Source of the DNA: Haloplanus aerogenes
Lineage (GTDB): Archaea; Halobacteriota; Halobacteria; Halobacteriales; Haloferacaceae
Length of the DNA stretch: 64,000 nucleotides
Assembly: GCF_003856835.1 (NCBI RefSeq)
Contig: NZ_CP034145.1
Coordinates: 558,001-622,000 of the forward strand
Reading direction: 5' to 3'
Below, piece after piece: positions 1 through 64,000 of this stretch (position 1 is the stretch's first letter; the number at the start of each line of letters is the position of its first letter). A program made the position numbers and the translations under genes. Below the pieces are notes generated by a model that saw nothing but the letters and a program-made list of their open reading frames with translations, was not told the DNA's origin and made no database searches.

Positions 1-59
1 AGATGCTCGACTCGCTCATCGAACGCTTCGCACAGAAGGCGATGCGCGCGGGAGGCTGA
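1..59 (+). CDS. C-terminal end of an unidentified gene (cut by window start)
   Basis: An open frame runs in from the window edge and stops at TGA 57-59. The last residues read MLDSLIERFAQKAMRAGG. The stop lies 2 nt before the GTG start of the next gene, so the two are probably in one transcription unit. Nothing in 18 residues identifies the product. Confidence 0.5.
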   Translation, partial: MLDSLIERFAQKAMRAGG

Positions 60-61
60 CC

Positions 62-427
62 GTGTCCGGTGCGTCGAACTCGCCAATCGACGGGCAGGTG
101 TTCATGCTCGCCTCGGCGAAAGCCAGCGTCGACCCCGGAACCCTGTCGGACCTGCTGTCGCGCGTGCAGGCCCACCTCGCCGACCGGGTCGACACGTACC
201 GCCGCGAGTTCGAGCGCGTCGCCGAGAGCGACGAACGGGAGGTGTTTCTCGTCCCGACCGGTCACTGGGAGACGATCGGTGACCGTCTCGACCTGACCGA
301 CCGAGAGCGGAAGGCAGTCGCCCGGACGCACGCGGAACAGCTCCGCCGTATCGGCTCCGACACCGACCGTGACGAGGAGTTCGAGACGGCGCTGGAGATT
401 CGCGAGGCAGTCGTCGTCGGTCGGTGA
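62..427 (+). CDS. Hypothetical haloarchaeal protein, 121 aa
   Basis: A small soluble acidic protein starting at GTG 62. It has no signal peptide, membrane segment or metal motif. The middle (about residues 25-60) is predicted helical with alternating Asp/Arg/Glu, and a PTGHWETIGDRL stretch near residue 65 is the most distinctive part. It begins 2 nt after the upstream stop and its TGA sits at the very beginning of the longest possible AzlC frame, so it may be cotranscribed with azlCD. I do not recognise a function. The start could be a few codons downstream, but no ATG fits well. Confidence 0.6.
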   Translation: MSGASNSPIDGQVFMLASAKASVDPGTLSDLLSRVQAHLADRVDTYRREFERVAESDEREVFLVPTGHWETIGDRLDLTDRERKAVARTHAEQLRRIGSDTDRDEEFETALEIREAVVVGR

Positions 428-483
428 GTGACGGCGACCGGGAAACCGAAAGGTCGTTACTGGACGCTCGCGCACGGGCATCC

Positions 484-1161
484 ATGTTCCCCGACGATTT
501 CCGCGCCGGCGTCCGGGCGGCGCTCCCCTCCCTCCTCGGTCTCGTCCCGTTCGGCCTCGTCGCGGGTATCGCCGCGGTGAACGCCGGCCTTTCGCCCCTG
601 CAGGCGATCGGTCTGTCGTTCGTCGTCTTCGCTGGCGCGTCCCAACTCGCCGCGGTCGACCTCCTCGCGCAGGACGCCTCTCTCGCCGTCGTCGTCGTCA
701 CCGCCGTCGTGATCAACCTCCGGATGGCGATGTACTCGGCCTCCATCGCGCCCTACTTCGAGTCGCTCCGGCGGCGCTGGGAGCTGGTGTGTTCCTACCT
801 GCTGACCGACGTTGGCTACGCGCTGTCGATCACCGAGTTCGCCGACGACGAGGGGACGAGTCGGCTGTGGTACTACCTCGGCGCCGCGGGCGCCGTCTGG
901 GCCATCTGGCAGCTCGCCACCATCGCCGGCGTCTTCCTCGGGACGGGCATTCCCGAGCAGTGGAACATTGGCTTCGCCGTCCCCCTCGTGTTCCTGACGC
1001 TTCTCGTCTCCGAGGTGTCGGATCGGCCGCGACTCGTCGCCGCCCTGATCGGGGGGAGCGTCGCCGTCGTCGGTGTGAACTGGCCGCTGAATCTCGGCCT
1101 CATCGGCGGGGCACTCGCGGGCGTCGGTTCCGGCGTCCTCGTCGATCGGAGGGACGGATGA
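484..1161 (+). CDS. azlC: AzlC family branched-chain amino acid exporter, large subunit
   Basis: A multi-span membrane protein of 226 aa. It carries the family signatures FAGASQLAAVDLL (about residues 49-61) and INLRMAMYSASIAPYF (about 78-93). AzlC pairs with the small AzlD subunit to export branched-chain or other neutral amino acids across the cytoplasmic membrane. The frame is open back to GTG 424, which overlaps the previous stop. I prefer ATG 484 because known AzlC proteins begin near a PDDFRAGVRAALP motif and the extra 20 residues look like non-coding leader. It overlaps azlD by 4 nt (ATGA), which indicates translational coupling. The exported substrate cannot be read from sequence. Confidence 0.9.
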   Translation: MFPDDFRAGVRAALPSLLGLVPFGLVAGIAAVNAGLSPLQAIGLSFVVFAGASQLAAVDLLAQDASLAVVVVTAVVINLRMAMYSASIAPYFESLRRRWELVCSYLLTDVGYALSITEFADDEGTSRLWYYLGAAGAVWAIWQLATIAGVFLGTGIPEQWNIGFAVPLVFLTLLVSEVSDRPRLVAALIGGSVAVVGVNWPLNLGLIGGALAGVGSGVLVDRRDG

Positions 1162-1496
1162 CGACGGACTACGGCCCGCTCGCTATCTGGGCGGTCGTCC
1201 TCGCCGTCGGCGTCGCCACCTTCGCCATCCGCTACTCCTTCATCTACCTCTTCGGACGGATCGACGGCGTGCCGCCGCGGGTCGAGGAAGGCCTCCGGTT
1301 CGTCCCCGCGGCGGTGCTGGCGGCGCTCGTGGCGCCCTCGATCGTCGACCCCGGACCGACGGTCGTCGCGACGGTCGTCGACGGCCGCTTTCTCGCCGGC
1401 GTCGTCGCGGCGCTGGTGGCGTGGTACACCGACAACATGTTCGCCACCATCGCCGTGGGGCTGTTCGCGCTCTGGACGTTCGGGGCGGTGCTGTAG
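1158..1496 (+). CDS. azlD: AzlD domain protein, small subunit of the AzlCD exporter
   Basis: A 112-aa protein with about four hydrophobic segments. It contains FAIRYSFIYLFGRI near the N-terminus and the conserved WYTDNMFATIAVG motif near the end. Its ATG at 1158 overlaps the azlC stop in an ATGA arrangement. Members of this family are obligate partners of AzlC. The gene is followed after about 37 nt by the convergent aceA gene. The frame extends upstream inside azlC, but only this start is coupled to the azlC stop. Confidence 0.88.
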   Translation: MTTDYGPLAIWAVVLAVGVATFAIRYSFIYLFGRIDGVPPRVEEGLRFVPAAVLAALVAPSIVDPGPTVVATVVDGRFLAGVVAALVAWYTDNMFATIAVGLFALWTFGAVL

Positions 1497-1533
1497 CGTC
1501 GCCGCGAAGCGCGAAAAATGAGTGACGATTCGG

Positions 1534-2598
1534 TCAGTCGTCGTCGTTCGTCGGCGCCGTCTCCTCCCGTTCCTCCGAGGAGATGGGGTCGCTGGCCTCC
1601 TCGCTGAAGCCCTTCGAGGACTCCATCCGCCGACGAGCCTCGGGGTCGAACTGCGCCTCGATGTCCTGGTACTTGCTGACGAAGGAGAGTTCGTGGTGGC
1701 TCTCCGTCGGGTGGCCCAGGTAGCGGTCTTCGAGGTCGAACTGCGCTTCTTCGTCGTCCTCCGCGAGGCGCTTGAAGTCCTCGTAGACGGCGTGGGCGCC
1801 GGAGTGGAGGCCGAAGAGGGTGATGAAGATGTACTTGTAGCCGAGGTCACCCAGTTCCGCGAACGTCAGCGGGTCCTCCTCCTCGGACCACGCGAACGAG
1901 GAGGAGTAGTTGAAGGCGAGATCCAGATCCGGGTGGGTCTCGTGGATGGTCTCGGCGTAGTTGATCGCGTCCTCGCGGGACGGGTCGGGCATCTCCGGCC
2001 AGACGAGGTCGACCCCGGCGTCGGCGTAGATGCGTCCGCGTTCGAGGTGCTCCTCCCAGTCGCCGTTGGCGGAGCCGTAGGCGTCGGTGCGAGCGATGAT
2101 CACGGTGTCGTCGCACTGCTTGGCGTCGACGGCGGCGCTGAAGCGGGCTTCGGCGTCCTCGCGGGAGATGATCTGCTTGCCCGCGATGTGGCCACAGCGC
2201 TTTGGTGTCGTCTGATCCTCGATGTGGATCGCCGCGACACCCGCCTTTTCGTACTCGCGGACGGCGCGGCGGACGTTGTGGATGCCGCCGTAGCCGGTGT
2301 CGCAGTCGGCGATCACGGGGAGGGTCGTCGCCTCCGCGATCCGCTTCGCGTTCTCGACCATCTCGGTCATCGTCACCATCTCCAGATCGGGGAAGCCGAA
2401 CTGGCCGAGGACGGTCGAGTAGCCGCTCATGTAGACGGCGTCGTGGCCCGTCATCTCCGCGAGACGGGCGTCGAGGGCGTGGTAGAGGCCGGGGGCGAAC
2501 ACGAACTGCTGGTTCGCCAGTTGCTCACGGAACTGGACCGCTGCGGGGTTGTCGATATCGCGCGTGACCGTGTCGGTGTCGAGGTCTTCTGGGGTCAT
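1534..2598 (-). CDS. aceA: Isocitrate lyase
   Basis: A TIM-barrel enzyme of the isocitrate lyase/PEP mutase superfamily that cleaves isocitrate to succinate and glyoxylate. The catalytic loop appears as KRCGH at residues 133-137. The metal-binding region is [10 protein letters not shown] (about 96-105), and the lyase-type NYSSSFAW motif lies in the C-terminal half. At 354 aa it is shorter than the bacterial enzyme (about 430), as is usual in archaea, and has an acidic tail. The ATG is immediately downstream of the stop of the small gene 2599-2850, so the pair looks like an operon. No malate synthase gene is present in the window, although glyoxylate-shunt operation would need one elsewhere. 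Methylisocitrate lyase is the main alternative. Confidence 0.9.
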
Positions 2599-2850
2599 TT
2601 AGATGTCCGTTGGGTCGTCAGTTCGGGAACGGTTCGGGCGGCCGAGATCGGGGACGAGTGGCGCCTCCTGTGCCATCTCGTCGTCGTACGTTCGCTGGGT
2701 CTCGGTGTCGGTCGGCGTCGTCCGCCGTGTCGGAGGCGTCTCGCGGGTCGTCTGTCCCCCGTCCGTGCGGGTGTCGTCTGCACGGCCGATGTCGGGAACG
2801 AGCGGGGCTTGCTGGGCTAGTTCGTCGTCGCGTCGGGTCGTGGGTTGCAT
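2599..2850 (-). CDS. Small acidic tandem-repeat protein upstream of aceA, 83 aa
   Basis: An 83-aa protein made largely of two copies of one module, DELAQQAPLVPDIGR (about residues 9-23) and DEMAQEAPLVPDLGR (about 57-71). A Thr/Arg/Pro-rich linker of roughly 33 residues separates them. There is no signal peptide, membrane segment or cysteine, and the sequence looks intrinsically disordered. Its stop codon abuts the aceA ATG with no spacer, so translation is probably coupled. I do not recognise the family. The repeated short motif suggests a binding peptide, perhaps for the lyase or a regulator, but that is inference. Confidence 0.7.
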   Translation of the reverse strand: MQPTTRRDDELAQQAPLVPDIGRADDTRTDGGQTTRETPPTRRTTPTDTETQRTYDDEMAQEAPLVPDLGRPNRSRTDDPTDI

Positions 2851-3083
2851 GGTGGTGTTGTGTCGCGTGGTGGTCGTCTAGCGATCCGGCTCGCCTCGGC
2901 GGCGGAGTCGCGTACGTGCATTGCACCCGATGGGATGGCACGGGACCAAATAAAGTTAATGATCTATAATGATAATATTCGTTAATGTTGATTCCACTGC
3001 CTTAAATGCGTCTTGGTACCAATACTCATGGACGGCGACCCACTTCACGGAGCTTAATTCCGTCCGGCGCCGAGGACGGATAG
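2851..3083. promoter_or_regulatory. Divergent AT-rich promoter region between the aceA operon and an ABC exporter
   Basis: The 233-nt intergenic block contains an unusually AT-rich core (about 2945-3005). A CTTAATT box at 3053-3059 is centred about 28 nt before the ATG at 3084, fitting a leaderless transcript. On the minus strand a CTTTATTT-like box at 2948-2955 could serve the aceA operon with a leader of roughly 70 nt. A 10-bp palindrome TTGGTACCAA at 3013-3022 lies between them and is a candidate operator. Confidence 0.5.
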
Positions 3084-4034
3084 ATGGTAGCAGCGATCGA
3101 GATCGACGATCTCAGGAAGGCTTACGGCGACGTGACGGCGCTGGACGGCGTGTCGCTGACGGTGCCCGAGGGGAGTTTCTTCGGCTTGCTCGGTCCGAAC
3201 GGCGCCGGCAAGACGACGTTCATCAACGTCCTCGTCGGCCTCGTCCGCAAGAGCGGCGGCGAGGCGCGGGTGTTCGGCCACGACGTGGAGGACGACTACC
3301 GCGAGGCCCGCAACTGCATCGGCCTCGCGCCGCAGGAGTTCAACGTCGACCGCTTCTTCCCGATCCGGGAAGTGCTGGAGCACAAAGCCGGCTACCACGG
3401 CATCCCCGCGAGCGAGGCGCGCGAGCGCGCCGACGAGGTGTTGAAACAGGTCGGCATCTACGAGAAACGCGACACCCGCTTCGACTGGCTCTCCGGCGGC
3501 ATGAAACGCCGGTTCCTCATCGCGCGGGCGCTCGTCACCGACCCCGACCTCCTCATCCTCGACGAGCCGACCGCCGGCGTCGACGTCCAGCTCCGCCACG
3601 ACCTCTGGGACCTCATCACCGACCTCAACGCACAGGGGACGACCATCCTGCTCACGACCCACTACATCGAGGAGGCCGAACGCCTCTGTGACGAGGTGGC
3701 CATCCTCGACAGTGGGCAGGTCGTGACGGTGAGTACGCCGGACGAACTCATGGACCGCGGCACCGACCGCATCACGGTCACGTTCCGCGAGCCGATCCAG
3801 TCGGCGCCCGCCATCGCCGCTGGCAACGGGCAAGTCGAGGCGGTGGACGTGGAGGACGGTCGCCTCGTCGTCGCCGCGTCCCGCGGAGGTCTCGTCGCCC
3901 CCGACCTCGTGCGCGAACTCGACTCGGCGGGCTACGAAATCGTCGACCTCGACGTGTCGCGCACGTCGCTGGAGGAAGTGTTCGTCGAGATGACTCGCAC
4001 CGACTCGGCGGTCACCGACGGAGGGCGACCATGA
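3084..4034 (+). CDS. ABC-2 type exporter, ATP-binding subunit (DrrA/NodI-like)
   Basis: A 316-aa ATPase. Visible motifs are Walker A GPNGAGKT (residues 37-44), a Q-loop in GLAPQEF, the ABC signature LSGGMKR, Walker B LLILDEP and the switch His in LLTTHY. The C-terminal 80 residues after the ATPase core match the accessory domain common in drug or lipid exporters of this type. The gene overlaps the permease gene by 4 nt. Substrate is unknown; export of a lipid, drug or glycan component is typical of the family. A TATA-like box at 3053-3059 supports ATG 3084 as a leaderless start. Confidence 0.92.
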   Translation: MVAAIEIDDLRKAYGDVTALDGVSLTVPEGSFFGLLGPNGAGKTTFINVLVGLVRKSGGEARVFGHDVEDDYREARNCIGLAPQEFNVDRFFPIREVLEHKAGYHGIPASEARERADEVLKQVGIYEKRDTRFDWLSGGMKRRFLIARALVTDPDLLILDEPTAGVDVQLRHDLWDLITDLNAQGTTILLTTHYIEEAERLCDEVAILDSGQVVTVSTPDELMDRGTDRITVTFREPIQSAPAIAAGNGQVEAVDVEDGRLVVAASRGGLVAPDLVRELDSAGYEIVDLDVSRTSLEEVFVEMTRTDSAVTDGGRP

Positions 4035-4792
4035 GCGTCGTCGGCCTCAAGACGCTGACCCGCCGGGAGATTCTCCGGTTCCTCCGGCGTCCCAAGAACA
4101 CCTTCGCGCCGCCGCTGATCACGAACGTCCTCTACTTCTCGGTGTTCGGCGTCATCCTCGGCCAGCGCATCGACACGATTCAGGGGATTCCGTACATCCT
4201 CTTTATCCTCCCCGGCCTCGTCGTCCTCGGCGCCATCTCCAACGCCTTCGAGAACGCCGCCTTCTCCATCTTCCACGGCCGGTGGAACGAGTACATCCAC
4301 GAACCCCTCACCTCGCCGCTCTCCTACACGGAGATGGCGGCGGCGTACGTCCTCGCCGGCGCGACCCGCGGGGCCATCGTGGGCGTCCTCATCGCCTTCG
4401 TCGGCGCCGCCTTCACCTCCGTCGGCGTCACACGTCCGCTCTATCTCGTCGGCTTCGGCGTCGTCATCACCGTCCTCTTCGCCGGCATCGGCGTGGTCGG
4501 CGGCCTCTGGGCCGACGACTGGGACGACCTCACCATGATGAATCAGTTCATCCTCCGCCCGCTGGTCTTCTTCGGCGGCGTCTTCTACTCCATCGCCGAA
4601 CTCCCGCCGCTTCTGGAGACCCTCTCCTATCTCAATCCGATGGTCTACATGGTCAACGGGGTTCGGTACGGCTTCCTCGGCGCGTCGGAAGTCGACCCGA
4701 ACGTCTCCCTCGCGGTCCTCGCCGGCCTCGCGACGGCCGTCGTCGCCCTCGACATCGCGCTGTTCCGTCGGGGCTACGGGCTGACCGAGTGA
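4031..4792 (+). CDS. ABC-2 type exporter, permease subunit
   Basis: A 253-aa membrane protein with about six hydrophobic segments, starting SVVGLKTLTRREILRFLRRP. An amphipathic RR-rich N-terminus preceding the first span is characteristic of ABC-2 permeases. The family motif region NPMVYMVNGVRYGFLG is near the C-terminus. Its ATG overlaps the ATPase stop (ATGA), so both subunits are made from one message. Together they form an exporter of unknown substrate. The downstream protease gene is 76 nt away and has its own likely promoter. Confidence 0.9.
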   Translation: MSVVGLKTLTRREILRFLRRPKNTFAPPLITNVLYFSVFGVILGQRIDTIQGIPYILFILPGLVVLGAISNAFENAAFSIFHGRWNEYIHEPLTSPLSYTEMAAAYVLAGATRGAIVGVLIAFVGAAFTSVGVTRPLYLVGFGVVITVLFAGIGVVGGLWADDWDDLTMMNQFILRPLVFFGGVFYSIAELPPLLETLSYLNPMVYMVNGVRYGFLGASEVDPNVSLAVLAGLATAVVALDIALFRRGYGLTE

Positions 4793-4868
4793 ACCCTTCC
4801 CAAGGTACAATCCGCGTTTTCGCCAAGCCAGTCTATTACGGGACGGCGTCCGCACGCCGACCTGCATC

Positions 4869-5768
4869 ATGTCCGACGACTCCGATGGCGCGTCACTGTC
4901 GAGGGCCCAGTCGTACGCCCTCGTCGTGGCCGCGGCCATCCTGTTGAGTGCGGTCCTCGCACCCGTCGCCTACGACCGGGCGACAGCCCCCGACGGTCGC
5001 GTCGCCGTCATCTCCGTCGAGGGCTTCATCTCCTCCAGTTCGGTCACCGCCGTGCAGGAGGACCTCCGCGAGGCCCGCGAGAACGAATCGATCGACGCGG
5101 TCGTCCTGAACGTCGACAGCCCCGGTGGCTCGGCGGCCGCGAGCGAACAACTCTACCTCGCCGTCCAGCGGACGGCGCAGGTGATGCCCGTCGTCGCGAG
5201 CGTCAAATCGACCGGCGCGTCCGGCGCCTACTACGCGATGCTCCCCGCGCGTGACATCTACGTCACCCCGGCCTCCATCGTCGGGAGCGTCGGCGTCCGC
5301 GGCGCGGCGCCCGGCCCCTCGCTCCCCGGCGAGATCAAGAGCGGCCCGGACAAGGCCAGTACGACCGCCGACCAGCGCCGCGCACAGATCGAGACGCTCC
5401 AGCGCGCGTTCGTCGGCAGCGTCATGAAACACCGCGGCGACGAACTCGGCCTCTCGCGCACCGAGGTCGCACACGCCAAGGTGTACACCGGCGCCAGCGC
5501 CGTCGACAACGGTATGGCCGACCAGATTGGGTCGACCCCCGAGGCCATCGACGCGGCGGCCGAGGCGGCCGACCTCGAAGACTACGAGGTCGTCCGCAAG
5601 GAGCCGCCGCGCGCCGGCGGCCTCATCCTGCTCAGTACGGACGACGGCGGGACCGTCGTCGTCGAGAAAAGCCCCGCCGGCTACGACGCCGTCGACACGC
5701 CCACCTTCCTGATGGTGTACGGCGAGGTTCAGACGACAGACGAGGTGATCGGCAATGTCAGCGCCTAA
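4869..5768 (+). CDS. sppA: SppA-like membrane-bound S49 family peptidase
   Basis: A 299-aa protein with an N-terminal membrane anchor (about residues 16-35) and an SppA-type Ser/Lys protease domain. The oxyanion-region motif DSPGGS is at 83-88. The nucleophile is Ser118 in TGASGAYY. The probable general base is Lys162 in GPDKAST, 44 residues later. This is a single-domain form, about half the length of E. coli SppA. The family degrades residual signal peptides or membrane-associated peptides. The last 14 nt overlap the next gene, implying coupled expression. An AT box near 4832-4839 is a plausible promoter. Confidence 0.85.
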   Translation: MSDDSDGASLSRAQSYALVVAAAILLSAVLAPVAYDRATAPDGRVAVISVEGFISSSSVTAVQEDLREARENESIDAVVLNVDSPGGSAAASEQLYLAVQRTAQVMPVVASVKSTGASGAYYAMLPARDIYVTPASIVGSVGVRGAAPGPSLPGEIKSGPDKASTTADQRRAQIETLQRAFVGSVMKHRGDELGLSRTEVAHAKVYTGASAVDNGMADQIGSTPEAIDAAAEAADLEDYEVVRKEPPRAGGLILLSTDDGGTVVVEKSPAGYDAVDTPTFLMVYGEVQTTDEVIGNVSA

Positions 5769-6780
5769 GTCCAGACTCGCGGTCGTGTTCGTCGTTATCG
5801 TCGCCGCCATCGTCGGCGGTGCAGCCGTCGCGCCCTACGCGCTCGGTTCGGCCGATGACGGCGACAGCGACCCCGTGAGCGTCGAGAACCAGCAGTTCCA
5901 GCCCGGCACCATCCTCCCCGACGAGACGACCGAGGAGGGCGAAATCAGCATGGAGAGCGACGCCACGGGTAAGACCGTCCTCGTCGACGTTGGGCACGAG
6001 AACGGCATCTCGAAGACGCAGCTCGAACCCCTCCTCTCCACGCTCGTCGAGAACGGGCACCAGATTCGGTTCTACCGCGGCCAGCGCCAGAGCCTCAACG
6101 AGTCGCTCCGCTCGGCCGACGCTTTCCTCGTCGCCAGCCCCCAGCGGCGCTACACGAGCGACGAACTCGCGGGCGTCGAGGCCTTCACCGACGCCGGCGG
6201 ACGCGTCCTCGTGATGGGCGACCCGCCGTCCGTGCAGGCCTCCGGCGGCCTCCTGTTCGGCCTCGGCAGCCTCCAGCCCACCGCCCCGCGCACGACGGCG
6301 CTCGGATCGACCTACGGGGTGGCGTACGGCTCCGGCTACCTCTACAACATGGACGAGAACGACAACAACTACAAGAGCATCTACGCCCGGCCGACGGCTG
6401 ACACCGATCTCACCGCTGGCGTCGACCGCGTCGTGATGCGCGAGGCCGTTCCGCTCCGGACGACCGGCGCCACGCGTGCACTCGTCGGCACCGACGGCAC
6501 GCACCTGTCGACGACCCGCGATCCCGGGCAGTACGCGGTGCTCGCCCGGAGCGGCAACGTCACCGCGGTCGGTGACACCGACTTCGTCACCCGCGAGAAC
6601 GCCTACGACGCCGACAACGACGTGTTGATCGGCAACCTCGCGGACTTCCTCGTGAGCGGCGACAAGCGCCCCGGCGCGCCGAGGCCGCCCGGTGCGGACC
6701 AGCCGCAGCGACCGCCGGCGGGTGGCGAGAGCGGCGGTGGTGGGCAGCCGACCCCGCCGCCGACCCCGGCGCCCGCCTGA
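5755..6780 (+). CDS. Membrane-anchored DUF4350-like protein, 341 aa
   Basis: The N-terminus is a single hydrophobic helix (about residues 8-30). It is followed by a Thr/Asp/Glu linker and a Rossmann-like domain (about 70-300) containing VLVDVGHENGISKTQLEPLL, LVASPQRRYT and RVLVMGDPP. The arrangement resembles the DUF4350 fold of envelope proteins. The tail is rich in Pro/Gly/Gln and ends in repeated Pro-Thr-Pro, like a cell-surface spacer. Its start lies 14 nt inside sppA in another frame, so the pair is probably functionally linked. Function is unknown; substrate capture for the protease or envelope maintenance is inference. Confidence 0.75.
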   Translation: MSAPKSRLAVVFVVIVAAIVGGAAVAPYALGSADDGDSDPVSVENQQFQPGTILPDETTEEGEISMESDATGKTVLVDVGHENGISKTQLEPLLSTLVENGHQIRFYRGQRQSLNESLRSADAFLVASPQRRYTSDELAGVEAFTDAGGRVLVMGDPPSVQASGGLLFGLGSLQPTAPRTTALGSTYGVAYGSGYLYNMDENDNNYKSIYARPTADTDLTAGVDRVVMREAVPLRTTGATRALVGTDGTHLSTTRDPGQYAVLARSGNVTAVGDTDFVTRENAYDADNDVLIGNLADFLVSGDKRPGAPRPPGADQPQRPPAGGESGGGGQPTPPPTPAPA

Positions 6781-6806
6781 CGCCGGTGTCGTTCGCCCAA
6801 TCGTAG

Positions 6807-6813
6807 CATATTT
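6807..6813 (+). promoter_or_regulatory. TATA-like box for the peptide ABC importer operon
   Basis: CATATTT centred about 29 nt before ATG 6839, in a GC-rich gap of 58 nt. The spacing places the transcription start at or next to the start codon, as in leaderless haloarchaeal genes. Confidence 0.55.
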
Positions 6814-6838
6814 CGGCGTCGGCCGCCGGACTGGTAGT

Positions 6839-8476
6839 ATGCCACCGTTCACCACATCGCGCCGTCGACTGCTGCGATGGGTGGGAGCGGCGGGTGCTGC
6901 CGGCCTCGCCGGCTGTGCCGGCGGCTCCGGTGACGGTTCGGAACTCGTCGCGACCCTCGGCGCCGACGTGAGCACGTACGATCCGACACAGGCCAACGAC
7001 ACCACGTCACGCAAGGCCTTCGGCCTCGTCTACGAACCGCTCGTCTCCGTCGACTTCGAGGGTACCGTCCGCCCGACGCTCGCCACCGCGGTCGACCAGC
7101 GGGACGACCGCACCTGGCGCATCTCCCTCCGCGAGGGCGTCACCTTCCACGACGGGAGCGACCTCACCGCCGCCGACGTGGTCGCTACCTTCGAGCGCTA
7201 CGAGGGCACGCCCCGCGAGTCCGACGTGTACCTCTGGTACGACGACGCGACCATCCGCGACGACTACACGCTCGACGTGACCCTCTCGGAACCCTACGCC
7301 CCGTTTCAGCTCTCCCTCGGTGGCGTCCCAATCGTCCCAGAAGCGGCCGCGACGGACGCCCTCGACCTCTCGAACGGTCCCGTGGGCACCGGCCCGTACG
7401 CCTTCGATACGCACGAACCCGACCGACTCTATCGACTCGTCCGCAACGACGACCACTGGTACGGAGGGGAGGGCGAAGCCGATGACGGCGACGGCGTCCC
7501 GGACACTCCGCCCATCGAGACCCTCACCTTCCGCATCATCGTCGAACAGTCCTCGCAGGTGGCCGCCCTCCGGGCCGGCGACATCGACCTCGCCAACAAC
7601 CCGCCGGCCGACGCGGTGGCCGACCTGCGCGCCGACGACGCCATCACCGTCTCCGAACGCCTCGCCGGCGGGTTCGAGATGCTCGTCTTCCCTCTCGCCA
7701 CCTCACCGTTTTCGAACCGCGACGTGCGCGAGGGTATCGCCCGCCTCGTCCCCAGACAGGAGATCATCGACTCGGTGTACGGTGGCATCGGTCAGCCGGC
7801 GTACGCCCCGATCTCGCCGCTCCTCTCCGACTACACCTCCGAGTCGTTCCTGCAGGAGATGGGAGAGGAGTACATGCGCTACGACCCCGAGCAGGCCCGC
7901 GAGTTGCTGGAGCGGGGCTTTTCCGCCCTCGACATCTCGCCGCCGTACGAGACGACCATCGTCACCAACGAGACGGGCGACCGGGTGCGGTGGGCGCAAC
8001 TCGTCCGCGACGAACTGAACCGGACCGACTACTTCGACGTGTCCCTCGAACAGTTCGAGTGGAACACGTACGTCGGGCGCGTGCTCGCCGGTGACTCCCA
8101 CCGCTCCGACGCCATGATGGCGCTCGGCTGGTCCGGTGGCTGGGACCCCGACACCTACCTCCGCAGCGTGTTCCACGGCGAGCAGTCGACGCCCTCGTGC
8201 TGTAACGCCGCTCACTACGCCAACGACGAGGTGGACCGCCTCCTGGACGAGGCGCTCACCGTCTACGACACCGCGGAGCGCCGCGAACTCTACGAACAGG
8301 CCCAGCGCCGCATCGTCTCCGACGCCCCCGTCGCCTTCGTCCGGTTCGGTACGCGAATCGAGGCGTTCCGCTCCGACACCGTCGAGGGATTTCGCACCTA
8401 CCCCCTCGACTCCGGGGAGTTCACCGCCATCTACGCGCCGTGGGCGAACACCTACACCTCCCTCGGGGGCGGATAG
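6839..8476 (+). CDS. Peptide ABC transporter substrate-binding lipoprotein (Tat-exported)
   Basis: A 545-aa family 5 extracellular solute-binding protein (DppA/OppA type). The N-terminus has the twin-arginine motif SRRRLLRW (residues 7-14) and a lipobox LAGC with Cys26, so it should be exported folded and lipid-anchored. The body carries typical family stretches such as VTFHDGSDLTAADVVATFER and VGTGPYAF. It captures peptides or similar solutes outside the cell for the permeases encoded downstream. The frame is open upstream to 6692, but the Tat signal fixes ATG 6839. It is the first gene of a five-gene importer operon. Confidence 0.93.
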   Translation: MPPFTTSRRRLLRWVGAAGAAGLAGCAGGSGDGSELVATLGADVSTYDPTQANDTTSRKAFGLVYEPLVSVDFEGTVRPTLATAVDQRDDRTWRISLREGVTFHDGSDLTAADVVATFERYEGTPRESDVYLWYDDATIRDDYTLDVTLSEPYAPFQLSLGGVPIVPEAAATDALDLSNGPVGTGPYAFDTHEPDRLYRLVRNDDHWYGGEGEADDGDGVPDTPPIETLTFRIIVEQSSQVAALRAGDIDLANNPPADAVADLRADDAITVSERLAGGFEMLVFPLATSPFSNRDVREGIARLVPRQEIIDSVYGGIGQPAYAPISPLLSDYTSESFLQEMGEEYMRYDPEQARELLERGFSALDISPPYETTIVTNETGDRVRWAQLVRDELNRTDYFDVSLEQFEWNTYVGRVLAGDSHRSDAMMALGWSGGWDPDTYLRSVFHGEQSTPSCCNAAHYANDEVDRLLDEALTVYDTAERRELYEQAQRRIVSDAPVAFVRFGTRIEAFRSDTVEGFRTYPLDSGEFTAIYAPWANTYTSLGGG

Positions 8477-8482
8477 CCGCCG

Positions 8483-9430
8483 ATGTCGCTCCGGCGTTAC
8501 GTCCTCCGGCGGACGCTCCTCACCCTCCCCATCCTCTTCGGCGTCTCCGTGCTCACGTTCAGCCTCGTCAAACTCCTGCCGGGCACGCCCGTCGATTACG
8601 TCCTCCAGTTTCAGGAGGCGACGCCCGAACTCCGGGCGTCGCTCCGCGCCCAGTACCACCTCGACGAACCGCTCTGGCGACAGTACCTGCTCTGGCTGAA
8701 CGACGTGCTCCATCTCGATTTCGGTGACCGGGTCGTCTCCGACCGCAGCGTCCGCGCCGCCATCGCCGAGCGCCTCCCCGAGACGCTCGTTCTCGGCGGC
8801 GTCGCTTTCCTGATCGCCCTCCTCGTCGGCGTCCCGGCCGGCGTCCTCGCCGCCGTCCGTCGCGGGACGCTCGTCGACGAGGGGAGTCGCGTCGTCGCCC
8901 TCGCCGGCATCGCCACCCCGAACTTCTGGCTCGGCCTCCTGCTCATCCTCCTGTTCGGCGTCCACCTGAACCTCGTGAGCGTCATCCCACCCATCGCCCC
9001 GCTGTTCGCCCCCGAGTCGCTCGCCTTCCTCGTCCTCCCGGCCATCACCCTCGGCACCGCCTCGGCCGCGCTCTTTACTCGCCTCACCCGCTCGGCCGTC
9101 ACCGAACAACTCCGGCAGGAGTATGTCCGCACCGCCCGCGCCAAGGGGCTGGACGAACGGACCGTGGTCGTCAAACACGTCCTCCGCAACTCGCTCATCT
9201 CGGTCGTTACCGTCGCCGCCGTACAGGTCGCCTTCCTCCTTGACGGCGCCGTCGTCATCGAGCGAGTGTTCTCGTGGCCCGGCCTCGGTCGTCTGCTCGT
9301 TCGCGCCATCCTCCAGCGTGACTTCCCCGTCGTGCAGGCGGTGGTGTTGCTCGTCGCCACGGCCGTGGTTCTCGCCAACCTGCTCGCGGACGTACTGTAC
9401 GCCTGGCTCGATCCCCGCATCGCCTACTGA
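8483..9430 (+). CDS. Peptide ABC transporter permease (DppB-like)
   Basis: A 315-aa inner-membrane permease with about six transmembrane segments. It starts MSLRRYVLRRTLLTLPILFG, the usual N-terminus of DppB/OppB proteins. The cytoplasmic EAA loop that contacts the ATPase reads EYVRTARAKGLDERTVVVKH (about residues 212-231). The conserved C-terminal end LADVLYAWLDPRIAY is intact. It follows the binding protein by 6 nt and precedes the second permease by 2 nt. The importer probably takes up di- or oligopeptides; nickel or sugar derivatives are possible because the family is broad. Confidence 0.92.
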   Translation: MSLRRYVLRRTLLTLPILFGVSVLTFSLVKLLPGTPVDYVLQFQEATPELRASLRAQYHLDEPLWRQYLLWLNDVLHLDFGDRVVSDRSVRAAIAERLPETLVLGGVAFLIALLVGVPAGVLAAVRRGTLVDEGSRVVALAGIATPNFWLGLLLILLFGVHLNLVSVIPPIAPLFAPESLAFLVLPAITLGTASAALFTRLTRSAVTEQLRQEYVRTARAKGLDERTVVVKHVLRNSLISVVTVAAVQVAFLLDGAVVIERVFSWPGLGRLLVRAILQRDFPVVQAVVLLVATAVVLANLLADVLYAWLDPRIAY

Positions 9431-9432
9431 TC

Positions 9433-10452
9433 ATGTCCAGAAATCCACTCGACGGCCGTGGCCGCCTCCGTGTGCGTGGGTTCGGGAGCGACGCGGACGA
9501 GAGGGATTCGGATGCCGAGACGACTGCCACCGTCGACACCCCCACGACCGACCGCTGGCGCCGCGCCTGGACTCGATTCCGCCGTGACCGCGCCGCCGTC
9601 GCCGGACTCGCCGTCATCGTCGTCATGGCTCTCCTCGCCGTCTTCGCTCGGCCCGTCGAGGTGGCTGGCGTCGTCGTCCAACCGGTCGCGCTGGCGCCGT
9701 ACGACCCCGGCGCCTCGGGTGTCGCCCCCGCCTACCGTCCGCCCTCCCTGTCCCACCCCTTCGGCACCGACTGGGCCGGCCGCGACGTGTTCTCCCGCGT
9801 CCTCTACGGCGGGCGCTACAGCCTCTCCATCGGTGTCGTCGCCGTCGGCCTCGCCCTCCTCGTCGGCGTCCCCCTCGGCGCCGTTGCGGGCTACGCCGGC
9901 GGCTGGGTCGACGAGACCATCATGCGACTGGTCGACGTGCTCTACGCCTTCCCCTTCCTCGTTCTCGCCATCGCGCTCGTCGCGGTGTTCGGGCAGGGGT
10001 TCTGGAAACTCGTCGTCGCGCTCGTCGCCGTCGGCTGGATCAGCTACGCCCGCCTCATCCGGGGCGAGGTGTTGAGCGTGAGCGAACGCGACTACGTGCT
10101 GGCGGCGCAAGCCCTCGGCGCGAGCGACGGCCACATCCTCCGGCGCCACGTCGTCCCCAACGCCATCGCCCCCGTCATCGTGCAGGCGACGCTCAACGTC
10201 GGCACCGTCGTCCTCTCGGCGGCGGCGCTCGGCTTCCTCGGCCTCGGCCTCGAACCCGGCACCGCGGAGTGGGGGTCGATGCTCTCCGCCGGCCGCGACA
10301 CCCTCGTCGGCGGCGAGTGGTGGGTCACCGTCTTCCCCGGCCTCGCCATCTTCCTCTTTGTCCTCTCGATCAACCTCGTCGGCGACGGCGTCCGGGACGC
10401 CCTCGACCCCGACGCCGACACCGACCGCTACCGCACCCGGGAGGCGCGCTGA
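9433..10452 (+). CDS. Peptide ABC transporter permease (DppC-like)
   Basis: A 339-aa permease with an acidic haloarchaeal N-terminal extension (about residues 1-50), then six predicted membrane segments. The periplasmic-side signature HPFGTDWAGRDVFSRVLYGG and the EAA loop EVLSVSERDYVLAAQALGAS mark the DppC/OppC family. Its TGA overlaps the ATG of the first ATPase gene by one base. It pairs with the preceding DppB-like protein to form the membrane channel. The extension contains many Asp/Arg residues and is probably cytoplasmic. Confidence 0.92.
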   Translation: MSRNPLDGRGRLRVRGFGSDADERDSDAETTATVDTPTTDRWRRAWTRFRRDRAAVAGLAVIVVMALLAVFARPVEVAGVVVQPVALAPYDPGASGVAPAYRPPSLSHPFGTDWAGRDVFSRVLYGGRYSLSIGVVAVGLALLVGVPLGAVAGYAGGWVDETIMRLVDVLYAFPFLVLAIALVAVFGQGFWKLVVALVAVGWISYARLIRGEVLSVSERDYVLAAQALGASDGHILRRHVVPNAIAPVIVQATLNVGTVVLSAAALGFLGLGLEPGTAEWGSMLSAGRDTLVGGEWWVTVFPGLAIFLFVLSINLVGDGVRDALDPDADTDRYRTREAR

Positions 10453-11573
10453 TGGCGCTGTTGGAAGTCGAGGATCTCGACGTGCGCTTCTACACCGAGG
10501 GCGGCGTGGTGCAAGCCGTCGACGACCTCTCCTACACTCTCGACCGCGGCGAACGCCTCGGCATCGTCGGCGAGAGCGGCGCGGGCAAGACCGTCACCGC
10601 CCTCGCCGTTCTCGACTTGCTCGACGATCCCGGACGGATCGAGGGCGGATCGATCCGCTTCGACGGCGAGGAAATCGTCGGTGCCTCACCCGAACGGCTT
10701 CGTCGCCTCCGCGGCGGCGAGATCGGGATGGTGTTTCAGGACCCCGAGACGGCGCTCAATCCCGTCTACACCGTCGGCGAGCAGGTCGCGGAGGCGGTGC
10801 GCGTCCACACCGACCGCGAGGGCGAGGCCGCCCACGACCGCGCCGTCGCCCTCCTCGACCGCGTGGGCATCCCCGACCCCGCGACCCGCGCGACCCAGTA
10901 CCCCCACGAGTTCTCGGGCGGCATGGCCCAGCGGGTCGTCGTCGCCATGGCGCTCGCCGGCGACCCCGACCTCCTGATCGCGGACGAACCGACCACGGGA
11001 CTGGACGTGACCATCGAGGCCCAACTCCTCGACCTCCTCGACGACCTCGCGGCCGACGACCTCGCCGTGCAACTCGTCTCCCACGACCTCGGCGTCGTCG
11101 CTGGCTTCTGTGATCGCGTGCTGGTGATGTACGCCGGACAGGCCGTCGAGCGTGCGTCCGTCGGCGACCTGTTTTACCACCCACGCCACCCCTACACGGC
11201 CGGCCTGTTGAGCGCCATCCCGCGCATCGGCGACGACCGCGACCGTCTCGCCACGATTCCCGGCACCACGCCCGACCTCGCCTCGCCGCCGCCGGGCTGT
11301 CGCTTCCACCCCCGATGTCCCTACGCCGAGGACGCCTGCACGAAACGCGATCCGCCGCTGGTCGGCGTCGACAGCGAGGTGCGGCGCACCTCGGAGAGCG
11401 GAGCCGGTGAAGCCGGCAACGGCAAGGCGCGACGCGCCTCGGAGAGCGGAGCCGACGCCAGCGACCACCAAGCCGCTTGCCTCGCCTACGTCGACGACGC
11501 CGACTTCGACGGCGATCTCGATTTCTTCGTCGAAGTCGCGGGAGACGAAGACGACGCGGAGGCCGACTCGTGA
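10452..11573 (+). CDS. Peptide ABC transporter ATP-binding subunit (DppD-like)
   Basis: A 373-aa ATPase with Walker A GESGAGKT, the signature FSGGMAQR, Walker B LLIADEP and the H-loop LVSHDLG. The C-terminal oligopeptide/dipeptide transporter domain has a four-cysteine pattern starting CRFHPRCPYAEDAC, in some relatives associated with an iron-sulfur cluster. Between this motif and the last cysteine a low-complexity insert carries two in-frame palindromic repeats (11376-11453). It overlaps both neighbours by a few bases, so the operon is translationally coupled. It energises peptide import. Confidence 0.92.
   Translation: MALLEVEDLDVRFYTEGGVVQAVDDLSYTLDRGERLGIVGESGAGKTVTALAVLDLLDDPGRIEGGSIRFDGEEIVGASPERLRRLRGGEIGMVFQDPETALNPVYTVGEQVAEAVRVHTDREGEAAHDRAVALLDRVGIPDPATRATQYPHEFSGGMAQRVVVAMALAGDPDLLIADEPTTGLDVTIEAQLLDLLDDLAADDLAVQLVSHDLGVVAGFCDRVLVMYAGQAVERASVGDLFYHPRHPYTAGLLSAIPRIGDDRDRLATIPGTTPDLASPPPGCRFHPRCPYAEDACTKRDPPLVGVDSEVRRTSESGAGEAGNGKARRASESGADASDHQAACLAYVDDADFDGDLDFFVEVAGDEDDAEADS
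11376..11453 (+). repeat. Two in-frame palindromic repeat copies inside the DppD-like gene
   Basis: Copy 1 (11376-11405) begins with the palindrome GAGGTGC-GGC-GCACCTC and continues GGAGAGCGGAGCC. Copy 2 (11424-11453) has AGGCGC-GAC-GCGCCT followed by the same GGAGAGCGGAGCC. The copies are 48 nt apart, keep the reading frame, and encode RRTSESGAG and RRASESGAD in a linker. The same layout occurs at 40301-40348 in NasA. Confidence 0.7.
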
Positions 11574-12643
11574 CCGACCCGCTCGTCAGCGCCGAGGGAC
11601 TGGTGAAACACTACCCGACCGAGGACTCGTTTCTCGCTCGACTGCTCGGCCGACGGCGGTGGGTCCGCGCTGTCGACGGCATCGACCTCGACATCTACCC
11701 CGGCGAGACGCTGGCGCTCGTCGGCGAATCTGGCTGTGGCAAGAGCACGCTCGGGCGGACGCTCCTCCACCTCGACGAACCGACTGCGGGGACGGTCCGT
11801 CACCGCGGCGACGACCTCGGAACCCTCTCCGCCGCCGACCTACGGACCCGCCGGCGCGACCTTCAGTACGTCTTCCAGAACCCGACCGCGAGTCTCGACC
11901 CGCGGCTCACCGTCGGCGACGCCATCGGCGAAGCGCTGGACGTACACGGCATCGCCTCGGGCGCCGAGCGTGACCGTCGGATCGCGGAGCTGCTGGAGAC
12001 GGTCGGCCTCCGCCCGAGTCACGCCGCGCGCTACCCACGCGAACTCTCCGGCGGCCAGCGCCAGCGGGTCGGCATCGCTCGCGCCCTCGCTGTCGACCCC
12101 GAGTTCGTCGTCTGCGACGAACCCGTCAGCGCCCTCGACGTGTCCGTGCAGGCCGGCGTCCTCAACCTCCTTGCGGACCTGCAGGACGAGTTCGGCCTCA
12201 CCTACCTCCTGATCGCCCACGACCTCTCGGTCGTCCAGCATCTCGCGGACCGCGTGGCGGTGATGTATCTCGGCGAACTCGTCGAAGTCGGGACCGTCGA
12301 GGAGGTGTTCTCGCCGCCCTACCACCCCTACACGTGGTCGCTCCTCTCGGCGGTCCCCGAACCCGACCCGCAGTGGGATCGGGAACGGGTCGTCCTCGAC
12401 GGCACCGTCCCTTCTGCGACCGATCCGCCCGACGGCTGTAAGTTCCACACCCGCTGTCCCATCGTGCAGGACGACTGCGACGAGTGGGACGATCACCCCG
12501 ACCTCACCCCCGTCGCCGGCGCCCGTATCGGCGCCGGCGACCACTCCAGTATCGGCGCCGGCGACGACGATGCCGACCACACCCACGCCATCGCCTGCCC
12601 CTACCACGAACGACTCGATGTCGACCCGGAGGCCGACCAGTGA
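11570..12643 (+). CDS. Peptide ABC transporter ATP-binding subunit (DppF-like)
   Basis: A 357-aa ATPase starting at GTG 11570, which overlaps the previous TGA. It has Walker A GESGCGKS, signature LSGGQRQR, Walker B FVVCDEP and H-loop LLIAHDLS. The C-terminal domain contains [14 protein letters not shown] plus a final Cys in IACPYHE. Two 24-nt tandem units insert an IGAGD repeat just before that last Cys. It pairs with the DppD-like subunit as the heterodimeric motor. The frame continues upstream within the previous gene, but only the GTG fits operon coupling. Confidence 0.92.
12526..12565 (+). repeat. 24-nt tandem duplication in the DppF-like gene
   Basis: TATCGGCGCCGGCGAC occurs at 12526-12541 and again at 12550-12565, in frame. 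It encodes two IGAGD units in the linker before the last cysteine of the C-terminal domain. The core GGCGCC is itself palindromic. Confidence 0.7.
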
Positions 12644-13161
12644 CCCGTCCCCCTCGCCGCGCCGAGCGCACCGACGCCCTCGCCCGCGATGACGACCATC
12701 CGAACACGCCGCCCGCACCGTCGACCACCCGCTCGTTCGACGCCGCGAAGGCGAGTCACGCGCTCCTCCCTCGCGCCCTCCGCCGCCGCGCCCTCGTCGT
12801 CGACTGCGACACCGACCGCGACAGCTACGCCTCCGACCAGCCCGTTCGTCTCCGCGTCACCGTCCGCAACCGCTTCCCCCTCCCGCTTCAACTGCGCACG
12901 ACCGCGCCCGTCCCGTGGACGTGGTCGGTCGACGGCGTGGACCGCGCCTCCGAACTCGATTCGCTCCCCGACGAGACCGGCACTCTCCGTCTCGCCCGCC
13001 GCGAGACCAAGACCTTCGAGGCCGTCTGGTACCAGCGCATCCGCGTCGCCGCCGACGAGTGGGTGGCCGTCGCCCCCGGCGCACACACTATCGGGGTTCG
13101 CCTCCTCGTCGCCGACCCGACCGACCGCCTCGCGGCGACGACAGCCGTCCACATCGAATAG
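12640..13161 (+). CDS. Hypothetical protein at the end of the peptide importer operon, 173 aa
   Basis: Starts at GTG 12640, overlapping the stop of the second ATPase gene (GTGA), so it belongs to the importer operon. The first 45 residues are a disordered Arg/Asp/Pro-rich stretch. From about residue 55 the protein looks like a single beta-sandwich domain, with [17 protein letters not shown], a Trp-rich strand [10 protein letters not shown], and regularly alternating hydrophobic strands. There is no signal peptide or membrane segment, so it is probably cytoplasmic. An Ig-like or proteinase-inhibitor-like fold is possible but unproven. Role in peptide uptake is inferred only from position. Confidence 0.65.
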
Positions 13162-13190
13162 CCCAAGGCCAGCGGGCGCGCAGGGTGACC

Positions 13191-13781
13191 ATGCGCCAGT
13201 TCGTCGTCGTCGGTCACGACGCCCCCACGACGCCCGACTTCGCCCTCGACGACCTCGCGGGCGCAGCCGGGCGCCTCGACGTGCTCTGTCGGTGTGTCAA
13301 CTCCGCCTTCTTCCTCTCGCACGCCATCCGCGAGGACGTGCGCGCCCACCTCGTCCTCGCCGACGAGTTCACGGTCACGTTCGAGGGGAGCGACCTCCGC
13401 CGGCTCAACCCCGACGAGCGGAGTACGGCGGCGCTGATCCGCAACGCCTTGGAGCGCCGCGAGGACGCTATCGGCCACCAGCCGGTCGAGTCGAGTCCCG
13501 GCGTCTCGATCCGCCGCCGCGGATTCGAGGCGACTGTCGACGCGCTGGACGGCACGCTCGTCCACCTTCACGAGGACGGCACCCCCGTCGTCGACACCGA
13601 ACCGCCGGTCGACCCCGTCTTCGTCCTCTCCGATCACCACGACTTTACGGCCGCCGAGGCCGACCTGCTGGCCGAACGAGCCGACGCGCGCGTCCGTCTC
13701 GGGCCGACGGCGCTCCACGCCGACCACGCTATCGTCGTCGCGCACAACTACCTCGACACCGAGGGGTTTCGGTCCTACTGA
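13191..13781 (+). CDS. trmY: tRNA (pseudouridine54-N1)-methyltransferase TrmY
   Basis: A 196-aa SPOUT-class methyltransferase that converts pseudouridine 54 of archaeal tRNA to N1-methylpseudouridine. The N-terminus [19 protein letters not shown], the [16 protein letters not shown] segment and the knot region [11 protein letters not shown] are characteristic. It has no obvious promoter of its own and follows the importer operon after 29 nt. A tRNA-Pro gene starts 50 nt downstream. Its substrate base is made by Pus10, also encoded in this window at 28995. Confidence 0.92.
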
Positions 13782-13799
13782 AGCCCGGGAATCACAACT

Positions 13800-13806
13800 G
13801 TTAAAC
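13800..13806 (+). promoter_or_regulatory. TATA-like box for tRNA-Pro
   Basis: GTTAAAC centred about 29 nt before the first base of the tRNA gene at 13832, the usual archaeal distance from TATA box to transcription start. Confidence 0.55.
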
Positions 13807-13831
13807 TCGGCGCTGGCGTTCGTTCGACTGC

Positions 13832-13904
13832 GGGCCGGTGGGGTAGCTTGGTATCCTTCGGCCTTCGGGTGGCCGTAACCACGATTCAAATTCGTGCCGG
13901 CCCA
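13832..13904 (+). tRNA. tRNA-Pro (CGG)
   Basis: A 73-nt cloverleaf can be folded by hand. The acceptor stem GGGCCGG pairs with CCGGCCC and the discriminator is A. The D-arm contains GGTA. The anticodon stem CGGCC/GGCCG encloses the loop TTCGGGT, giving anticodon CGG with G37. A 4-nt variable loop follows, then the T-stem CACGA/TCGTG around TTCAAAT. The CCA end is not encoded. There is no intron. An ATTTTCC tract directly follows and may end transcription. Confidence 0.93.
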
Positions 13905-14003
13905 TTTTCCCCACTTTCGAACCGACGAGCGGAGCGAGCGAAGTGAGCGACGGCTCTCGGGTGGTCGTAAGTACCATACGCCGACGACCGGTATCGTGCG
14001 TCG

Positions 14004-14501
14004 ATGGCCACTTGCAGTTTCTGCGACGCTCACGCCGAGCACCTCATACGGTGCAATTACTGTGAACGGCGCCACTGCTCCGAACACCGTCTCCCGGAGA
14101 ATCACGACTGTCCTGATAGGCCGACTATACTGAGTCGGGGACTCGGGGGTGACGGTCCGTCGATAGATGATCGTCGAGGAACGTGGACGAAGCGGATCGA
14201 ACGGGTCCGTGAGAAAGAGACTTCACGGGATAACCCGCCGACCGCCGAGTATCGGCAGGCACGACGGGAGCACGAAGACGACGATACGGACACGACGAAC
14301 GTGCTAACGTGCCCGAACTGCGGTGCATCTACGGATCGCATTCTCGATTGCGGCGACTGTGGCCAGTCGGTCTGTCCGGCATGCCGAACGGCCGACGACC
14401 ACGACTGTGTCGCCACTACCGAGGACACCGACGACGAATCGGACTCGACACCCGTTCGAGAGTCGTTTTTCGGGCGATTATTGGATCTTCTCGGTCGATA
14501 G
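14004..14501 (+). CDS. AN1-type zinc-finger protein, 165 aa
   Basis: Two cysteine/histidine clusters lie at the ends of the protein. Residues 4-36 (CSFCDAHAEHLIRCNYCERR onward to HDC) match the AN1 zinc-finger pattern. A second cluster around residues 101-133, with CPNC, CGDCG, CPAC and HDC, resembles another AN1 finger. The middle is charged and probably disordered. The C-terminus ends in a short amphipathic helix SFFGRLLDLLGR. Archaeal AN1 proteins are thought to be cytosolic adaptors, but the partner here is unknown. Local GC is somewhat lower than in the neighbouring operon. Confidence 0.8.
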   Translation: MATCSFCDAHAEHLIRCNYCERRHCSEHRLPENHDCPDRPTILSRGLGGDGPSIDDRRGTWTKRIERVREKETSRDNPPTAEYRQARREHEDDDTDTTNVLTCPNCGASTDRILDCGDCGQSVCPACRTADDHDCVATTEDTDDESDSTPVRESFFGRLLDLLGR

Positions 14502-14582
14502 TCTTCGGCATCCTGCTCGGTGGTCTCGCTCTCGGCTGGTGCGGCCGCCGTGTGGGAGTCACTCGGCCCGTCCGGAACAGCC

Positions 14583-14587
14583 TTTAA
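14583..14587 (+). promoter_or_regulatory. TATA-like box for the J-domain/ferredoxin gene
   Basis: TTTAA centred about 27 nt before GTG 14612 in an otherwise GC-rich gap, consistent with a leaderless transcript and with GTG 14612 as the start. Confidence 0.5.
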
Positions 14588-14611
14588 CCGTTCACCCCCC
14601 TACCCTCAGAC

Positions 14612-15259
14612 GTGGACGCTCCGTTCGAGGTTCTGGGGGTCGACCCTGACGCCGACGACGCCGAAATCGATCAGGCCTATCGCCGCCGCATCATGGAGAC
14701 GCACCCGGATCAGGGCGGGTCGGCGCGCGCCTTCCAGCGAGTCAAGACGGCGTACGAACGCATCGTGGCGATGCGGAACGGCGAAGCCGCCATCGACCGA
14801 GACGCCGCCGACGAGGCGGACCACCACCACGACGCCGGCGCTCGGGTCGAGTATCTCAACTACGAAGTGATCGACGACCGCGGGTGGTCGCTCGACGACG
14901 ACGACCTGTTCGCGACGGCCGCGGATGCGGGTCTCGACCCGCAGGATTACGGCGAGTTCTTGGTCGAACCCGGCGAGACGCTGCTCGAAGCGGCCGAAAA
15001 CAGGGGCTTCGCGTGGCCCTACGCCTGCCGCGGCGGGGCGTGTGCGAACTGTGCCGTCGCGGTCGTCGAGGGCGAGATGACGATGCCTATCGATCACGTC
15101 CTCTCCACGGAGATGACTGAGCGTGGCATCCACCTCTCCTGTATCGGCGCTCCGGCGACGGCCGAGATGCAGGTCGTCTACAACGTCAAACACATGCCGG
15201 AACTCGACGAACTCCGGCTACCGGCGTACCGGTTCGAGCGGACGCAGTCAGTCGATTAG
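14612..15259 (+). CDS. J-domain fused to a halophilic 2Fe-2S ferredoxin
   Basis: A 215-aa fusion. Residues 1-60 form a J-domain with the HPD tripeptide at 31-33, the motif that stimulates Hsp70. Residues about 79-205 match the complete haloarchaeal plant-type ferredoxin, including its acidic insertion (VEYLNYEVIDDRGW) and the cluster ligands Cys139, Cys144, Cys147 and Cys177. It should therefore carry a low-potential 2Fe-2S cluster and also recruit DnaK. Possible roles are iron-sulfur assembly or repair, or electron donation to a chaperone-bound client; these are inference. Its stop overlaps the convergent stop of the next gene. Confidence 0.9.
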   Translation: MDAPFEVLGVDPDADDAEIDQAYRRRIMETHPDQGGSARAFQRVKTAYERIVAMRNGEAAIDRDAADEADHHHDAGARVEYLNYEVIDDRGWSLDDDDLFATAADAGLDPQDYGEFLVEPGETLLEAAENRGFAWPYACRGGACANCAVAVVEGEMTMPIDHVLSTEMTERGIHLSCIGAPATAEMQVVYNVKHMPELDELRLPAYRFERTQSVD

Positions 15260-16155
15260 CGTCGTCGACGGCCGTACAGTGCCAGCGTGCCGAGCGCCAG
15301 CACTGCGCCCACGATGCCGAAGCCGGGGCCGTCACCGGCCGTGGTGGTCGGTGTGGCGGTTGGGGTGGTCGTGGGCATCGCCGTCGGTTCGGGCGTGGCT
15401 GTCGGCGTCGCGGTGGCCGTCGCCGTCGGTTCGGGTGTCGCCGTCGGTGTCACCGCCGCTGTCGGACTGGCGGTCGGCATCGGCGTGGCGGTCGGGGTCG
15501 CCGTCGGGGTGGGCGTCGCACCCCGCACGCGCACCGTCGCGGTTCGGGTGCCGGCCTCGATGTTGCTCCCGGTTGCGGTGACCGTGTACCGTCCCGGCGT
15601 GGGTTCGAGATCGACGGTGACGCGCTGACCGCTCTCCGTGATCCGCGTGGTGGCGACTTCCTCGCCGGACGGCCCGACGACGGAGACGTTGAGCCGATCC
15701 GCCTCTTCGAAGTTGTAGCGGGCGAGGATCGTCAGTCGGTCCAAGTTCTCCGGATCGACGCTCCCGCCGCCGACGCTCTGTGATCGCTCGTCACGGAGTT
15801 CGAGCGTCGATACTTCCGGCCGCGTGACGCGGAGGTCCGCCCGCACGTCGCTGTCGTTCTCGGCGTAGTACGCGCCGGGAGCGACGCCGTCGAAGTCGGC
15901 GTTCGTCGAATCGACCGTGAACGACGCGCCTCCTCCGACGGTGGTGAAGGTCGTCGGACCGGTGCCGACGGTTCCGCCGCCGGACAGTCGCGCCGCCGAG
16001 ATGTTCAGCGTCTCGCTCACATACACCTGTACTGGTGGGGCGGTGTCCGCCGGTCTGTCGCGTGGTTCGCTCACGGCAACCGCGGGGAGGGCAACCGCGC
16101 CGACGAGGAGGGCGACGAGGAGGGCGACCGTGAGACCGTTCGTGTATCGTGTCAC
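15256..16155 (-). CDS. Secreted surface protein with PGF-CTERM sorting signal
   Basis: A 299-aa exported protein. A hydrophobic signal peptide occupies about residues 7-28. The mature region looks beta-rich. A long Thr/Pro/Ala stalk follows (about 215-270), and the C-terminus has GPGFG, a hydrophobic helix and RRRR. That last arrangement is the PGF-CTERM signal processed by archaeosortase A, after which the protein is lipid-anchored. The stalk is a likely O-glycosylation region. GTG 16155 is chosen because it begins the signal peptide and lies about 30 nt after a TATA box. The longer frame to 16395 has no sensible N-terminus. Confidence 0.88.
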
Positions 16156-16180
16156 TGAACTATTATTGGGCGAACGAACA

Positions 16181-16190
16181 CATAAATATA
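16181..16190 (-). promoter_or_regulatory. TATA box for the PGF-CTERM surface protein
   Basis: On the minus strand TATATTTATG is centred about 30 nt before the GTG start at 16155, in an AT-rich pocket. This is one of the clearest haloarchaeal promoters in the window. Confidence 0.65.
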
Positions 16191-16268
16191 GACCCCGTAA
16201 CCCCGTGGTCGCGTCCGGTACGCGACGATTAGTGGGGGGAAGGTTCCTACTGCCGGTTGTGAGTCGAC

Positions 16269-16305
16269 CGAGAGCGTCGCTACTCCGCGGGTAGCGACGC
16301 TCTCG
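16269..16305. repeat. 14-bp perfect inverted repeat between divergent promoters
   Basis: CGAGAGCGTCGCTA (16269-16282) is followed by a 9-nt spacer and its exact complement TAGCGACGCTCTCG (16292-16305). It sits 20 nt upstream of the TATA box for the zinc-ribbon gene and about 80 nt upstream of the TATA box of the surface-protein gene. It could be an operator or a small palindromic mobile remnant. Confidence 0.75.
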
Positions 16306-16324
16306 AAACAGTCGCAGCCGACAG

Positions 16325-16332
16325 TATAAATA
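16325..16332 (+). promoter_or_regulatory. TATA box for the zinc-ribbon gene
   Basis: TATAAATA centred about 27 nt before ATG 16355. A near-consensus archaeal TATA box; it implies a leaderless message. Confidence 0.7.
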
Positions 16333-16354
16333 GGTGGAGCGGAAATCCGGGGGT

Positions 16355-16930
16355 ATGAATTGCCCGCAGTGTGGCGGCACGCTCGCCACGTACACCCTGG
16401 ACGGCGAGGAGGCGTCCGTCTGTGAGGACTGCGGCTACGTCGGCATCGCGGCCGAACACCGGGGTGAGCCCCGGACGATCGAGTCGTGGGACGATGCCCT
16501 CCGCCGATTTTACCGCGCCCACGGGAGCGACGGAGCCCCGAGCGTCGACCTCAAGCCCCCGCTCTCCCGACCTGCGACCGGATCGACCGAGGAGGGCGAG
16601 TCGTGGGACGACGCACTTCGTCGGTTCCACGCCCGGCAGACGGCCGACGTAGCGGAGTCGGACGAGGTGACGGCGGACGAATCGGCCGAGGCGGCAGACG
16701 AGGCGGCCGAGGGCTCGGACGACGAGACAGAAGGGACGGAGACGATGGACGGGGCCGAGAGCGAGAATGAGGCCGACGGCGCCGATAGCGCTGCGGGCGA
16801 GAGAGACGAAGATGTCGATGCTGACGCGGTGGGCGAGGACGACACTGCGGACGAGGATGTCGAAGCCGACGCCACGGACGAGACCGAGGACGAAAGCGAG
16901 GGCGTCGAAGCCGACGCCGGCGGTCGCTGA
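16355..16930 (+). CDS. Zinc-ribbon protein with duplicated SWDDALRRF motif and long acidic tail
   Basis: A 191-aa protein. Residues 3-30 form a TFIIB-like zinc ribbon (CPQC and CEDC). The motif ESWDDALRRF appears twice, at about residues 43-52 and 84-93, each followed by an aromatic or basic patch. From about residue 105 to the end the sequence is almost entirely Asp, Glu, Ala and Gly, an extreme acidic tail. No enzymatic motif is visible. A DNA- or RNA-associated protein is plausible from the ribbon, but function is unknown. The TATA box at 16325-16332 supports ATG 16355 over the upstream GTG. Confidence 0.75.
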   Translation: MNCPQCGGTLATYTLDGEEASVCEDCGYVGIAAEHRGEPRTIESWDDALRRFYRAHGSDGAPSVDLKPPLSRPATGSTEEGESWDDALRRFHARQTADVAESDEVTADESAEAADEAAEGSDDETEGTETMDGAESENEADGADSAAGERDEDVDADAVGEDDTADEDVEADATDETEDESEGVEADAGGR

Positions 16931-17030
16931 CGGCCGTCGAGACGGGCTTGGAAATTAAGCGAGCGCGGGGCCGCCATACGGATCGCTGGAAGTCAGTGCC
17001 GGTGAGTCGCCCGCTTGGCGACGGGTCGTA

Positions 17031-18068
17031 TCAGTCCTCTGCGGGCGACTCCTGTGCCTGCCGGTTTCCGCCGCTCTCCTGTTCGTCCTGTTCTTCGTCG
17101 GATCGCGCGGCCACGAGGGCGCCGCGGGCGACGCTGTACAGGGGTTCTTCGACGCTCTTGACCTCGCTGATCGAGAACGGAATCGAGGCGTCGCGGAGGT
17201 GGTCTTCGAACAGTTTCTCGAAGCCGCGGGGGCTGGAGGTGCCGCCGGTGACGACGACGGGCACGTCCAGATCCTCCTCCACGTCCTCCTCGTCGACTTC
17301 GCGGGCGATGTTCTCGATGACGTAGTCGAGGAGGTTCTCGTAGTAGATGGCGAGTGCACCCTCGACGCCGCCCACGTCGGTGCGGAAGTCGAGTTCGAAG
17401 TCGTCTTCCTTGATCGAGGTGACCTTGTCGACCGGCGTCCCGGTGGCCTGTGCGGCCTGCTCGTCGATCCAGTCGCCACCGCGGGCGATGGAGAACTTCA
17501 TGACGGGCACGGCGTAGTACGACAGGCAGACGTTGGTCATGCCTGCACCGAAGGAGACGCCGAGGCCGGTGAAGTTGTGGTTGGCGAGTTCGGAGTAGAT
17601 GACGGCCATCCCCTCGTTGATCGGTTCCGTCTCGTAGCCCATGTCGCCGAGCATCGACTCCAGCGTCTTCTCGTGATAGAGAGTGGAAAGGTCGGAGTCG
17701 ATGGGGTCGGCGGGCGAGGAGAAGTAGAGACGCTCGCCGGGGTGGTTCGGCTGGCCCACCACCTGTTCGGTGATGAGCTTGATCATCGGAATCGCCGAGG
17801 ACTCCTCGGAGGAGAGGATGCCGTGTTGCATCGGGCGACGCGTTTCCTCGTTGAAAATGTTCGCGAAGTTGAGGGCGTCGTCACCGACGACGTACACCTT
17901 GTCGTCCTTCCGGATGTGGAGGACGTCGCTCCGCGAGAGCATCTGCTCTGCCATGTCGGAGTACTCGATTTCGACGAAGGAGTTGCGCTGCTGGACGAAA
18001 ACCGTCTCCGCGCCCTCCTGCTGTGCCGAGATGAGGTTCATGGTGCCGACGTCTAGGCCTTTTGCCAT
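17031..18068 (-). CDS. Actin-like ATPase (MreB/salactin-type)
   Basis: A 345-aa protein with the actin/Hsp70-fold nucleotide motifs: phosphate-1 loop GLDVGTMNL near the N-terminus, phosphate-2 loop [12 protein letters not shown] near the middle, and adenosine motif [12 protein letters not shown] near residue 270. The tail is acidic and disordered. This resembles conserved haloarchaeal actin homologues such as salactin, which forms dynamic filaments. Whether it is the orthologue cannot be decided here. ATG 18068 begins MAKGLDVG and lies 28 nt after a TATA-like box; the longer frame to 18095 is unlikely. The gene follows a membrane-protein gene on the same strand. Confidence 0.8.
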
Positions 18069-18092
18069 ACGCGTGTGATGCCCCGTCGCCAT

Positions 18093-18100
18093 CATAAACG
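18093..18100 (-). promoter_or_regulatory. TATA-like box for the actin-like gene
   Basis: On the minus strand CGTTTATG is centred about 28 nt before ATG 18068. Confidence 0.55.
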
Positions 18101-18129
18101 TTCGCCAAAGTGTCCGACCGCTTACCTAG

Positions 18130-18147
18130 GTCTGACGGGCGTCAGAC
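18130..18147. repeat. 8-bp inverted repeat upstream of the actin-like promoter
   Basis: GTCTGACG and CGTCAGAC are separated by 2 nt and sit about 30 nt upstream of the TATA-like box. The position is suitable for an activator or repressor site. Confidence 0.4.
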
Positions 18148-18201
18148 GGTCGAAAACGGCGAATTACGGAATCGGGAGACGGAGGCGTGAGATGGCCGAT
18201 G

Positions 18202-19128
18202 TCAGGACGAAAAGAGTTTCTTCGCGCGGTCGACGAGTCCGCCGTCGTCGTCTTCGGTCGCTATCTCCTCGGCCTCCTGTTGCTTTCGGAGTTCCGTCAG
18301 CGCCGCCGTCTGGTCGTCGACGCCGGACGAGGAGTCCGTCTCGCGCTCCCGGCCTTGCAGTTTCCGCAGGTTCGACAGCGCGTCGTCGACGTTGCTTCCC
18401 GAGGAACGGACGGTCGTCGCCTCCGCGTTCTCGAACGCCTCGCGGTCTACCTCCACGTCGCTCGGCGTGTTGAGTTCGAGGCGCTTGGTGTTTTTCCGGT
18501 TGACGCCACCCCACGAGAGGTCGGCGTCCGCCATCGCCTCGTCGATGTCGCGGCGCACCTGTTCGTCGGAGACCGTTTCGCCCGTCTCACCCGTCCCGCT
18601 CGCCTCGCTCGTCTCCGCGCGCACCTCGGCCGCGCGCTCGCCCGGCGTGGCGCGTTCGACCTGGTGGCCGACCAGCGCTGCGCCCGTCGCGCCGACGACG
18701 GCGACGAGGCCGACGGCGTAGATGGCGACCCCCTGCGCGCTGTAATCGGGCGTGCGCGCCACGTTCCAGTTCATCGGGTACGTGGCGACGAACAGGCCGA
18801 CGGCGACGAGACACACCGCCAGCCCACCGAGCGAGACGTACGTCATCCGCTGATCGCCGGGGAGGAGGACGACCATCCCGAGCAGGATGACCGGCAACCC
18901 GACGCTGGCACACACCATCGCCACCTCGCGGATCGCCCACGCAGGCGTCCCGCCGCCGCTCGCCACGGCCGACAGCAGGAAGACGACGATCCCGATCGCA
19001 CCGAGGGCGATACCGCCGAAAAAGAGCGCGAATCCGAGATACACGTCCGTCTCCGTCTCGGGGTCACCGATGTAACGCTCGTACCACTCGAAAAGTACGT
19101 TGTCGGGGGTGCCATCCAGATCCGTCAT
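18202..19128 (-). CDS. Four-TM membrane protein with acidic cytoplasmic tail (CdpA-like?)
   Basis: A 308-aa protein. After a short N-terminus (WYERYIGDPETETDVYLGFA) come four hydrophobic helices at about residues 28-55, 67-90, 96-117 and 132-155. A long charged tail follows, mostly acidic and partly coiled. The N-terminal pattern resembles the membrane domain I associate with haloarchaeal cell-division protein CdpA (formerly a DUF), but I hold that with limited confidence. It is directly upstream of the actin-like gene on the same strand, 133 nt away, which fits a cytoskeletal or division context. An unrelated permease-like protein is the alternative. Confidence 0.6.
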   Translation of the reverse strand: MTDLDGTPDNVLFEWYERYIGDPETETDVYLGFALFFGGIALGAIGIVVFLLSAVASGGGTPAWAIREVAMVCASVGLPVILLGMVVLLPGDQRMTYVSLGGLAVCLVAVGLFVATYPMNWNVARTPDYSAQGVAIYAVGLVAVVGATGAALVGHQVERATPGERAAEVRAETSEASGTGETGETVSDEQVRRDIDEAMADADLSWGGVNRKNTKRLELNTPSDVEVDREAFENAEATTVRSSGSNVDDALSNLRKLQGRERETDSSSGVDDQTAALTELRKQQEAEEIATEDDDGGLVDRAKKLFSS

Positions 19129-19296
19129 TGCGTGGGTCTACAGGCTCATCACACATGACTGTTGGCGCCCCGTCTGACGCGGGGCTGACGCCGTTAGAGA
19201 CTGCTGTACGTCAACACCGGATGGATGGTGGGGCGCCTGTTATAGCAGACCTCGTATCCGAAGGCTTATGCTCGCAACTCGACACCCGACCACTAG

Positions 19297-20601
19297 ATGC
19301 CTTCTCGGTACGGCACTGGCGACGTACTCGTCGTCCTCGGCTGTCTCTGCTTTCTCTCCACCGTCGTCGTGGGTGCGGCGCTGGCACCCACCGGCGCGAC
19401 GAGCGCTACGACACCCGACGACGGCGACGACACGCCCCGAACCCTCGTCGGCGTGCAGGGTGTCGGTAGCTACGTCGCGGACGGCTCCGTCCGCCTCCTC
19501 GACGGCGACGAGGAGCAGTGGCGCGAGTCCTCGGCCTCCGTCTACTTCGACGTGACCAAGCTCGACAACGGCTCGGTGCTCGCGGGCTACATGGCCGACG
19601 GCTACGAGGACTGCGGTCCCTATCCGGCGCCGTGTCACCGTACCGGCTTCCGGATCATCGACCCCGACGCCGACCCCTCGCCCGAGGTAGTGTACGAGTG
19701 GTCGTTCCCGGTGCGTAACCGGGTCGCGAGCGAGGTTCACGACGTCGAACCCCTTCCCGGCGGCGGCTTCGTCCTCGCCGACATGGAACACGAACGGGTG
19801 CTGATCGTCGAGAACGGCGAGGTGACGTGGGAGTGGAACGCCGACGAGCGCTACGAGGTGCCCGAAGGCAAGGACCGGACGAAAATCGACTGGCTCCACA
19901 TCAACGACGTGGACCGCATCGGCGAGGGTCGCTTCCTCGTCTCGGTACGCAACGCCAACCAGCTCGTCATCCTCGAACGTGGCGAGGGCGTCGTCGAGGT
20001 GATCAACGAGGACCACGACGACGCGAGCGACGACGACAGGATCGTGGGCGATCCGTCGGTCCTCTACCACCAGCACAACCCGCAGTGGCTCGGTGATGGC
20101 GCGGTCCTCGTCGCCGACAGCGAGAACCACCGCGTGGTCGAACTCCACCGGACCGACGACGGGACGTGGGAGCCCGTCTGGGTGCTCCGTGGTGCCGCCG
20201 ACCAGAAGTTCAACTGGCCGCGCGATGCCGACCGCCTTCCCAACGGCAACACACTCATCACCGACACGCGCAACGCCCGCCTCGTCGAGATCAATTCCAC
20301 GGGGACCGTCGTCTGGGAACACCAGTTCGACTACCGCACCCTGCCGTACGAGGCCGACCGCCTACCGCAGGGCGAACTCGTCGGCGCCCCTACCTACGGG
20401 AACACGGCGTCGGACGGCGTCACGGCCGGCGGCTACGTGCCCGTTCTCACACCCCTCCTCCGCCTCGTCAGCGCCGCTATCCGCCTCCCGCTGTGGGTCG
20501 GCGAACTCCACCTCTTCCTGACCCTCGTCTCCATCGCGCTCGTCGGTTCGGGCGTGGTGATCCGGTGGCGCGATGGCGAGAGCGCCCCTAGCAACGATTG
20601 A
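19297..20601 (+). CDS. Arylsulfotransferase (ASST)-like membrane-anchored propeller protein
   Basis: A 434-aa protein with an N-terminal signal or anchor helix (about residues 9-30), a repeated beta-propeller body and a C-terminal helix (about 395-420). Blades are marked by HDVEPLPGGGFVLADMEHER, DWLHINDVDRIGEGRFLVS and WPRDADRLPNGNTLITDTRN, typical of the arylsulfotransferase family. Bacterial members move sulfate between phenols, but archaeal members are uncharacterised and may only bind. It probably faces outside the cell. The last codons and stop (ending PSND) are provided by the palindromic element at 20588-20669. Confidence 0.8.
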   Translation: MPSRYGTGDVLVVLGCLCFLSTVVVGAALAPTGATSATTPDDGDDTPRTLVGVQGVGSYVADGSVRLLDGDEEQWRESSASVYFDVTKLDNGSVLAGYMADGYEDCGPYPAPCHRTGFRIIDPDADPSPEVVYEWSFPVRNRVASEVHDVEPLPGGGFVLADMEHERVLIVENGEVTWEWNADERYEVPEGKDRTKIDWLHINDVDRIGEGRFLVSVRNANQLVILERGEGVVEVINEDHDDASDDDRIVGDPSVLYHQHNPQWLGDGAVLVADSENHRVVELHRTDDGTWEPVWVLRGAADQKFNWPRDADRLPNGNTLITDTRNARLVEINSTGTVVWEHQFDYRTLPYEADRLPQGELVGAPTYGNTASDGVTAGGYVPVLTPLLRLVSAAIRLPLWVGELHLFLTLVSIALVGSGVVIRWRDGESAPSND

Positions 20602-20669
20602 AAGTCGGGGCCCATCTGATCGCAGTGCAGCGTGCGATCAGATGCACAAACCGTTTCAATCGTTACTAG
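20588..20669. repeat. Hairpin element A, overlapping a stop codon
   Basis: An 82-nt nested palindrome. The outer arms are CTAGCAACGATTGAAA (20588-20603) and TTTCAATCGTTACTAG (20654-20669), 15 of 16 complementary. The inner arms CATCTGATCGCA (20613-20624) and TGCGATCAGATG (20633-20644) are exact complements. The TGA of the preceding gene lies in the left arm at 20599-20601. A CTTTTTG box at about 20672-20678, just outside the right arm, is placed to start the Nudix transcript. It resembles palindrome-type non-autonomous elements. Confidence 0.8.
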
Positions 20670-20701
20670 AGCTTTTTGACTCGCTGTCGTTGACCACCTG
20701 T

Positions 20702-21298
20702 ATGGACGACACAGCCGACGAAACGGGCGACAGCGACGATCTCCAGTGGGCGACGACTGGCACGGCCGTCGACTACACCTGCCCCGGCTTCGACGTGCGT
20801 CGGGACGAGGTAACCCTTCCCGACGGCACCGAGACCGACTACCACTACGTCGACGAACCCGCGGCCGTCGTCGTCCTGCCCTTCACGCCCGAGGGCGACG
20901 TGGTCGTCATCGAGGAGTGGCGGCAGGCGGTCGGGCGCGTAAACCGCGGCCTGCCGGCGGGGTCGGTCGAAGACCTCGACGGCGACCTCGCAACCGCTGC
21001 CCGGCGCGAACTTCGGGAGGAGACGGGCTACGAGGCGGGGAGCGTCACCCACCTGTTCTCCGCGGAGCCGACCAACGGCATCGCCAACTCCGTCCACCAC
21101 CACTTCGTCGCCCGCGACTGTACGCCGACCGGGGAACGCGACCTCGATTTCAACGAGAGCATCCGGGTCGAAACGGCCGACTACGACGCGTTACTGGCGA
21201 TGGCGCTCGATGGCGACTTACGCGACGGGCGGGCGATGCACGCGCTGGCGCAGTACGAACTGCGCTTGGGTGTCGGCGCCGAACCTAGTAACGATTGA
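20702..21298 (+). CDS. NUDIX hydrolase (ADP-ribose pyrophosphatase-like)
   Basis: A 198-aa cytosolic protein. The Nudix box is GSVEDLDGDLATAARRELRE followed by ETGY, with the catalytic REUxEE core intact and one extra residue in the loop before it. The preceding strands (VVIEEWRQAVGRVNRGLPAG) match ADP-ribose or nucleotide-sugar pyrophosphatases. It likely hydrolyses an NDP-X compound with Mg2+. ATG 20702 is chosen over the in-frame upstream codons, which lie in the hairpin element. The gene is bracketed by perfect inverted 16-mers (20654-20669 and 21285-21300), and its last residues PSND come from that repeat. Confidence 0.88.
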   Translation: MDDTADETGDSDDLQWATTGTAVDYTCPGFDVRRDEVTLPDGTETDYHYVDEPAAVVVLPFTPEGDVVVIEEWRQAVGRVNRGLPAGSVEDLDGDLATAARRELREETGYEAGSVTHLFSAEPTNGIANSVHHHFVARDCTPTGERDLDFNESIRVETADYDALLAMALDGDLRDGRAMHALAQYELRLGVGAEPSND

Positions 21299-21300
21299 AA
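21285..21300 (+). repeat. Second copy of the hairpin-element terminus, overlapping the Nudix stop codon
   Basis: CTAGTAACGATTGAAA, the exact inverted complement of the right arm of element A. TGA 21296-21298 of the Nudix gene lies inside it. There is no local hairpin partner downstream, so this is a solitary end. Confidence 0.75.
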
Positions 21301-21358
21301 ACTATAGCCATCGCTCGCGGCCGTGAAAAAATGAAGAAGTCGGGGGCTGATTGCCGGG

Positions 21359-23284
21359 TTAGTCGTCGGCCGGAGCCTGACCGCCGGAGCCGGAGACGCC
21401 CGTGCCCGGACCCGCGGTGATGTCGAGGTCTTCGAGCGTCTCGTCGGTGACGACGCCGTCGACCCAGCCACGGTGGCTGTAGTACTCCTCTTTCATCTCG
21501 GCGAGTTCGCAGAGTTCACCCTCGGAGCCGCGCTGGCCGGGGATGGCTTCCTCGTCGCCTTCGACGAAGCGACCCGGGAGCGAGTCGTCGGAGCCGTCGA
21601 AGCCGGCGAGGTTGTTGAAGTAGCGTTCGAGGTTGTACACGCGCTCACCGGCCGTCATGAGCTCGTTCTCCGAGAGGTCACGGCCGGTCATGCCGTTGTA
21701 CTGCTTGATGTACTCCTCGATGCCTTCCGCGAACGCGTTGAACTTGCAGATGTCGAACGAGTCGGAGATGGCGTGCAGGTCCTGGAAGGTTGCACACAGC
21801 TCGCCTTTGCCCTCCCACTCGTAGGGATCGACCTTCTCCGGGATGCCGAGAATCTCGGCAGCCGGCGTGTAGCCGCGCAGGTGGCAGGCGCCACGGTTCG
21901 AGGTGGCGTAGCCGATGCCCATACCCTTCATGCAGCGCGGGTCGTAGGCGGCGATGGTCTGGCCCTTGACGTCGAGCCGGCAGTCGTGGGCGTCCTTCTC
22001 CTCGGCCATGCGTTCCGCGCCCATGGCGAGCAGGTCGCCGAGGTCGCTGGAGCGCTTGCCGGTCTCCTCGATGAGGTCGATCATGTGCTCCTCGTCGCCC
22101 CAGTCGATGCCGGCGTCGAGTTTGCCCTTGTCGGTCATCTCCATCGCCATGGCGAAGAGGTTCCCCATGTCGATGGTGTCGAGACCCATGTCGTTACAGC
22201 GGTCGATCATGACCGCGATGGAGTCGCGGTCGTCGTTGCTGGAGTTGGTGCCGAGGGCCCACGCACTCTCGTACTCGTAGGACTCCATCCGGACGTTCAT
22301 GTCCTGGCCCTTGTGCTTGTAGTTGACCTCGACTTCCTTCTTACAGGCGACGGGGCAGGAGTGACAGGTGGGCTCGTCGACGAGGATGTTCTCGCGAACG
22401 TTCTCGCCGCTGATCTTCTCGGCCTCGACGTCCGTGCCTTCGGCCTCGTTCATCGCGAAGGAGGACGTGTACTGCCCGTTCTTCGTCGGGTGACCGTCCA
22501 TCTCCTCCGTGATGTTCATCAGGACGTTCGTACCGTACATCGAGAGCGCGCCCTCGTTGGGCGCGGTGACATCGGACTCCTGAATGACCTGCATCGCCTG
22601 CCGGGCACCCTCGCCGAACGTGTCGGAGTCCGCGGGCTTGGGCATCTTCGTGCCGGATTTGACGACGACGGCCTTCAGGCCCTTGTTGCCCATCACACAG
22701 CCGGTACCGCCACGGCCGGAGGCACGGTCGTCCTCGTTGATGATGCAGGCGTGACGGGCCTCGTTCTCGCCACCGGGACCGATGGCCATGATGGAGAGGT
22801 TCTTGCCGTAGGACCCCTCGACTTCCTCCTCAACGATCTCTCGGGTCTCGTGCGTACCCTTGCCCCACAGGTGGGAGGCGTCACGGAGTTCGACCTCGCC
22901 GTCCTCGACGACGGCGTAGACCGGATCCTCGCTCTGGCCTTCGAAGACCAGGCCGTCGAAGCCGGACCATTTGAGTCGGGCGCCGGACCAACCGCCGTGG
23001 TGGGAGTCGGTGACCGTCCCCGTGAGCGGGGACTTGGTACAGATGGCGATCCGACCGCTCATGACGGCCTGCGATCCCGTGAGCGGGCCGTTCATGAACA
23101 CGAGCCGGTTGTCCGGCCCGAGCGGGTCGACATCCGGCCCGGCGTCGAAGACGTATTTCACGCCGAGGCCGCGTCCGCCGATGTATTTCTTCGCGTCCTC
23201 GTCGTCGACGCCCTGATAGGAGACGTCGCCCGAACCGAGGTCCACGTGCGCTACGTGATCTCTGAATCCGCCTAAGTCTGTCAT
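21359..23284 (-). CDS. Aldehyde ferredoxin oxidoreductase (tungsten/molybdopterin, AOR family)
   Basis: A 641-aa enzyme, the usual length for the family. The N-terminal beta domain contains YIGGRGLGVKYVFD, and the cofactor region includes TDSHHGGWSGARLKWSGFDG and EDDRASGRGGTGCVMGNKGL. The 4Fe-4S ligands are in CHSCPVAC, with the fourth in FDICKFN. It oxidises aldehydes to acids with ferredoxin as acceptor, using a W or Mo bis-pterin. Haloarchaea have several paralogues with different aldehydes, so the substrate is open. It is monocistronic and convergent with the Nudix gene. A 10-bp palindrome lies 4 nt upstream of its ATG. Confidence 0.92.
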   Translation of the reverse strand: MTDLGGFRDHVAHVDLGSGDVSYQGVDDEDAKKYIGGRGLGVKYVFDAGPDVDPLGPDNRLVFMNGPLTGSQAVMSGRIAICTKSPLTGTVTDSHHGGWSGARLKWSGFDGLVFEGQSEDPVYAVVEDGEVELRDASHLWGKGTHETREIVEEEVEGSYGKNLSIMAIGPGGENEARHACIINEDDRASGRGGTGCVMGNKGLKAVVVKSGTKMPKPADSDTFGEGARQAMQVIQESDVTAPNEGALSMYGTNVLMNITEEMDGHPTKNGQYTSSFAMNEAEGTDVEAEKISGENVRENILVDEPTCHSCPVACKKEVEVNYKHKGQDMNVRMESYEYESAWALGTNSSNDDRDSIAVMIDRCNDMGLDTIDMGNLFAMAMEMTDKGKLDAGIDWGDEEHMIDLIEETGKRSSDLGDLLAMGAERMAEEKDAHDCRLDVKGQTIAAYDPRCMKGMGIGYATSNRGACHLRGYTPAAEILGIPEKVDPYEWEGKGELCATFQDLHAISDSFDICKFNAFAEGIEEYIKQYNGMTGRDLSENELMTAGERVYNLERYFNNLAGFDGSDDSLPGRFVEGDEEAIPGQRGSEGELCELAEMKEEYYSHRGWVDGVVTDETLEDLDITAGPGTGVSGSGGQAPADD

Positions 23285-23287
23285 GGT

Positions 23288-23297
23288 AACGTACGTT
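23288..23297. promoter_or_regulatory. AACGTACGTT palindrome just upstream of the AOR start codon
   Basis: A perfect 10-bp palindrome 4-13 nt before ATG 23284 (minus strand), followed upstream by an AT-rich stretch TTTATTAC that may hold the TATA box. The placement would let a bound protein block initiation. Confidence 0.4.
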
Positions 23298-23532
23298 AGT
23301 TTATTACACCTCCATGCTGTTAGTCGTTGCTTCGGGGATGTAATTGTATCCGGTTACGTGGTTGGCTGAGGGGGCCGCCGTGTGGTGAAAATCTGTCACG
23401 AATCACCGGATAATTCCCGACAATTCGGGCCGCTGTGCCGCCCGCCTCGATCCGCCGAAATCGAGGTTGAGCGGCGCCAGCCGGCAGGCCGACCCCGAAG
23501 CCGCTTTACGCGTCGGTCGGCTACCCCCGGCA

Positions 23533-24603
23533 ATGAGCGAGCCGAGCCCCGAAGTGTACGAACAGGGGAAGGGCATGGACGCCCACAATCAGGTGATGCG
23601 GGAGATTCGCTCCCGCAAGGAGAAACACTACGATCCGCACGAGCCGACGCGGGTGTGGCTCGACGAGGATCGGACACCGGACGGCGTCTACCAGTCGCTC
23701 ACGATCATCTTGAACACCGGTGGCTGTCGCTGGGCGCGGGCCGGCGGCTGTACCATGTGTGGTTACGTTGCCGAATCCGTCGAGGGTGGATCGGTCCCTC
23801 ACGACGCTCTCATGGATCAGATCGACGCCTGCCTCGACCACGAACGCGAGAACGCCGACGAGCCGTCGGGCCTGATCAAGATCTACACCTCCGGCTCCTT
23901 CCTCGACGAGCGTGAAGTCGGCGCCGAGACCCGGGCCGCCATCGCCGAGACGTTCGCCGACCGCGACCGCATCGTCGTCGAGTCGCTTCCCGACTTCGTC
24001 GATCGCGAGAAACTCGCGGACTTCACGGATCGCGGCCTCGCGACCGACGTGGCGGTGGGCCTCGAAACCGCGACCGACCGCGTCCGCCACGACTGCGTGA
24101 ACAAGTACTTCGACTTCGAGGATTTCGTCGCGGCGACGGAGGAAGCCGAGGCCGCCGGCGCCGGCGTCAAGGCCTACCTCCTCATGAAGCCCCCGTTCCT
24201 CACGGAATCCGAAGCGGTGGAGGATATGGTCGACTCCGTCCGTCGGTGCGCCGAGTACTGCCACACCGTCTCGATGAACCCCTGTAACGTCCAGCGGTAC
24301 ACGATGGTCGACGAACTCTACTTCCAGGGTGGCTACCGGCCGCCGTGGCTCTGGTCGGTCGCGGACGTCCTCGAACGCACGGCCGACGCCGACGCCATCG
24401 TCGTCTCCGACCCCGTCGGCGGCGGGAGCGACCGCGGCCCGCACAACTGCGGCGAGTGCGACGAGCGGGTCGAACGCGCGATCAAGGATTTCAGCCTTCG
24501 ACAGGACCCTTCGGTGTTCGAGCAGGTGTCGTGTGACTGCGAGGCGACGTGGGAGACGGTCGTCGAGACGGAGACGGGGTACGCGATGCCGCTGGCGCGG
24601 TGA
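23533..24603 (+). CDS. raSEA: Archaeosine biosynthesis radical SAM protein RaSEA
   Basis: A 356-aa radical SAM enzyme. The cluster motif is CRWARAGGCTMC, spacing Cx7CxxC, which is diagnostic of this subfamily. Other recognisable parts are IKIYTSGSFLDERE, VVESLPDFVDREKL and VAVGLETATDRVRHDCVNKY. Together with ArcS it converts preQ0-lysine at tRNA position 15 to archaeosine. No ArcS or TGT gene lies in the window, so it acts with products encoded elsewhere. ATG 23533 begins the conserved region; the frame extends upstream without support. A hairpin element begins 10 nt after its stop. Confidence 0.9.
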   Translation: MSEPSPEVYEQGKGMDAHNQVMREIRSRKEKHYDPHEPTRVWLDEDRTPDGVYQSLTIILNTGGCRWARAGGCTMCGYVAESVEGGSVPHDALMDQIDACLDHERENADEPSGLIKIYTSGSFLDEREVGAETRAAIAETFADRDRIVVESLPDFVDREKLADFTDRGLATDVAVGLETATDRVRHDCVNKYFDFEDFVAATEEAEAAGAGVKAYLLMKPPFLTESEAVEDMVDSVRRCAEYCHTVSMNPCNVQRYTMVDELYFQGGYRPPWLWSVADVLERTADADAIVVSDPVGGGSDRGPHNCGECDERVERAIKDFSLRQDPSVFEQVSCDCEATWETVVETETGYAMPLAR

Positions 24604-24613
24604 CCCTTCGGAG

Positions 24614-24699
24614 CTATAGTAGCGTTTGGAACTGCTCACACACCTGATCGCCAGACGACGTGCGATCAGGTGTGCGATGACTTACAAACGCTACTATAG
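24614..24699. repeat. Hairpin element B after RaSEA
   Basis: An 86-nt nested palindrome. Outer arms CTATAGTAGCGTTTG (24614-24628) and CAAACGCTACTATAG (24685-24699) are exact complements. Inner arms CACACCTGATCGC (24639-24651) and GCGATCAGGTGTG (24662-24674) are also exact. The inner CTGATCGC core is shared with element A, and the outer TAGCGTTTGGAACTG is shared with element C. Confidence 0.8.
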
Positions 24700-24782
24700 C
24701 GCTCCTCCCTCGTGCGGATAGCCCCGATTATTTCCGCTACAACAGATTCTTTGACTGTTAGACAGCCAGATGGTCCAGATCG

Positions 24783-25865
24783 ATGGTAGACGAAACAGTT
24801 GGCACGCCGAGAAATTCGGCACCGGATGTCGACCATACCTATACCCCCGACGAGTTCATCGACCTTCCGTCCGGGCTCACATTTACGCGTCTGCTCCTCC
24901 TCATCGTGGTGGTCGTCGTCGCGGTCGATTACCTCGTCACTGGCCTTCCGGATGGCGTGATTCCGTACAATTACCAGTTCCTCGTGGGTATCGTTTACTG
25001 TCTCTCTGCGGTCGTTGTTCTGGAGAAGATATATAATCGATACGACCGCGCTCGGTTGGAACTGGTTAGCCTCTCGGAACGCACGTCCGATGTCGTGATT
25101 GTCGACGAATACGAGATCAATGGTGAGCAGATCGACCGGGAGTTTCAATCGTTACTTGACAAGGGTTTTCACCCCGTCGTCATCGTTGGCGGCGGCGTGG
25201 TCGGCGGTGCGTTCGTATACGGAGTTATGTGGGGTCTCGATGTCTTTTGGGCCTATCCATATCACTTGACAAACTACCTGTATGGCGCTGTTCATGGCCT
25301 GTATTACGGGCCGTTGGCCGTCGGGATGTATCTCATACATCGGATCTCGAACACGTATATCTCGGATATCGACATCCTAGCACCGGACGGATTGGGTGGA
25401 TATCGGGCGATGGGAGACGCTCTCGTGTCGATAATCACCTATGCGATCTTTCTCGTCACGCTCGATTTCATCATCATCTCGAGCATCTCGTTTCTCGACA
25501 ACCCGATTTTCCGCGGGGTAGCGATGGTGATATACGCTGCTATGCTTGGCTTTTTCCTGCTTCTTACTCTCTACGCAACCATCGCCATTCGAAGGCGGTT
25601 ACTGGACATCCAAGAGCGGAAGATCGATATAATGCGCGAGTATTTCAACGAGACGGAGACTACATTCTGGCGCAAACAGGCTGAAGGAATCAACTCGGAA
25701 GCTGAAGCCTCCGAAATCATGACAATGTATACGATGTTTGACCATCTCAATCAGATGGCGCTATGGCCGTTGAACCTCTACTCGTTCGCGAAACTCGCTA
25801 TCAGTCTCGGGAGTTCGCTGTTTGTTTTCGCGCTCGACTACGGTATTCTCTCTCTTCCCTTTTGA
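24783..25865 (+). CDS. Uncharacterised multi-span membrane protein, 360 aa, lower GC
   Basis: About six hydrophobic segments are visible (near residues 36-56, 66-84, 128-150, 165-186, 212-236 and 242-266), with a charged helical region near 270-320. No transporter or enzyme signature is recognisable. Base composition is clearly less GC-rich than neighbouring genes and codon use is less biased, suggesting recent acquisition. It lies between a hairpin element and a short orphan coding tail. A 14-nt match to the hairpin terminus (TTTCAATCGTTACT) occurs within it at 25143-25156. Start ATG 24783 gives the best N-terminus. Confidence 0.65.
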   Translation: MVDETVGTPRNSAPDVDHTYTPDEFIDLPSGLTFTRLLLLIVVVVVAVDYLVTGLPDGVIPYNYQFLVGIVYCLSAVVVLEKIYNRYDRARLELVSLSERTSDVVIVDEYEINGEQIDREFQSLLDKGFHPVVIVGGGVVGGAFVYGVMWGLDVFWAYPYHLTNYLYGAVHGLYYGPLAVGMYLIHRISNTYISDIDILAPDGLGGYRAMGDALVSIITYAIFLVTLDFIIISSISFLDNPIFRGVAMVIYAAMLGFFLLLTLYATIAIRRRLLDIQERKIDIMREYFNETETTFWRKQAEGINSEAEASEIMTMYTMFDHLNQMALWPLNLYSFAKLAISLGSSLFVFALDYGILSLPF

Positions 25866-25976
25866 TTCTTCGACGCCCTCCGCGACACGCTCCCGGAGCG
25901 CGAGTCGGCGGCCGACCGCCGGTTCCGGCAGGCCCAGTGCCGGACCAATCAGGCGATTGCGGCCGAGAAGCTTTAG
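25866..25976 (+). pseudogene. Orphan C-terminal coding remnant
   Basis: Directly after the TGA of the membrane gene the same frame stays open for 36 codons to TAG 25974-25976, with residues such as FFDALRDTLPERESAADRRF. GC content returns to the chromosomal level here, unlike the preceding gene. It has no start codon of its own. It may be the broken tail of an older gene displaced by the lower-GC insert, or chance open frame. Confidence 0.3.
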
Positions 25977-26101
25977 AGCGCTCGTCTATGGTGTCGTTAG
26001 CGCCCGACAGGGCCATCCTGTGATCCGCTACGGTCTCGTTACCGACGAGGTATGCGACTCATACACATGATCGGTGGCGACGTACGCGATAGCATCCACT
26101 C

Positions 26102-26239
26102 ATGACTCGTATCGACGTTCACAGTTCCGACCTGAACTGCACGGCGTTTCGCCACCCCGACGGGTGGTTCGAAATCCGCGAGAACGGCAACGGCGACGGC
26201 TGGATACGCACCTGCTCGCCGGTGTGGATCGAGATGTAG
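26102..26239 (+). CDS. Haloarchaeal microprotein, 45 aa
   Basis: ATG 26102 to TAG 26237-26239 encodes MTRIDVHSSDLNCTAF followed by RHPDGWFEIRENGNGDGWIR and a short C-terminus SPVWIEM. The alternation of hydrophobic and polar residues suggests a single small beta-sheet. The sequence looks like real coding and resembles short conserved haloarchaeal proteins I have seen without function. It ends 1 nt before the convergent purQ stop. An upstream TCATACAC stretch about 28 nt before the ATG could be its promoter. Confidence 0.6.
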   Translation: MTRIDVHSSDLNCTAFRHPDGWFEIRENGNGDGWIRTCSPVWIEM

Positions 26240-26240
26240 T

Positions 26241-26933
26241 TTAGACTTCGGCCAGCGCCGCCTCGAAGCCCCGCAGGACTCCCGCGCCATCCGTCCCGTC
26301 GAGGTCCGGTAGCGTCGCCCGCTCGGGGTGGGGCATCATCACCGCGACGGTGTCGCGGTCGCCGAGGACGCCGGCGACGTTCCCGCGTGACCCGTTGGGG
26401 TTCGCCGCGTCGGTTACTTCTCCACTGGCATCGCAGTACCGAAGCAGGATACGGTCCTCGTCGACGAGGCGGTCGTACGTCTCGTCGCTCGCCTCGAAGC
26501 GCCCCTCGCCGTGGGCGATGGGGAGGGAGAGCACCTCGCCCTCGTCGTACGCCTGCGTCCACGGCGTGTCGGCGTTCTCGACGCGGACGTGGACGCGTTC
26601 ACACTGGAAGCGCGCGCTCCGGTTGATGGTGAACGCGCCCGGAGTAAGCCCCGCTTCACACCCGATCTGCGCGCCGTTGCAGACGCCGAGGACGGGCATT
26701 CCCTCGCTCGCCGCCTCGCGCACCTCCTCGACGATGGGGGTGCGCGCCGCCATCACGCCCGCGCGGAGATAGTCGCCGTAGGAGAAGCCGCCGGGGAGCA
26801 TGACGCCCGTCGCGTCCGCGGGCAGGCCGTCCTCGTACCAGACGCGTTCGGCGTCGATGCCGAGGTGATCGAGCGCACGCACGGAATCGCGGTCGCAGTT
26901 GCTCCCGCCGAACTGGATCACCGCGACCGTCAT
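26241..26933 (-). CDS. purQ: Phosphoribosylformylglycinamidine synthase, glutaminase subunit PurQ
   Basis: A 230-aa class I glutamine amidotransferase supplying ammonia for FGAM synthesis, the fourth step of purine biosynthesis. The nucleophile is the Cys in VLGVCNGAQIG. The N-terminal QFGGSNCDRD, the LPGGFSYGDYLRAG loop and the C-terminal MMPHPERA with catalytic His/Glu are all present. It works with PurS and PurL; PurL is not in the window. Its ATG overlaps the purS stop by 4 nt, so the two are coupled in a purC-purS-purQ operon. Confidence 0.95.
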   Translation of the reverse strand: MTVAVIQFGGSNCDRDSVRALDHLGIDAERVWYEDGLPADATGVMLPGGFSYGDYLRAGVMAARTPIVEEVREAASEGMPVLGVCNGAQIGCEAGLTPGAFTINRSARFQCERVHVRVENADTPWTQAYDEGEVLSLPIAHGEGRFEASDETYDRLVDEDRILLRYCDASGEVTDAANPNGSRGNVAGVLGDRDTVAVMMPHPERATLPDLDGTDGAGVLRGFEAALAEV

Positions 26934-27181
26934 CGCTGTGTGACCTCGACCTCGTAGTCGTGGATGGTCGGGTTCGCGAGCAGTCGCTCGGCCATCTCGT
27001 CGGCGCGGTCGGCGGCGGCCTCCGCCGAATCCGCGTCGAGGTCGACCTCGAACCGGTCGGCCGATCGGAGATCCTCGAGTTCGAACCCGAGTCGTTCGAG
27101 CGCACGCTGGGTCGTCTCCGCCTCCGGATCGAGGACGCCCCGCTTGAGTCGCACCGTGACCGTCGCGGTGTATGCCGTCAT
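26930..27181 (-). CDS. purS: Phosphoribosylformylglycinamidine synthase subunit PurS
   Basis: An 83-aa protein, the usual PurS size, with VTVRLKRGVLDPEAETTQRA at the N-terminus and the closing NPTIHDYEVEV. It bridges PurQ and PurL in the FGAM synthase complex. ATG 27181 (MTAYTATVTV) is chosen over the longer frame to 27247, whose extra residues are Arg-rich and unlike the family. It lies 46 nt after purC and overlaps purQ. Confidence 0.93.
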   Translation of the reverse strand: MTAYTATVTVRLKRGVLDPEAETTQRALERLGFELEDLRSADRFEVDLDADSAEAAADRADEMAERLLANPTIHDYEVEVTQR

Positions 27182-27227
27182 CGCTCGACCGTCGGTGGCC
27201 GGGCGCAAAAGCCGTTTTGGAGTCCGT

Positions 27228-28241
27228 CTACAGGTCGCGAACCGCATCCACCGCGTCGTCGATGCTCGGCGCGTCGAACCACGCCGCGCCCGTGTAGGCG
27301 TTCGCGCCCGCGGCGTACATATCCGCCACAGCGGCGATCACGTCGGCCGGAAGCGGCTTCGGCTCCTCCTCACAGAGCGGCCGCCAGTCGGCCACGCCCT
27401 GCCGGTCCGCCTCGGCTTTCGCCTCGCTCACCGCCTCGACCCACTCGGGGTGGGTGCGCTTGTAGTACTGGCGCACCACCTCCTTCGACACCTCCTGTCC
27501 GTCGTAGGCGAAGCGGTTCTCGTCGAAGGTGCCGACCACGTCGGCCACGCGGATCTCGCCGTCGACGTAGCAACACTCGATCTTGCCGTCCTCGTGGACG
27601 AAGCCCGTCGCTTCCGCTCGCTCCGTGACGACGCGGTTCACCTCGCGCGCCAAGTTGTCGAGGGCGTCGATATCCGCGACACCCGCGATGCGGTCCGCGT
27701 CCGTGCGGTCGAGATAGCGGTCCTGCTCCTCGTACTTCGTCGAGAATTCGACGACGGGTTCGGGCAGGTCGACCGGTTCGTCGGGCCACGCGTCGTGATC
27801 GAGACCGTAGTCGCTCGGCGCCCCCCGCTTCCGGAGGCTCGACCCGACCGGCACCGTGTTGCGGAAGACGATTTCGAGCGGGATCAGGTAGTTCGACCCC
27901 GCGGTGGCGTGATAGGCGTCGTAGTCGTACGTGCCGTCCTCGAACGGCAGGTCGGGCACCTGCACGAGTTCGATGGCGAGTTCGTGTGGCGCTTCCTCGA
28001 CTTCGTCGAGGGGGACGGCGTCCGGTCCCACGCCGCGGTAGTGGGTCGGTACGCCCTCGCGTTCGAGCAGTTCGAAGTTGAACGCGCCCATCGTACAGAG
28101 GCTCCGACCCTTGTCCGGGATCTGGTCGGGCATCCCTCCCCAGTCGAAGACGGAGTAGTCGTCGGTGAAATCGAAGCGTCCGCGCCCCGTCGCCGTCGCC
28201 GTGGGTTCGCGCTCGACGCGGAACTCCTTGACGCTGGTCAT
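27228..28241 (-). CDS. purC: Phosphoribosylaminoimidazole-succinocarboxamide synthase (PurC)
   Basis: A 337-aa SAICAR synthetase that joins aspartate to CAIR in purine synthesis. Recognisable elements are [20 protein letters not shown] near the N-terminus (the ATP-binding SAICAR signature), [11 protein letters not shown], and [18 protein letters not shown] near the active site. It is longer than the bacterial enzyme (about 240 aa), as is usual in haloarchaea. ATG 28241 starts [10 protein letters not shown]; the frame runs upstream through the promoter region of the divergent gene. It is the first gene of the purC-purS-purQ operon. Confidence 0.94.
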
Positions 28242-28322
28242 GGTGAGCAACGCGGTGGCCGCCGGCAAAAGCGATTCGACCCGACCCGGGATGCTTTCAC
28301 CCTCGCGCTCCTGTCTGCTCGT

Positions 28323-28886
28323 GTGACTGGTGCCTCGCGCGGATCGGCGGCCGACGGCGGGCGCGACGGCGACGAGCCGACCGTCGTCACGGTCGACCGC
28401 GATACTGCGCCCGCCCGCAACCCCGCCACCGCCGTCGACCTCCAGCGCCTCCGCGACCTGAGCCACCTGCTCGACGACTCGATCCGCGTCCCCGGCACCG
28501 ACTTCCGCATCGGGATCGAACCGCTGATCGGCCTCCTCCCCGTCGTCGGCGACGCCGTCGGTCTCGCCATCTCGACGTACGTCTTCGCCGTCGCCGCCCG
28601 CTCCGGCGTCCCGCGGGCGACGCTGGGGCGGGTCGCGGTCGTCCTCTGGATCGACGCCGTCGGCGGCGCCGTCCCCGTCCTCGGCGACCTCTTCGACGCC
28701 TACTGGAAGGCGAACCTGCGGGTGTCTGATCTGCTCGACGCCCGCCTCGACGACCCCGCGAGCGCGGCCGCCGATCGACGGTATCTCCGGCGACTGGCCG
28801 CCGTCGCCGTCGTCTGTACGCTCGTCGTCGTCGCCGTCCTCGCCGTCCTCGTGTGGTGGCTCCTCGGCTACGTCGGTGCGGTGTAG
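28323..28886 (+). CDS. DUF4112 family membrane protein
   Basis: A 187-aa protein. The conserved domain begins near residue 37 with [16 protein letters not shown] and continues through [20 protein letters not shown] and [16 protein letters not shown]-like residues, the DUF4112 pattern. Two or three hydrophobic helices are present, including a strong C-terminal one. Function of the family is unknown. GTG 28323 is chosen because it begins right after the promoter region shared with purC and keeps the acidic N-terminus. The stop TAG 28884-28886 is also the first three bases of hairpin element C. Confidence 0.82.
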
Positions 28887-28955
28887 CGTAGCGTTTGGAA
28901 CTGATCGAACGCTGTCTTTCGACCGGCTGTGCGATGACTTCCGAACGCTGCGCTA
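28884..28955. repeat. Hairpin element C, beginning at a stop codon
   Basis: A 72-nt imperfect palindrome. The left arm TAGCGTAGCGTTTGGAA (28884-28900) pairs with TTCCGAACGCTGCGCTA (28939-28955) at 15 of 17 positions. The TAG at its left end is the stop of the DUF4112 gene. It shares TAGCGTTTGGAACTG and TGTGCGATGACTT with element B, so the two are related copies. Confidence 0.75.
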
Positions 28956-28994
28956 GATGGCAAGACAGTTACGCCCGCCAGCCCCTCACCCGGT

Positions 28995-30275
28995 ATGAGC
29001 CTCCTCGACGACGCACGCCGACTCGCGGCGACCGGGCCGGTGTGTGACGCGTGCCTGGGGCGCGTCTTCGCTGACCGGAGTTTCGGGCTGACCAACGCCG
29101 AACGCGGCCGGTCGCTCCGCGTCGCCGCCGCCCTCGACGACGACGAACCCTTCGACCCTGTCGACATCGCGGACTGCTGGGTCTGCGAGGGGCGGTGTGC
29201 CGAGTTCGACGACTGGGCCGAACGCGCCGCCGAGTCGGTCGACGGGGTGGAGTTTGCCACCTATCAGGTCGGCACCCGGACGCCTCCGCTGATCGAGGAG
29301 AACGAGCGCCTGCTTCGCGAGGAAATCGGCGCCGACGCCGACGCCGGCGAACCGTTCAAGGCGGAGTTCAACCGCGAGGTAGGCAAGCGGGTCGGCCGCC
29401 TGACCGACACCGAGGTGGATTTCGAGCGCCCGGACGTGCAGTTCGTCCTCGACCTCGACGCCGACCGCGTGGAGACGGAGATCAACTCCGCCTTCGTCTA
29501 CGGCCGCTACCGCAAACTCGAACGCGACATTCCGCAGACGGAGTGGCCCTGTCGCGAGTGTGACGGGAGCGGGCGACAGGGGAGCCAGCCCTGTGACCAC
29601 TGCGGCGGGTCGGGCTACCTCTACGACCGGAGCGTCGAGGGGCTGATCGCACCCCTCGTCGAGGACGTGATGGACGGCGTCGACGCCGTCTTCCACGGTG
29701 CGGGCCGCGAAGACGTGGACGCCAAGATGCTCGGCACCGGCCGCCCGTTCGTCGTCGAGGTGAAGGAACCCCGGCGGCGCGATATCGACACCGACCGCCT
29801 GCAGGAGGACGTGAACGCCTTCGCCGAGGGTGCCGTCGAGGTGGAGGGGCTCCGTCTGGCCACCTACGAGATGGTTGAGCGCGTGAAACGGCTGGACGCG
29901 AGCAAGACCTACCGCGCCGAAGTCACGTTCGACGAACCGGTCGACGCCGACGCGTTCACGGACGCCCTCGCCGACCTCGACGGCGCGACGGTCGAGCAGT
30001 ACACGCCCCAGCGGGTCGATCACCGGCGCGCGAACCTGACCCGGACGCGCGAGGTGTACGCCATGTCGGGCGACCTCGACGACGCCACCCACGCCACGGT
30101 CGAGATTCACGGCGCGGGCGGCCTCTACGTGAAGGAACTCGTCTCCGGCGACGACGGCCGGACGGAGCCGAGCCTCGCCGGCTTGCTCGGTGTCGGCGCC
30201 CGCGTCACTGCCCTCGATGTACTGGCTGTGGAGGGAGAGGAGGAGTCGTTCGAGGACGAGGCGTACTTCGCCTGA
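28995..30275 (+). CDS. pus10: tRNA pseudouridine(54/55) synthase Pus10
   Basis: A 426-aa Pus10. Two N-terminal Cys pairs (CDACLGR and CWVCEGRC) form the zinc site beside a THUMP-like domain. A DnaJ-like knuckle with two CxxCxGxG units lies near residues 184-207, as in other archaeal Pus10. The catalytic Asp is in GREDVDAKMLGTGRPF. It makes pseudouridine at tRNA positions 54 and 55, replacing bacterial TruB in this role. The product at 54 is the substrate of TrmY, encoded at 13191. The gene begins about 40 nt after hairpin element C. Confidence 0.94.
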   Translation: MSLLDDARRLAATGPVCDACLGRVFADRSFGLTNAERGRSLRVAAALDDDEPFDPVDIADCWVCEGRCAEFDDWAERAAESVDGVEFATYQVGTRTPPLIEENERLLREEIGADADAGEPFKAEFNREVGKRVGRLTDTEVDFERPDVQFVLDLDADRVETEINSAFVYGRYRKLERDIPQTEWPCRECDGSGRQGSQPCDHCGGSGYLYDRSVEGLIAPLVEDVMDGVDAVFHGAGREDVDAKMLGTGRPFVVEVKEPRRRDIDTDRLQEDVNAFAEGAVEVEGLRLATYEMVERVKRLDASKTYRAEVTFDEPVDADAFTDALADLDGATVEQYTPQRVDHRRANLTRTREVYAMSGDLDDATHATVEIHGAGGLYVKELVSGDDGRTEPSLAGLLGVGARVTALDVLAVEGEEESFEDEAYFA

Positions 30276-30338
30276 CGGTCGTCGACTGACGCCGCACCGG
30301 GCGCGGAGTACATAGGCATCGGGTGCCTACACGCCCCC

Positions 30339-30878
30339 ATGACCGACGATCACGCCCTCGCAACGCTCGCTGGCGGCTGCTTCTGGTGTCTCGAAGCCCC
30401 GTTCGAGGAACTCGGCGGCGTCCACGCGGTGACTTCCGGTTACGCCGGCGGCCACGTCGCGGAGCCGACCTACGAGGACGTGTGTTCGGGTGAGACCGGC
30501 CACGCCGAAGTCGTCCAGATCGAATACGATCCCGACCGCATCTCTTACGCCGACCTGCTGGCGGTCTTCTTCGCGCTCCACGACCCGACGACGAAGGATC
30601 GACAGGGGCCGGACGTGGGTTCGCAGTATCGCTCGGCCATCTTCACGCACGACGACGCACAACGCGAGACGGCCGAGGCGGTCATCGACGAACTGGCCGA
30701 CGAGTACGACGACCCCATCGTCACCGAAATCGAACCGCTGGAGACGTTCTATCCGGCCGAGGGCTACCACCAGAACTACTACGCCAACAACCCCCAGCGG
30801 GCGTACTGTCAGGTGCAGATCCGGCCGAAACTGCAGAAGGTGCGCGAGCAGTTCGCGGAGCAAGTGGCCGACGACTAA
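30339..30878 (+). CDS. msrA: Peptide methionine sulfoxide reductase MsrA
   Basis: A 179-aa enzyme that reduces the S-epimer of methionine sulfoxide in proteins. The catalytic Cys is in GGCFWCLEAPF (about residues 11-21), and the substrate pocket motif GYAGG, DPTTKDRQGPDVGSQYRSAI and EGYHQNYYANN are all present. Length and order are normal. A short inverted repeat TAGGCA/TGCCTA (30313-30329) lies between a weak TATA-like stretch and the ATG. The reductant would be a thioredoxin, one candidate of which is encoded at 58428. Confidence 0.95.
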   Translation: MTDDHALATLAGGCFWCLEAPFEELGGVHAVTSGYAGGHVAEPTYEDVCSGETGHAEVVQIEYDPDRISYADLLAVFFALHDPTTKDRQGPDVGSQYRSAIFTHDDAQRETAEAVIDELADEYDDPIVTEIEPLETFYPAEGYHQNYYANNPQRAYCQVQIRPKLQKVREQFAEQVADD

Positions 30879-30933
30879 CCTGTCACCAAACGTTTATTTC
30901 TCCCCGTCCACTATCGGTGTGCGGGTCAGAACC

Positions 30934-31053
30934 ATGTGTCACCATCACAAACCCGTCGACCTGATCGCGGAGCGATACGCCGAAGAGGAGGAAGAAGACG
31001 ACGCCGAGGCCGACCCCGAGACGCCGACGCTGACGCCCCCGGCGGACGACTAA
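30934..31053 (+). CDS. Microprotein with N-terminal MCHHH motif, 39 aa
   Basis: ATG 30934 to TAA 31051-31053 encodes MCHHHKPVDLIAERYAEE followed by a run of Glu/Asp and a Thr/Pro tail. The Cys-His-His-His start could bind a metal, and the middle can form one short helix. An AT-rich box near 30889-30898 (CGTTTATTTC) supports a separate transcript. It lies between msrA and rnhB. The composition is typical haloarchaeal coding; no function is known to me. Confidence 0.6.
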   Translation: MCHHHKPVDLIAERYAEEEEEDDAEADPETPTLTPPADD

Positions 31054-31090
31054 ACCGAACGATTTTGTCACCGTCCCTCCACGGCCCGGT

Positions 31091-31729
31091 ATGCAGATCG
31101 GTGCCGACGAGGCGGGCAAGGGACCGGTGCTGGGACCGATGGTCGCGGCGGCGGTGCGAGCGCCGAGCGGCGCCGTCCCCGACGCCGTCGACGACTCGAA
31201 ACGTCTCGCACCGGCCCGTCGGGAGGAACTCGCAGCGCGCCTCCGGAGCGACCCGGCCGTCGACGTGGGCGTCGCCGTCGTGACGCCGGCCCGCATCGAC
31301 GACCCCGAGACGGACATGAACTCGCTGACCGTCGCGGCGCAGGCCGAGGCCATCGAGGCGGTGGCCGTCGACGACGACGCCGTGACCGTCGACGCGGGCG
31401 ACGTGGATGCTGACCGCTTCGGCCGGCGCATCGGGTCGGGTGTCGACGCCGCGGTGACGGTGCGGTCCGAGCATCGCGCCGACGAGAACCACCCGCACGT
31501 CGCGGCGGCGAGTATCGTCGCCAAAGTCGAGCGCGACGCTCGAATCGAGGCGCTTTCGGACGACTACGGCGACGTTGGCAGCGGCTATCCGAGTGACGAA
31601 CGAACGCGAACCTTCCTCGCAGAGTACGTCCGCGATCACGGCGAGTTGCCCGCGTGTGCGCGGGCGTCGTGGTCGACGTGTGCGGACGTGCTGGCGGCGG
31701 CGGAGCAGTCCTCCCTGTCGGAGTTCTAG
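31091..31729 (+). CDS. rnhB: Ribonuclease HII
   Basis: A 212-aa RNase H type 2 that removes RNA from RNA-DNA hybrids and single ribonucleotides from DNA. The signature GADEAGKGPVLGPMV at residues 4-18 holds the first catalytic Asp and Glu. The second Asp is in VDAGDVDADRF, and the DENHPHVAAASIVAKVERD segment is typical of archaeal RNase HII. Its stop overlaps the convergent secD stop by 4 nt. Confidence 0.95.
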   Translation: MQIGADEAGKGPVLGPMVAAAVRAPSGAVPDAVDDSKRLAPARREELAARLRSDPAVDVGVAVVTPARIDDPETDMNSLTVAAQAEAIEAVAVDDDAVTVDAGDVDADRFGRRIGSGVDAAVTVRSEHRADENHPHVAAASIVAKVERDARIEALSDDYGDVGSGYPSDERTRTFLAEYVRDHGELPACARASWSTCADVLAAAEQSSLSEF

Positions 31730-33291
31730 CGATCCCGCGTCAGCAACGCCCGGAGGATGTCCCCGTACGCCGGGCGCGTGAGGAGGACGCCCACGACGAC
31801 GCCGAGGATGGTGAAGATGGCGAAGCCCTGCAGGTCGCCGAGCGAGAGGACGGCCAGCGGGCTCATGGCGATGATGGTCGTCGCCGCGGCGGCGCCGATG
31901 ACCCAGAACGCCTTCTTGAACCGGCTCTGGAACACCCGGCGACTGTTCACGTCGCCCTCGGCCATTACCTCGTCGGCGATGATGATGAGGTCGTCCACCC
32001 CCGTCCCGATGACGGCGATGAACCCGGCGATGACGGAGAGGTCGAGCGGGTAGCCGATACCGGCCGCGAAGCCGAGCAGGATCACCACCTCCGAGAGCGC
32101 GGTGACGATCATCGGCAGGGCGACTTCTACCTCACCGTAGCGCAGGAAGACGACGCCCGCGACGGCGAACACCGCGATGATCCCCGTCAGCAGGGAGTTC
32201 GTACGGAAGTCCTGCCCCTGACTCGGCGCGATGTACGAGGAGGTGCCCTCGCCCCCGGGACCGATGTCGAGTTTGGCGGGGAGCGCACCGGCGCGCAGGT
32301 TGATCGCCACCTCGCGTGCCTCGCTGAAGTTCTGCGTCTGGAGGATGAATCGGGGATCCTGCGCCCAGTCGCCGGAGCGCATGCCGGCGGCGAGTCCCGG
32401 ACTCATCCCGAAGGAGTTGACGACCTGCCCGTCGACGATCAGGAGCAGACAGGCGTCGGTGCCGTTGGGTGCCGTCTCGTAGCGACAGCGGGACCCGCCC
32501 TGACTCGCGACTCCCGTCTCGATCATCTGCTGCTGGAACTGGGGAGCGACATCCTCGCGCACGACGACCGGCACGTTCGGTAACTGGCCCTCGCCGCCCT
32601 GCTGGGCGTTGCCGATGCTCTGGAAGTCGTCCTGTTCGAGCACCGTTTCCTGTTCGTAGCCGCCGTCAGTGGGGTAGTAGGCGTCGACGCGGACGCTCCC
32701 GCGCTGGTTCACGAGGTCGACGACGCGCTGGCGGTTCTCGTCGGGCACCTCGATGAGGATGAAGTTCTCGCCAGCCGAGGAGATCTGCTGGACGGTCCCG
32801 CCGGAGAGTCCCGCCTCGTTGATCTTGTTCGAGAGGATGTCGACCGTCTGTGTGCGCGTCTGCTCGGTAACGCCATCGCGCGTACTCTCGTACGTGTAGC
32901 CGGCGGCGTCGAGCGCGCTCCCGAGTTCCTCGGGCGTGACGCCGTCGACGGTCACCTCGACGGTACCGGCCGACTGCGTCGTCCGCCGGACGATCACGTC
33001 CGCGACGGTCACGTTGTCGAGTTGGCCGGCCACGTCCTGTTCGATCTGGGGGGGTTGCGTCCCGCCGAACTCGACGTCGGTGGCGGTGACGCCGACGAGC
33101 GGCGCGCGGATGCGCGTCCCGCCGGAGAGCTGGAGGCCGTACTGGAGGTTCGTGACCCCGCTGCTGGCGAGACCGGGGGTCTCGGTGCTGCCGTCGCCGG
33201 CCGCCATCGTCGGCGAGAACAGCGCGAAGAGGCTGCCGAGCAGGACGACGATCAGGAGGAAGATCCGCCAGTTCTCTCGGATCGTGCCCAT
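31726..33291 (-). CDS. secD: Protein translocase subunit SecD
   Basis: A 521-aa membrane protein. An N-terminal span (about residues 10-30) is followed by a large extracytoplasmic domain starting LQYGLQLSGGTRIRAPL. A five-helix membrane block follows with SLLTGIIAVFAVAGVVFLRY and VIGTGVDDLIIIADEV, the RND-type motifs of SecD. With SecF it assists late steps of Sec-dependent export, probably using the ion gradient. Its ATG overlaps the secF stop by one base (TGATG), so the order is secF then secD, as in other haloarchaea. Confidence 0.95.
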   Translation of the reverse strand: MGTIRENWRIFLLIVVLLGSLFALFSPTMAAGDGSTETPGLASSGVTNLQYGLQLSGGTRIRAPLVGVTATDVEFGGTQPPQIEQDVAGQLDNVTVADVIVRRTTQSAGTVEVTVDGVTPEELGSALDAAGYTYESTRDGVTEQTRTQTVDILSNKINEAGLSGGTVQQISSAGENFILIEVPDENRQRVVDLVNQRGSVRVDAYYPTDGGYEQETVLEQDDFQSIGNAQQGGEGQLPNVPVVVREDVAPQFQQQMIETGVASQGGSRCRYETAPNGTDACLLLIVDGQVVNSFGMSPGLAAGMRSGDWAQDPRFILQTQNFSEAREVAINLRAGALPAKLDIGPGGEGTSSYIAPSQGQDFRTNSLLTGIIAVFAVAGVVFLRYGEVEVALPMIVTALSEVVILLGFAAGIGYPLDLSVIAGFIAVIGTGVDDLIIIADEVMAEGDVNSRRVFQSRFKKAFWVIGAAAATTIIAMSPLAVLSLGDLQGFAIFTILGVVVGVLLTRPAYGDILRALLTRDR

Positions 33292-34166
33292 CAGTTCGAC
33301 ACCCCCTCGTACTTGTACCAGCGGAGGAGGCTGAGATTGAGCATGTAGGTGTTCATGAGGTCAGTGGCGAGCCCGAACACGAGGACGGTCCCGATGGCGG
33401 CGAGTAGCTGGATGCCGAACAGCGTCGCCACGATGGTCATGACGACCATCGCCGCGAGCGACGTGAGCGTCATCGTAACACCGGTGCGCATCGCGCGGTG
33501 GGTCGACTCGTAGAACCCGCCCGACCGTCTGAGGATGTGGTTGTTGAGCAGGATGTCGGAGTCGACGCTGTACCCGATGATCATCAGGAGGGCGGCGACG
33601 GTTCCGAGCGTGAGCTGGATGCCGAGGACGTTCATCAGCGCGACCGGAATGACGATGTCGGAGAACGCCGACAGGACGACGGCGATGGAGGGGACGAACG
33701 TCCGGAACATGAGGAAGACGAGCGCGCTCATCCCGAGGAAGGCGAAAGCGACGCCGCCGAGTGCGAGCAGTTGCGTCCGGGAGCCGAAGGAGGCCGAGAC
33801 GCTGTAACTCGATTCGACCTCGAGGCCGGCGGCTCTGGCTTGCTCTTCCAGCGTCGACACGGTCACATCCTCGGTCTGGAAGGTCAGGATGTACGTGTTG
33901 TCCGAGGGGACGCTCCGGATAGTCGCCGGTGCCGGGTCGAACGCCTGCTGAATCTGTTCGCGTGCCTGCCCGTTCGGTGCGTCGATGGCGACGCGAAGTT
34001 CAGCGCCGCCGGTGAAATCGAGGCCGGGGTCGACCGGTGCGCCGGTCGCGACGTACCACCCGCCGATGATCAGGAGGGCAATGGCGAGCACTGCGAGCGG
34101 CACGGCCGCGAGCTGGCGATTCGTGTACCGGGTGTAATCGATCTCCGGTACTTCGAACGCTACCAT
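33291..34166 (-). CDS. secF: Protein translocase subunit SecF
   Basis: A 291-aa protein with six membrane segments. It shows DFTGGAELRVAID in the first extracytoplasmic domain, SDIVIPVALMNVLGIQLTLG in the membrane core and the signature IIGYSVDSDILLNNHILR. It forms a complex with SecD. ATG 34166 (MVAFEVPEIDY) gives the normal N-terminus; the frame continues upstream to 34481 antisense to another gene and is rejected. It is the first gene of the secF-secD pair. Confidence 0.95.
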   Translation of the reverse strand: MVAFEVPEIDYTRYTNRQLAAVPLAVLAIALLIIGGWYVATGAPVDPGLDFTGGAELRVAIDAPNGQAREQIQQAFDPAPATIRSVPSDNTYILTFQTEDVTVSTLEEQARAAGLEVESSYSVSASFGSRTQLLALGGVAFAFLGMSALVFLMFRTFVPSIAVVLSAFSDIVIPVALMNVLGIQLTLGTVAALLMIIGYSVDSDILLNNHILRRSGGFYESTHRAMRTGVTMTLTSLAAMVVMTIVATLFGIQLLAAIGTVLVFGLATDLMNTYMLNLSLLRWYKYEGVSN

Positions 34167-34296
34167 GCCCGCCGGTCCACCCCGACGCCTACTAAGCCTT
34201 CTTATGTCCGCTGGAACGGGCACCCCGGCGTCGTCGACCTGCACACGCCGACGCACCACCGATACGCCCATTAACGCCGACACGCACCGAGCACCC

Positions 34297-34986
34297 ATGG
34301 GACTCGTCGCCGAGTACGAGATTCTGTGCGCGCACCTGCCGCTCGTCGACGTCGCCGCCGCCGTCCCCGACGCGACGCTGGAGGTGGCAATCCAGTTCAA
34401 CCACGGCGACCGCCCCCCGTTTCTCGTCCACGCCACGCACGACGACCACGCCCCGCTCGAACGGGCCTTCGCGTCCTCCACGTTCGTCGATACGTACGCG
34501 CTCGTCGGCCGGGCGGGCGAGACGAGACGCTATCAGGTTCGGTCGGCAGTGAGCATGGAGGCCCAGTTGGGCGACCACCTCGACGACCTCGACGACCTCC
34601 GAGCGCTGGCGACGGCCGAGGCCATCGTCGAGCGGATTCGGGTCACGCCGCGGGGGTGGATACAGACCGGCTGGTTCGCCGATCGGGCGGCTTTCGACGC
34701 GTTTCGAACGTTCTGGCAGCGCAACGACTGCTTCTCGCTCCGGCGACTCACCCGCGACGGCGACCCCGAGGAACCGGGTGACGGCCTGACCGACCGCCAG
34801 CGCGAGGCCCTCCGTATCGCCTACGAGATGGGCTACTTCGACATCCCCCGGCGGGCGTCGCTCGACGACGTGGCCACCGAACTCGACATCACCGCCTCCT
34901 CGCTCTCCGAGCGCCTCCGCCGCGCCCAGACCCACCTCATCGAGACGACCGTTGCTTCGACGTGGCCGCCGTTGCCCGACACATAA
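34297..34986 (+). CDS. Bat-like transcriptional regulator with HTH-10 domain
   Basis: A 229-aa putative regulator. Residues about 1-150 form an uncharacterised sensory domain of the kind found in bacterio-opsin activator relatives. The C-terminal 60 residues hold the HTH-10 motif LTDRQREALRIAYEMGYFDI followed by ELDITASSLSERLRRAQTHL. It likely binds DNA in response to an intracellular signal not visible here. A CATTAACG stretch about 25 nt before ATG 34297 may be the promoter. The region between it and divergent secF is 130 nt. Confidence 0.88.
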   Translation: MGLVAEYEILCAHLPLVDVAAAVPDATLEVAIQFNHGDRPPFLVHATHDDHAPLERAFASSTFVDTYALVGRAGETRRYQVRSAVSMEAQLGDHLDDLDDLRALATAEAIVERIRVTPRGWIQTGWFADRAAFDAFRTFWQRNDCFSLRRLTRDGDPEEPGDGLTDRQREALRIAYEMGYFDIPRRASLDDVATELDITASSLSERLRRAQTHLIETTVASTWPPLPDT

Positions 34987-35043
34987 AGGGCCCCACAGCT
35001 GAGAGACAGGGTTAGCCCGGCGTCGCTCGAAAAACGGGTACCG

Positions 35044-35847
35044 ATGCCGACTGTCACGTCCCCGGACGGTACACGCATCGCGTACGAACGACACGGCGAC
35101 GGGCCGCCGCTCGTCCTCCTCCACGGCGGGTTGACCCGGCGCTACTGGGAGCCGCTCGTCCCGCAGTTCGCCGGCGACTTCACCGTCGTCACGCCGGACC
35201 GGCGCGGCCGTGGTGAGAGCGATGACACGGCGCCGTACAGCATCGAGCGCGAAGTCGAAGACACTCGCGCCGTCGTCGACGCGGTGGCGGAGACTCCCGT
35301 CCTCTTCGGCCACTCCTTCGGCGGCCTGCAAGCCATCGAGACGGCCCGCGTCGCGTCCGTCGAGGCCGTCGTCGCCTACGAACCGGCCTACCTCGTCGAC
35401 GAGTACCGCGAGACGGCCGATCTGGCGGCACGAATGCAGGCCCGACTCGACGCCGGTGAGCCCGCGGAAGCGACGAAACTCCACCTCTGCGAAGTCCTGC
35501 GTGACGACATCGACGACATCGACGACATCGACGCGTGGCTCGACGAGTGGCCGGTCTGGCCCGCCCCCGTCGACCACGTCGAGAACACGATCCGGATGAA
35601 TCGGGCGCTCGAAAATCATCCCTTGCCCGATTCGCTCGACGTCGACGCGCCCGTCCTCCTGCTGACCGGAAGCGAGGGGCCGTCGCACCTCCGCGAGAGC
35701 GTTCGGGCGGTCCACGACGCCCTCCCGGACAGTCGTCTCGTCGAGTTCGAGGGCGTCGGACACAGCGGGCCGACGGAGGCGCCGGATCGTACCGTGGAAG
35801 CGGTACGCGACTTTCTGGCGACGGTGACGCCGGCCCGGTCGGCGTAG
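35044..35847 (+). CDS. Alpha/beta hydrolase
   Basis: A 267-aa alpha/beta hydrolase-fold protein. The oxyanion-hole motif LLHGGLTRRYW is near residue 23, the strand VVTPDRRGRGES follows, and the nucleophile elbow is GHSFGG. The catalytic His is probably in VGHSGPTEAPDR near the C-terminus. A DDIDDIDDID repeat (encoded by three 9-nt units at 35508-35534) lies in the cap region. It is a cytosolic esterase or related hydrolase; the substrate is not predictable. Confidence 0.88.
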   Translation: MPTVTSPDGTRIAYERHGDGPPLVLLHGGLTRRYWEPLVPQFAGDFTVVTPDRRGRGESDDTAPYSIEREVEDTRAVVDAVAETPVLFGHSFGGLQAIETARVASVEAVVAYEPAYLVDEYRETADLAARMQARLDAGEPAEATKLHLCEVLRDDIDDIDDIDAWLDEWPVWPAPVDHVENTIRMNRALENHPLPDSLDVDAPVLLLTGSEGPSHLRESVRAVHDALPDSRLVEFEGVGHSGPTEAPDRTVEAVRDFLATVTPARSA

Positions 35848-36318
35848 CTACGGCAGATAGCGGACGCAGACGACGCCCGGCGCCGACCGCACCACCACGC
35901 GCTCGACGCCGAGGCGGGCCGCCCGCGACCGGAGGTCGTCCGTGTCCTCCAGCACGTCGTCGACGGCCGACTCCGTCTCCGCCTCCGACACCGTCAGCAC
36001 GTGAATCTCGCCCGTCCCCGCGCGTTCCCGCCGGGTGAGTTCGCCGACGGCCTGTTCGTCGGCCAGTTCCCGTTCGAGCGTCGTCGGCGACTCCGAACTC
36101 TCCTCGATGCTGATCGTCCACCGCTCGGCTACGTCCACGAGTTGCCACGCCACCTCCAGCGGCGGTTCGGGTTCCACGGTCCCCTCGATGGCCTCGCCCT
36201 CCTCGACGCCGGGGTTCGACGCGAGCGTGTGTACCTGCCCGTCGTCCACGTCCGTGAGCACGGCCGAGCCGTCGTCGGCCGCGGTCACGAGGAAGGTTCC
36301 GGTCTTTTCGTCGGTCAT
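35848..36318 (-). CDS. DUF5812-like haloarchaeal protein, 156 aa
   Basis: A small acidic cytosolic protein. It begins KTGTFLVTAADDGSAVLTDV and contains VHTLASNPGVEEGEAIEGTV, the pattern of the haloarchaeal DUF5812 family as I remember it. The N-terminal half looks like an OB-type or barrel fold and the C-terminal half helical. No catalytic motif is visible. Its stop abuts the hydrolase stop (convergent, no gap). Function is unknown. Confidence 0.72.
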   Translation of the reverse strand: MTDEKTGTFLVTAADDGSAVLTDVDDGQVHTLASNPGVEEGEAIEGTVEPEPPLEVAWQLVDVAERWTISIEESSESPTTLERELADEQAVGELTRRERAGTGEIHVLTVSEAETESAVDDVLEDTDDLRSRAARLGVERVVVRSAPGVVCVRYLP

Positions 36319-36360
36319 GTGGCGGGGTAGGCGGCCGGGGGGTTTCGGGGTTTCGTCACG

Positions 36361-36882
36361 TCATCGCCACCGCCGGTGGCACAGGAGCATGAGCACTGCC
36401 GCGAGTAGCGGCGGGACCACCCCCACGAGTTGCGGGAGAGCGTACAGCGCCGCGACGACGGGGGCGAGCGCGCCCGTCGGCGTCGTCTGCTGACTCGGGG
36501 GCACCGAGATCACGAGGCCGAGATAGAGCGCGACGACGAACAGGTAGCCCGTGGCGGCGAGTGCGGCGTCGTACGGCCCGTCCACCGGTTCGCCGCGCTC
36601 CCGGTGTCGCCGGTGCCGCCGCGCCACGAACAGCACGGGTGCGACGAGCGGCACGACCACGAACAGGCCGACGACGGCGAAAAAGGAACGCGAGAGCGTC
36701 AGATTCCCACCCCGACCGCCGGTCGTGGTGGCGATGACGCCGATCACGGCGGCGATAAAGATGAGGCTCACCGCGACGGTCAGCAGGCCGCCGAGGGCGA
36801 CGTAGGAACGGAACAGATGGGAGTCGCTCGCCCGGAAGGCGTAGGGAAACGCGCCGACGACGCCACGGTAGTCGTCCGCCAT
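36361..36882 (-). CDS. Hypothetical membrane protein, 173 aa
   Basis: Four hydrophobic helices are visible at about residues 30-52, 68-88, 108-128 and 138-165. A charged RRHRRHRERGE loop separates the second and third and should lie inside. No family signature is recognised. The gene is 42 nt before the 156-aa DUF5812-like gene on the same strand and may be cotranscribed with it. Confidence 0.65.
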   Translation of the reverse strand: MADDYRGVVGAFPYAFRASDSHLFRSYVALGGLLTVAVSLIFIAAVIGVIATTTGGRGGNLTLSRSFFAVVGLFVVVPLVAPVLFVARRHRRHRERGEPVDGPYDAALAATGYLFVVALYLGLVISVPPSQQTTPTGALAPVVAALYALPQLVGVVPPLLAAVLMLLCHRRWR

Positions 36883-36927
36883 CGGTGGGTGTAATCGGCG
36901 CGGCGAGTTAACGGGCCCGGATTCCGA

Positions 36928-37422
36928 TCACGTGAGCCGGTAGCGGGTCGCCCCGTCGCGCTCCACCCGCTCCGTGACATCGAGGAGCACCAGCCAGTCC
37001 AGCAAGCGGGTCACTCGCTCGCGCCACGTGTCCGTCCACTCGGCGTCGCGGTGGCGCTCCCACGCGGGCACCCGTTCCCGGACGCGGTCGAACGCTTCTG
37101 CGGCCGTCAGTGGCCCAGCCTCCGCGAGCGTCTCGTGGACCGCCTCGGCCGCGAACACCCGGTTCAGGAGGGTCTCGCGACACGCCGAAACGGTCGGCTC
37201 CCGGTCCGTTCGGCGGTAGCCCGACGGCGTCTCCTCGGCGAGTTCGAGCGCGCGGAGGAAGGTGAGCCACGTCCGCGCCGCATCGCGGCTCGGCAGGTCG
37301 AGGCGGTCCACGAGGCGGGCACAGCAGTCGTCCTCGGTGCCCGGGACGAGCGGCACCGCCTGCTGCACGCGCTCGACGTACGCGAACTTCTCGGGCGCTG
37401 GCGGGACGGGTTTGAACTTCAC
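36928..37422 (-). CDS. Hypothetical protein coupled to mch, 164 aa
   Basis: Starts at GTG 37422, whose first bases overlap the mch stop (GTGA), giving MKFKPVPPAPEKFAYVERVQ. The protein is all-helical in appearance and Arg/Glu-rich, with CRETLLNRVFAAEAVHETLA and VTRLLDWLVLLDVTERVERD near the end. The C-terminal third resembles a winged-helix domain, which would fit a DNA-binding role. The tight coupling to mch suggests a related job in C1 metabolism or its control. Identity is unknown. Confidence 0.65.
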   Translation of the reverse strand: MKFKPVPPAPEKFAYVERVQQAVPLVPGTEDDCCARLVDRLDLPSRDAARTWLTFLRALELAEETPSGYRRTDREPTVSACRETLLNRVFAAEAVHETLAEAGPLTAAEAFDRVRERVPAWERHRDAEWTDTWRERVTRLLDWLVLLDVTERVERDGATRYRLT

Positions 37423-38351
37423 AGCCCGAACGACTCGGCCAGCAGGTCGTGGTTCGTCTCGCCCAGCGCGTAGGTCGGCCCGTCTATCACGTCGATGGTC
37501 ACCTGCGCGGGCGCGAACACCGATTCGGGCACCTCGTAGAAGTCCCAGTCGGCGTCCTCGAACACCTGTTCGAAGGGGGTGTCGTACTCGTCGGCGGCCG
37601 CGGAGGGCACCTCGTCGAAGCGGTCGAAATCCTCGCGCACCTGCACGTACACCTCGCCGCCGTAGGCCAGCGCGTCGTTGGTACGGCCCATCGCGACGCC
37701 CTCGTCGTGGCTGACGGGTGCGACCGGCGCGCTCCCGGCGGCCGACACCACGTCCCTCGGATCGTAACCGAGTTCGAACAGTCGGAAGAGCGCGAGTTCG
37801 GGGGCGCGGGCGGCGGCGCTGACGCTCCCGGCCATCGACCCCGTCGCGTACGTTGGGAGGAAGACGCCGCTCGGTTCGACGCCCGCGCGCTCGGCCACCT
37901 GCTCGGCGGCGTCGTCGCCCGGCAGGGTGTCGGCCTCGATGGTCAGCACCGTGAGATCGAACTCGTCGTAGTAGCCCACCACCTCGAACTCGTACTCCTC
38001 GCCGACGAGCGCTCGCGCCGGGCCGGAGCCGAGGCCGTCGACGCTCTCCGCGACGAGTTCCCACCCCGCCTTCTGCGAGCAGAGGAGCGAGAGCGCCGGC
38101 TTGTCCGTCGTGAGTTCGACGTACGGGAAGGGCGCCCCCGCTACCTCGTCCATCCGGGTCTGGATGGTCGCCAGTCCGGCCGTCTGAATCTCCGCGAGCA
38201 ACAGTCCGGCTTCGAGGCCACCCGCGGCCGTGACGCCGAAATCGAGGACCGTCGCGCCCGAGTCGAGTTCGAAGACGTCGACGTTGAGTTCGCCAGCGAA
38301 ATCAATCGCCTCGTCGACGAGTTCGACGGCCATCCGGTTGAGACTCTCCAT
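37419..38351 (-). CDS. mch: Methenyltetrahydromethanopterin cyclohydrolase-like protein
   Basis: A 310-aa member of the Mch family, which interconverts methenyl- and formyl-tetrahydromethanopterin in methanogens. Haloarchaea lack methanogenesis, so here it may use a folate-type carrier or play a biosynthetic C1 role. Typical stretches are SGATVLDFGVTAAGGLEAGL near residue 29, FPYVELTTDKPALSLLCSQK, and FGLGD-like replaced SAPVAPVSHDEGVAMGRTND. ATG 38351 is 26 nt after a TATA-like box. The next gene starts within its stop codon. Confidence 0.88.
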   Translation of the reverse strand: MESLNRMAVELVDEAIDFAGELNVDVFELDSGATVLDFGVTAAGGLEAGLLLAEIQTAGLATIQTRMDEVAGAPFPYVELTTDKPALSLLCSQKAGWELVAESVDGLGSGPARALVGEEYEFEVVGYYDEFDLTVLTIEADTLPGDDAAEQVAERAGVEPSGVFLPTYATGSMAGSVSAAARAPELALFRLFELGYDPRDVVSAAGSAPVAPVSHDEGVAMGRTNDALAYGGEVYVQVREDFDRFDEVPSAAADEYDTPFEQVFEDADWDFYEVPESVFAPAQVTIDVIDGPTYALGETNHDLLAESFGL

Positions 38352-38689
38352 ACCGCCCGGTTGGGCGCTTTCAGTTAAATGGGTTGTCGGTGACGACCGC
38401 CGGCCGAATCGGTGGTGCCCGTTCGTGAAGAAACAGATGGCTGAAATCCTCCACTATAGCCAGAAATAAACAATATAATCGCGGCAATAAAGTTAATATT
38501 CTTTATCTAATCTAGCTGAATGCGGACGAATGGCCACACAATCTTTTTGTCACGTCCACGTTCAGTGTGTGTCGACTTCGGGAGCTATACGATACAGAAA
38601 AACGCCATGATTCTGAACACATCGGGGGCTGATCGCGGATGTAATGGACGAACAGGTAGTTCTTGCAGCCCCGGATCGCGGGGGCCACG
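38352..38689. other. AT-rich 338-nt intergenic region upstream of nasA
   Basis: Besides the mch promoter this gap holds an unusually AT-rich core (about 38440-38520) with several TATA-like runs, such as AATATAATC and TTAATATTCTTTAT. A CTTTTTG tract lies at 38543-38549. A short coding-like tail reading RWCPFVKKQMAEILHYSQK ends in TAA 38467-38469 but has no start of its own, so it may be a gene remnant. No structured RNA or long palindrome is evident. Confidence 0.4.
38374..38380 (-). promoter_or_regulatory. TATA-like box for mch
   Basis: On the minus strand ATTTAAC is centred about 26 nt before ATG 38351, giving a leaderless transcript. Confidence 0.55.
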
Positions 38690-40882
38690 ATGACCGATCC
38701 CGTCCCGACGACGTGTATGCGGTGTGCGGTCGGCTGTGGGCTGATTCAGCGGGGCGTCGACATCGGCTACGGCATCGACACTGTCCGCGGGAACGCGAAC
38801 GACCCCGTCAACCGCGGGATGGCGTGTTCGCGCGGCATCAGCGAGACGGCCGATCCGGACGGTGAGTGGCTCACACGGCCCATGGTCCGACGCGACGGCG
38901 AACTGACGAAGACCACGTGGGACACGGCGCTGTTCGAGGCCCAGCGTGGTCTCGGGGAAGCGATGGACCGCAACCCCGACGCCGTCGCCATCCTCGGCAG
39001 CGGCCAGCAGACCAACGAGGCGGCGTACGCCCTCGGCAAACTCGCCCGCGGCGGCATCGGCACGCGGTACTACGACGCCAACACGACGCTGTGCATGGCG
39101 AGTGCGGTGACCGCGTACTACGACGCGTTCGGTAGCGACGCGCCGCCGCCGACCTACGAGGACATCTCGAAAGCCGAGACCCACGTCGTCTGGGGGGCGA
39201 ATCCGGCCGTCGCCCACCCCGTCATGTGCCGCTGGATCACCCAGAGCGCCGAGGACGGCACCCTGATCGTCGTCGATCCGGTGCGCACCAAGACCGCCCG
39301 GGCCGCCGACCACCACGTCGCCGTCGACCCCGGCGGCGACCTCGACCTCGCGCGGGCGGTCCTCGCGCGCGTCGTCGAAACCGGCGGCGTCGACGAGGCG
39401 TTCGTCGACGCGGCGACGACGGGCTTCGACGACCTGGAACTGCCCGACTCCGAGGCGGCGGCCGACCGTGCCGGCGTTCCTCTCTCCACCGTCGACCGCC
39501 TCGTCGAGACGCTCGCCGACGACACCCTCATCTACTGGGGGATGGGCGTCAACCAGAGCGTGCAGGGCACCGACACCGCGGGCGCGCTGATCGATCTGTG
39601 TCTCGCCACCGGCAACCTCGGACCGGGCACCGGTCCGTTCTCGCTCACCGGGCAGGCCAACTCGATGGGCACCCGTGTCTGCTCCTCGAAGGGGACGTGG
39701 CCCGGCCACCACGACTTCGACGACCCGGAAGAGCGCGAAGTCGTCGCCGACGCGTGGGGCGTCCCCGTAGAGCGCCTGCCCGACGACACCGGTCCCGGCC
39801 CGGTCGGCATCGTCGACGCCGTTCGTGAGGGATCGGTCGAGGCGGTGTACACCGTCGCCACCAACCCCGTCGCCGGGATGCCCGACGCGACGGACGTGGC
39901 CGACGCTCTGGAGGACGCCTTCCTCGTCGTACAGGACGCCTTCCGCACCGAGACGGTCGAACACGCCGACGTCGTGTTGCCGGCGGCGACGTGGGGCGAA
40001 TCGAACGGCACCGCGATCAACATGGAGCGCACCGTCTCGCGGATCCGCCCCGCGAGCGACCTGCCCCGCGGCGTCCGGACCGACCTCAACATCATCCAGA
40101 CGCTGGGGAACGTCCTAGTCAACGACCTGTTCGACCCGACGGCCGCCCCCGCCGCCGTCTTCGACGAATTCGCGGCGCTCACCGCCGGTACCGACGCCGA
40201 CTGCTCGGGCATCAGCCACGAGCGACTGGACGAGGAACTCGCCGTGCGCTGGCCCGCGTCCGACGCGGAGACGAGTGCGGGGTATCGGTACTACGAGGGC
40301 GAGGAGCCACGCTCCTCGGAGAGTCGCGAGGAGCCACGCTCCTCGGAGGGCCGGACGGCGTCCGGCGACGGCGGTGACGCCGTCGCCCCCGACGACTGGT
40401 CGTTCCCCACACCCTCGGGCCGCGCCCGCTTCAGCGACGGCACGGGCCGACCGCTCCCCGAACCGACGGACGAGGAGTACCCCCTCCTGCTTACTACCGC
40501 TCGCGAGGCTGACGGCTACAACACCGGCGTCCGCTCGCGCGAGTCGCCGGACGATCCGGGGACTCTCGTCGCCCGTGTCCATCCCGACACGCTCGACGAC
40601 CACCGCGAGGTCATCGAACCCAACGAAGCCGACGACCTCCTCGTCCGGGTCGCGTCGCGGCGGGGTGAGGTCATCGCCCGCGTCACCGCCGACGACGCCA
40701 TCCCGTCGGACGTGGTGTGGCTGCCCATCCACCACCCGGCGACGAACGACCTCACCCACCCGGCGACCGATCCGCGGTCGGACGAACCGAACCTCAAGCA
40801 GTGTGCGGTTCGGCTCGCTCGCCCCGAATCCGACACGGTGACGCCCGCCTTCGAGCGTGAGCGTCCGCCCCAGCACCCATGA
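38690..40882 (+). CDS. nasA: Assimilatory nitrate reductase, molybdopterin subunit NasA
   Basis: A 730-aa molybdopterin oxidoreductase. The 4Fe-4S ligands are Cys9, Cys12, Cys16 and Cys46. The probable Mo ligand is Cys135 in NTTLCMAS. Other family markers are GWGANP-like VVWGANPAVAHPV, VVDPVRTKTARAADHHV and the C-terminal pterin domain from about residue 590. No Tat signal is present, as expected for the cytoplasmic assimilatory enzyme. It is coupled to a NarK-type transporter. Formate dehydrogenase is less likely given that neighbour. Two in-frame palindromic repeats occupy the linker near residues 538-553. ATG 38690 is preferred to the TTG at 38663. Confidence 0.85.
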   Translation: MTDPVPTTCMRCAVGCGLIQRGVDIGYGIDTVRGNANDPVNRGMACSRGISETADPDGEWLTRPMVRRDGELTKTTWDTALFEAQRGLGEAMDRNPDAVAILGSGQQTNEAAYALGKLARGGIGTRYYDANTTLCMASAVTAYYDAFGSDAPPPTYEDISKAETHVVWGANPAVAHPVMCRWITQSAEDGTLIVVDPVRTKTARAADHHVAVDPGGDLDLARAVLARVVETGGVDEAFVDAATTGFDDLELPDSEAAADRAGVPLSTVDRLVETLADDTLIYWGMGVNQSVQGTDTAGALIDLCLATGNLGPGTGPFSLTGQANSMGTRVCSSKGTWPGHHDFDDPEEREVVADAWGVPVERLPDDTGPGPVGIVDAVREGSVEAVYTVATNPVAGMPDATDVADALEDAFLVVQDAFRTETVEHADVVLPAATWGESNGTAINMERTVSRIRPASDLPRGVRTDLNIIQTLGNVLVNDLFDPTAAPAAVFDEFAALTAGTDADCSGISHERLDEELAVRWPASDAETSAGYRYYEGEEPRSSESREEPRSSEGRTASGDGGDAVAPDDWSFPTPSGRARFSDGTGRPLPEPTDEEYPLLLTTAREADGYNTGVRSRESPDDPGTLVARVHPDTLDDHREVIEPNEADDLLVRVASRRGEVIARVTADDAIPSDVVWLPIHHPATNDLTHPATDPRSDEPNLKQCAVRLARPESDTVTPAFERERPPQHP
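40301..40348 (+). repeat. 27-nt tandem palindromic repeat in frame inside nasA
   Basis: GAGGAGC-CAC-GCTCCTC followed by GGAG occurs at 40301-40321 and again at 40328-40348. Each copy is a perfect 7-bp palindrome with a 3-nt loop. They encode EEPRSSES and EEPRSSEG in the linker before the C-terminal domain. The layout (GAGGxGC, 3 nt, complement, then GGAG) matches the repeats at 11376-11453. Confidence 0.75.
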
Positions 40883-42228
40883 CGAACAAGATCGAACAGC
40901 TGATTCTCGCCACCGTCGCCTTCTTCTGGGCGTTCCTGATGTGGTTCTCGACGGCGGCGTTCAGCCCGAGCATCGGCGAATTTTATGGACTGACGACCGG
41001 GCAACTCGCCCTGCTCGCCAGTTCGGCCATCTGGCTCGCGCCGCCGGGGCGCGTCCTCGCCGGGTGGGCCGCCGACCGTCTCGGCGCGCACAACGTCTTC
41101 ACGATCATCCTCGCGTACTCCGGCATCGTCAGCATCGTCTCCGCGTACGCCTCGGGCATCGGCTTCCTCTCCGACTTCGAGGTCCTCTTTATCGAGCGCA
41201 TGATCGTCGCCTCGGCGGGGATCAGCTTCGTCGTCGGCATCCAGCACGTCGCCCAGTGGTTCGACGAACACGAAATCGGGACGGCGGAGGGCCTCTACGC
41301 CGGCACCGGCAACGTCGGCGCCGGTGTCGGCGCCCTGCTCCTGCCCCGCATCTACGGCACCAACTTCTCCGACGCCTTCCTGCATCTCGGCATCGTCGCC
41401 CTGCTCATCGCGGTGGTCTACCAGTGGCGCGGTCAGGCCGCGAAAGACGTCGCTACTGCCGAAGCCGCCAAGGCCAACACCTCGCTTGGCGACACGCTGT
41501 TCGTCTGGACGCGCTTCGCCGCCATCGCCTTGATGCTCGCGTACGCCATGTCGTTCGGCCTCGAAATCGCGATGAACTCGTGGCTGCCGAGCTACTACGC
41601 CACCGGCTTCGACGGCGCCATCGCCGACCTCGGCTTCACCGGCACCGCGGCCATCCAGACCGCCGCCGGCACGTTCGCCGCGGTGCAGTCGTTCAACGCC
41701 TCCCTCTTTCGCCCCTTCTCGGGCTACATGTCCGACCTCTGGCAGCGCAAGGGGTGGACGCCGTACCCCCTCCTCTCGAAAACGCAGGCGTACTCGCCGC
41801 GCGTCCACTGGCTGATGACGGCGCTCATCCTCATCACGCTCACGATGGTCGCGCTGACGCTCGTCGGTCTCGCCGGTATCCTGCCGGCCTCCGTCGTCGT
41901 CCTCGCCATCTTCGGCGTCACCGTCAGCTTCGGCACCGGCGGCGTCTTCGCCATCGTGCCCGTCCTGTTCGAGGACCGGCCGGGCACCGCCTCGGGCTTC
42001 ATCGGCGGTATCTCCACCTCCGGCGGCATCGTCTACCCCCTCGTCTACGGCTACGTCCCCAACATCCACATGGGCTACGCCGTCGTCGCCCTCGTCTTCT
42101 TCGTCCCCTTCATGCTCTTTTACGTCTGGGCGATGCGCTACGAGGCGGACCCGCGCGAACACGGGTTCGGCTCCGCCCGCCGGTGGCTCGGCGGCGACGG
42201 CCCGGCACCTACGGGAGGTGACGACTGA
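40879..42228 (+). CDS. narK: Nitrate/nitrite transporter, NarK/NasB-type MFS protein
   Basis: A 449-aa major facilitator with 12 predicted spans. The two nitrate signature regions are GLYAGTGNVGAGVGALLLP (about residues 137-155) and FGTGGVFAIVPVLFEDRPGT (about 353-372). The A-motif analogue GRVLAGWAADRLGAHN is intact. It imports nitrate and may export nitrite. ATG 40879 overlaps the nasA stop (ATGA), which firmly ties the transporter to the reductase. A tiny membrane-protein gene overlaps its own stop. Confidence 0.9.
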   Translation: MTNKIEQLILATVAFFWAFLMWFSTAAFSPSIGEFYGLTTGQLALLASSAIWLAPPGRVLAGWAADRLGAHNVFTIILAYSGIVSIVSAYASGIGFLSDFEVLFIERMIVASAGISFVVGIQHVAQWFDEHEIGTAEGLYAGTGNVGAGVGALLLPRIYGTNFSDAFLHLGIVALLIAVVYQWRGQAAKDVATAEAAKANTSLGDTLFVWTRFAAIALMLAYAMSFGLEIAMNSWLPSYYATGFDGAIADLGFTGTAAIQTAAGTFAAVQSFNASLFRPFSGYMSDLWQRKGWTPYPLLSKTQAYSPRVHWLMTALILITLTMVALTLVGLAGILPASVVVLAIFGVTVSFGTGGVFAIVPVLFEDRPGTASGFIGGISTSGGIVYPLVYGYVPNIHMGYAVVALVFFVPFMLFYVWAMRYEADPREHGFGSARRWLGGDGPAPTGGDD

Positions 42229-42389
42229 TGGGTGGACAGGCAACTGACGCCGACGCGGACGCCGAGTACGACGACTGGTACACGTGGGGCAAGGCCGTCC
42301 TCTATCTGGAGATGGCCATTGCCATCCTCGTGACGGTGTTCTCGCTGTATCTGGCGTTCAACGGGCAGGCCGGATTCCTCGCGCACTGA
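42228..42389 (+). CDS. 53-aa single-span membrane protein in the nitrate operon
   Basis: ATG 42228 overlaps the transporter stop by one base (TGATG). The product has an acidic N-terminus (ADADAEYDDWYTWG) and one hydrophobic helix (about residues 24-46, VLYLEMAIAILVTVFSLYLA), ending GQAGFLAH. It is too short to be a subunit of a known nitrate enzyme. The coupling indicates a partner of the transporter, perhaps for stability or regulation. This is inference from position. Confidence 0.75.
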   Translation: MGGQATDADADAEYDDWYTWGKAVLYLEMAIAILVTVFSLYLAFNGQAGFLAH

Positions 42390-42405
42390 GCGGCGACGGC
42401 CTTCG

Positions 42406-43335
42406 TCACGCGATCCGACGTGCGAGTACGTCGGCGACGGCGTCGACGACGGCGTCGCGATACTCCGTTCGAGCGACCAGGGGCTGTTCGAGTTGCACAC
42501 CGCCAGTCCCGGCGTCGGTGAGCCAGTTCACCACGTTGTCGGTAGCCGTCCCGTTCCGTGCGGGGTCGGTCGCGAGTCGGACCGCGAACGCCCCGTCGAC
42601 GGCCGCCTCCAGTTCGTCCCGAATCGCCGTCCTGAGTTCGAGCGACGCCGTCCCGCCGATGCCGAGGTAGTCGTTCCGCCAACCGTGGAATCCGACCGTG
42701 GTGTCGAAGCCCACGTCCTCGATACCCTCGAGCTCGGGGAACGAGCGCGGGTCGATGCGCGTCGAGGTGACGTGCCACCGCCTGTAGGCACCGCCCCCCG
42801 GCCACCACCCGGCACAGTACCAACCGGTCGCGCCGAGTCGGCTCGAGAGTCGCGTGACCTGCCGGTCCGTTCCGTGCTCGATGTACCCGCCGTGGGGTGC
42901 GAGCGCGACGATGCCCGAGTCCCCGTCGATCAGCCGTTCGACGAACTCCCCCGTCTCGGCGGCCGTCTCGCGGTCTAGTGTCGGGTGGACGACGTTCGGG
43001 TCGGCATCGACCCGGAACCGGTCGGTGGTCGCTCCCAGTCGGTCGCGTCCCGCCGCGCTGACGGCGCCGGCCTCGTCGTCGTGGACGGCGACGGTGAACA
43101 CGGCCGGATCGCCGTCGTAGCGGAGCCGCACCTGTTGGCCGTCGGTGACGCCGACGGCGGCGGCGGCGTCCCGGGGGAGGCGACACATTCCGCCGTCGAC
43201 GACGGCGTCGCTCACCGTCATCCGGACCATCGTTCGAGCCTCGGCCGGTCGCTCGGTCGACGCGAGGGATACGCGACCGATGCGGCCGAGCGTGAGTCCG
43301 CTGGCGAGTACCGTCCGTCTCGTCGGCGAATACAC
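42406..43335 (-). CDS. Poly-gamma-glutamate hydrolase-like protein
   Basis: A 309-aa protein. A Tat-like N-terminus (SPTRRTVLASGLTLG) suggests export, though no clear cleavage site follows. Residues about 36-75 resemble a small beta domain. The zinc hydrolase domain carries IVALAPHGGYIEHGTDRQV, with His and Glu as likely metal ligands, and VGFHGWRNDYLGIGG. This matches the gamma-PGA hydrolase family of bacteria and phages. In haloarchaea the target may be a poly-gamma-glutamate envelope or another amide polymer. If the Tat prediction is wrong the start is ATG 43230. Confidence 0.75.
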   Translation of the reverse strand: MYSPTRRTVLASGLTLGRIGRVSLASTERPAEARTMVRMTVSDAVVDGGMCRLPRDAAAAVGVTDGQQVRLRYDGDPAVFTVAVHDDEAGAVSAAGRDRLGATTDRFRVDADPNVVHPTLDRETAAETGEFVERLIDGDSGIVALAPHGGYIEHGTDRQVTRLSSRLGATGWYCAGWWPGGGAYRRWHVTSTRIDPRSFPELEGIEDVGFDTTVGFHGWRNDYLGIGGTASLELRTAIRDELEAAVDGAFAVRLATDPARNGTATDNVVNWLTDAGTGGVQLEQPLVARTEYRDAVVDAVADVLARRIA

Positions 43336-43393
43336 CCTCGCGATAGACGGTGAGCGGTGATCATCCGCACGCTCGTCCGGTTCGGTCGCCGAC

Positions 43394-43720
43394 TCATTCG
43401 TGGTCCGACGTTCGCTCCCGTTTCGCCGCCCGCCCCAGCGCCGCCTCCACCCCTTCCACCTTCGACGCCGCCGACACCGTACTCGTCCGTTTGTCGTCGA
43501 TTTTCAACACGGTACTCACCCGATCCGCGTCCACCGCACGGTGCGCAGCCTCGCAGGCGGCAAAGAGCGTCCCCACGTCGTCGGCTTCGATCACCGTCCC
43601 CATCGGGTTCGTCTCGTAGGCAACGTCGAAGTCGTCGAGTGCGGCCACCGCGTCCGCAACGTCTTCGGCCATACTGCCCTCTTTCACCGGTGCCACCGAG
43701 AGGAGTGCGACGACGGTCAT
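43394..43720 (-). CDS. MTH1187-type thiamine-binding protein
   Basis: A 108-aa protein of the MTH1187/YkoF-like family, which binds thiamine or a related metabolite in the cytoplasm. Typical stretches are LLSVAPVKEGSMAEDVADAV at the N-terminus and YETNPMGTVIEADD. ATG 43720 is chosen because the upstream residues are in the divergent promoter. Only 54 nt separate it from the divergent ABC exporter gene, with one AT box in the middle that fits both. Confidence 0.85.
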   Translation of the reverse strand: MTVVALLSVAPVKEGSMAEDVADAVAALDDFDVAYETNPMGTVIEADDVGTLFAACEAAHRAVDADRVSTVLKIDDKRTSTVSAASKVEGVEAALGRAAKRERTSDHE

Positions 43721-43744
43721 GGGCGTGACTACGACGGCCGCAAG

Positions 43745-43751
43745 TATATTT
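43745..43751. promoter_or_regulatory. Single AT box placed for both divergent leaderless genes
   Basis: TATATTT at 43745-43751 is centred 27 nt before ATG 43775 (plus strand) and 28 nt before ATG 43720 (minus strand). The gap contains no other AT-rich stretch. The box seems to serve both directions. Confidence 0.6.
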
Positions 43752-43774
43752 CCCATCGTCGCGTTGACGGGGGC

Positions 43775-44656
43775 ATGGCCGCAATCGAGGTGCAGGGGCT
43801 GACCAAGGCCTACGGCGACACCCTCGCCAACGACCACCTCGACTTCTCAATCGAGCGTGGCGAAATCTTCGGCTACCTCGGGCCGAACGGTGCGGGCAAG
43901 TCCACGACGATCCGACAGCTCATGGGATTTCAGGCGCCCACCGAGGGCACCGCGAGGATCTTCGGACACGACGTTCGCAACGACCGTGAACTCCGACAGG
44001 CGAAAGCGCGCATCGGCTTCCTCCCCGGCGAACCCGCCTTCACCCCCTCCGTCACCGGCGCCGAGTTGCTCGACTATCAGGCGGCGCTCAAGGGCGACGA
44101 GCGCCGCGACGAACTGCTCGACATCTTCACGCCGCCGCTCGACCGGCAGATCCGGGAGTATTCGACGGGCAACAAGCAGATGCTCGGCATCGTGCAGGCG
44201 TTCATGCACGACCCCGACCTCCTCATCATGGACGAACCCACCTCGGGACTCGACCCGCTCAAACAGGAGGCGTTCCACGCCTTCCTTCGCGAGGAGCGAG
44301 ACCGGGGCAAGACCATCTTCTTCTCCTCGCACATCCTCGGCGAGGTGCGACGCGTCTGCGACCGGGTGGGAATCATTCGTGAGGGCCGACTGGTCACCGT
44401 CGAAGCGGTGGACGATCTGCTGGAACGCGGCGGAAAGCAAGTGCGCGTCCACACCGCCGAACCCGTGACCGAGGCGGATTTCGACGTGGACGGCATCGTC
44501 GGCTTCGAAGCCGAAGGGCGGCAGGCGCAGTTCACCTTCACCGGCGACTACAACGACCTGTTCGCCGCCCTCGCCGACCACCGCCTCGTCGATATCGAAA
44601 TCGACGAACCGCCCATCGAGGAGGTCTTCATGCACTTCTACGGCGGTGAGGAGTGA
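43775..44656 (+). CDS. ABC-2 type exporter, ATP-binding subunit
   Basis: A 293-aa ATPase with Walker A GPNGAGKST, a Q-loop region IGFLPGEP, Walker B LLIMDEPTSGLD and H-loop SSHILGEV. The signature motif is degenerate (YSTGNKQ in place of LSGGQ), as in several archaeal export ATPases. It pairs with the permease encoded at 44656, which overlaps it. Substrate is unknown. ATG 43775 follows the shared AT box by 27 nt; the longer frame to 43400 is antisense to the thiamine-binding gene. Confidence 0.92.
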   Translation: MAAIEVQGLTKAYGDTLANDHLDFSIERGEIFGYLGPNGAGKSTTIRQLMGFQAPTEGTARIFGHDVRNDRELRQAKARIGFLPGEPAFTPSVTGAELLDYQAALKGDERRDELLDIFTPPLDRQIREYSTGNKQMLGIVQAFMHDPDLLIMDEPTSGLDPLKQEAFHAFLREERDRGKTIFFSSHILGEVRRVCDRVGIIREGRLVTVEAVDDLLERGGKQVRVHTAEPVTEADFDVDGIVGFEAEGRQAQFTFTGDYNDLFAALADHRLVDIEIDEPPIEEVFMHFYGGEE

Positions 44657-45444
44657 TGCTCGATACGACGCGGTACGAGGCGCGACAGCGCATCCGCGGC
44701 ACCCTCGCGCTCGCCATCCTCCTCGGCCTGTTCGCCCTCCTCATCATCTCCATCTTCCCGACCATCGCCGAGTCGAGCGCCGACATCGACGCGTTCATCG
44801 AGTCGCTGCCGGAGTCGTTCCGGGAGGGATTCGGCGCCGAGACCTACACCACCATCGAGGGGTTCGTCGCCGCGGAACTGTACCAGACCGTCTGGGTTCT
44901 CCTCCTCGGCCTCTACATGGCCTACGCCGGCGGTGGCCTCCTCGCCGACGACATCGAGTCCGGGCGGCTGTACCTGGTGCTCGCGACACCCGTCGCGCGC
45001 AAGCGCGTCGCCTTCGAGAAGTTCCTCTCGCTCGGCCTCCCCATCGTCGTCCTCAACCTGTCGATGCCGCTTTTCGTCTTCGGCGGCTCCATCGCCATCG
45101 ACTACCCGCTCGATCCGTACTACCTGCTGGTCGTCCACGCCCTCTCGATCCCCTACCTCCTGCTCTGTGGCGCCATCGGGCTGGCGCTCTCGGTCGTCCT
45201 CGACCGGGGTGACGCCGCTCAGCGAGGTTCCATCGCCGTCGTTTTCCTCCTCTTTCTCCTCGATTCCGTAACGCTCGGCACCGACGTGGAGTGGCTGGGC
45301 GCGATGAGTCCGACCCGGTATCTCGACCCGACCGACATCCTCCTGCACGAGACCATCGACCTCGTCGACCCACTCCTCCTGTTCGTGGTCGCCATCGTCC
45401 TCGTCCTCCTCAGTCTCGTCCACTTCCAGCACCGAGACCTCTAG
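44656..45444 (+). CDS. ABC-2 type exporter, permease subunit
   Basis: A 262-aa membrane protein with about six spans, starting MLDTTRYEARQRIRGTLALA. The first residues form the amphipathic coupling segment seen in ABC-2 permeases. A GGLLADDIESGRLYLVLATP motif after the second span is typical of the family. Its ATG overlaps the ATPase stop. A GTG 3 nt upstream is possible but the ATG fits coupling better. The secreted COG1361-type protein encoded just downstream may be functionally linked. Confidence 0.9.
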   Translation: MLDTTRYEARQRIRGTLALAILLGLFALLIISIFPTIAESSADIDAFIESLPESFREGFGAETYTTIEGFVAAELYQTVWVLLLGLYMAYAGGGLLADDIESGRLYLVLATPVARKRVAFEKFLSLGLPIVVLNLSMPLFVFGGSIAIDYPLDPYYLLVVHALSIPYLLLCGAIGLALSVVLDRGDAAQRGSIAVVFLLFLLDSVTLGTDVEWLGAMSPTRYLDPTDILLHETIDLVDPLLLFVVAIVLVLLSLVHFQHRDL

Positions 45445-45454
45445 CCGCCCTCAC

Positions 45455-45462
45455 AATTTATG
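45455..45462 (+). promoter_or_regulatory. TATA-like box upstream of a 25-codon leader ORF
   Basis: AATTTATG centred about 29 nt before ATG 45487 and 103 nt before ATG 45561. The spacing matches other leaderless promoters in this window if the leader ORF is the first translated frame. Confidence 0.5.
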
Positions 45463-45486
45463 CGACCGCATGGCCGTAGTGTCGGT

Positions 45487-45564
45487 ATGCGCGCGGTCCA
45501 GCCCCGTTCTCGCCCCTCCACCCGAGTCCGTCCGCGTCGGTCAGCGGAGGAGTTGCCGCGATGA
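45487..45564 (+). CDS. Putative 25-aa leader peptide upstream of the COG1361-type gene
   Basis: ATG 45487 to TGA 45562-45564 encodes a very Arg-rich peptide (MRAVQPRSRPSTRVRPRRSA then EELPR). Its stop overlaps the ATG of the next gene (ATGA), the same coupling used in real operons here. The TATA-like box at 45455-45462 is at leaderless distance. It may be a regulatory leader, or the region may be an untranslated leader of about 75 nt. Confidence 0.4.
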   Translation: MRAVQPRSRPSTRVRPRRSAEELPR

Positions 45565-47165
45565 CGGCCCGTCGCAAAGTCGCCGGCGTCGTCGTCGCGC
45601 TCGGTCTCCTGTCGGCGGCCGTCGCCCCCGCCCTCGCGGTGCAGCAAGTGATCGGATCGCCCGACATCGACGTGTTCAGCCCCGACAACGAGGTGCGTCC
45701 CGGCGAGGAGGGTTCCCTTCCTGTCTACCTCTCGAACAGCGGTCGCCTGCGCCAGTCCGGTCCCGAGGAGTACGTCGACCGCGTGACGACGGCCCGCGGG
45801 CTGACCTTCACCGTCTCGGATGGGAACGCCCCGATTGACGTGCGAACGGGTCGCTATCCGGTCGGGAGCGTTCCGGTCGGGAGTGAAGGCCCCTTCTCCG
45901 TCTCCATCACCGTCGCCGAGAACGCGACGCCCGGCACCTACCGCATCCCGGTTCGTGTCCGGTACACGTACACGCTCATGGTGGATTACAGCACGTCGCC
46001 GGCGAACTTCGTCGACAGCACGCAGGACCGCCGCTACTATCTGACCGTCGTCGTCCGCGACGTGCCGCGATTCGAGGTGGTCGATACGTCGTCGCGGGTG
46101 GGCGTCGGCGGGCGGGGCAACGTCTCCATCACCGTCGAAAACGTCGGCACCGACCCTGCCCGCGACGCGACGGTACAGCTCTCGTCGCCGTCCGACGAGG
46201 TGTTGCTCGGCACGCGGTCGACCAGTTCGCGGGCGTTCACCGGCACTTGGCGCCCTGCCGAGCGGCGCACCTTCGAGTTCGTCGCGCGGACCACGTCCGA
46301 CGCCGTCGTCCGGGAGTATCCCCTGACTGCCACCGTCTCGTATCGGGACCGGGACGGCATCGAGCGCACCTCGCGGGAGCTGACGACGGGCGTTACCCCG
46401 CTTCCGGAGCAGACGTTCACGGTGTCGAACCTCTCGACGACGCTCTACGTCGGCGAACCCGGCACCGTCCGGGGGACGATCACGAACACCGGGCCGCGGC
46501 CGGTGACCGACGCCAGCCTCGTCTACACCCCCACGAACCCGAACCTCGCCCCCGCCGACCGGGAAGTCGCGCTGGGTCGCCTCGCCCCCGGCGAGCAGGC
46601 GTCGTTCGCCTACGAGGTGACCGTGTCGGATCGCGCGACGGCGACCGCCCAGCAGCTCAACCTCTCCGTCCGGTACCGCAACGAGCGGGGGGATCGGCAG
46701 GTGAGCGACCCGCTGGAGCCGACAGTCACGGTCGCCCCCGAACGGACGTGGCTGGCGGTGACACCCGTGGATAACACGTTCGCTATCGACACCGACAACC
46801 GCCTGACGGTCCGGATTCGGAACGTCCAGCGCGTCCCGCTCCGGAACGTGGTCGCGCGCCTCGCCGTCGACGCCCCCTTCGAGACGGAGTCACGGGTCGC
46901 GTACGTTGACGCGCTCGACCCCGAGGAGACGGCGACGCTGGCGTTCGAACTCACCGTCTCCGAGGACGCCGTCCCGACGCAGTCGTCGGTCCGACTGAAC
47001 GTCACGGCCGACCGTCCCGACGGCGAAACGATCCTCCTCGACACGTACGACGTGCCGGTCACCGTCGCGGCGGAGTCGGGGCCGACCGACACGGCCGTCT
47101 TCGTCGGCGGTGCCCTCGCCGCCCTCGCCCTCCTCGCCGGCGGGTGGCTGTGGCTCCGGCGGTAG
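45561..47165 (+). CDS. COG1361-type secreted surface protein with C-terminal anchor
   Basis: A 534-aa exported protein. A signal peptide covers about residues 6-27 (VAGVVVALGLLSAAVAPALA). The body consists of at least three Ig-like repeats of about 110 residues, each opening with a segment such as GNVSITVENVGTDPARD or GTVRGTITNTGPRPVTD. A C-terminal helix (about 510-530) ends WLWLRR and anchors it in the membrane. Such COG1361 proteins in haloarchaea often sit beside exporters, as here with an ABC-2 pair. Role unknown; periplasmic adaptor or adhesion are options. Confidence 0.83.
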   Translation: MTARRKVAGVVVALGLLSAAVAPALAVQQVIGSPDIDVFSPDNEVRPGEEGSLPVYLSNSGRLRQSGPEEYVDRVTTARGLTFTVSDGNAPIDVRTGRYPVGSVPVGSEGPFSVSITVAENATPGTYRIPVRVRYTYTLMVDYSTSPANFVDSTQDRRYYLTVVVRDVPRFEVVDTSSRVGVGGRGNVSITVENVGTDPARDATVQLSSPSDEVLLGTRSTSSRAFTGTWRPAERRTFEFVARTTSDAVVREYPLTATVSYRDRDGIERTSRELTTGVTPLPEQTFTVSNLSTTLYVGEPGTVRGTITNTGPRPVTDASLVYTPTNPNLAPADREVALGRLAPGEQASFAYEVTVSDRATATAQQLNLSVRYRNERGDRQVSDPLEPTVTVAPERTWLAVTPVDNTFAIDTDNRLTVRIRNVQRVPLRNVVARLAVDAPFETESRVAYVDALDPEETATLAFELTVSEDAVPTQSSVRLNVTADRPDGETILLDTYDVPVTVAAESGPTDTAVFVGGALAALALLAGGWLWLRR

Positions 47166-47177
47166 CCAGCCGCGTCC

Positions 47178-47183
47178 TTATAC
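47178..47183 (+). promoter_or_regulatory. TATA-like box for the small zinc-finger gene
   Basis: TTATAC centred about 27 nt before ATG 47207, just after the stop of the surface-protein gene. Confidence 0.55.
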
Positions 47184-47206
47184 ACGCCCCGTCCCTCGTT
47201 TCGGCT

Positions 47207-47380
47207 ATGACGGCCTGCACCTACTGTGGCTGTGACGTGACCGCCCACGATCCGGTGTACGTCGAGGAAGTCGAGGACAGCGACCGGGTTCCCGCCGGCC
47301 AGTTCTGCAACTACGGCTGTCTCGCGGCCCACGTCGAAACCGAGGGACTGGCCGAGGGGACGACCTGCCGGATCGATTAA
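47207..47380 (+). CDS. Small zinc-finger protein, 57 aa
   Basis: A 57-aa protein with two cysteine clusters, CTYCGC (residues 4-9) and CNYGC (about 34-38), consistent with one treble-clef or MYM-like zinc site. A further Cys is near the end. Haloarchaea encode many such zinc-finger microproteins, some with motility or biofilm phenotypes, but I cannot assign this one. It has its own TATA-like box and its stop overlaps the convergent regulator gene. Confidence 0.72.
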   Translation: MTACTYCGCDVTAHDPVYVEEVEDSDRVPAGQFCNYGCLAAHVETEGLAEGTTCRID

Positions 47381-48270
47381 TCTACGTGTGTCGCGTCGAT
47401 CACCGACGGCCCCTCGTCGAGACGAACGCGGAGGGTGTCGCCCTCGCATTCGACCCGCACCGTCGCCCGCCACGGGCCGGTGTCGGTGATGGTGGTCCGC
47501 TCGTCGGAGGCCGCAAAGGGGAGCGCCCAGATGTGGCGACGGGTCACGTCGACGCCGTGATCGTAGAAGAAGGAAACCACGGCCGGGTGGGTCACGAGGA
47601 GGCCGCCCAGTCGCGTGTAGATGGCGCCGTCGCAGGTGTCACAGACGTGCAGGACGCGGTGGTCGATGGCGGGGTTTTCGCGGTGGGGCATCTCGGCGTC
47701 CGTCGGGAGGATGCGCGAGGTCATGTGGCCACAACACCACGGACAGACGCCTTTCGCCATCGACGCGATTTCGCGTTGGATGTGCTCGTTGGCCGCCCGG
47801 AGAACGCCCTCGCGGTCCCGTTCGGTCAGGCTACTGGGCGGGCAGAAGTACTTGTAGAAGATCGCGCCGCAGTCGCCGCTACACCGCACCCGAAACATGC
47901 TCTCGCGGTAGGCGGCCTCCTGTGACGCGCCACAGACGTGGCAGTTCCCGTCGAGTTCGAACGGGTCGATCTGCACCCGGTCGGTGAACGTCCCCGCCTT
48001 GATCGCCTGATACACGCGCACTCCGGGGTAGCTCAGCCGGTAGCCGTCGTCCGTCTCCTCGACGAACTGGTCCACTAACTTGCCGAGGTGGTAGTTGAAC
48101 CGGCCGCTCCCCGATATGTCGGCCCGGCGTCGCAACTCGGAGAAGGGGAGCGTCTCCGGCACGCCGGGCGTGGAGGCGTCCCCGAGCGCTCTGATAATTT
48201 TGATGCGCGTCCGGTCGGCCAACAGGGTGAAGGCGTCGTCGGGACGCAGGCTCTCGGTGTCGTCAGTCAC
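47377..48270 (-). CDS. Winged-helix transcriptional regulator with zinc-ribbon ligand domain
   Basis: A 297-aa regulator. Residues about 10-90 form an ArsR-like winged helix (LLADRTRIKIIRALGD and ADISGSGRFNYHLGKLVDQF). Behind it is a cysteine-rich section with CHVCG, CSGDCG, CPWCCGH and CDTC, likely two zinc ribbons, and a C-terminal beta domain. The layout suggests a metal- or redox-responsive repressor, though the signal is inferred. A GTTATGTAGG box about 30 nt before its ATG is the likely promoter. Confidence 0.85.
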   Translation of the reverse strand: MTDDTESLRPDDAFTLLADRTRIKIIRALGDASTPGVPETLPFSELRRRADISGSGRFNYHLGKLVDQFVEETDDGYRLSYPGVRVYQAIKAGTFTDRVQIDPFELDGNCHVCGASQEAAYRESMFRVRCSGDCGAIFYKYFCPPSSLTERDREGVLRAANEHIQREIASMAKGVCPWCCGHMTSRILPTDAEMPHRENPAIDHRVLHVCDTCDGAIYTRLGGLLVTHPAVVSFFYDHGVDVTRRHIWALPFAASDERTTITDTGPWRATVRVECEGDTLRVRLDEGPSVIDATHVD

Positions 48271-48401
48271 CGTACACGAACTGCCGCGGTCGACCTACAT
48301 AACCCTTGGCCGTCGCGGCACCACTCGCGCCGGAATCGCGGGCCAGCATGGTGAATCACGCGTGGGTTTTAACCCCGTCACCGTTCAGGATTTACGAAGG
48401 A

Positions 48402-49178
48402 ATGCCGGACACCGCGCTCGAATATCTGGCTGGCTCGTCCGTTCGGCCAGCGACTCTCGCGGCGTTCCGGGAGCACGGTCGGCTCTCGCTCCGGAATCTG
48501 GACGACCGAGTGTCGGCCTCCCGGCGCACGCTCAAGCGCACGCTGACCACGATGGAGTCGCGTGGCTGGATTCGGCGGGTCGACGGCGTGTACGAGTTCA
48601 CGGCGCTCGGCGATGCTATCTTCGACGCCTACGAGACGTTCCGGGACCGTGAACGCCTCGCCGAGCGTGTTCGGCCGTTTCTGGAACACACTCCCGCCGA
48701 GGCGTTCGACCTCGATATCGACGCCCTGGCCGACGCGAACGTGGTCGCTCCCGACGACGATCCGACCGCGCCGGTCGACCGACTGATGGAACTGCGCGCC
48801 GAGGCGGCACGGCTCCGGGAGTACGCCCCCTTTCTCCTCATCGATAGCGTCCGACAACTCGCCGCCCGCGTCGACAACGGGCAATCAGCACCGGACGTGA
48901 CGCTCGTGCTCGAAACCGGGCGTCCGGGTGGGACCACCCCCGAGTACCGCGAGCGTTTCGAGACGCTGGCGTCCGCCCCCAGCGTCGACATCTGTCGCTA
49001 TCCCGACGGCGTCCCGTTCGCGTTCGGCGTCGCCGACGGCCACGCGTTCATCGGCGCGGCGGACCTCGACGGCATGCCCTGTGCGCTGCTCGAAGGCGAC
49101 TCGCCCGAACTCGTCGCGTGGGTCGAGCGGACCCTCGACGACTACCTCGACGCGGCGAAGCCACTGACGCCCGAGTAA
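48402..49178 (+). CDS. Haloarchaeal HTH regulator with C-terminal sensory domain
   Basis: A 258-aa regulator. Residues about 15-75 form a winged helix (LRNLDDRVSASRRTLKRTLT then MESRGWIRRVDGVYEFT). The C-terminal 120 residues hold an effector-binding domain with VTLVLETGRPGGTTPEYRER, seen in many haloarchaeal MarR/DUF1724-like regulators. It is divergent from the zinc-ribbon regulator across 131 nt, so the two could control each other. GTTTTAACC lies about 31 nt before ATG 48402. The target is unknown. Confidence 0.82.
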   Translation: MPDTALEYLAGSSVRPATLAAFREHGRLSLRNLDDRVSASRRTLKRTLTTMESRGWIRRVDGVYEFTALGDAIFDAYETFRDRERLAERVRPFLEHTPAEAFDLDIDALADANVVAPDDDPTAPVDRLMELRAEAARLREYAPFLLIDSVRQLAARVDNGQSAPDVTLVLETGRPGGTTPEYRERFETLASAPSVDICRYPDGVPFAFGVADGHAFIGAADLDGMPCALLEGDSPELVAWVERTLDDYLDAAKPLTPE

Positions 49179-49216
49179 CCCTGCCGTTCATTACCCGGAC
49201 CGCGCAACTCCCCCGT

Positions 49217-49744
49217 ATGTACGCGGTGGTCGGCTGCAACGACTGTCACGCGCTGTGGTTGCTCGAAGACCCCGACGCGGCCGAGACGGCGACCTGTCCC
49301 CGGTGCCAGCGGCGACACCGGACGGCGAAGCTCAAGCGCCTGTTCACGGCCGACGACCGCGATACCGCCCGTGAGGCGCGGGCGGCGATGCTCGCTGACG
49401 CCGCCGACGCGACGGACGCCTTCGACTCCACCCCCTCCGTGGCCGAGATGGAGGTCGACACCGACGCCGCCGTCGTCGACGACGACGAGTATCTCGACGC
49501 GGCCGGCATCGACGCCGACGAAGTCGCCGCCGCGGGCGAGCGGTCGACGGCCGGACGTGGGTCGCGGAGCCGCCCCGACATCGTCCGCGACGCCCTCCGC
49601 ACGCTCGACGCGCCCGACGAAGACGACGTGGTGGCGTACGCGAGCGAACACGGCGTCCCCGAAGACGCGGCGGTCGACCTGCTCGACCGGCTGGTTCGAC
49701 GGGGAGAGGTAACCGAACACGGCGGGACCTACCGGCTGTTATAA
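49217..49744 (+). CDS. DUF5817-like zinc-ribbon protein, 175 aa
   Basis: The N-terminal 40 residues (MYAVVGCNDCHALWLLEDPD, then CPRCQRRHR) form a four-Cys zinc ribbon. The middle is acidic and disordered. The C-terminal 60 residues are a winged-helix-like domain (IVRDALRTLDAPDEDDVVAY then LLDRLVRRGEVTEHGG). This two-domain plan matches the haloarchaeal DUF5817 family as I remember it. A nucleic-acid-binding role is likely but unproven. TTCATTAC about 26 nt before the ATG is its likely promoter. Confidence 0.8.
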   Translation: MYAVVGCNDCHALWLLEDPDAAETATCPRCQRRHRTAKLKRLFTADDRDTAREARAAMLADAADATDAFDSTPSVAEMEVDTDAAVVDDDEYLDAAGIDADEVAAAGERSTAGRGSRSRPDIVRDALRTLDAPDEDDVVAYASEHGVPEDAAVDLLDRLVRRGEVTEHGGTYRLL

Positions 49745-49858
49745 CGCGCCGAGCAGGCGGGCGATGGTGAGCGCCGACGCGACGATGCCGAGGAGGAGTT
49801 TCACGAGGCGGAGCCACCGCGCGGCGCGCGCTGTCGGTGGGGAGTCGGCGTCGGACAT
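49739..49858 (-). CDS. Single-span membrane microprotein, 39 aa
   Basis: ATG 49858 to the stop at 49739-49741 encodes MSDADSPPTARAARWLRLVK followed by a hydrophobic helix LLLGIVASALTIARLLGAL. The Asp-rich start, basic patch and one helix give a plausible small membrane protein. Its stop overlaps the convergent DUF5817-like stop by 6 nt. No function is apparent, and the conservation that would confirm it cannot be checked here. Confidence 0.5.
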   Translation of the reverse strand: MSDADSPPTARAARWLRLVKLLLGIVASALTIARLLGAL

Positions 49859-49946
49859 AGTGAGTCACCGGCCGAGGCCGGGTCTGGACCGAGACGCCGA
49901 CGCCGACTAAACCCGAGCCACAGCCGCTCGGTGAAACTGAAGGTAG

Positions 49947-51164
49947 TCAGCGCCCCAGCGACTCGTGGGCCGAGGAGAGGTGGCGGGAGCCGAGCGCCGC
50001 GAGCAGGGAGAGTTCGCCCGCGAGGGCGCCGACGGCGACACATTCGGCGAGGGCGTCGGCGTTCGATCCCGGCGGGTCGCCGCCGCCTGCCACGCCCAGC
50101 AGTTCCAGTCCCTCGCCCTGTGTCGGGAGTTTCGTCCCGCCGCCGACCGTCCCGACTTCCAGACTGGCGAGCGAGACGGAGACGTAGAGGCCGTCTTCGC
50201 GCACTTCGGCGGTCGTGATGGCGTTCGATCCCTCGACCACCTGCGCCGCGTCCTGCCCCGTCGCGAGGAACATCGCGGCGACGACGTTGGCGACGTGGGC
50301 GTTGAAGCCGAGACTCCCCGCCTTCGCGCTCCCGACGAGGTTCTTGCGCGTGTTCACTTCGGCCACCGCTTCGGGCGTCGTGTGCAGGCGCTCCTCGACG
50401 GTGTCCCGGGGAATGACCACGTCGGCGGTGACGCTTCGACCCCGCCCCTCGACGGCGTTGATCGCCGCGGGCTTCTTGTCCGTACACAGGTTGCCCGAGA
50501 GGGCGATCAGCGAGGCGGTCGTCGCCGCCTCCACCTCCTCGGCGGCCGCCCGGGTGGCGATGGTGGCCATGTTCATCCCCATCGCGTCCTTGGTGTCGTA
50601 GCGGAACCGGAGGAAGACCGAGTCGCCGACGACGTAGGGGGTCACGTCCGTCAGTTCGCCGTGACTCGTCGTCGCCTCGGCGGCCTCGCGGAGGGCGTCC
50701 TCGTTGTCCCGCACCCACTCGACGAGCGCTTCGGCTTCGGCCACGTCGTCGACGCGGAAGACGGGTGCGCGGGTCATCCCCGATTTGGTGACACGGGCCG
50801 TCGCACCGCCGGCGGCGTCGATGACGGAACAGCCGCGGTTGACGCTGGCGAGGAGCGCCCCCTCCGTCGTCGCCATCGGGAGGTAGCGCTCGCCCTCGAC
50901 CGCACCGCCGTGGACGGTGACGGGGCCGGCGACGCCCATCGGGATCTGGGCCGCGCCGATCATGTTCTCGATGTTGGCGTCGGCGCGGTCGGCCGGGAAG
51001 CCGTACGCGCCGACGGCGTCGAGGTCGACGCCAGCGTCCGATTCGACGAGTCGCCGCCGGGCGGTCGCCGCCGTGTCCGCGTCGGCGTGTTCTTCGAGTT
51101 CGTGGAAGCGGAGGTCACCGTCGCGGACGCGCCGAATCAGGTCGTCCACGTTGTCCTCGGTCAT
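49947..51164 (-). CDS. hmgA: Hydroxymethylglutaryl-CoA reductase (class I)
   Basis: A 405-aa NADPH-dependent enzyme that makes mevalonate for isoprenoid lipids. Catalytic regions are ENMIGAAQIPMGVAGPVTV with the Glu, DTKDAMGMNMAT with the catalytic Lys/Asp area, and the C-terminal HLSSAHESLGR with the His. The NADPH motif DAMGMNM and AAINAVEGRGRS are intact. It is the target of statins in haloarchaea. ATG 51164 starts MTEDNVDDLI; the frame upstream lies in the promoter. An AACGCTTAGG stretch about 31 nt upstream is a candidate promoter. Confidence 0.95.
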   Translation of the reverse strand: MTEDNVDDLIRRVRDGDLRFHELEEHADADTAATARRRLVESDAGVDLDAVGAYGFPADRADANIENMIGAAQIPMGVAGPVTVHGGAVEGERYLPMATTEGALLASVNRGCSVIDAAGGATARVTKSGMTRAPVFRVDDVAEAEALVEWVRDNEDALREAAEATTSHGELTDVTPYVVGDSVFLRFRYDTKDAMGMNMATIATRAAAEEVEAATTASLIALSGNLCTDKKPAAINAVEGRGRSVTADVVIPRDTVEERLHTTPEAVAEVNTRKNLVGSAKAGSLGFNAHVANVVAAMFLATGQDAAQVVEGSNAITTAEVREDGLYVSVSLASLEVGTVGGGTKLPTQGEGLELLGVAGGGDPPGSNADALAECVAVGALAGELSLLAALGSRHLSSAHESLGR

Positions 51165-51244
51165 GCCCGATCCGTGGCGGCCCCGGCGCCTAAGCGTTAC
51201 CGATGCGCCCAAAAGGTAAACTCGCCCGCCGACGATTCTAGAGT

Positions 51245-51697
51245 ATGGAGCTATCCAGCCCTGCGTTCCGAGACGGCGACCCCATCCCCGAGGAGTACGG
51301 CTACACCGAAGGCAACGTCAACCCGCTGCTGGAGATTTCGGACGTGCCGAGCGAGGCCGAATCGCTCGTCCTCGTCGTCGACGACCCCGACGCGGTCGAA
51401 CCCGCGGGGAAGATCTGGATTCACTGGCTGGTGTGGAACGTCGACCCGACGCGCAAGCGGATTCCGGAGGACTGGTCGACCGACACGTCGTCGGCCGTCG
51501 AAGGCGAGAACGACTACGGCGAGGTGGGCTACGGCGGCCCCAACCCGCCGGACCGCGAACACACCTACCGCTTCCGCCTGTTCGCGCTCGACGACACGCT
51601 CAACGTGCGAGAAGGCGGGTCGCTCGACGACCTCGAACGGGCGATGGAAGGCCACGTCGTCGACGAGGCGCTCTACGAGGGGACTTACGCGCCTTAA
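51245..51697 (+). CDS. YbhB/YbcL family Raf kinase inhibitor-like protein (PEBP)
   Basis: A 150-aa phosphatidylethanolamine-binding-protein-fold protein. The ligand pocket is marked by DDPDAVEPAGKIWIHWLVWN and the later YGGPNPPDREHTYRFRLFAL. Prokaryotic members are cytosolic and their ligand is unclear. GGTAAACTC centred about 27 nt before ATG 51245 is a leaderless promoter. Its stop overlaps the convergent archaemetzincin stop by 3 nt. Confidence 0.92.
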   Translation: MELSSPAFRDGDPIPEEYGYTEGNVNPLLEISDVPSEAESLVLVVDDPDAVEPAGKIWIHWLVWNVDPTRKRIPEDWSTDTSSAVEGENDYGEVGYGGPNPPDREHTYRFRLFALDDTLNVREGGSLDDLERAMEGHVVDEALYEGTYAP

Positions 51698-52215
51698 AAC
51701 AGCGTCCGGTTACAGGAGCCACACAGCGTCTCCTCTTTCTTGTCGACCTCGCGGACGGTGGGCGAGAAACTCATCACGCAGCGTTCGTTGTCGCAGTGTT
51801 CGAGGCCGACGGTATGGCCGATCTCGTGAACGATCTCCTTGCGGACGCGGTCCGCGAACACTTCCGACTGGGGTTTGGAGGTGATGCCGCCGTCGGAGGA
51901 GGTCTGGAGGCGATAGGTGGAGACGACGGAGCCGTTGCCGTTGAGGTAGGCGAGGCCGAACACGTAGTTGCGGCGGCGGTAGTAGAGGTCTTCGGGGGTG
52001 ATGCCGATGTTCTTCTCGCCGGAGCCGATTCGACTCGCGAGTTCGATGAACTCCTCGGCCCGGTACTGCTTGCGGCTTCGGTCGTACGCGCCGTCGGGGA
52101 TGGGTTGCGCGTCGTGGACGCTCACCTCGCAGTCGTAGACGGACCGAAGCCCGGCAGAAGCCTCGCGTTTCACCTGTGCCGGAACGTCCCCGATCGGCAC
52201 GATGTCGACGAGCAT
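51694..52215 (-). CDS. amzA: Archaemetzincin, zinc metallopeptidase
   Basis: A 173-aa zinc aminopeptidase-like enzyme of the archaemetzincin family. The zinc motif HEIGHTVGLEHC is followed by the structural CDNERCVMSFS with the Met turn and further Cys pairs (CGSC) for a second zinc. Length is typical. ATG 52215 begins MLVDIVPIGDV. The frame runs on to 52692 antisense to the next gene and is rejected. Its TATA-like box at 52239-52246 is 28 nt upstream. Physiological substrate is unknown. Confidence 0.93.
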   Translation of the reverse strand: MLVDIVPIGDVPAQVKREASAGLRSVYDCEVSVHDAQPIPDGAYDRSRKQYRAEEFIELASRIGSGEKNIGITPEDLYYRRRNYVFGLAYLNGNGSVVSTYRLQTSSDGGITSKPQSEVFADRVRKEIVHEIGHTVGLEHCDNERCVMSFSPTVREVDKKEETLCGSCNRTLF

Positions 52216-52238
52216 AGAAGGCGTTAAGCGCGGCCCCG

Positions 52239-52246
52239 CTATAAAC
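52239..52246 (-). promoter_or_regulatory. TATA-like box for amzA, inside the 39-nt divergent gap
   Basis: On the minus strand GTTTATAG is centred 28 nt before ATG 52215. It lies only 9 nt from the GTG start of the divergent UPF0146 gene, whose own AT box GTTAAGC (about 52223-52229) is near the amzA start, so the two promoters overlap face to face. Confidence 0.55.
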
Positions 52247-52254
52247 ATCCCGAC

Positions 52255-52668
52255 GTGACGGCCGCGCGCTCGGAACTCGCTACCCGCCTCGCCGCCTACG
52301 ACCGCCTCCTCGAAGTCGGCATCGGCCGGCGTCCGGAGGTAGCGGCCACCCTCGTCGACGCCGGCTGTGCGGTGACCGCTATCGACGTGTTCGACGCTCC
52401 CGTCCCCGACGGCGTCGACTTCGTCCGCGACGACGTGGTCGCGCGGGCCGAACGGCTGGACGGCCACCCCGGCGATCCCTACCACGTCGACGCCGTCTAC
52501 GCCCTGAACTGCCCGGCCGAACTTCAGCGACCCGCCCGCGACGTGGCCCGCGCCGCCGGCGCCGACTTCCTGTTCACCACCCTCGGCTTCGAGGAACCCG
52601 TGATCCCCGTCGACCGCGAGACGGTGGGCGGGGAGACGTTGTATGCCGCCACTGTGCGTCATAGATAG
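52255..52668 (+). CDS. UPF0146 family protein, 137 aa
   Basis: A small Rossmann-like protein with LLEVGIGRRPEVAATLVDAG (a truncated SAM-binding-type glycine loop), VTAIDVFDAPVPDGVDFVRD and VDAVYALNCPAELQRPARDV. This is the archaeal UPF0146 pattern. The fold suggests a degenerate methyltransferase without a visible substrate domain. The start is GTG 52255. The gene shares a 39-nt gap with amzA. Confidence 0.85.
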   Translation: MTAARSELATRLAAYDRLLEVGIGRRPEVAATLVDAGCAVTAIDVFDAPVPDGVDFVRDDVVARAERLDGHPGDPYHVDAVYALNCPAELQRPARDVARAAGADFLFTTLGFEEPVIPVDRETVGGETLYAATVRHR

Positions 52669-52724
52669 CGGGAACCGTTGCCGACGTGTCAACGTGCATC
52701 ATGGTCGCCCCCGTACGGGTAGCT

Positions 52725-53339
52725 ATGTCTGGCGGAGACCACGACCACGACCACGAACCGGGCCACCACCACGAGGGCGTCGACGCCGGCGTCGAGGCTC
52801 GCGACGACTGGGCGCGCCGCCGACGCAAGGGGATTCCCACCGACAAGCAACTCCTCGTCGTCGCCTGCATGGACGAGCGCATCCCCGTCGAAGAGGCGCT
52901 CGGCCTCGACCTCGGCGACGCCCAGATCTACCGCAACGCCGGCGGGAAGGTGACCGACGACGTGATCCGCTCCGCGGCGCTCACGACCCAGTTTTTCGAC
53001 ACCGAGGAGATCATCGTCGTCAACCACACCGACTGCGGTATGATGAGCGCGCCGGACGACGCCGTCGTCGAGGGACTGGAAGCCGCCGCCGGCGGGAGCC
53101 TCGACGACGTGGCCCTCGATCCGTCCCTCCCCGATCTGACCATCGGCGACGCCGCCGTGGCCGACTGGGTGCGCATGACGGACGATATCGACGAGGCCTG
53201 TGCCGCGCAGGTTCGCTATCTGGAGGAACACCCGCTGATCGACGCCACGGTCCACGGGTACATCTACGAGGTGGAGAGCGGCCACCTCCGCCACCCCGGC
53301 GGCCGCATCGCCGAGGAGATCAGCACTCGCGTCGAGTAA
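52725..53339 (+). CDS. Beta-class carbonic anhydrase
   Basis: A 204-aa enzyme interconverting CO2 and bicarbonate. Zinc ligands are the Cys in VVACMDERI (the C-x-D-x-R motif) and the His/Cys pair in NHTDCGMM. The size and the inserted acidic region near residues 120-145 fit the Cab-type archaeal clade. The first 20 residues are rich in His and Asp (HDHDHEPGHHHEG), an unusual metal-binding-like extension. ATG 52725 is chosen; ATG 52701 would add eight residues. The preceding gene ends 56 nt upstream. Confidence 0.9.
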   Translation: MSGGDHDHDHEPGHHHEGVDAGVEARDDWARRRRKGIPTDKQLLVVACMDERIPVEEALGLDLGDAQIYRNAGGKVTDDVIRSAALTTQFFDTEEIIVVNHTDCGMMSAPDDAVVEGLEAAAGGSLDDVALDPSLPDLTIGDAAVADWVRMTDDIDEACAAQVRYLEEHPLIDATVHGYIYEVESGHLRHPGGRIAEEISTRVE

Positions 53340-53387
53340 TCCCAGCCGTTCGTTTACGTTTATCACCCTCCCGCCGCATCGAACCCC

Positions 53388-53753
53388 ATGGACGTTCTCC
53401 ACACCGCCATCGAAGTGTCGGATCTCGACTCGACTCGCGCGTTCTACGAGGATCTGCTCGGCCTCGAACGGTCCCGTGAGTACGAGAAGGACGGCGTGAA
53501 AAACTACTACGTCACCGGCGCGGGACCGGGCGAACTCCAGTTTCGGGTCGTCGAGTCGGTACCCGATCCTGCGGGCATCGAGCACATCGCCATCGTGGCC
53601 GACGACGTGGACGCCACCGTCGAGGAAGCCGTCTCGGCGTTCGGCGTCACCGTCGAACAGGAACCGCGGACGCTGGAGCGCGTGAACCGCCGTCTCGCCA
53701 TCCTGACCGACCCCGACGGGTACGAGATTCACCTGATCGAGGATCTGGACTAG
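53388..53753 (+). CDS. VOC (glyoxalase/dioxygenase) superfamily protein
   Basis: A 121-aa single vicinal-oxygen-chelate domain made of two beta-alpha-beta-beta-beta units. Metal-type residues are at [20 protein letters not shown] (His5), in the [20 protein letters not shown] strand (His), and Glu in [12 protein letters not shown]. The order fits lactoylglutathione lyase-like proteins, but the substrate cannot be set. GTTTATC centred 27 nt before ATG 53388 gives a leaderless promoter. Confidence 0.88.
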
Positions 53754-53799
53754 CACCGGGGATGGAAAGGCACTTGCCCCGACGACGCCGCCACCGTAT

Positions 53800-54660
53800 A
53801 TGGACGTAGATGCGGTCGTCCTCGACATCGACGGGGTGCTCGTGGACGTGGCGGACTCCTACCGCCGCGCCATCGTCGAGTCCGTCGACCGGGTGTACGG
53901 GCAGACGGTCGACGACGCGGCGATTCAGCAGTTCAAGAACGCCGGCGGCTTCAACAACGACTGGGAACTCACCTACGCTGCGGCGCTGTTCGTCCTCGCG
54001 CACGACACGGGTTACGACGCCGACGTGACGGCGTTCACCGACGCCATCGCGGAGGCGGGTGGCGGCCTCGACGCCGCCGAAGCGGTGATCCGTGACGCCG
54101 CCGTCGACGACGCAGCCGTCTTCGATCGCTGGAGCCCCGACCGCCTCCGCGACGTGTTCCAGGCGCTCTACCTCGGTGCCGACCTCTACCGCGATCTGGA
54201 GGGCGGCGAGCCACCGTTCGAGACGCGGGGCTACATCCACGACGAACCCGTCCTGATCGAGGCGGCGACCATCGACGCCCTCACCGACCGGTTCGCCGTC
54301 GGCGTGTTGACGGGGCGCCCCGCCGCCGAAGCCGAAATCGCGCTCGACCGCGTCGGTCTCTCCGTTCCCGACGCCCACCGGTTCACGATGGACGACTGGG
54401 AAGAGGGCAAACCCCACCCCCGCGCGCTGGTGACGCTGGCCGAGCGACTGGACGCAGCCAGCGTGGCTTTCGCTGGCGACACTCTCGACGACGTGCGCAC
54501 CGCCGTCAACGCCGCCGAGGCCGACCCCGACCGGACGTACCACGGGATCGGCGTCCTCACCGGCGGCCTGACCGGTGAAGACGGGCGACGAGCGTACGAG
54601 GACGCCGACGCCGCGGCGGTGGTCGAGACGGTGAACGACCTGCCTGATTTACTGTCGTGA
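53800..54660 (+). CDS. HAD superfamily IA hydrolase (TIGR01548-like)
   Basis: A 286-aa phosphatase-type HAD protein. Motif I is [20 protein letters not shown] with the nucleophile Asp. Motif II is [12 protein letters not shown], and motif IV is [13 protein letters not shown] with the metal-binding Asp pair. The insertion after motif I is long, as in the TIGR01548 group, sometimes linked to histidinol-phosphate chemistry. No function is proven. A 57-aa membrane-protein gene begins 2 nt after its stop. Confidence 0.88.
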
Positions 54661-54662
54661 GC

Positions 54663-54836
54663 ATGTCCCCCGACTGGCCCCGCTTTCTCGCCGTCTTCGC
54701 CGTCCTCCTCGTCGTCGTGTTCGTCGTCGGCGCCGTCGTCTCGCCGCCCGATCCGTACACGCAACTCCGTGCGGTCGGTCCGGGCGTCGTCGTCGCCCTC
54801 GTCGTCGCGTATCTGGTCGCCATCGGCGGAGAATAG
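54663..54836 (+). CDS. Two-span membrane microprotein, 57 aa
   Basis: ATG 54663 to TAG 54834-54836. The product has a helix at about residues 7-27 (FLAVFAVLLVVVFVVGAVVS) and another at about 37-55 (AVGPGVVVALVVAYLVAIGG), separated by a polar PPDPYTQLR loop. It starts 2 nt after the HAD gene and is probably cotranscribed. No family is recognised. It is followed by hairpin element D. Confidence 0.65.
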   Translation: MSPDWPRFLAVFAVLLVVVFVVGAVVSPPDPYTQLRAVGPGVVVALVVAYLVAIGGE

Positions 54837-54850
54837 GGCCACTCCCGACA

Positions 54851-54928
54851 GTTAGGAGGTATCGTAGCTGTCGATAGACGCTCGCCGGGCCACGGAGAGC
54901 GTCTATCACGACCTCCGATAATCCTAAC
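54851..54928. repeat. Hairpin element D upstream of npdG
   Basis: A 78-nt nested palindrome. The outer arms are GTTAGGA (54851-54857) and TCCTAAC (54922-54928). The middle arms are GGAGGT (54855-54860) and ACCTCC (54911-54916). The inner arms GATAGACGCTC (54873-54883) and GAGCGTCTATC (54897-54907) are exact. The architecture matches elements A and B, but the arm sequences differ. Its right end lies about 30 nt before the npdG start. Confidence 0.65.
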
Positions 54929-54958
54929 TCTTACCTCTGCCGGGTCCGGATTCCGACC

Positions 54959-55627
54959 ATGCGAATCGCACTACTCGGCGGGACCGGCGACATCGGTGAA
55001 GGGCTCGCCCTCCGGTGGGCCTACCACACCGACCACGAAGTCGTGATCGGCTCCCGCGACCCGGACAAGGCCCGCGCGAAAGCCGAGGAGTACGAAACCG
55101 AACTGTCGAGCCGTGGCGTCGACTGCAAGATCAACGGCTTCGAGAACGCGATGGCGGCCGACCGAGCGCGGGTGGTCGTCCTCGCCGTCCCCGCCTACCA
55201 CGTCAGCGACACCGTCGAGGCCATCGCCGACAGCCTCGACGACGAGACCATCCTCGTCACGCCCGCGACGGGGATGCAACGCGACGACGCCGGCTTCCAC
55301 TACAACCGCCCCGGCGCGGGGAGCGTGACGGAACTCGTCGCCGGCGCCGCCCCCGCCGACGTGCCCGTCGTCGGCGCGTTCCACAACCTCGCGGCCGGCC
55401 GGCTGGCCGATCTGGACGCCGACCTCGGCATCGACACCCTCCTCGTCGCCGACGACCCCGACGCCAAGGACATCGTGCGCCTCCTCGCCGACGGCATCGA
55501 GGGGCTTCGCCCCCTCGACGCCGGCGGCCTCGCCAACGCCGCCGAAATCGAGGCGTTGACGCCGCTCCTGATCAACGTCGCCATGAACAACGACGACCTC
55601 CACGACCTCGGCGTTCGGTTCGACTAG
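54959..55627 (+). CDS. npdG: NADPH-dependent F420 reductase
   Basis: A 222-aa enzyme (F420H2:NADP oxidoreductase) that moves hydride between coenzyme F420 and NADP. The NADP loop is RIALLGGTGDIGEGLALRWA at the N-terminus, followed by VVIGSRDPDKARAKAEEYE. Conserved downstream blocks are VLAVPAYHVSDTV and VPVVGAFHNLAAGRLADLD. Length and order are standard. Its stop overlaps convergent hisE by 4 nt. The promoter is close to, or inside, hairpin element D. Confidence 0.93.
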   Translation: MRIALLGGTGDIGEGLALRWAYHTDHEVVIGSRDPDKARAKAEEYETELSSRGVDCKINGFENAMAADRARVVVLAVPAYHVSDTVEAIADSLDDETILVTPATGMQRDDAGFHYNRPGAGSVTELVAGAAPADVPVVGAFHNLAAGRLADLDADLGIDTLLVADDPDAKDIVRLLADGIEGLRPLDAGGLANAAEIEALTPLLINVAMNNDDLHDLGVRFD

Positions 55628-55932
55628 AACCGGTCTTTCAGTTCCGCTCGCAGGTCGTCGACGGTCAGATCCTTCATCGCCAAGAGAACGAGCAGATGGT
55701 AGACCAGATCGGCCGACTCCGCCACGAGTTCTTCCCGGTCGTCGTCTTTCGCCGCGAGAATGACCTCGGTCGCCTCCTCGCCGATTTTCTCCAACGTCGC
55801 GTTCTCGCCTTTCTCGTGGGTGAACAGCGACGCGGTGTAAGAGCCCTCGGGGAGTTCGTCCCGGCGATCCTCGATGGTGGCAAAGAGGGCGTCGAGGACG
55901 GCCTCGGTATCGGCGTCGGCGTCGTCGCTCAC
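55624..55932 (-). CDS. hisE: Phosphoribosyl-ATP diphosphatase HisE
   Basis: A 102-aa all-helical MazG-like enzyme for the second step of histidine biosynthesis. The active-site helices read KIGEEATEVILAAKDDDREE and ESADLVYHLLVLLAMKDLTV, with the Glu/Asp metal ligands intact. It is the standalone form; HisI is not in the window. It overlaps the pdxT stop by 4 nt and is the last gene of a sec61b-pdxT-hisE run. Confidence 0.94.
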   Translation of the reverse strand: MSDDADADTEAVLDALFATIEDRRDELPEGSYTASLFTHEKGENATLEKIGEEATEVILAAKDDDREELVAESADLVYHLLVLLAMKDLTVDDLRAELKDRF

Positions 55933-56558
55933 GCTTCGGCCTCCGCTTCAGTGTCGGCGTCGGCGTCGAGTCGGTCGAACAGCGCCAACCGGTGGATGCG
56001 GTAGTCGTCGGTGAGTTCGGGGTGGAACGCCGTCGCCACCACCGGTCCGTCACGCACCGCGACCGGGCGGCCCTCCCACGTCGCCAGCACCTCGACTCCC
56101 GGCCCCACCTCGTCGACGACGGGCGCACGGATGAAGACGGCGTGGAAGGGGTCGTCGAGGCCTGCCACGTCGAGGCCGGCCTCGAAGCTGTCGACCTGTC
56201 GACCGAAGGCGTTGCGGTCGACTTCGGCGTCGAGCAGATCCAGCGTCTCGACTCGGTCGTCACGGGCGTCGCGCGAGGCGACGATCAGGCCGGCACAGGT
56301 CGCGAGAATCGGCTTCCCGGCCTCGGCGTGGGCGACGATTTCCTCGTCGATGCCCTCCAGCCGCAGAAGCCGGGAGATAGTCGTCGATTCGCCGCCGGGG
56401 AGCGCGAGGGCGTCACAGTCGGGGACGATCCCCGAGTCGCGGATCTCGACCACCTCGACGTCGTATCCCGTGGCGGCCGCTGCCCGTTCGATTGCGTCGA
56501 CGTGTTCGCTCACGTTGCCCTGAACGGCCACGACGCCGATCCGAACGCCCGCCGACAT
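55929..56558 (-). CDS. pdxT: Pyridoxal 5'-phosphate synthase glutaminase subunit PdxT
   Basis: A 209-aa glutaminase that feeds ammonia to PdxS for vitamin B6 synthesis. Motifs are ALPGGESTTISRLLR, the nucleophile Cys in ILATCAGLIVASRD, and the catalytic His/Glu in VATAFHPELTDDYRIH. The tail is Asp/Glu/Ala-rich as in other haloarchaeal PdxT. PdxS is not in the window. The stop of the Sec61-beta gene directly abuts its ATG. Confidence 0.95.
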   Translation of the reverse strand: MSAGVRIGVVAVQGNVSEHVDAIERAAAATGYDVEVVEIRDSGIVPDCDALALPGGESTTISRLLRLEGIDEEIVAHAEAGKPILATCAGLIVASRDARDDRVETLDLLDAEVDRNAFGRQVDSFEAGLDVAGLDDPFHAVFIRAPVVDEVGPGVEVLATWEGRPVAVRDGPVVATAFHPELTDDYRIHRLALFDRLDADADTEAEAEA

Positions 56559-56720
56559 TTACAGCGAGACGACGTTCAGAATCTGCACGAGGACGCCGAA
56601 GAGAACGCCGAACGCGACCACGGTCTTGGGGTCGATCCGGATGGCGTTACGGTCCTCGGCGTCGAAGTAGCGAACGAGGCCCGCACTCGACATCAGGCCG
56701 CCGCTCTGGCTCCCACTCAT
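56559..56720 (-). CDS. secG: Preprotein translocase subunit Sec61-beta
   Basis: A 53-aa protein with the archaeal Sec61-beta pattern: a Gly/Ser-rich start ([20 protein letters not shown]), the conserved DPKTVV junction, and one C-terminal transmembrane helix ([20 protein letters not shown]). It is the small tail-anchored subunit of the SecYE channel. It sits at the head of a tightly packed run with pdxT and hisE, which is a known haloarchaeal arrangement rather than a functional link. Confidence 0.93.
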
Positions 56721-56793
56721 GTGTAGGAGTGAGGACTTCCCTCGCCTAAGCGTTTCGGCTCGCATCTCCGCTCGTCGTCCGTCGGCCGACGCG

Positions 56794-58200
56794 TTACGCC
56801 GTCGCGGTCCCCGACACCTCGAAGCGCGCTCCCCCGGCGAACGCGGTCTCGACGCCAATATCCCACCCGTGTGCCTCGGCGATCCGTTCACAGATCGCCA
56901 GTCCGACACCCGTGCCGTCGGGGTCGGTCGAGTGTCCCATCTCGAATATCGACGTTCGTTCCGTGGTCGGGATTCCCGGTCCGTCGTCTTCGACGTAGAA
57001 TCCGCCGTCGAACCGGCCGACCCTGACGGTCGGCGTGGGACCGCCGTGATCGACCGCGTTTTTGAACAGGTTTTCGAACAGTTGCTGGAGTTTCCCCCGA
57101 TCCGCCACGATCATCGCGTTCTCCTCGATTCGCAGTGTGGCGCTCCCGGTCGGGACGACGCTCCACGCCTCCTCGGCCACGTCCCGGAGGTCGATCGGTT
57201 CGGGTTCCACAGTTTCGTCGTCTTCCTGTGCCAGCGACACGATGGAGTCCAGTAGCTCCTCCATTCGATCGAGTCCCCGCTTGGACGCGTCGAGCCCCGA
57301 GTAGTCGCCGGTTTCCAGCGCCATTTCGACGTTTCCGCGCGCGACGGTGAGCGGATTGCGCAGGTCGTGTGCGAGGCCCGCGATGTGTTCTTTCAACTGC
57401 TGGTTCTGTTCGAGGAGGATCTGTTCTCGATGGCGCGGGGTCTCGTCGCGTGTGATCTTGGCGTACCCCGTCACGTCGCCATCGTCGTAGAGGGCCACGA
57501 TGGTCACGTCGGCCCGGAACATCGAGCCGTCCTTGTGAACCCGCCAGCCCTCGTCACGGACCCGCCCCCCGGCGGCCGCCTCGCGGAGGTTCCGCTCGGG
57601 TACGCCGGCGTCCACGTCCGCGTCGGTGTAGAAGATCGAAACGTGTTCGCCGATGATCTCGTCGCGCGTGTACCCTTTGATCGTCTCCGCCCCCGGATTC
57701 CACGTCCGGACGTGGCCGGTCTCGTCGAGCAGGAAAATCGCGTAGTTCTCGACGGCGTCGACCAGCAGTTCGAACTGGGTGTCGTCCCGGTGTGACGCTC
57801 TCTGGGCCCCTGCCTCCGCCCGACATCTGGCCACGACGGTTCGAATGCAGTCGGTTAGTTCCCGGTGCTGGGGTGTTTCCCTCCGCTTTCGGAGGTAGTC
57901 GGTCGCTCCATCGGTGATCGCGTCGCTCGCGATCGCCTCACTTCCCCGGTCGGTAAAGAGGACGACCGGTAGCGTCGGCCAGCGTTCGCGGATGGCGTCG
58001 AGCAGATCCCGGCCGCTCGCCTCCAGTCCGTACTCGCAGACCACACAGTCGATATCGTCGGTTTCGAGACGAGACAGCGCGTCGTCGGCGCCGTCCGCGA
58101 GCCGAACGACGATGTCGTCGTGGTGGTGACGGATGGACTCGCGGATCGGCGTCGTGACCGTCTCGTCGTCCACCAGCAGGACGCTGATGTCGTCGGTCAT
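56794..58200 (-). CDS. Hybrid sensor: pseudo-receiver, PAS domain and histidine kinase
   Basis: A 468-aa cytosolic signalling protein. Residues 1-125 are receiver-like, but the phospho-acceptor position is Glu56 (VVCEYGL) instead of Asp. Residues about 135-260 are a PAS domain ([20 protein letters not shown]). The kinase core follows, with His278 in [10 protein letters not shown] and a GHKL ATPase with [12 protein letters not shown] and DDGPGIP plus [12 protein letters not shown]. There is no membrane segment, so it senses an internal signal. Its Glu56 may act as a fixed on-state. No response regulator is adjacent. The 227-nt region upstream of its ATG has only weak AT boxes. Confidence 0.9.
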
Positions 58201-58427
58201 GGGAGCCGTTTCCTCCCCCCGTTTCCCGTCGTTTCGCCGTGCCCATCGCTACGCGAGATGACGTGTGTGGTTGTCGGGCACATACAGCCGGACGGTCGGC
58301 ACGCCCCGGTATTATTATGGAGACGGTAATCCGGCGATAGGCACCCGTTAACTTATAAGCTCGTCCGATGGCGATTCGCCGAAGGGCAAACGCTTATCCG
58401 GGTGCCACCGGTACCGCGGGACGGATC

Positions 58428-58694
58428 ATGACCGTTCGACTGCTCGATTTCTACGCCGACTGGTGTGGACCGTGCGACGCACAGGAGCCGATTCTCGAGG
58501 AGCTGGTCGCGGATTACGGGAACGTCGAGTTCGAGAAGATCGACGTCGAACAGGATCAGGACACCGCCAACGCGTACCAGGTGCAGTCCCTCCCGACGGT
58601 CGTCGTCGAGAACGACGACGGCGTCGTCGAACAGTTCGTGGGCGTCACCCAGCGCCCGGCCATCGAGGACGCGCTGGAACGCGCCGGCGTCTGA
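58428..58694 (+). CDS. Thioredoxin-family protein, 88 aa
   Basis: A compact thioredoxin fold with the active site WCGPC at residues 12-16 and the cis-Pro loop QSLPTVVVEN. The helix after the active site, CDAQEPILEELVADYG, is normal. It is shorter than most thioredoxins (about 105 aa), mainly at the N-terminus. It can reduce disulfides, and could donate to MsrA (30339). An ACGCTTATCC stretch about 33 nt before ATG 58428 is a weak promoter. Confidence 0.9.
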   Translation: MTVRLLDFYADWCGPCDAQEPILEELVADYGNVEFEKIDVEQDQDTANAYQVQSLPTVVVENDDGVVEQFVGVTQRPAIEDALERAGV

Positions 58695-58768
58695 ACTTCT
58701 CCGAATCCACGGGCGCCCCGCCCACGAATCCCCACCGTTATGCCGATCCAATCCCAACCGGGGTTTAA

Positions 58769-59389
58769 ATGGGCATTCTCGAAGACAAATCTCGGGCGCG
58801 GCTGTTCTACAAGTATCTCTCGAAGGTGTACGACCAGGTCAACCCGTTCATCTGGAACGAGGAGATGCGCGCGGAGGCGCTCGAAATCCTCGATCTCGCC
58901 CCCGACGACCGGGTGCTCGACGTGGGCTGTGGCACCGGCTTCGGCACCGAGGGTCTCCTCCAGTACACCGACGACGTCCACGGCCTCGACCAGAGCATCC
59001 ACCAGATGGAGAAGGCGTTCGAGAAGTTCGGTCGGACGGACCGGGTGAACTTCTACCGCGGCGACGCCGAGCGCCTGCCCTTCGCGGACGACAGCTTCGA
59101 CGCCGTCTGGTCCTCGGGTTCGATCGAGTACTGGCCCAACCCGGTCGACGCGCTCGCGGAGTTCCGACGGGTCGTGAAACCCGGCGGCTCGGTGCTCGTC
59201 GTCGGCCCCAACTACCCACGCAGTTCGGTGTTCCAGCGGCTCGCCGACGCCATCATGCTCTTTTACGACGAGGAGGAGGCCGACCGCATGTTCGCCGAGG
59301 CCGGCTTCGAGGACATCACGCACGTGACGATGGGCCCGTCCTACAACCCCGAGATCGCGATCACGACGCTGGCGACGCTGCCCGAGTAG
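58769..59389 (+). CDS. Class I SAM-dependent methyltransferase (UbiE/MPBQ-like)
   Basis: A 206-aa methyltransferase. Motif I is VLDVGCGTGFGTEGL, motif II contains RGDAERLPFADDSFDAVW and motif III is PGGSVLVVGPNYPR. The C-terminal part (IMLFYDEEEADRMFAEAGFE) resembles quinone methyltransferases of the MPBQ/MSBQ or UbiE type. A role in methylating menaquinone or another prenyl quinone is plausible and unproven. The stop TAG begins the imperfect hairpin E at 59387. Confidence 0.85.
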   Translation: MGILEDKSRARLFYKYLSKVYDQVNPFIWNEEMRAEALEILDLAPDDRVLDVGCGTGFGTEGLLQYTDDVHGLDQSIHQMEKAFEKFGRTDRVNFYRGDAERLPFADDSFDAVWSSGSIEYWPNPVDALAEFRRVVKPGGSVLVVGPNYPRSSVFQRLADAIMLFYDEEEADRMFAEAGFEDITHVTMGPSYNPEIAITTLATLPE

Positions 59390-59430
59390 CGTAGCGAAAC
59401 TGACGACGTTCGATCGTTACGATAGCTACA
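59387..59430. repeat. Weak hairpin element E, beginning at a stop codon
   Basis: Starts TAGCGTAGCGAAAC (59387-59400), whose first ten bases equal the left end of element C, and ends GTTACGATAGCTACA (59416-59430). The arms pair imperfectly (about 11 of 14). As in element C, the initial TAG is the stop codon of the preceding gene. Confidence 0.4.
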
Positions 59431-59878
59431 CGGTGGCCGACAGCGTCACCAGCCGCCGCCCGCCGTACCGGAGTTCGACCGTCACGCGAGCGCCAGCCAC
59501 GAGCGGCGGATAGTTGGTCGACGCGACCTGGAGTGACGCCCGTTCGCCGACGTTCCACGTCGGCTCGGTGGCGGGGTTGAACGGTCCGGTCGGCCCCGAC
59601 CGGAACCCCCGCGCGGCGAAGAATGGGACTGGGGGTTGGTGACGGAGGGGGTCGCCGTCGACGCGGACGACCACGTCGAGGCGGCGCACGTCCAGCGGAT
59701 CACCTGCCCGGTGTGCGAGAACGAGTCGGTCCCCGTCGACCGCGAGAGTCACGCCGGCGGTGACCGGCGCCGTGGGAAGCGCGCCGAGGCCGACGGCCGC
59801 GACGGTGGTGCCGAGGACGAGAACGACCACGGCGGCGACGGGCGGTCCCGTGGTGACTGCACGGTCACGGTCGGCCAT
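59426..59878 (-). CDS. Pilin-like N-terminal signal protein, 150 aa
   Basis: The N-terminus has a short charged head (ADRDRAVTTGPPVAA) followed by one long hydrophobic helix (VVVLVLGTTVAAVGLGAL). This resembles haloarchaeal type IV pilin precursors cut by a prepilin peptidase. The rest looks like one beta-sandwich domain. It has no Cys and no C-terminal anchor. Its gene lies 15 nt downstream of the large surface-protein gene on the same strand, so both are probably cotranscribed. An ordinary membrane-anchored protein is the alternative. Confidence 0.55.
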   Translation of the reverse strand: MADRDRAVTTGPPVAAVVVLVLGTTVAAVGLGALPTAPVTAGVTLAVDGDRLVLAHRAGDPLDVRRLDVVVRVDGDPLRHQPPVPFFAARGFRSGPTGPFNPATEPTWNVGERASLQVASTNYPPLVAGARVTVELRYGGRRLVTLSATV

Positions 59879-59893
59879 GGGCGCGGTGGCGCC

Positions 59894-61336
59894 CTATCGG
59901 TGATAAACGTCGGCGAGTGCGGCGCTCGTCGGGGTCGGGGTCGGCGTGACAGTGCCGTTCGGCGTCGCCGTTCCGTTCGTCGCCGTCTCGTTGCCGTTCT
60001 CGCCGCCAGTGTCTCCCGTCTCGGCCTGCGCCTTCACCCGCGGCGGCGCCCCCGGATCGACGACGACGTCGACGGACTCGCCACGCCCATCGACGGTGAC
60101 GGTGTACTGGCGGTACGGCGAGAGCGTCCAGAGGACGCCGTCGTCGCCCGTCGTGCCGAGTTGTCTCGGCGTCCCCGTCTCGACGGCCAGCGAGATGGCG
60201 GCGTCGACCGGTTCGCCCTCGTCGTCGACGACGCGGATCTGTGAGGGGCCGCCGGGATACGTCTGGTTCACCACGACCCGGATGTTCTCGCCGGCCCGCT
60301 CGACCCGCTGATCCGCGACCATCGAGGCGAGCGGGCGGCGCTGGTGTTCGGCGTAGACGACGCGCGCGTTGCTGTCGACGAAGGCCGTCAGGTCGCCGCG
60401 ACTGTGGGCGATGCGGACGGGGTAGGTCTCGCCGCCGCCGAACACCTGCGTCTGTTCGCGTGTCGTGTTCCAGATGACCGGATAGCTCGACGATACGATG
60501 TCGAGCGCCACCTCGAGTTCGATAGCGTCACCCTCGCCGTTCCGGAGGTCGCCGCGGTAGGATTCGCGGATGTACGTGTCGTCGAGGATGGTCGTTACGG
60601 TAACGCTCTGGGGGCCGGTCGCGATGTAGAATCGGTGGGGGGCGGCCTCGCCCCGGAGGACGGTCTGTGCGTGGGCCCGCACCGGCCCGGTGAACGCGGA
60701 GAGGCGGTTGCCGATGGAGGCCAGTCGGCCCCGGTTGATGTCGAATCCACGCGTGTCGGCGGCGAGCGCTTCGATCCGGCTCCGGCGGTCGTTGAGTTCC
60801 TCGGCCGCGATGCTGACACGAACGAGCGAGACGAGCAGTTCGCGCGCACTGAGTTCGCCGCGACCGTACGCGGCGACGGCGGCCGTCTGTCGCTCGTCGA
60901 GTTGGTCGACCTGCCGTTCGAGGTCGATCAGTGCCGTCCGGAGGCGATCACGACGATCTGCGGTCGTGTTGGCGGCCTCGACGCGTTCGACCATCGCGAG
61001 CGTCCGGAGGCGGTTGGTCGTCGCGTTCGTCGATAGCCCGAGTGCGGGGCCGAGATCGACGTACTGTTCCTCTACCCCCCACCGCTCGACCGATCCGGGC
61101 GGCACGTCGAGCACGTTGATCTGCTGACGGCCTGCTTGCCCGCTGGTCTGGGCGACGGCTGGCGGGAGGGCTGCGGGGGGTGGTGCGTCGCGTTCGGGGA
61201 GTGGGGAGGAGACGCCAGTGGGGTCGTCGGCCGTCGCGGCCGCCGAGCCAACCACCGACGTGGGGAGGCCGCCGGTCGCCCCGACCACGGCGGAGCAGAC
61301 GAGGAGGGCGGCCGCGATGACGGGGAGGGCTCTCAT
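59894..61336 (-). CDS. Large secreted surface protein with coiled-coil and beta repeats
   Basis: A 480-aa exported protein. A signal peptide is at about residues 4-30 (LPVIAAALLVCSAVVGATGG). Residues about 100-215 are helical and charged, consistent with a coiled coil (ERVEAANTTADRRDRLRTAL). From about 230 onwards beta-rich segments dominate, with several NxT/NxS sites. The C-terminus is a Gly/Asn/Thr/Pro spacer without an anchoring helix. ATG 61336 is fixed by the signal peptide and the TATA-like box 28 nt upstream; the longer frame to 61438 has no signal. The family is unknown to me. Confidence 0.7.
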   Translation of the reverse strand: MRALPVIAAALLVCSAVVGATGGLPTSVVGSAAATADDPTGVSSPLPERDAPPPAALPPAVAQTSGQAGRQQINVLDVPPGSVERWGVEEQYVDLGPALGLSTNATTNRLRTLAMVERVEAANTTADRRDRLRTALIDLERQVDQLDERQTAAVAAYGRGELSARELLVSLVRVSIAAEELNDRRSRIEALAADTRGFDINRGRLASIGNRLSAFTGPVRAHAQTVLRGEAAPHRFYIATGPQSVTVTTILDDTYIRESYRGDLRNGEGDAIELEVALDIVSSSYPVIWNTTREQTQVFGGGETYPVRIAHSRGDLTAFVDSNARVVYAEHQRRPLASMVADQRVERAGENIRVVVNQTYPGGPSQIRVVDDEGEPVDAAISLAVETGTPRQLGTTGDDGVLWTLSPYRQYTVTVDGRGESVDVVVDPGAPPRVKAQAETGDTGGENGNETATNGTATPNGTVTPTPTPTSAALADVYHR

Positions 61337-61360
61337 CGCCCGGCGGTACAGCCGCCTGAT

Positions 61361-61368
61361 ACTAATAA
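61361..61368 (-). promoter_or_regulatory. TATA-like box for the large surface protein
   Basis: On the minus strand TTATTAGT is centred about 28 nt before ATG 61336, inside the 212-nt divergent gap shared with the membrane-anchored winged-helix gene. Confidence 0.6.
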
Positions 61369-61548
61369 GGTCCGTTGTACAAGTCGGGCCCGGCAGTTCT
61401 CCACGCCGACGGCACGGCACCCCGGGACGTCGGCACACCGGCTCTTATAAACTCGTCCTCCGTCTCGCATCTGACGGCCGCTATCTCCGCGACAGGGCCT
61501 CTCTGACGATGGAAAGCGTTTTCCCGTCCCATCGAGACGCACGAAGTA

Positions 61549-62721
61549 ATGCGGATTGCCGCGTTCCTCTTCGCCCTCCTCGTCCTCCTCTCCGGGACGA
61601 CCTCCGCGGTGGCGGCCGCCGGCCACGGGTCCTCCATCGCTCCCTCGGCTTCGGACCCGGTGGCGGCCACCGAGCGCCCGGCACTCGTGGGTCCGCCCGT
61701 CGCCCGTATCGAGGAGCCAGCCGTCACGGAACTCTACATCGAACCCGATCCGCAGGGGAGCGCCCGGTGGACCGTCTCGGTTCGGTATAATCTCTCGTCG
61801 TCCGCCGACCGTGCCGCCTTCGTCGAGTACGGCCGTGACTTCGAATCCGGCGACACCGATGTCGGCCTCGATCTGGCCTTCTTCCGAACGCTCGCCGACG
61901 AGGCGAGCCGTGCGACGGGGCGGGAGATGGCGATCCGGAACCCGACTCGGAACGCCACGGTGCAGAACGGCACCGGCGTCCTCAACCTCTCGTTCACGTG
62001 GACGAACTTCGTGACCAACACCGAAGGGGGCTTCGTGATTCAGGAGGCGGTGTTGATGCCGGACAACCGCACCTGGTTGGCGTCTATCGGCCCATCACAG
62101 CGACTGGTCGTGGAGACGCCAGAGGGGTATCAGGTGACCGACACGCGATTCGGCCTCGACAACGGGTCGGTCGTCATTCAGGGGCCGCACACCTTCCGGG
62201 ACCCGCTCACCATCTCCTACCAGCAGACGGCCGTCGAGGAACCGGAGCCGGACCCCGGACCACCGTGGTCGCTGATCGCCGGGGTACTCCTCGTGGCGCT
62301 CGCCATCGTCGCGGTCGTCGCGTACGTTCCCTGGCGTCGACCGACGACCTCTCCCTCGGAGTCCGGCCCGCCCGGGGACACGGCCACGTCGGACGAGGGA
62401 GGGGCCGAGGCTGATGGCCCGCCAGATGGGGCGGCCGAGTCGGCAACCGGTACGGATGCGGCCGAGAGCGACGAGACGGCCCCCGACGAAGCCGACGAGG
62501 CGGGCGGCATCGACCCGACCCTCCTGTCGGACGAGGAGCGGGTCGAACACCTCCTCGACCAGAACGGCGGCCGGATGAAGCAGGCCAAGATCGTTCAGGA
62601 GACCGGGTGGTCCGACGCCAAGGTGTCCCAGTTGCTGTCGACGATGGCCGACGAAGGGAGAGTAGAAAAACTCCGGCTCGGGCGCGAGAACCTCATCTCC
62701 CTGCCCGACGAGGAGCCCTGA
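61549..62721 (+). CDS. Membrane-anchored winged-helix regulator with extracellular domain
   Basis: A 390-aa protein with a signal peptide (about residues 3-23), an extracellular beta-rich domain (about 50-225), a transmembrane helix (about 232-255), an acidic linker and a C-terminal winged helix (ERVEHLLDQNGGRMKQAKIV then DAKVSQLLSTMADEGRVEKL). The plan (outside sensor, one span, inside HTH) matches haloarchaeal DUF7345/DUF7343-type proteins and suggests direct membrane-to-DNA signalling. It is divergent from the large surface-protein gene, a likely target. A GCGTTTTC box about 28 nt before ATG 61549 is the weak promoter. Confidence 0.83.
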   Translation: MRIAAFLFALLVLLSGTTSAVAAAGHGSSIAPSASDPVAATERPALVGPPVARIEEPAVTELYIEPDPQGSARWTVSVRYNLSSSADRAAFVEYGRDFESGDTDVGLDLAFFRTLADEASRATGREMAIRNPTRNATVQNGTGVLNLSFTWTNFVTNTEGGFVIQEAVLMPDNRTWLASIGPSQRLVVETPEGYQVTDTRFGLDNGSVVIQGPHTFRDPLTISYQQTAVEEPEPDPGPPWSLIAGVLLVALAIVAVVAYVPWRRPTTSPSESGPPGDTATSDEGGAEADGPPDGAAESATGTDAAESDETAPDEADEAGGIDPTLLSDEERVEHLLDQNGGRMKQAKIVQETGWSDAKVSQLLSTMADEGRVEKLRLGRENLISLPDEEP

Positions 62722-62735
62722 CTCGCTTCGGAAAA

Positions 62736-62743
62736 CGTTTACT
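62736..62743 (+). promoter_or_regulatory. TATA-like box for etfB-etfA
   Basis: CGTTTACT centred about 28 nt before ATG 62767, implying a leaderless etf transcript. Confidence 0.55.
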
Positions 62744-62766
62744 CCCGGCCGGGGGAACGTGAGGCC

Positions 62767-63558
62767 ATGAAGATTCTCGTGACCGTCAAGGAGGTCGCCG
62801 CAGTCGCCGACGACTTCGAGATCGAGGGGCTCGAAATCCCCGAGACGTATCTCGAGTACGACCTCAACGAGTGGGACGACTACGCCATCGAGGCGGCGGT
62901 CCGCATCGCCGAGGACCGCGACGAGGAGGTAGAGGTCGTCGCCGTCACCCTCGGCCCCGAGCGAAGCGAGGAGACGATCCGCATGGCGCTGGCGAAAGGC
63001 GTCGACCGCGCGGTCCGCGTCTGGGACGACGCACTGGCCGAGGCGGACGTACTCGATCCGACCACGACCGCCCGAATCATCGCCGCCGTCGCGGAACGGG
63101 AGGACCCCGACCTCGTCCTCTCGGGCGTGCAGGCGGCCGACGACGGCTTCGGCGCGACCGGCGTCGCCCTCGCCGACCTGCTGGATATGGGATGGGCCGC
63201 GGTCGTGAACGACCTCGAACTCGGTGAGGGGGAAGCCTCGGTTCGGCGCGAACTCGAAGGCGGCGTCGAGGAACTCACGACGGTCGACCTGCCCGCCGTG
63301 CTGACGATTCAGACCGGCATCAACGAGCCCCGGTACGCCAGCCTGCGCGGTATCCGGCAGGCTCAGCGCAAGGAACTCGCCGTCCACTCGCTCGCCGATC
63401 TCGACCTCGATCCGGCGGTCGTCGACGACGCCCTGACGCTCACGAGGTTGGCGAAACCCGAGACCGAATCCGACGCCACCATCTTCGAGGGTGACCCCGG
63501 CGAGACGGCCGCGGAGTTAGAGACGGTCCTGCGGGACGCGGGGGTGGGTGCCGAATGA
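62767..63558 (+). CDS. etfB: Electron transfer flavoprotein, beta subunit
   Basis: A 263-aa EtfB. Typical blocks are MKILVTVKEVAAVADDFEIE at the N-terminus, DYAIEAAVRIAEDRDEEVEV, the AMP/nucleotide region VLSGVQAADDGFGATGVALA and the recognition-loop area LPAVLTIQTGINEPRYASLR. It carries AMP (or FAD in bifurcating forms) and transfers electrons from acyl-CoA dehydrogenases or other donors. Its stop overlaps the etfA ATG by 4 nt. Confidence 0.95.
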   Translation: MKILVTVKEVAAVADDFEIEGLEIPETYLEYDLNEWDDYAIEAAVRIAEDRDEEVEVVAVTLGPERSEETIRMALAKGVDRAVRVWDDALAEADVLDPTTTARIIAAVAEREDPDLVLSGVQAADDGFGATGVALADLLDMGWAAVVNDLELGEGEASVRRELEGGVEELTTVDLPAVLTIQTGINEPRYASLRGIRQAQRKELAVHSLADLDLDPAVVDDALTLTRLAKPETESDATIFEGDPGETAAELETVLRDAGVGAE

Positions 63559-64000
63559 GCGACGTCCTCGCCGTCGCGGATCACCGCCGCGGCGAACTCC
63601 GGCCGGTGTCGTACGAACTCCTCACGGCGGGTCGAGAACTGGCCGACGCGCTCGACGGCGACCTGCACGCCGCCGTCGTCGGCGGCAACGTGGATCGGTT
63701 CGCGGACAAACTCGACTGCGAGGGCGTCGACGCCATCCACACCGTCGCAGAGGGGTCGGAGTTCAACCACGACGTGACCGTCGCCGCGGTGACGGCGCTG
63801 TTCGAGGCACTCGACCCCAGCGCGGTTGTGATGCCGAACAGCGTCAACGGGCTGGACTACGCCCCCGCGGTCGCGACGCGCCTGTCCCTCCCGCTGGTCA
63901 CCGACGCCGTCGCCCTCGACTACGACGACGGCCTGACCGTGACCCGGGAGATGTACGGGTCGAAGGTCGAGACGGCGGTCGCGGTGGACGAGGGGCCGGT
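63555..64000 (+). CDS. etfA: Electron transfer flavoprotein, alpha subunit (partial, cut by window end)
   Basis: ATG 63555 overlaps the etfB stop. The first ~148 codons are present and read DVLADHRRGELRPVSYELLT, then GDLHAAVVGGNVDRFADKLD and VVMPNSVNGLDYAPAVATRL. This is the N-terminal EtfA domain; the C-terminal FAD domain lies beyond the window. It pairs with EtfB and passes electrons on to an ETF:quinone oxidoreductase. Confidence 0.93.
   Translation, partial: MSDVLAVADHRRGELRPVSYELLTAGRELADALDGDLHAAVVGGNVDRFADKLDCEGVDAIHTVAEGSEFNHDVTVAAVTALFEALDPSAVVMPNSVNGLDYAPAVATRLSLPLVTDAVALDYDDGLTVTREMYGSKVETAVAVDEGP

Follow-up and report, generated by a model that had tools for sequence, protein, structure and literature searches.

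Stop-codon insertion of a palindromic, probably IS630-mobilised repeat beside a Nudix gene of Haloplanus aerogenes

The two exactly inverted 16-mers found on either side of a Nudix hydrolase gene of Haloplanus aerogenes are very probably arms of a non-autonomous 80-bp MITE, which would insert into the TA of CTAG-like targets with duplication of the TA, would be moved in trans by an IS630/Tc1-family transposase having the same ends, and would have relocated the stop codons of both window genes involved. The window is the whole stretch of DNA analysed, 64,000 nucleotides of contig NZ_CP034145.1 (positions 558,001 to 622,000, forward strand), and all coordinates refer to it. A tempting false reading, that of a transposase-free gene cassette, is replaced by a mechanism of stop-codon insertion.

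Inverted 16-mers and window copies

The sequence TTTCAATCGTTACTAG is located at 20654-20669 on the forward strand and its exact complement at 21285-21300, just as the first-pass annotation had described. The same annotation rightly placed the Nudix stop codon (TGA, 21296-21298, of the open reading frame 20702-21298) inside the right 16-mer and recognized that this frame and the upstream one (19297-20601) share the end PSND. When up to three mismatches are allowed, four matches to the 16-mer are found, compared to 0.03 expected from dinucleotide shuffles; the fourth, at 25143-25158, is ordinary coding sequence, and the occurrence of the two 16-mers is not due to chance. Regarding the left copy, it pairs with CTAGCAACGATTGAAA at 20588-20603, with one mismatch, forming an 86-nt hairpin (20586-20671) that contains an inner hairpin and has a folding energy of -41.9 kcal/mol, whereas shuffled sequences average -22.0 (z = -6.1). 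As this true partner arm is 66 bp away, the Nudix gene is not the thing enclosed by a pair, and the relevant pairing is that of 20654 with 20588, not with 21285.

This hairpin, W1, is an intact copy of a palindromic repeat, family A, which the covariance model matches with 85.0 bits on one strand and 76.2 bits on the other. Its core is the 80-bp element running from TAG to CTA at 20589-20668, whose flanking positions correspond to TA and C/G. The upstream arylsulfotransferase-like gene (19297-20601, forward strand; Pfam PF14269/PF05935) has its TGA stop at 20599-20601 in the left arm (20588-20603, reverse strand), its C-terminus running into W1, and the right arm (20654-20669, forward strand) is the left 16-mer. 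Meanwhile, the C-terminus of the Nudix gene (20702-21298, forward strand; PF00293, 51 bits) runs into the right copy, where one arm (TAGTAACGATTGAAA, 21286-21300) is followed by an A and then by the far end of the element, CTA-TA-G, up to 21307. The sequence 3' of this point matches what relatives have behind their Nudix stop, and in the simplest reading the right copy would be the remnant of a second, independent insertion with its middle deleted. The earlier suggestion that the same terminus had inserted twice independently is thus retained as two insertions of one repeat, but one of them is an intact hairpin and the other was apparently cut to a single arm. A second intact family A copy, W2, is located 3' of a radical SAM gene (24614-24699, 95.4 bits), and no counterpart of it was detected by a signature scan of the fetched congener regions. 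In addition, the window holds a decayed family A copy at 28883-28957 (36 bits, E = 2.4e-6 in the window) and two diverged copies resembling a sister group, group B, at 54850-54929 (41.6 bits, E = 1.7e-8) and, on the reverse strand, at 16245-16329 (40.2 bits, E = 4e-8).

Family A and its insertion site

Pattern and model searches place family A at about 25 sites in this genome, and matches are present in 25 of 79 genomes of the host family, spread over 10 of 28 genera; the copy numbers differ greatly between genomes. An alignment of 87 copies of 86 bp is gap-free, with the consensus CTATAGTAGCGTTTGCAACTGnTTGCACAnCCGATCGCACG..CGTGCGATCGGGTGnGCGAAGACTTGCAAACGCTACTATAG, and the unit is an 80-bp imperfect palindrome of the form TAGTAGCG(A/T)TTG..AACTG..[inner hairpin]..GACTT..CAA(A/T)CGCTACTA. 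Like a MITE, it is short and non-coding, has terminal inverted repeats and is dispersed in many copies. In one copy from Halobellus inordinatus (L187), a different, longer insert is present in the loop region.

When the joined flanks of four family A copies were sought in congeners, the copy at G000:C1:3261191 gave the clearest picture: this genome reads GAC-TA-[80 bp]-TA-GCGG, compared to a contiguous GACTAGCG in four congeners. The empty site is a single CTAG in which two convergent genes have their TAG stops, the two overlapping, and upon insertion the TA was duplicated and both stops were shifted to TGA codons within the arms. For the copy at G000:C1:752448, one congener shows TTCTAGCG as the empty site and others show TTCTAACG, while another congener bears a decayed repeat at the identical place; the remaining two joined sites gave less clean alignments. 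Moreover, a group B element of Halobellus inordinatus has received a family A copy, with duplication of the TA, the host ..CTATGCGG.. becoming ..CTA[element]TATGCGG... Target-site duplication is therefore seen against empty sites at two copies of this genome and at one nested Halobellus copy. No column-wise signal of direct repeats was found in the flanks of 84 copies outside CTATAG, indicating that there is no longer duplication, and the flanking C/G is present at about 73% of family A ends. As judged from these alignments, family A inserts at CTAG-like sites and duplicates 2 bp, the TA. A target duplication at the two window sites, for which the first-pass annotation had advised looking, is not visible, as the left TA reads CC both at W1 (20586-20592) and at the remnant (21283-21288). 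It was probably lost by substitution, and the parallel change from TA to CC could be a coincidence or the result of gene conversion between the two copies.

Stop codons and shared C-termini

The tetranucleotide CTAG occurs 18 times in the window, compared to 192 expected, a depletion of about tenfold, and among the 15 sites outside the elements, three are stop codons, while stops account for about 0.25% of bases. In this GC-rich genome, the rarity of CTAG, its overrepresentation at amber stops and the harmlessness of insertion there would lead the copies to gather at gene ends. An element entering the TA of a TAG stop would produce TA-T AGT AGC GAT TGA, read as YSSD and then a stop within the arm. 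In agreement, 15 of 52 gene ends directed at family A copies stop at a TGA at offset 13, six copies being used from both sides; these counts cover high-scoring copies only and come from a crude ad hoc codon-usage caller that left many sides uncalled.

Both window genes end in CCT AG(C/T) AAC GAT TGA, giving PSND, where the expected TAT has become CCT twice. These shared tails would exist because the same kind of insertion took place at the TAG stops of both genes: W1 would have entered the stop of the upstream gene and a second copy that of the Nudix gene, its middle being lost later. Rewriting of the C-terminus by stop-codon insertion may explain why unrelated haloarchaeal proteins share their last residues (SSD/SND), and landing on gene ends would be a way for mobile elements to persist in a compact genome. 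Such tails and hairpins should be treated by annotators as element-derived.

Mobilisation and comparison with known systems

Genes of the IS630 type (PF13358) were sought in the repeat-rich genomes, and one congener has an IS630 flanked by CTATAGTAGTC...GTCTACTATAG, whose relatives make up a clade present in 31 of 119 genomes of the host family. The ends of this clade are CTATAGTAG(G)CGTTAGAACT / CTACTATAG. Most inspected members have TA-TAGTA ends, several going on with (G)CGTTAGAACT compared to TAGTAGCGTTTGGAACTG in the repeat. Thus, the ends of the repeat, TA-TAGTAG...CTACTA-TA, match those of the clade along with the target, and autonomous transposons with TA-TAGTAG ends are present in relatives, as a MITE would require. 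According to Tenzen and Ohtsubo (1991), cited in PMC2170065, IS630 prefers the TA in CTAG, and its TA duplication inside CTAG is like that of the repeat; however, IS630 is an autonomous bacterial element, whereas the repeat is an 80-bp non-coding one. The identity of the ends and the CTAG target point to a transposase of the IS630 clade as the probable mobiliser. No close relative of the clade was found in this genome, so the family A copies here may be relics. Across genomes, the number of MITEs does not track the number of IS copies, and the conserved mismatched loop and covarying inner hairpin, described below, are not predicted by plain transposition through terminal inverted repeats, which counts against this explanation.

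The repeats are most likely MITEs mobilised by an IS630, comparable to RUP of pneumococcus, which IS630-Spn1 is proposed to move (PMC2229807). As described there, RUP is also about 100 bp long, has IS630-matching inverted ends, inserts at TA and is intergenic and present at a high copy number. In contrast to RUP, the repeat is archaeal, has TAGTAG ends, lands on CTAG stop codons and possesses a conserved internal loop of C.C and G.G, common to a sister group with a 3-bp TNA duplication. Correia/NEMIS and ERIC, in the same source, resemble it in their TA termini, their stem-loop and some copies being read into genes, but they differ in sequence and are bacterial, and a fixed landing on stop codons is not reported in the parts of PMC2229807 consulted. 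The SMRs (families HqIRS40-43/55) and MITEs of Haloquadratum walsbyi are likewise short and non-coding, with inverted ends and many haloarchaeal copies, and insert into other mobile elements. By description they differ in that no target duplications are given for SMRs and that SMR-A favours PATEs (PMC3119063). A search of two Haloquadratum walsbyi assemblies with the family A model (R1) gave no copy. The intergenic repeats of virus HF1 were discarded as a match, being described as AT-rich and promoter-bearing. Also discarded was a candidate autonomous transposon between arms 2.2 kb apart in congener G008, as that stretch contains one complete repeat, an isolated arm and disrupted genes of no relation, with no transposase recognised.

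The mismatched core and group B

Group B (model R2) is a sister group having different ends and the same mismatched core. Of 122 copies taken from family A and group B, 118 keep a C.C mismatch and 117 a G.G mismatch; the stems show 44 both-side changes among 7 cluster representatives (at most 22 in shuffles) and a paired fraction of 0.90 (at most 0.77 in shuffles). Group B copies are flanked by identical 3-bp repeats, TGA, TCA or TTA, in 37 of 40 sampled copies, and for 20 of 38 genes pointing at a group B copy, the stop codon is exactly this repeat. At E <= 0.001 and with at most 150 candidates scored per genome, at least 104 matches were counted in this genome and up to at least 149 in others, several Haloplanus genomes carrying some 100 copies or more (examples L389-L428).

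The association of two end types with one common core suggests that the core does something of its own. It is tentatively proposed, and may well prove otherwise, that family A and group B belong to a haloarchaeal palindromic superfamily with two or more end types (TA and TNA, probably served by two mobilisers) and one mismatched core. This superfamily would colonise precisely stop codons and reach some 100 copies or more per genome in several Haloplanus, and the core would be a recognised nucleic-acid structure, either a 3'-end or a transposition signal, making stops safe landing sites. The conserved mismatched hairpin being identified, its role is testable.

A different emphasis, in which the repeat acts at gene ends primarily as a conserved, structured signal in RNA or DNA (a terminator, 3'-end stabiliser or protein site) spread by its usefulness, with mobility being secondary, seems unlikely. 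It would account for the strong placement at gene ends and for covarying stems and fixed mismatches across groups that differ in ends and target duplications, but it agrees poorly with the patchy and uneven copy numbers, the empty sites with TA duplication, the nested insertions and the finding that neither W1 nor W2 nor the remnant is conserved at orthologous positions; nor does the window have an Rfam match at the gathering threshold.

Regarding nested copies, in congener G007 a group B element (L418) lies within the ATTGA of a family A arm, with TGA duplicated. In Halobellus inordinatus, three separate loci (L182, L183 and L184) have a group B element at the same position of the family A element, with TCA/TGA duplication, and this composite may have moved as a unit.

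REP elements are palindromes of 20-40 bp tied to a RAYT transposase, and the present repeat, at 86 bp, has the wrong length for one. It is quite improbable that the repeat is of the REP-like or IS200/IS605 (PATE-like) type and travels in single-stranded, folded form with a Y1 transposase reading the hairpin mismatches. The imperfect hairpin with conserved mismatches and the GTAG near its foot, as in one REP superfamily (PMC3733652), would suit this reading; however, IS605-type elements and PATEs are without terminal inverted repeats and target duplication (PMC3119063), while the repeats described here have such terminal repeats and true duplications, of TA in family A and TNA in group B.

The Nudix locus in relatives

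A protein search for the Nudix gene covered 30 relatives, 11 of them from the same genus, and the gene was found in all 11, flanked by the arylsulfotransferase-like gene on one side and, on the other, by the aldehyde ferredoxin oxidoreductase (AOR) gene, a conserved convergent neighbour located here at 21359-23284 on the reverse strand (PF01314/PF02730). As seen by comparing the short spacers, the repeat is absent from the W1 and remnant positions in all 11 congeners. The Nudix gene is thus a resident and not cargo. The first-pass annotation had set against its own cassette the case of the gene occupying this locus in all relatives with the 16-mers kept as coding sequence; the first part holds in the 11 congeners, whereas the 16-mers are absent there and so are not conserved coding sequence. 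Several congeners have the upstream gene ending in CTAG, e.g., GGAACTAGCTTTTT, and others have a plain TAG stop for the Nudix gene followed by sequence resembling that 3' of the remnant, e.g., TAGCCGTCGCTGGCCGG. Identity between the congeners and this genome is only about 80%, so the two window insertions can be dated only to after the split.

The minimal mobile cassette of the first-pass annotation, with the Nudix gene as cargo between the exact inverted 16-mers that do stand on both sides of it, has next to no likelihood left, because the gene is syntenic with both neighbours in every congener searched without the 16-mers, cargo and ends are not present or absent together, and the left 16-mer is part of its own complete hairpin, of a kind found throughout the genome with no Nudix gene accompanying it. 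A search of viral contigs gave no relative of the Nudix protein. In congener G011 (L093/L280), a group B element is present at the AOR stop, in the very Nudix-AOR spacer where the remnant lies in this genome.
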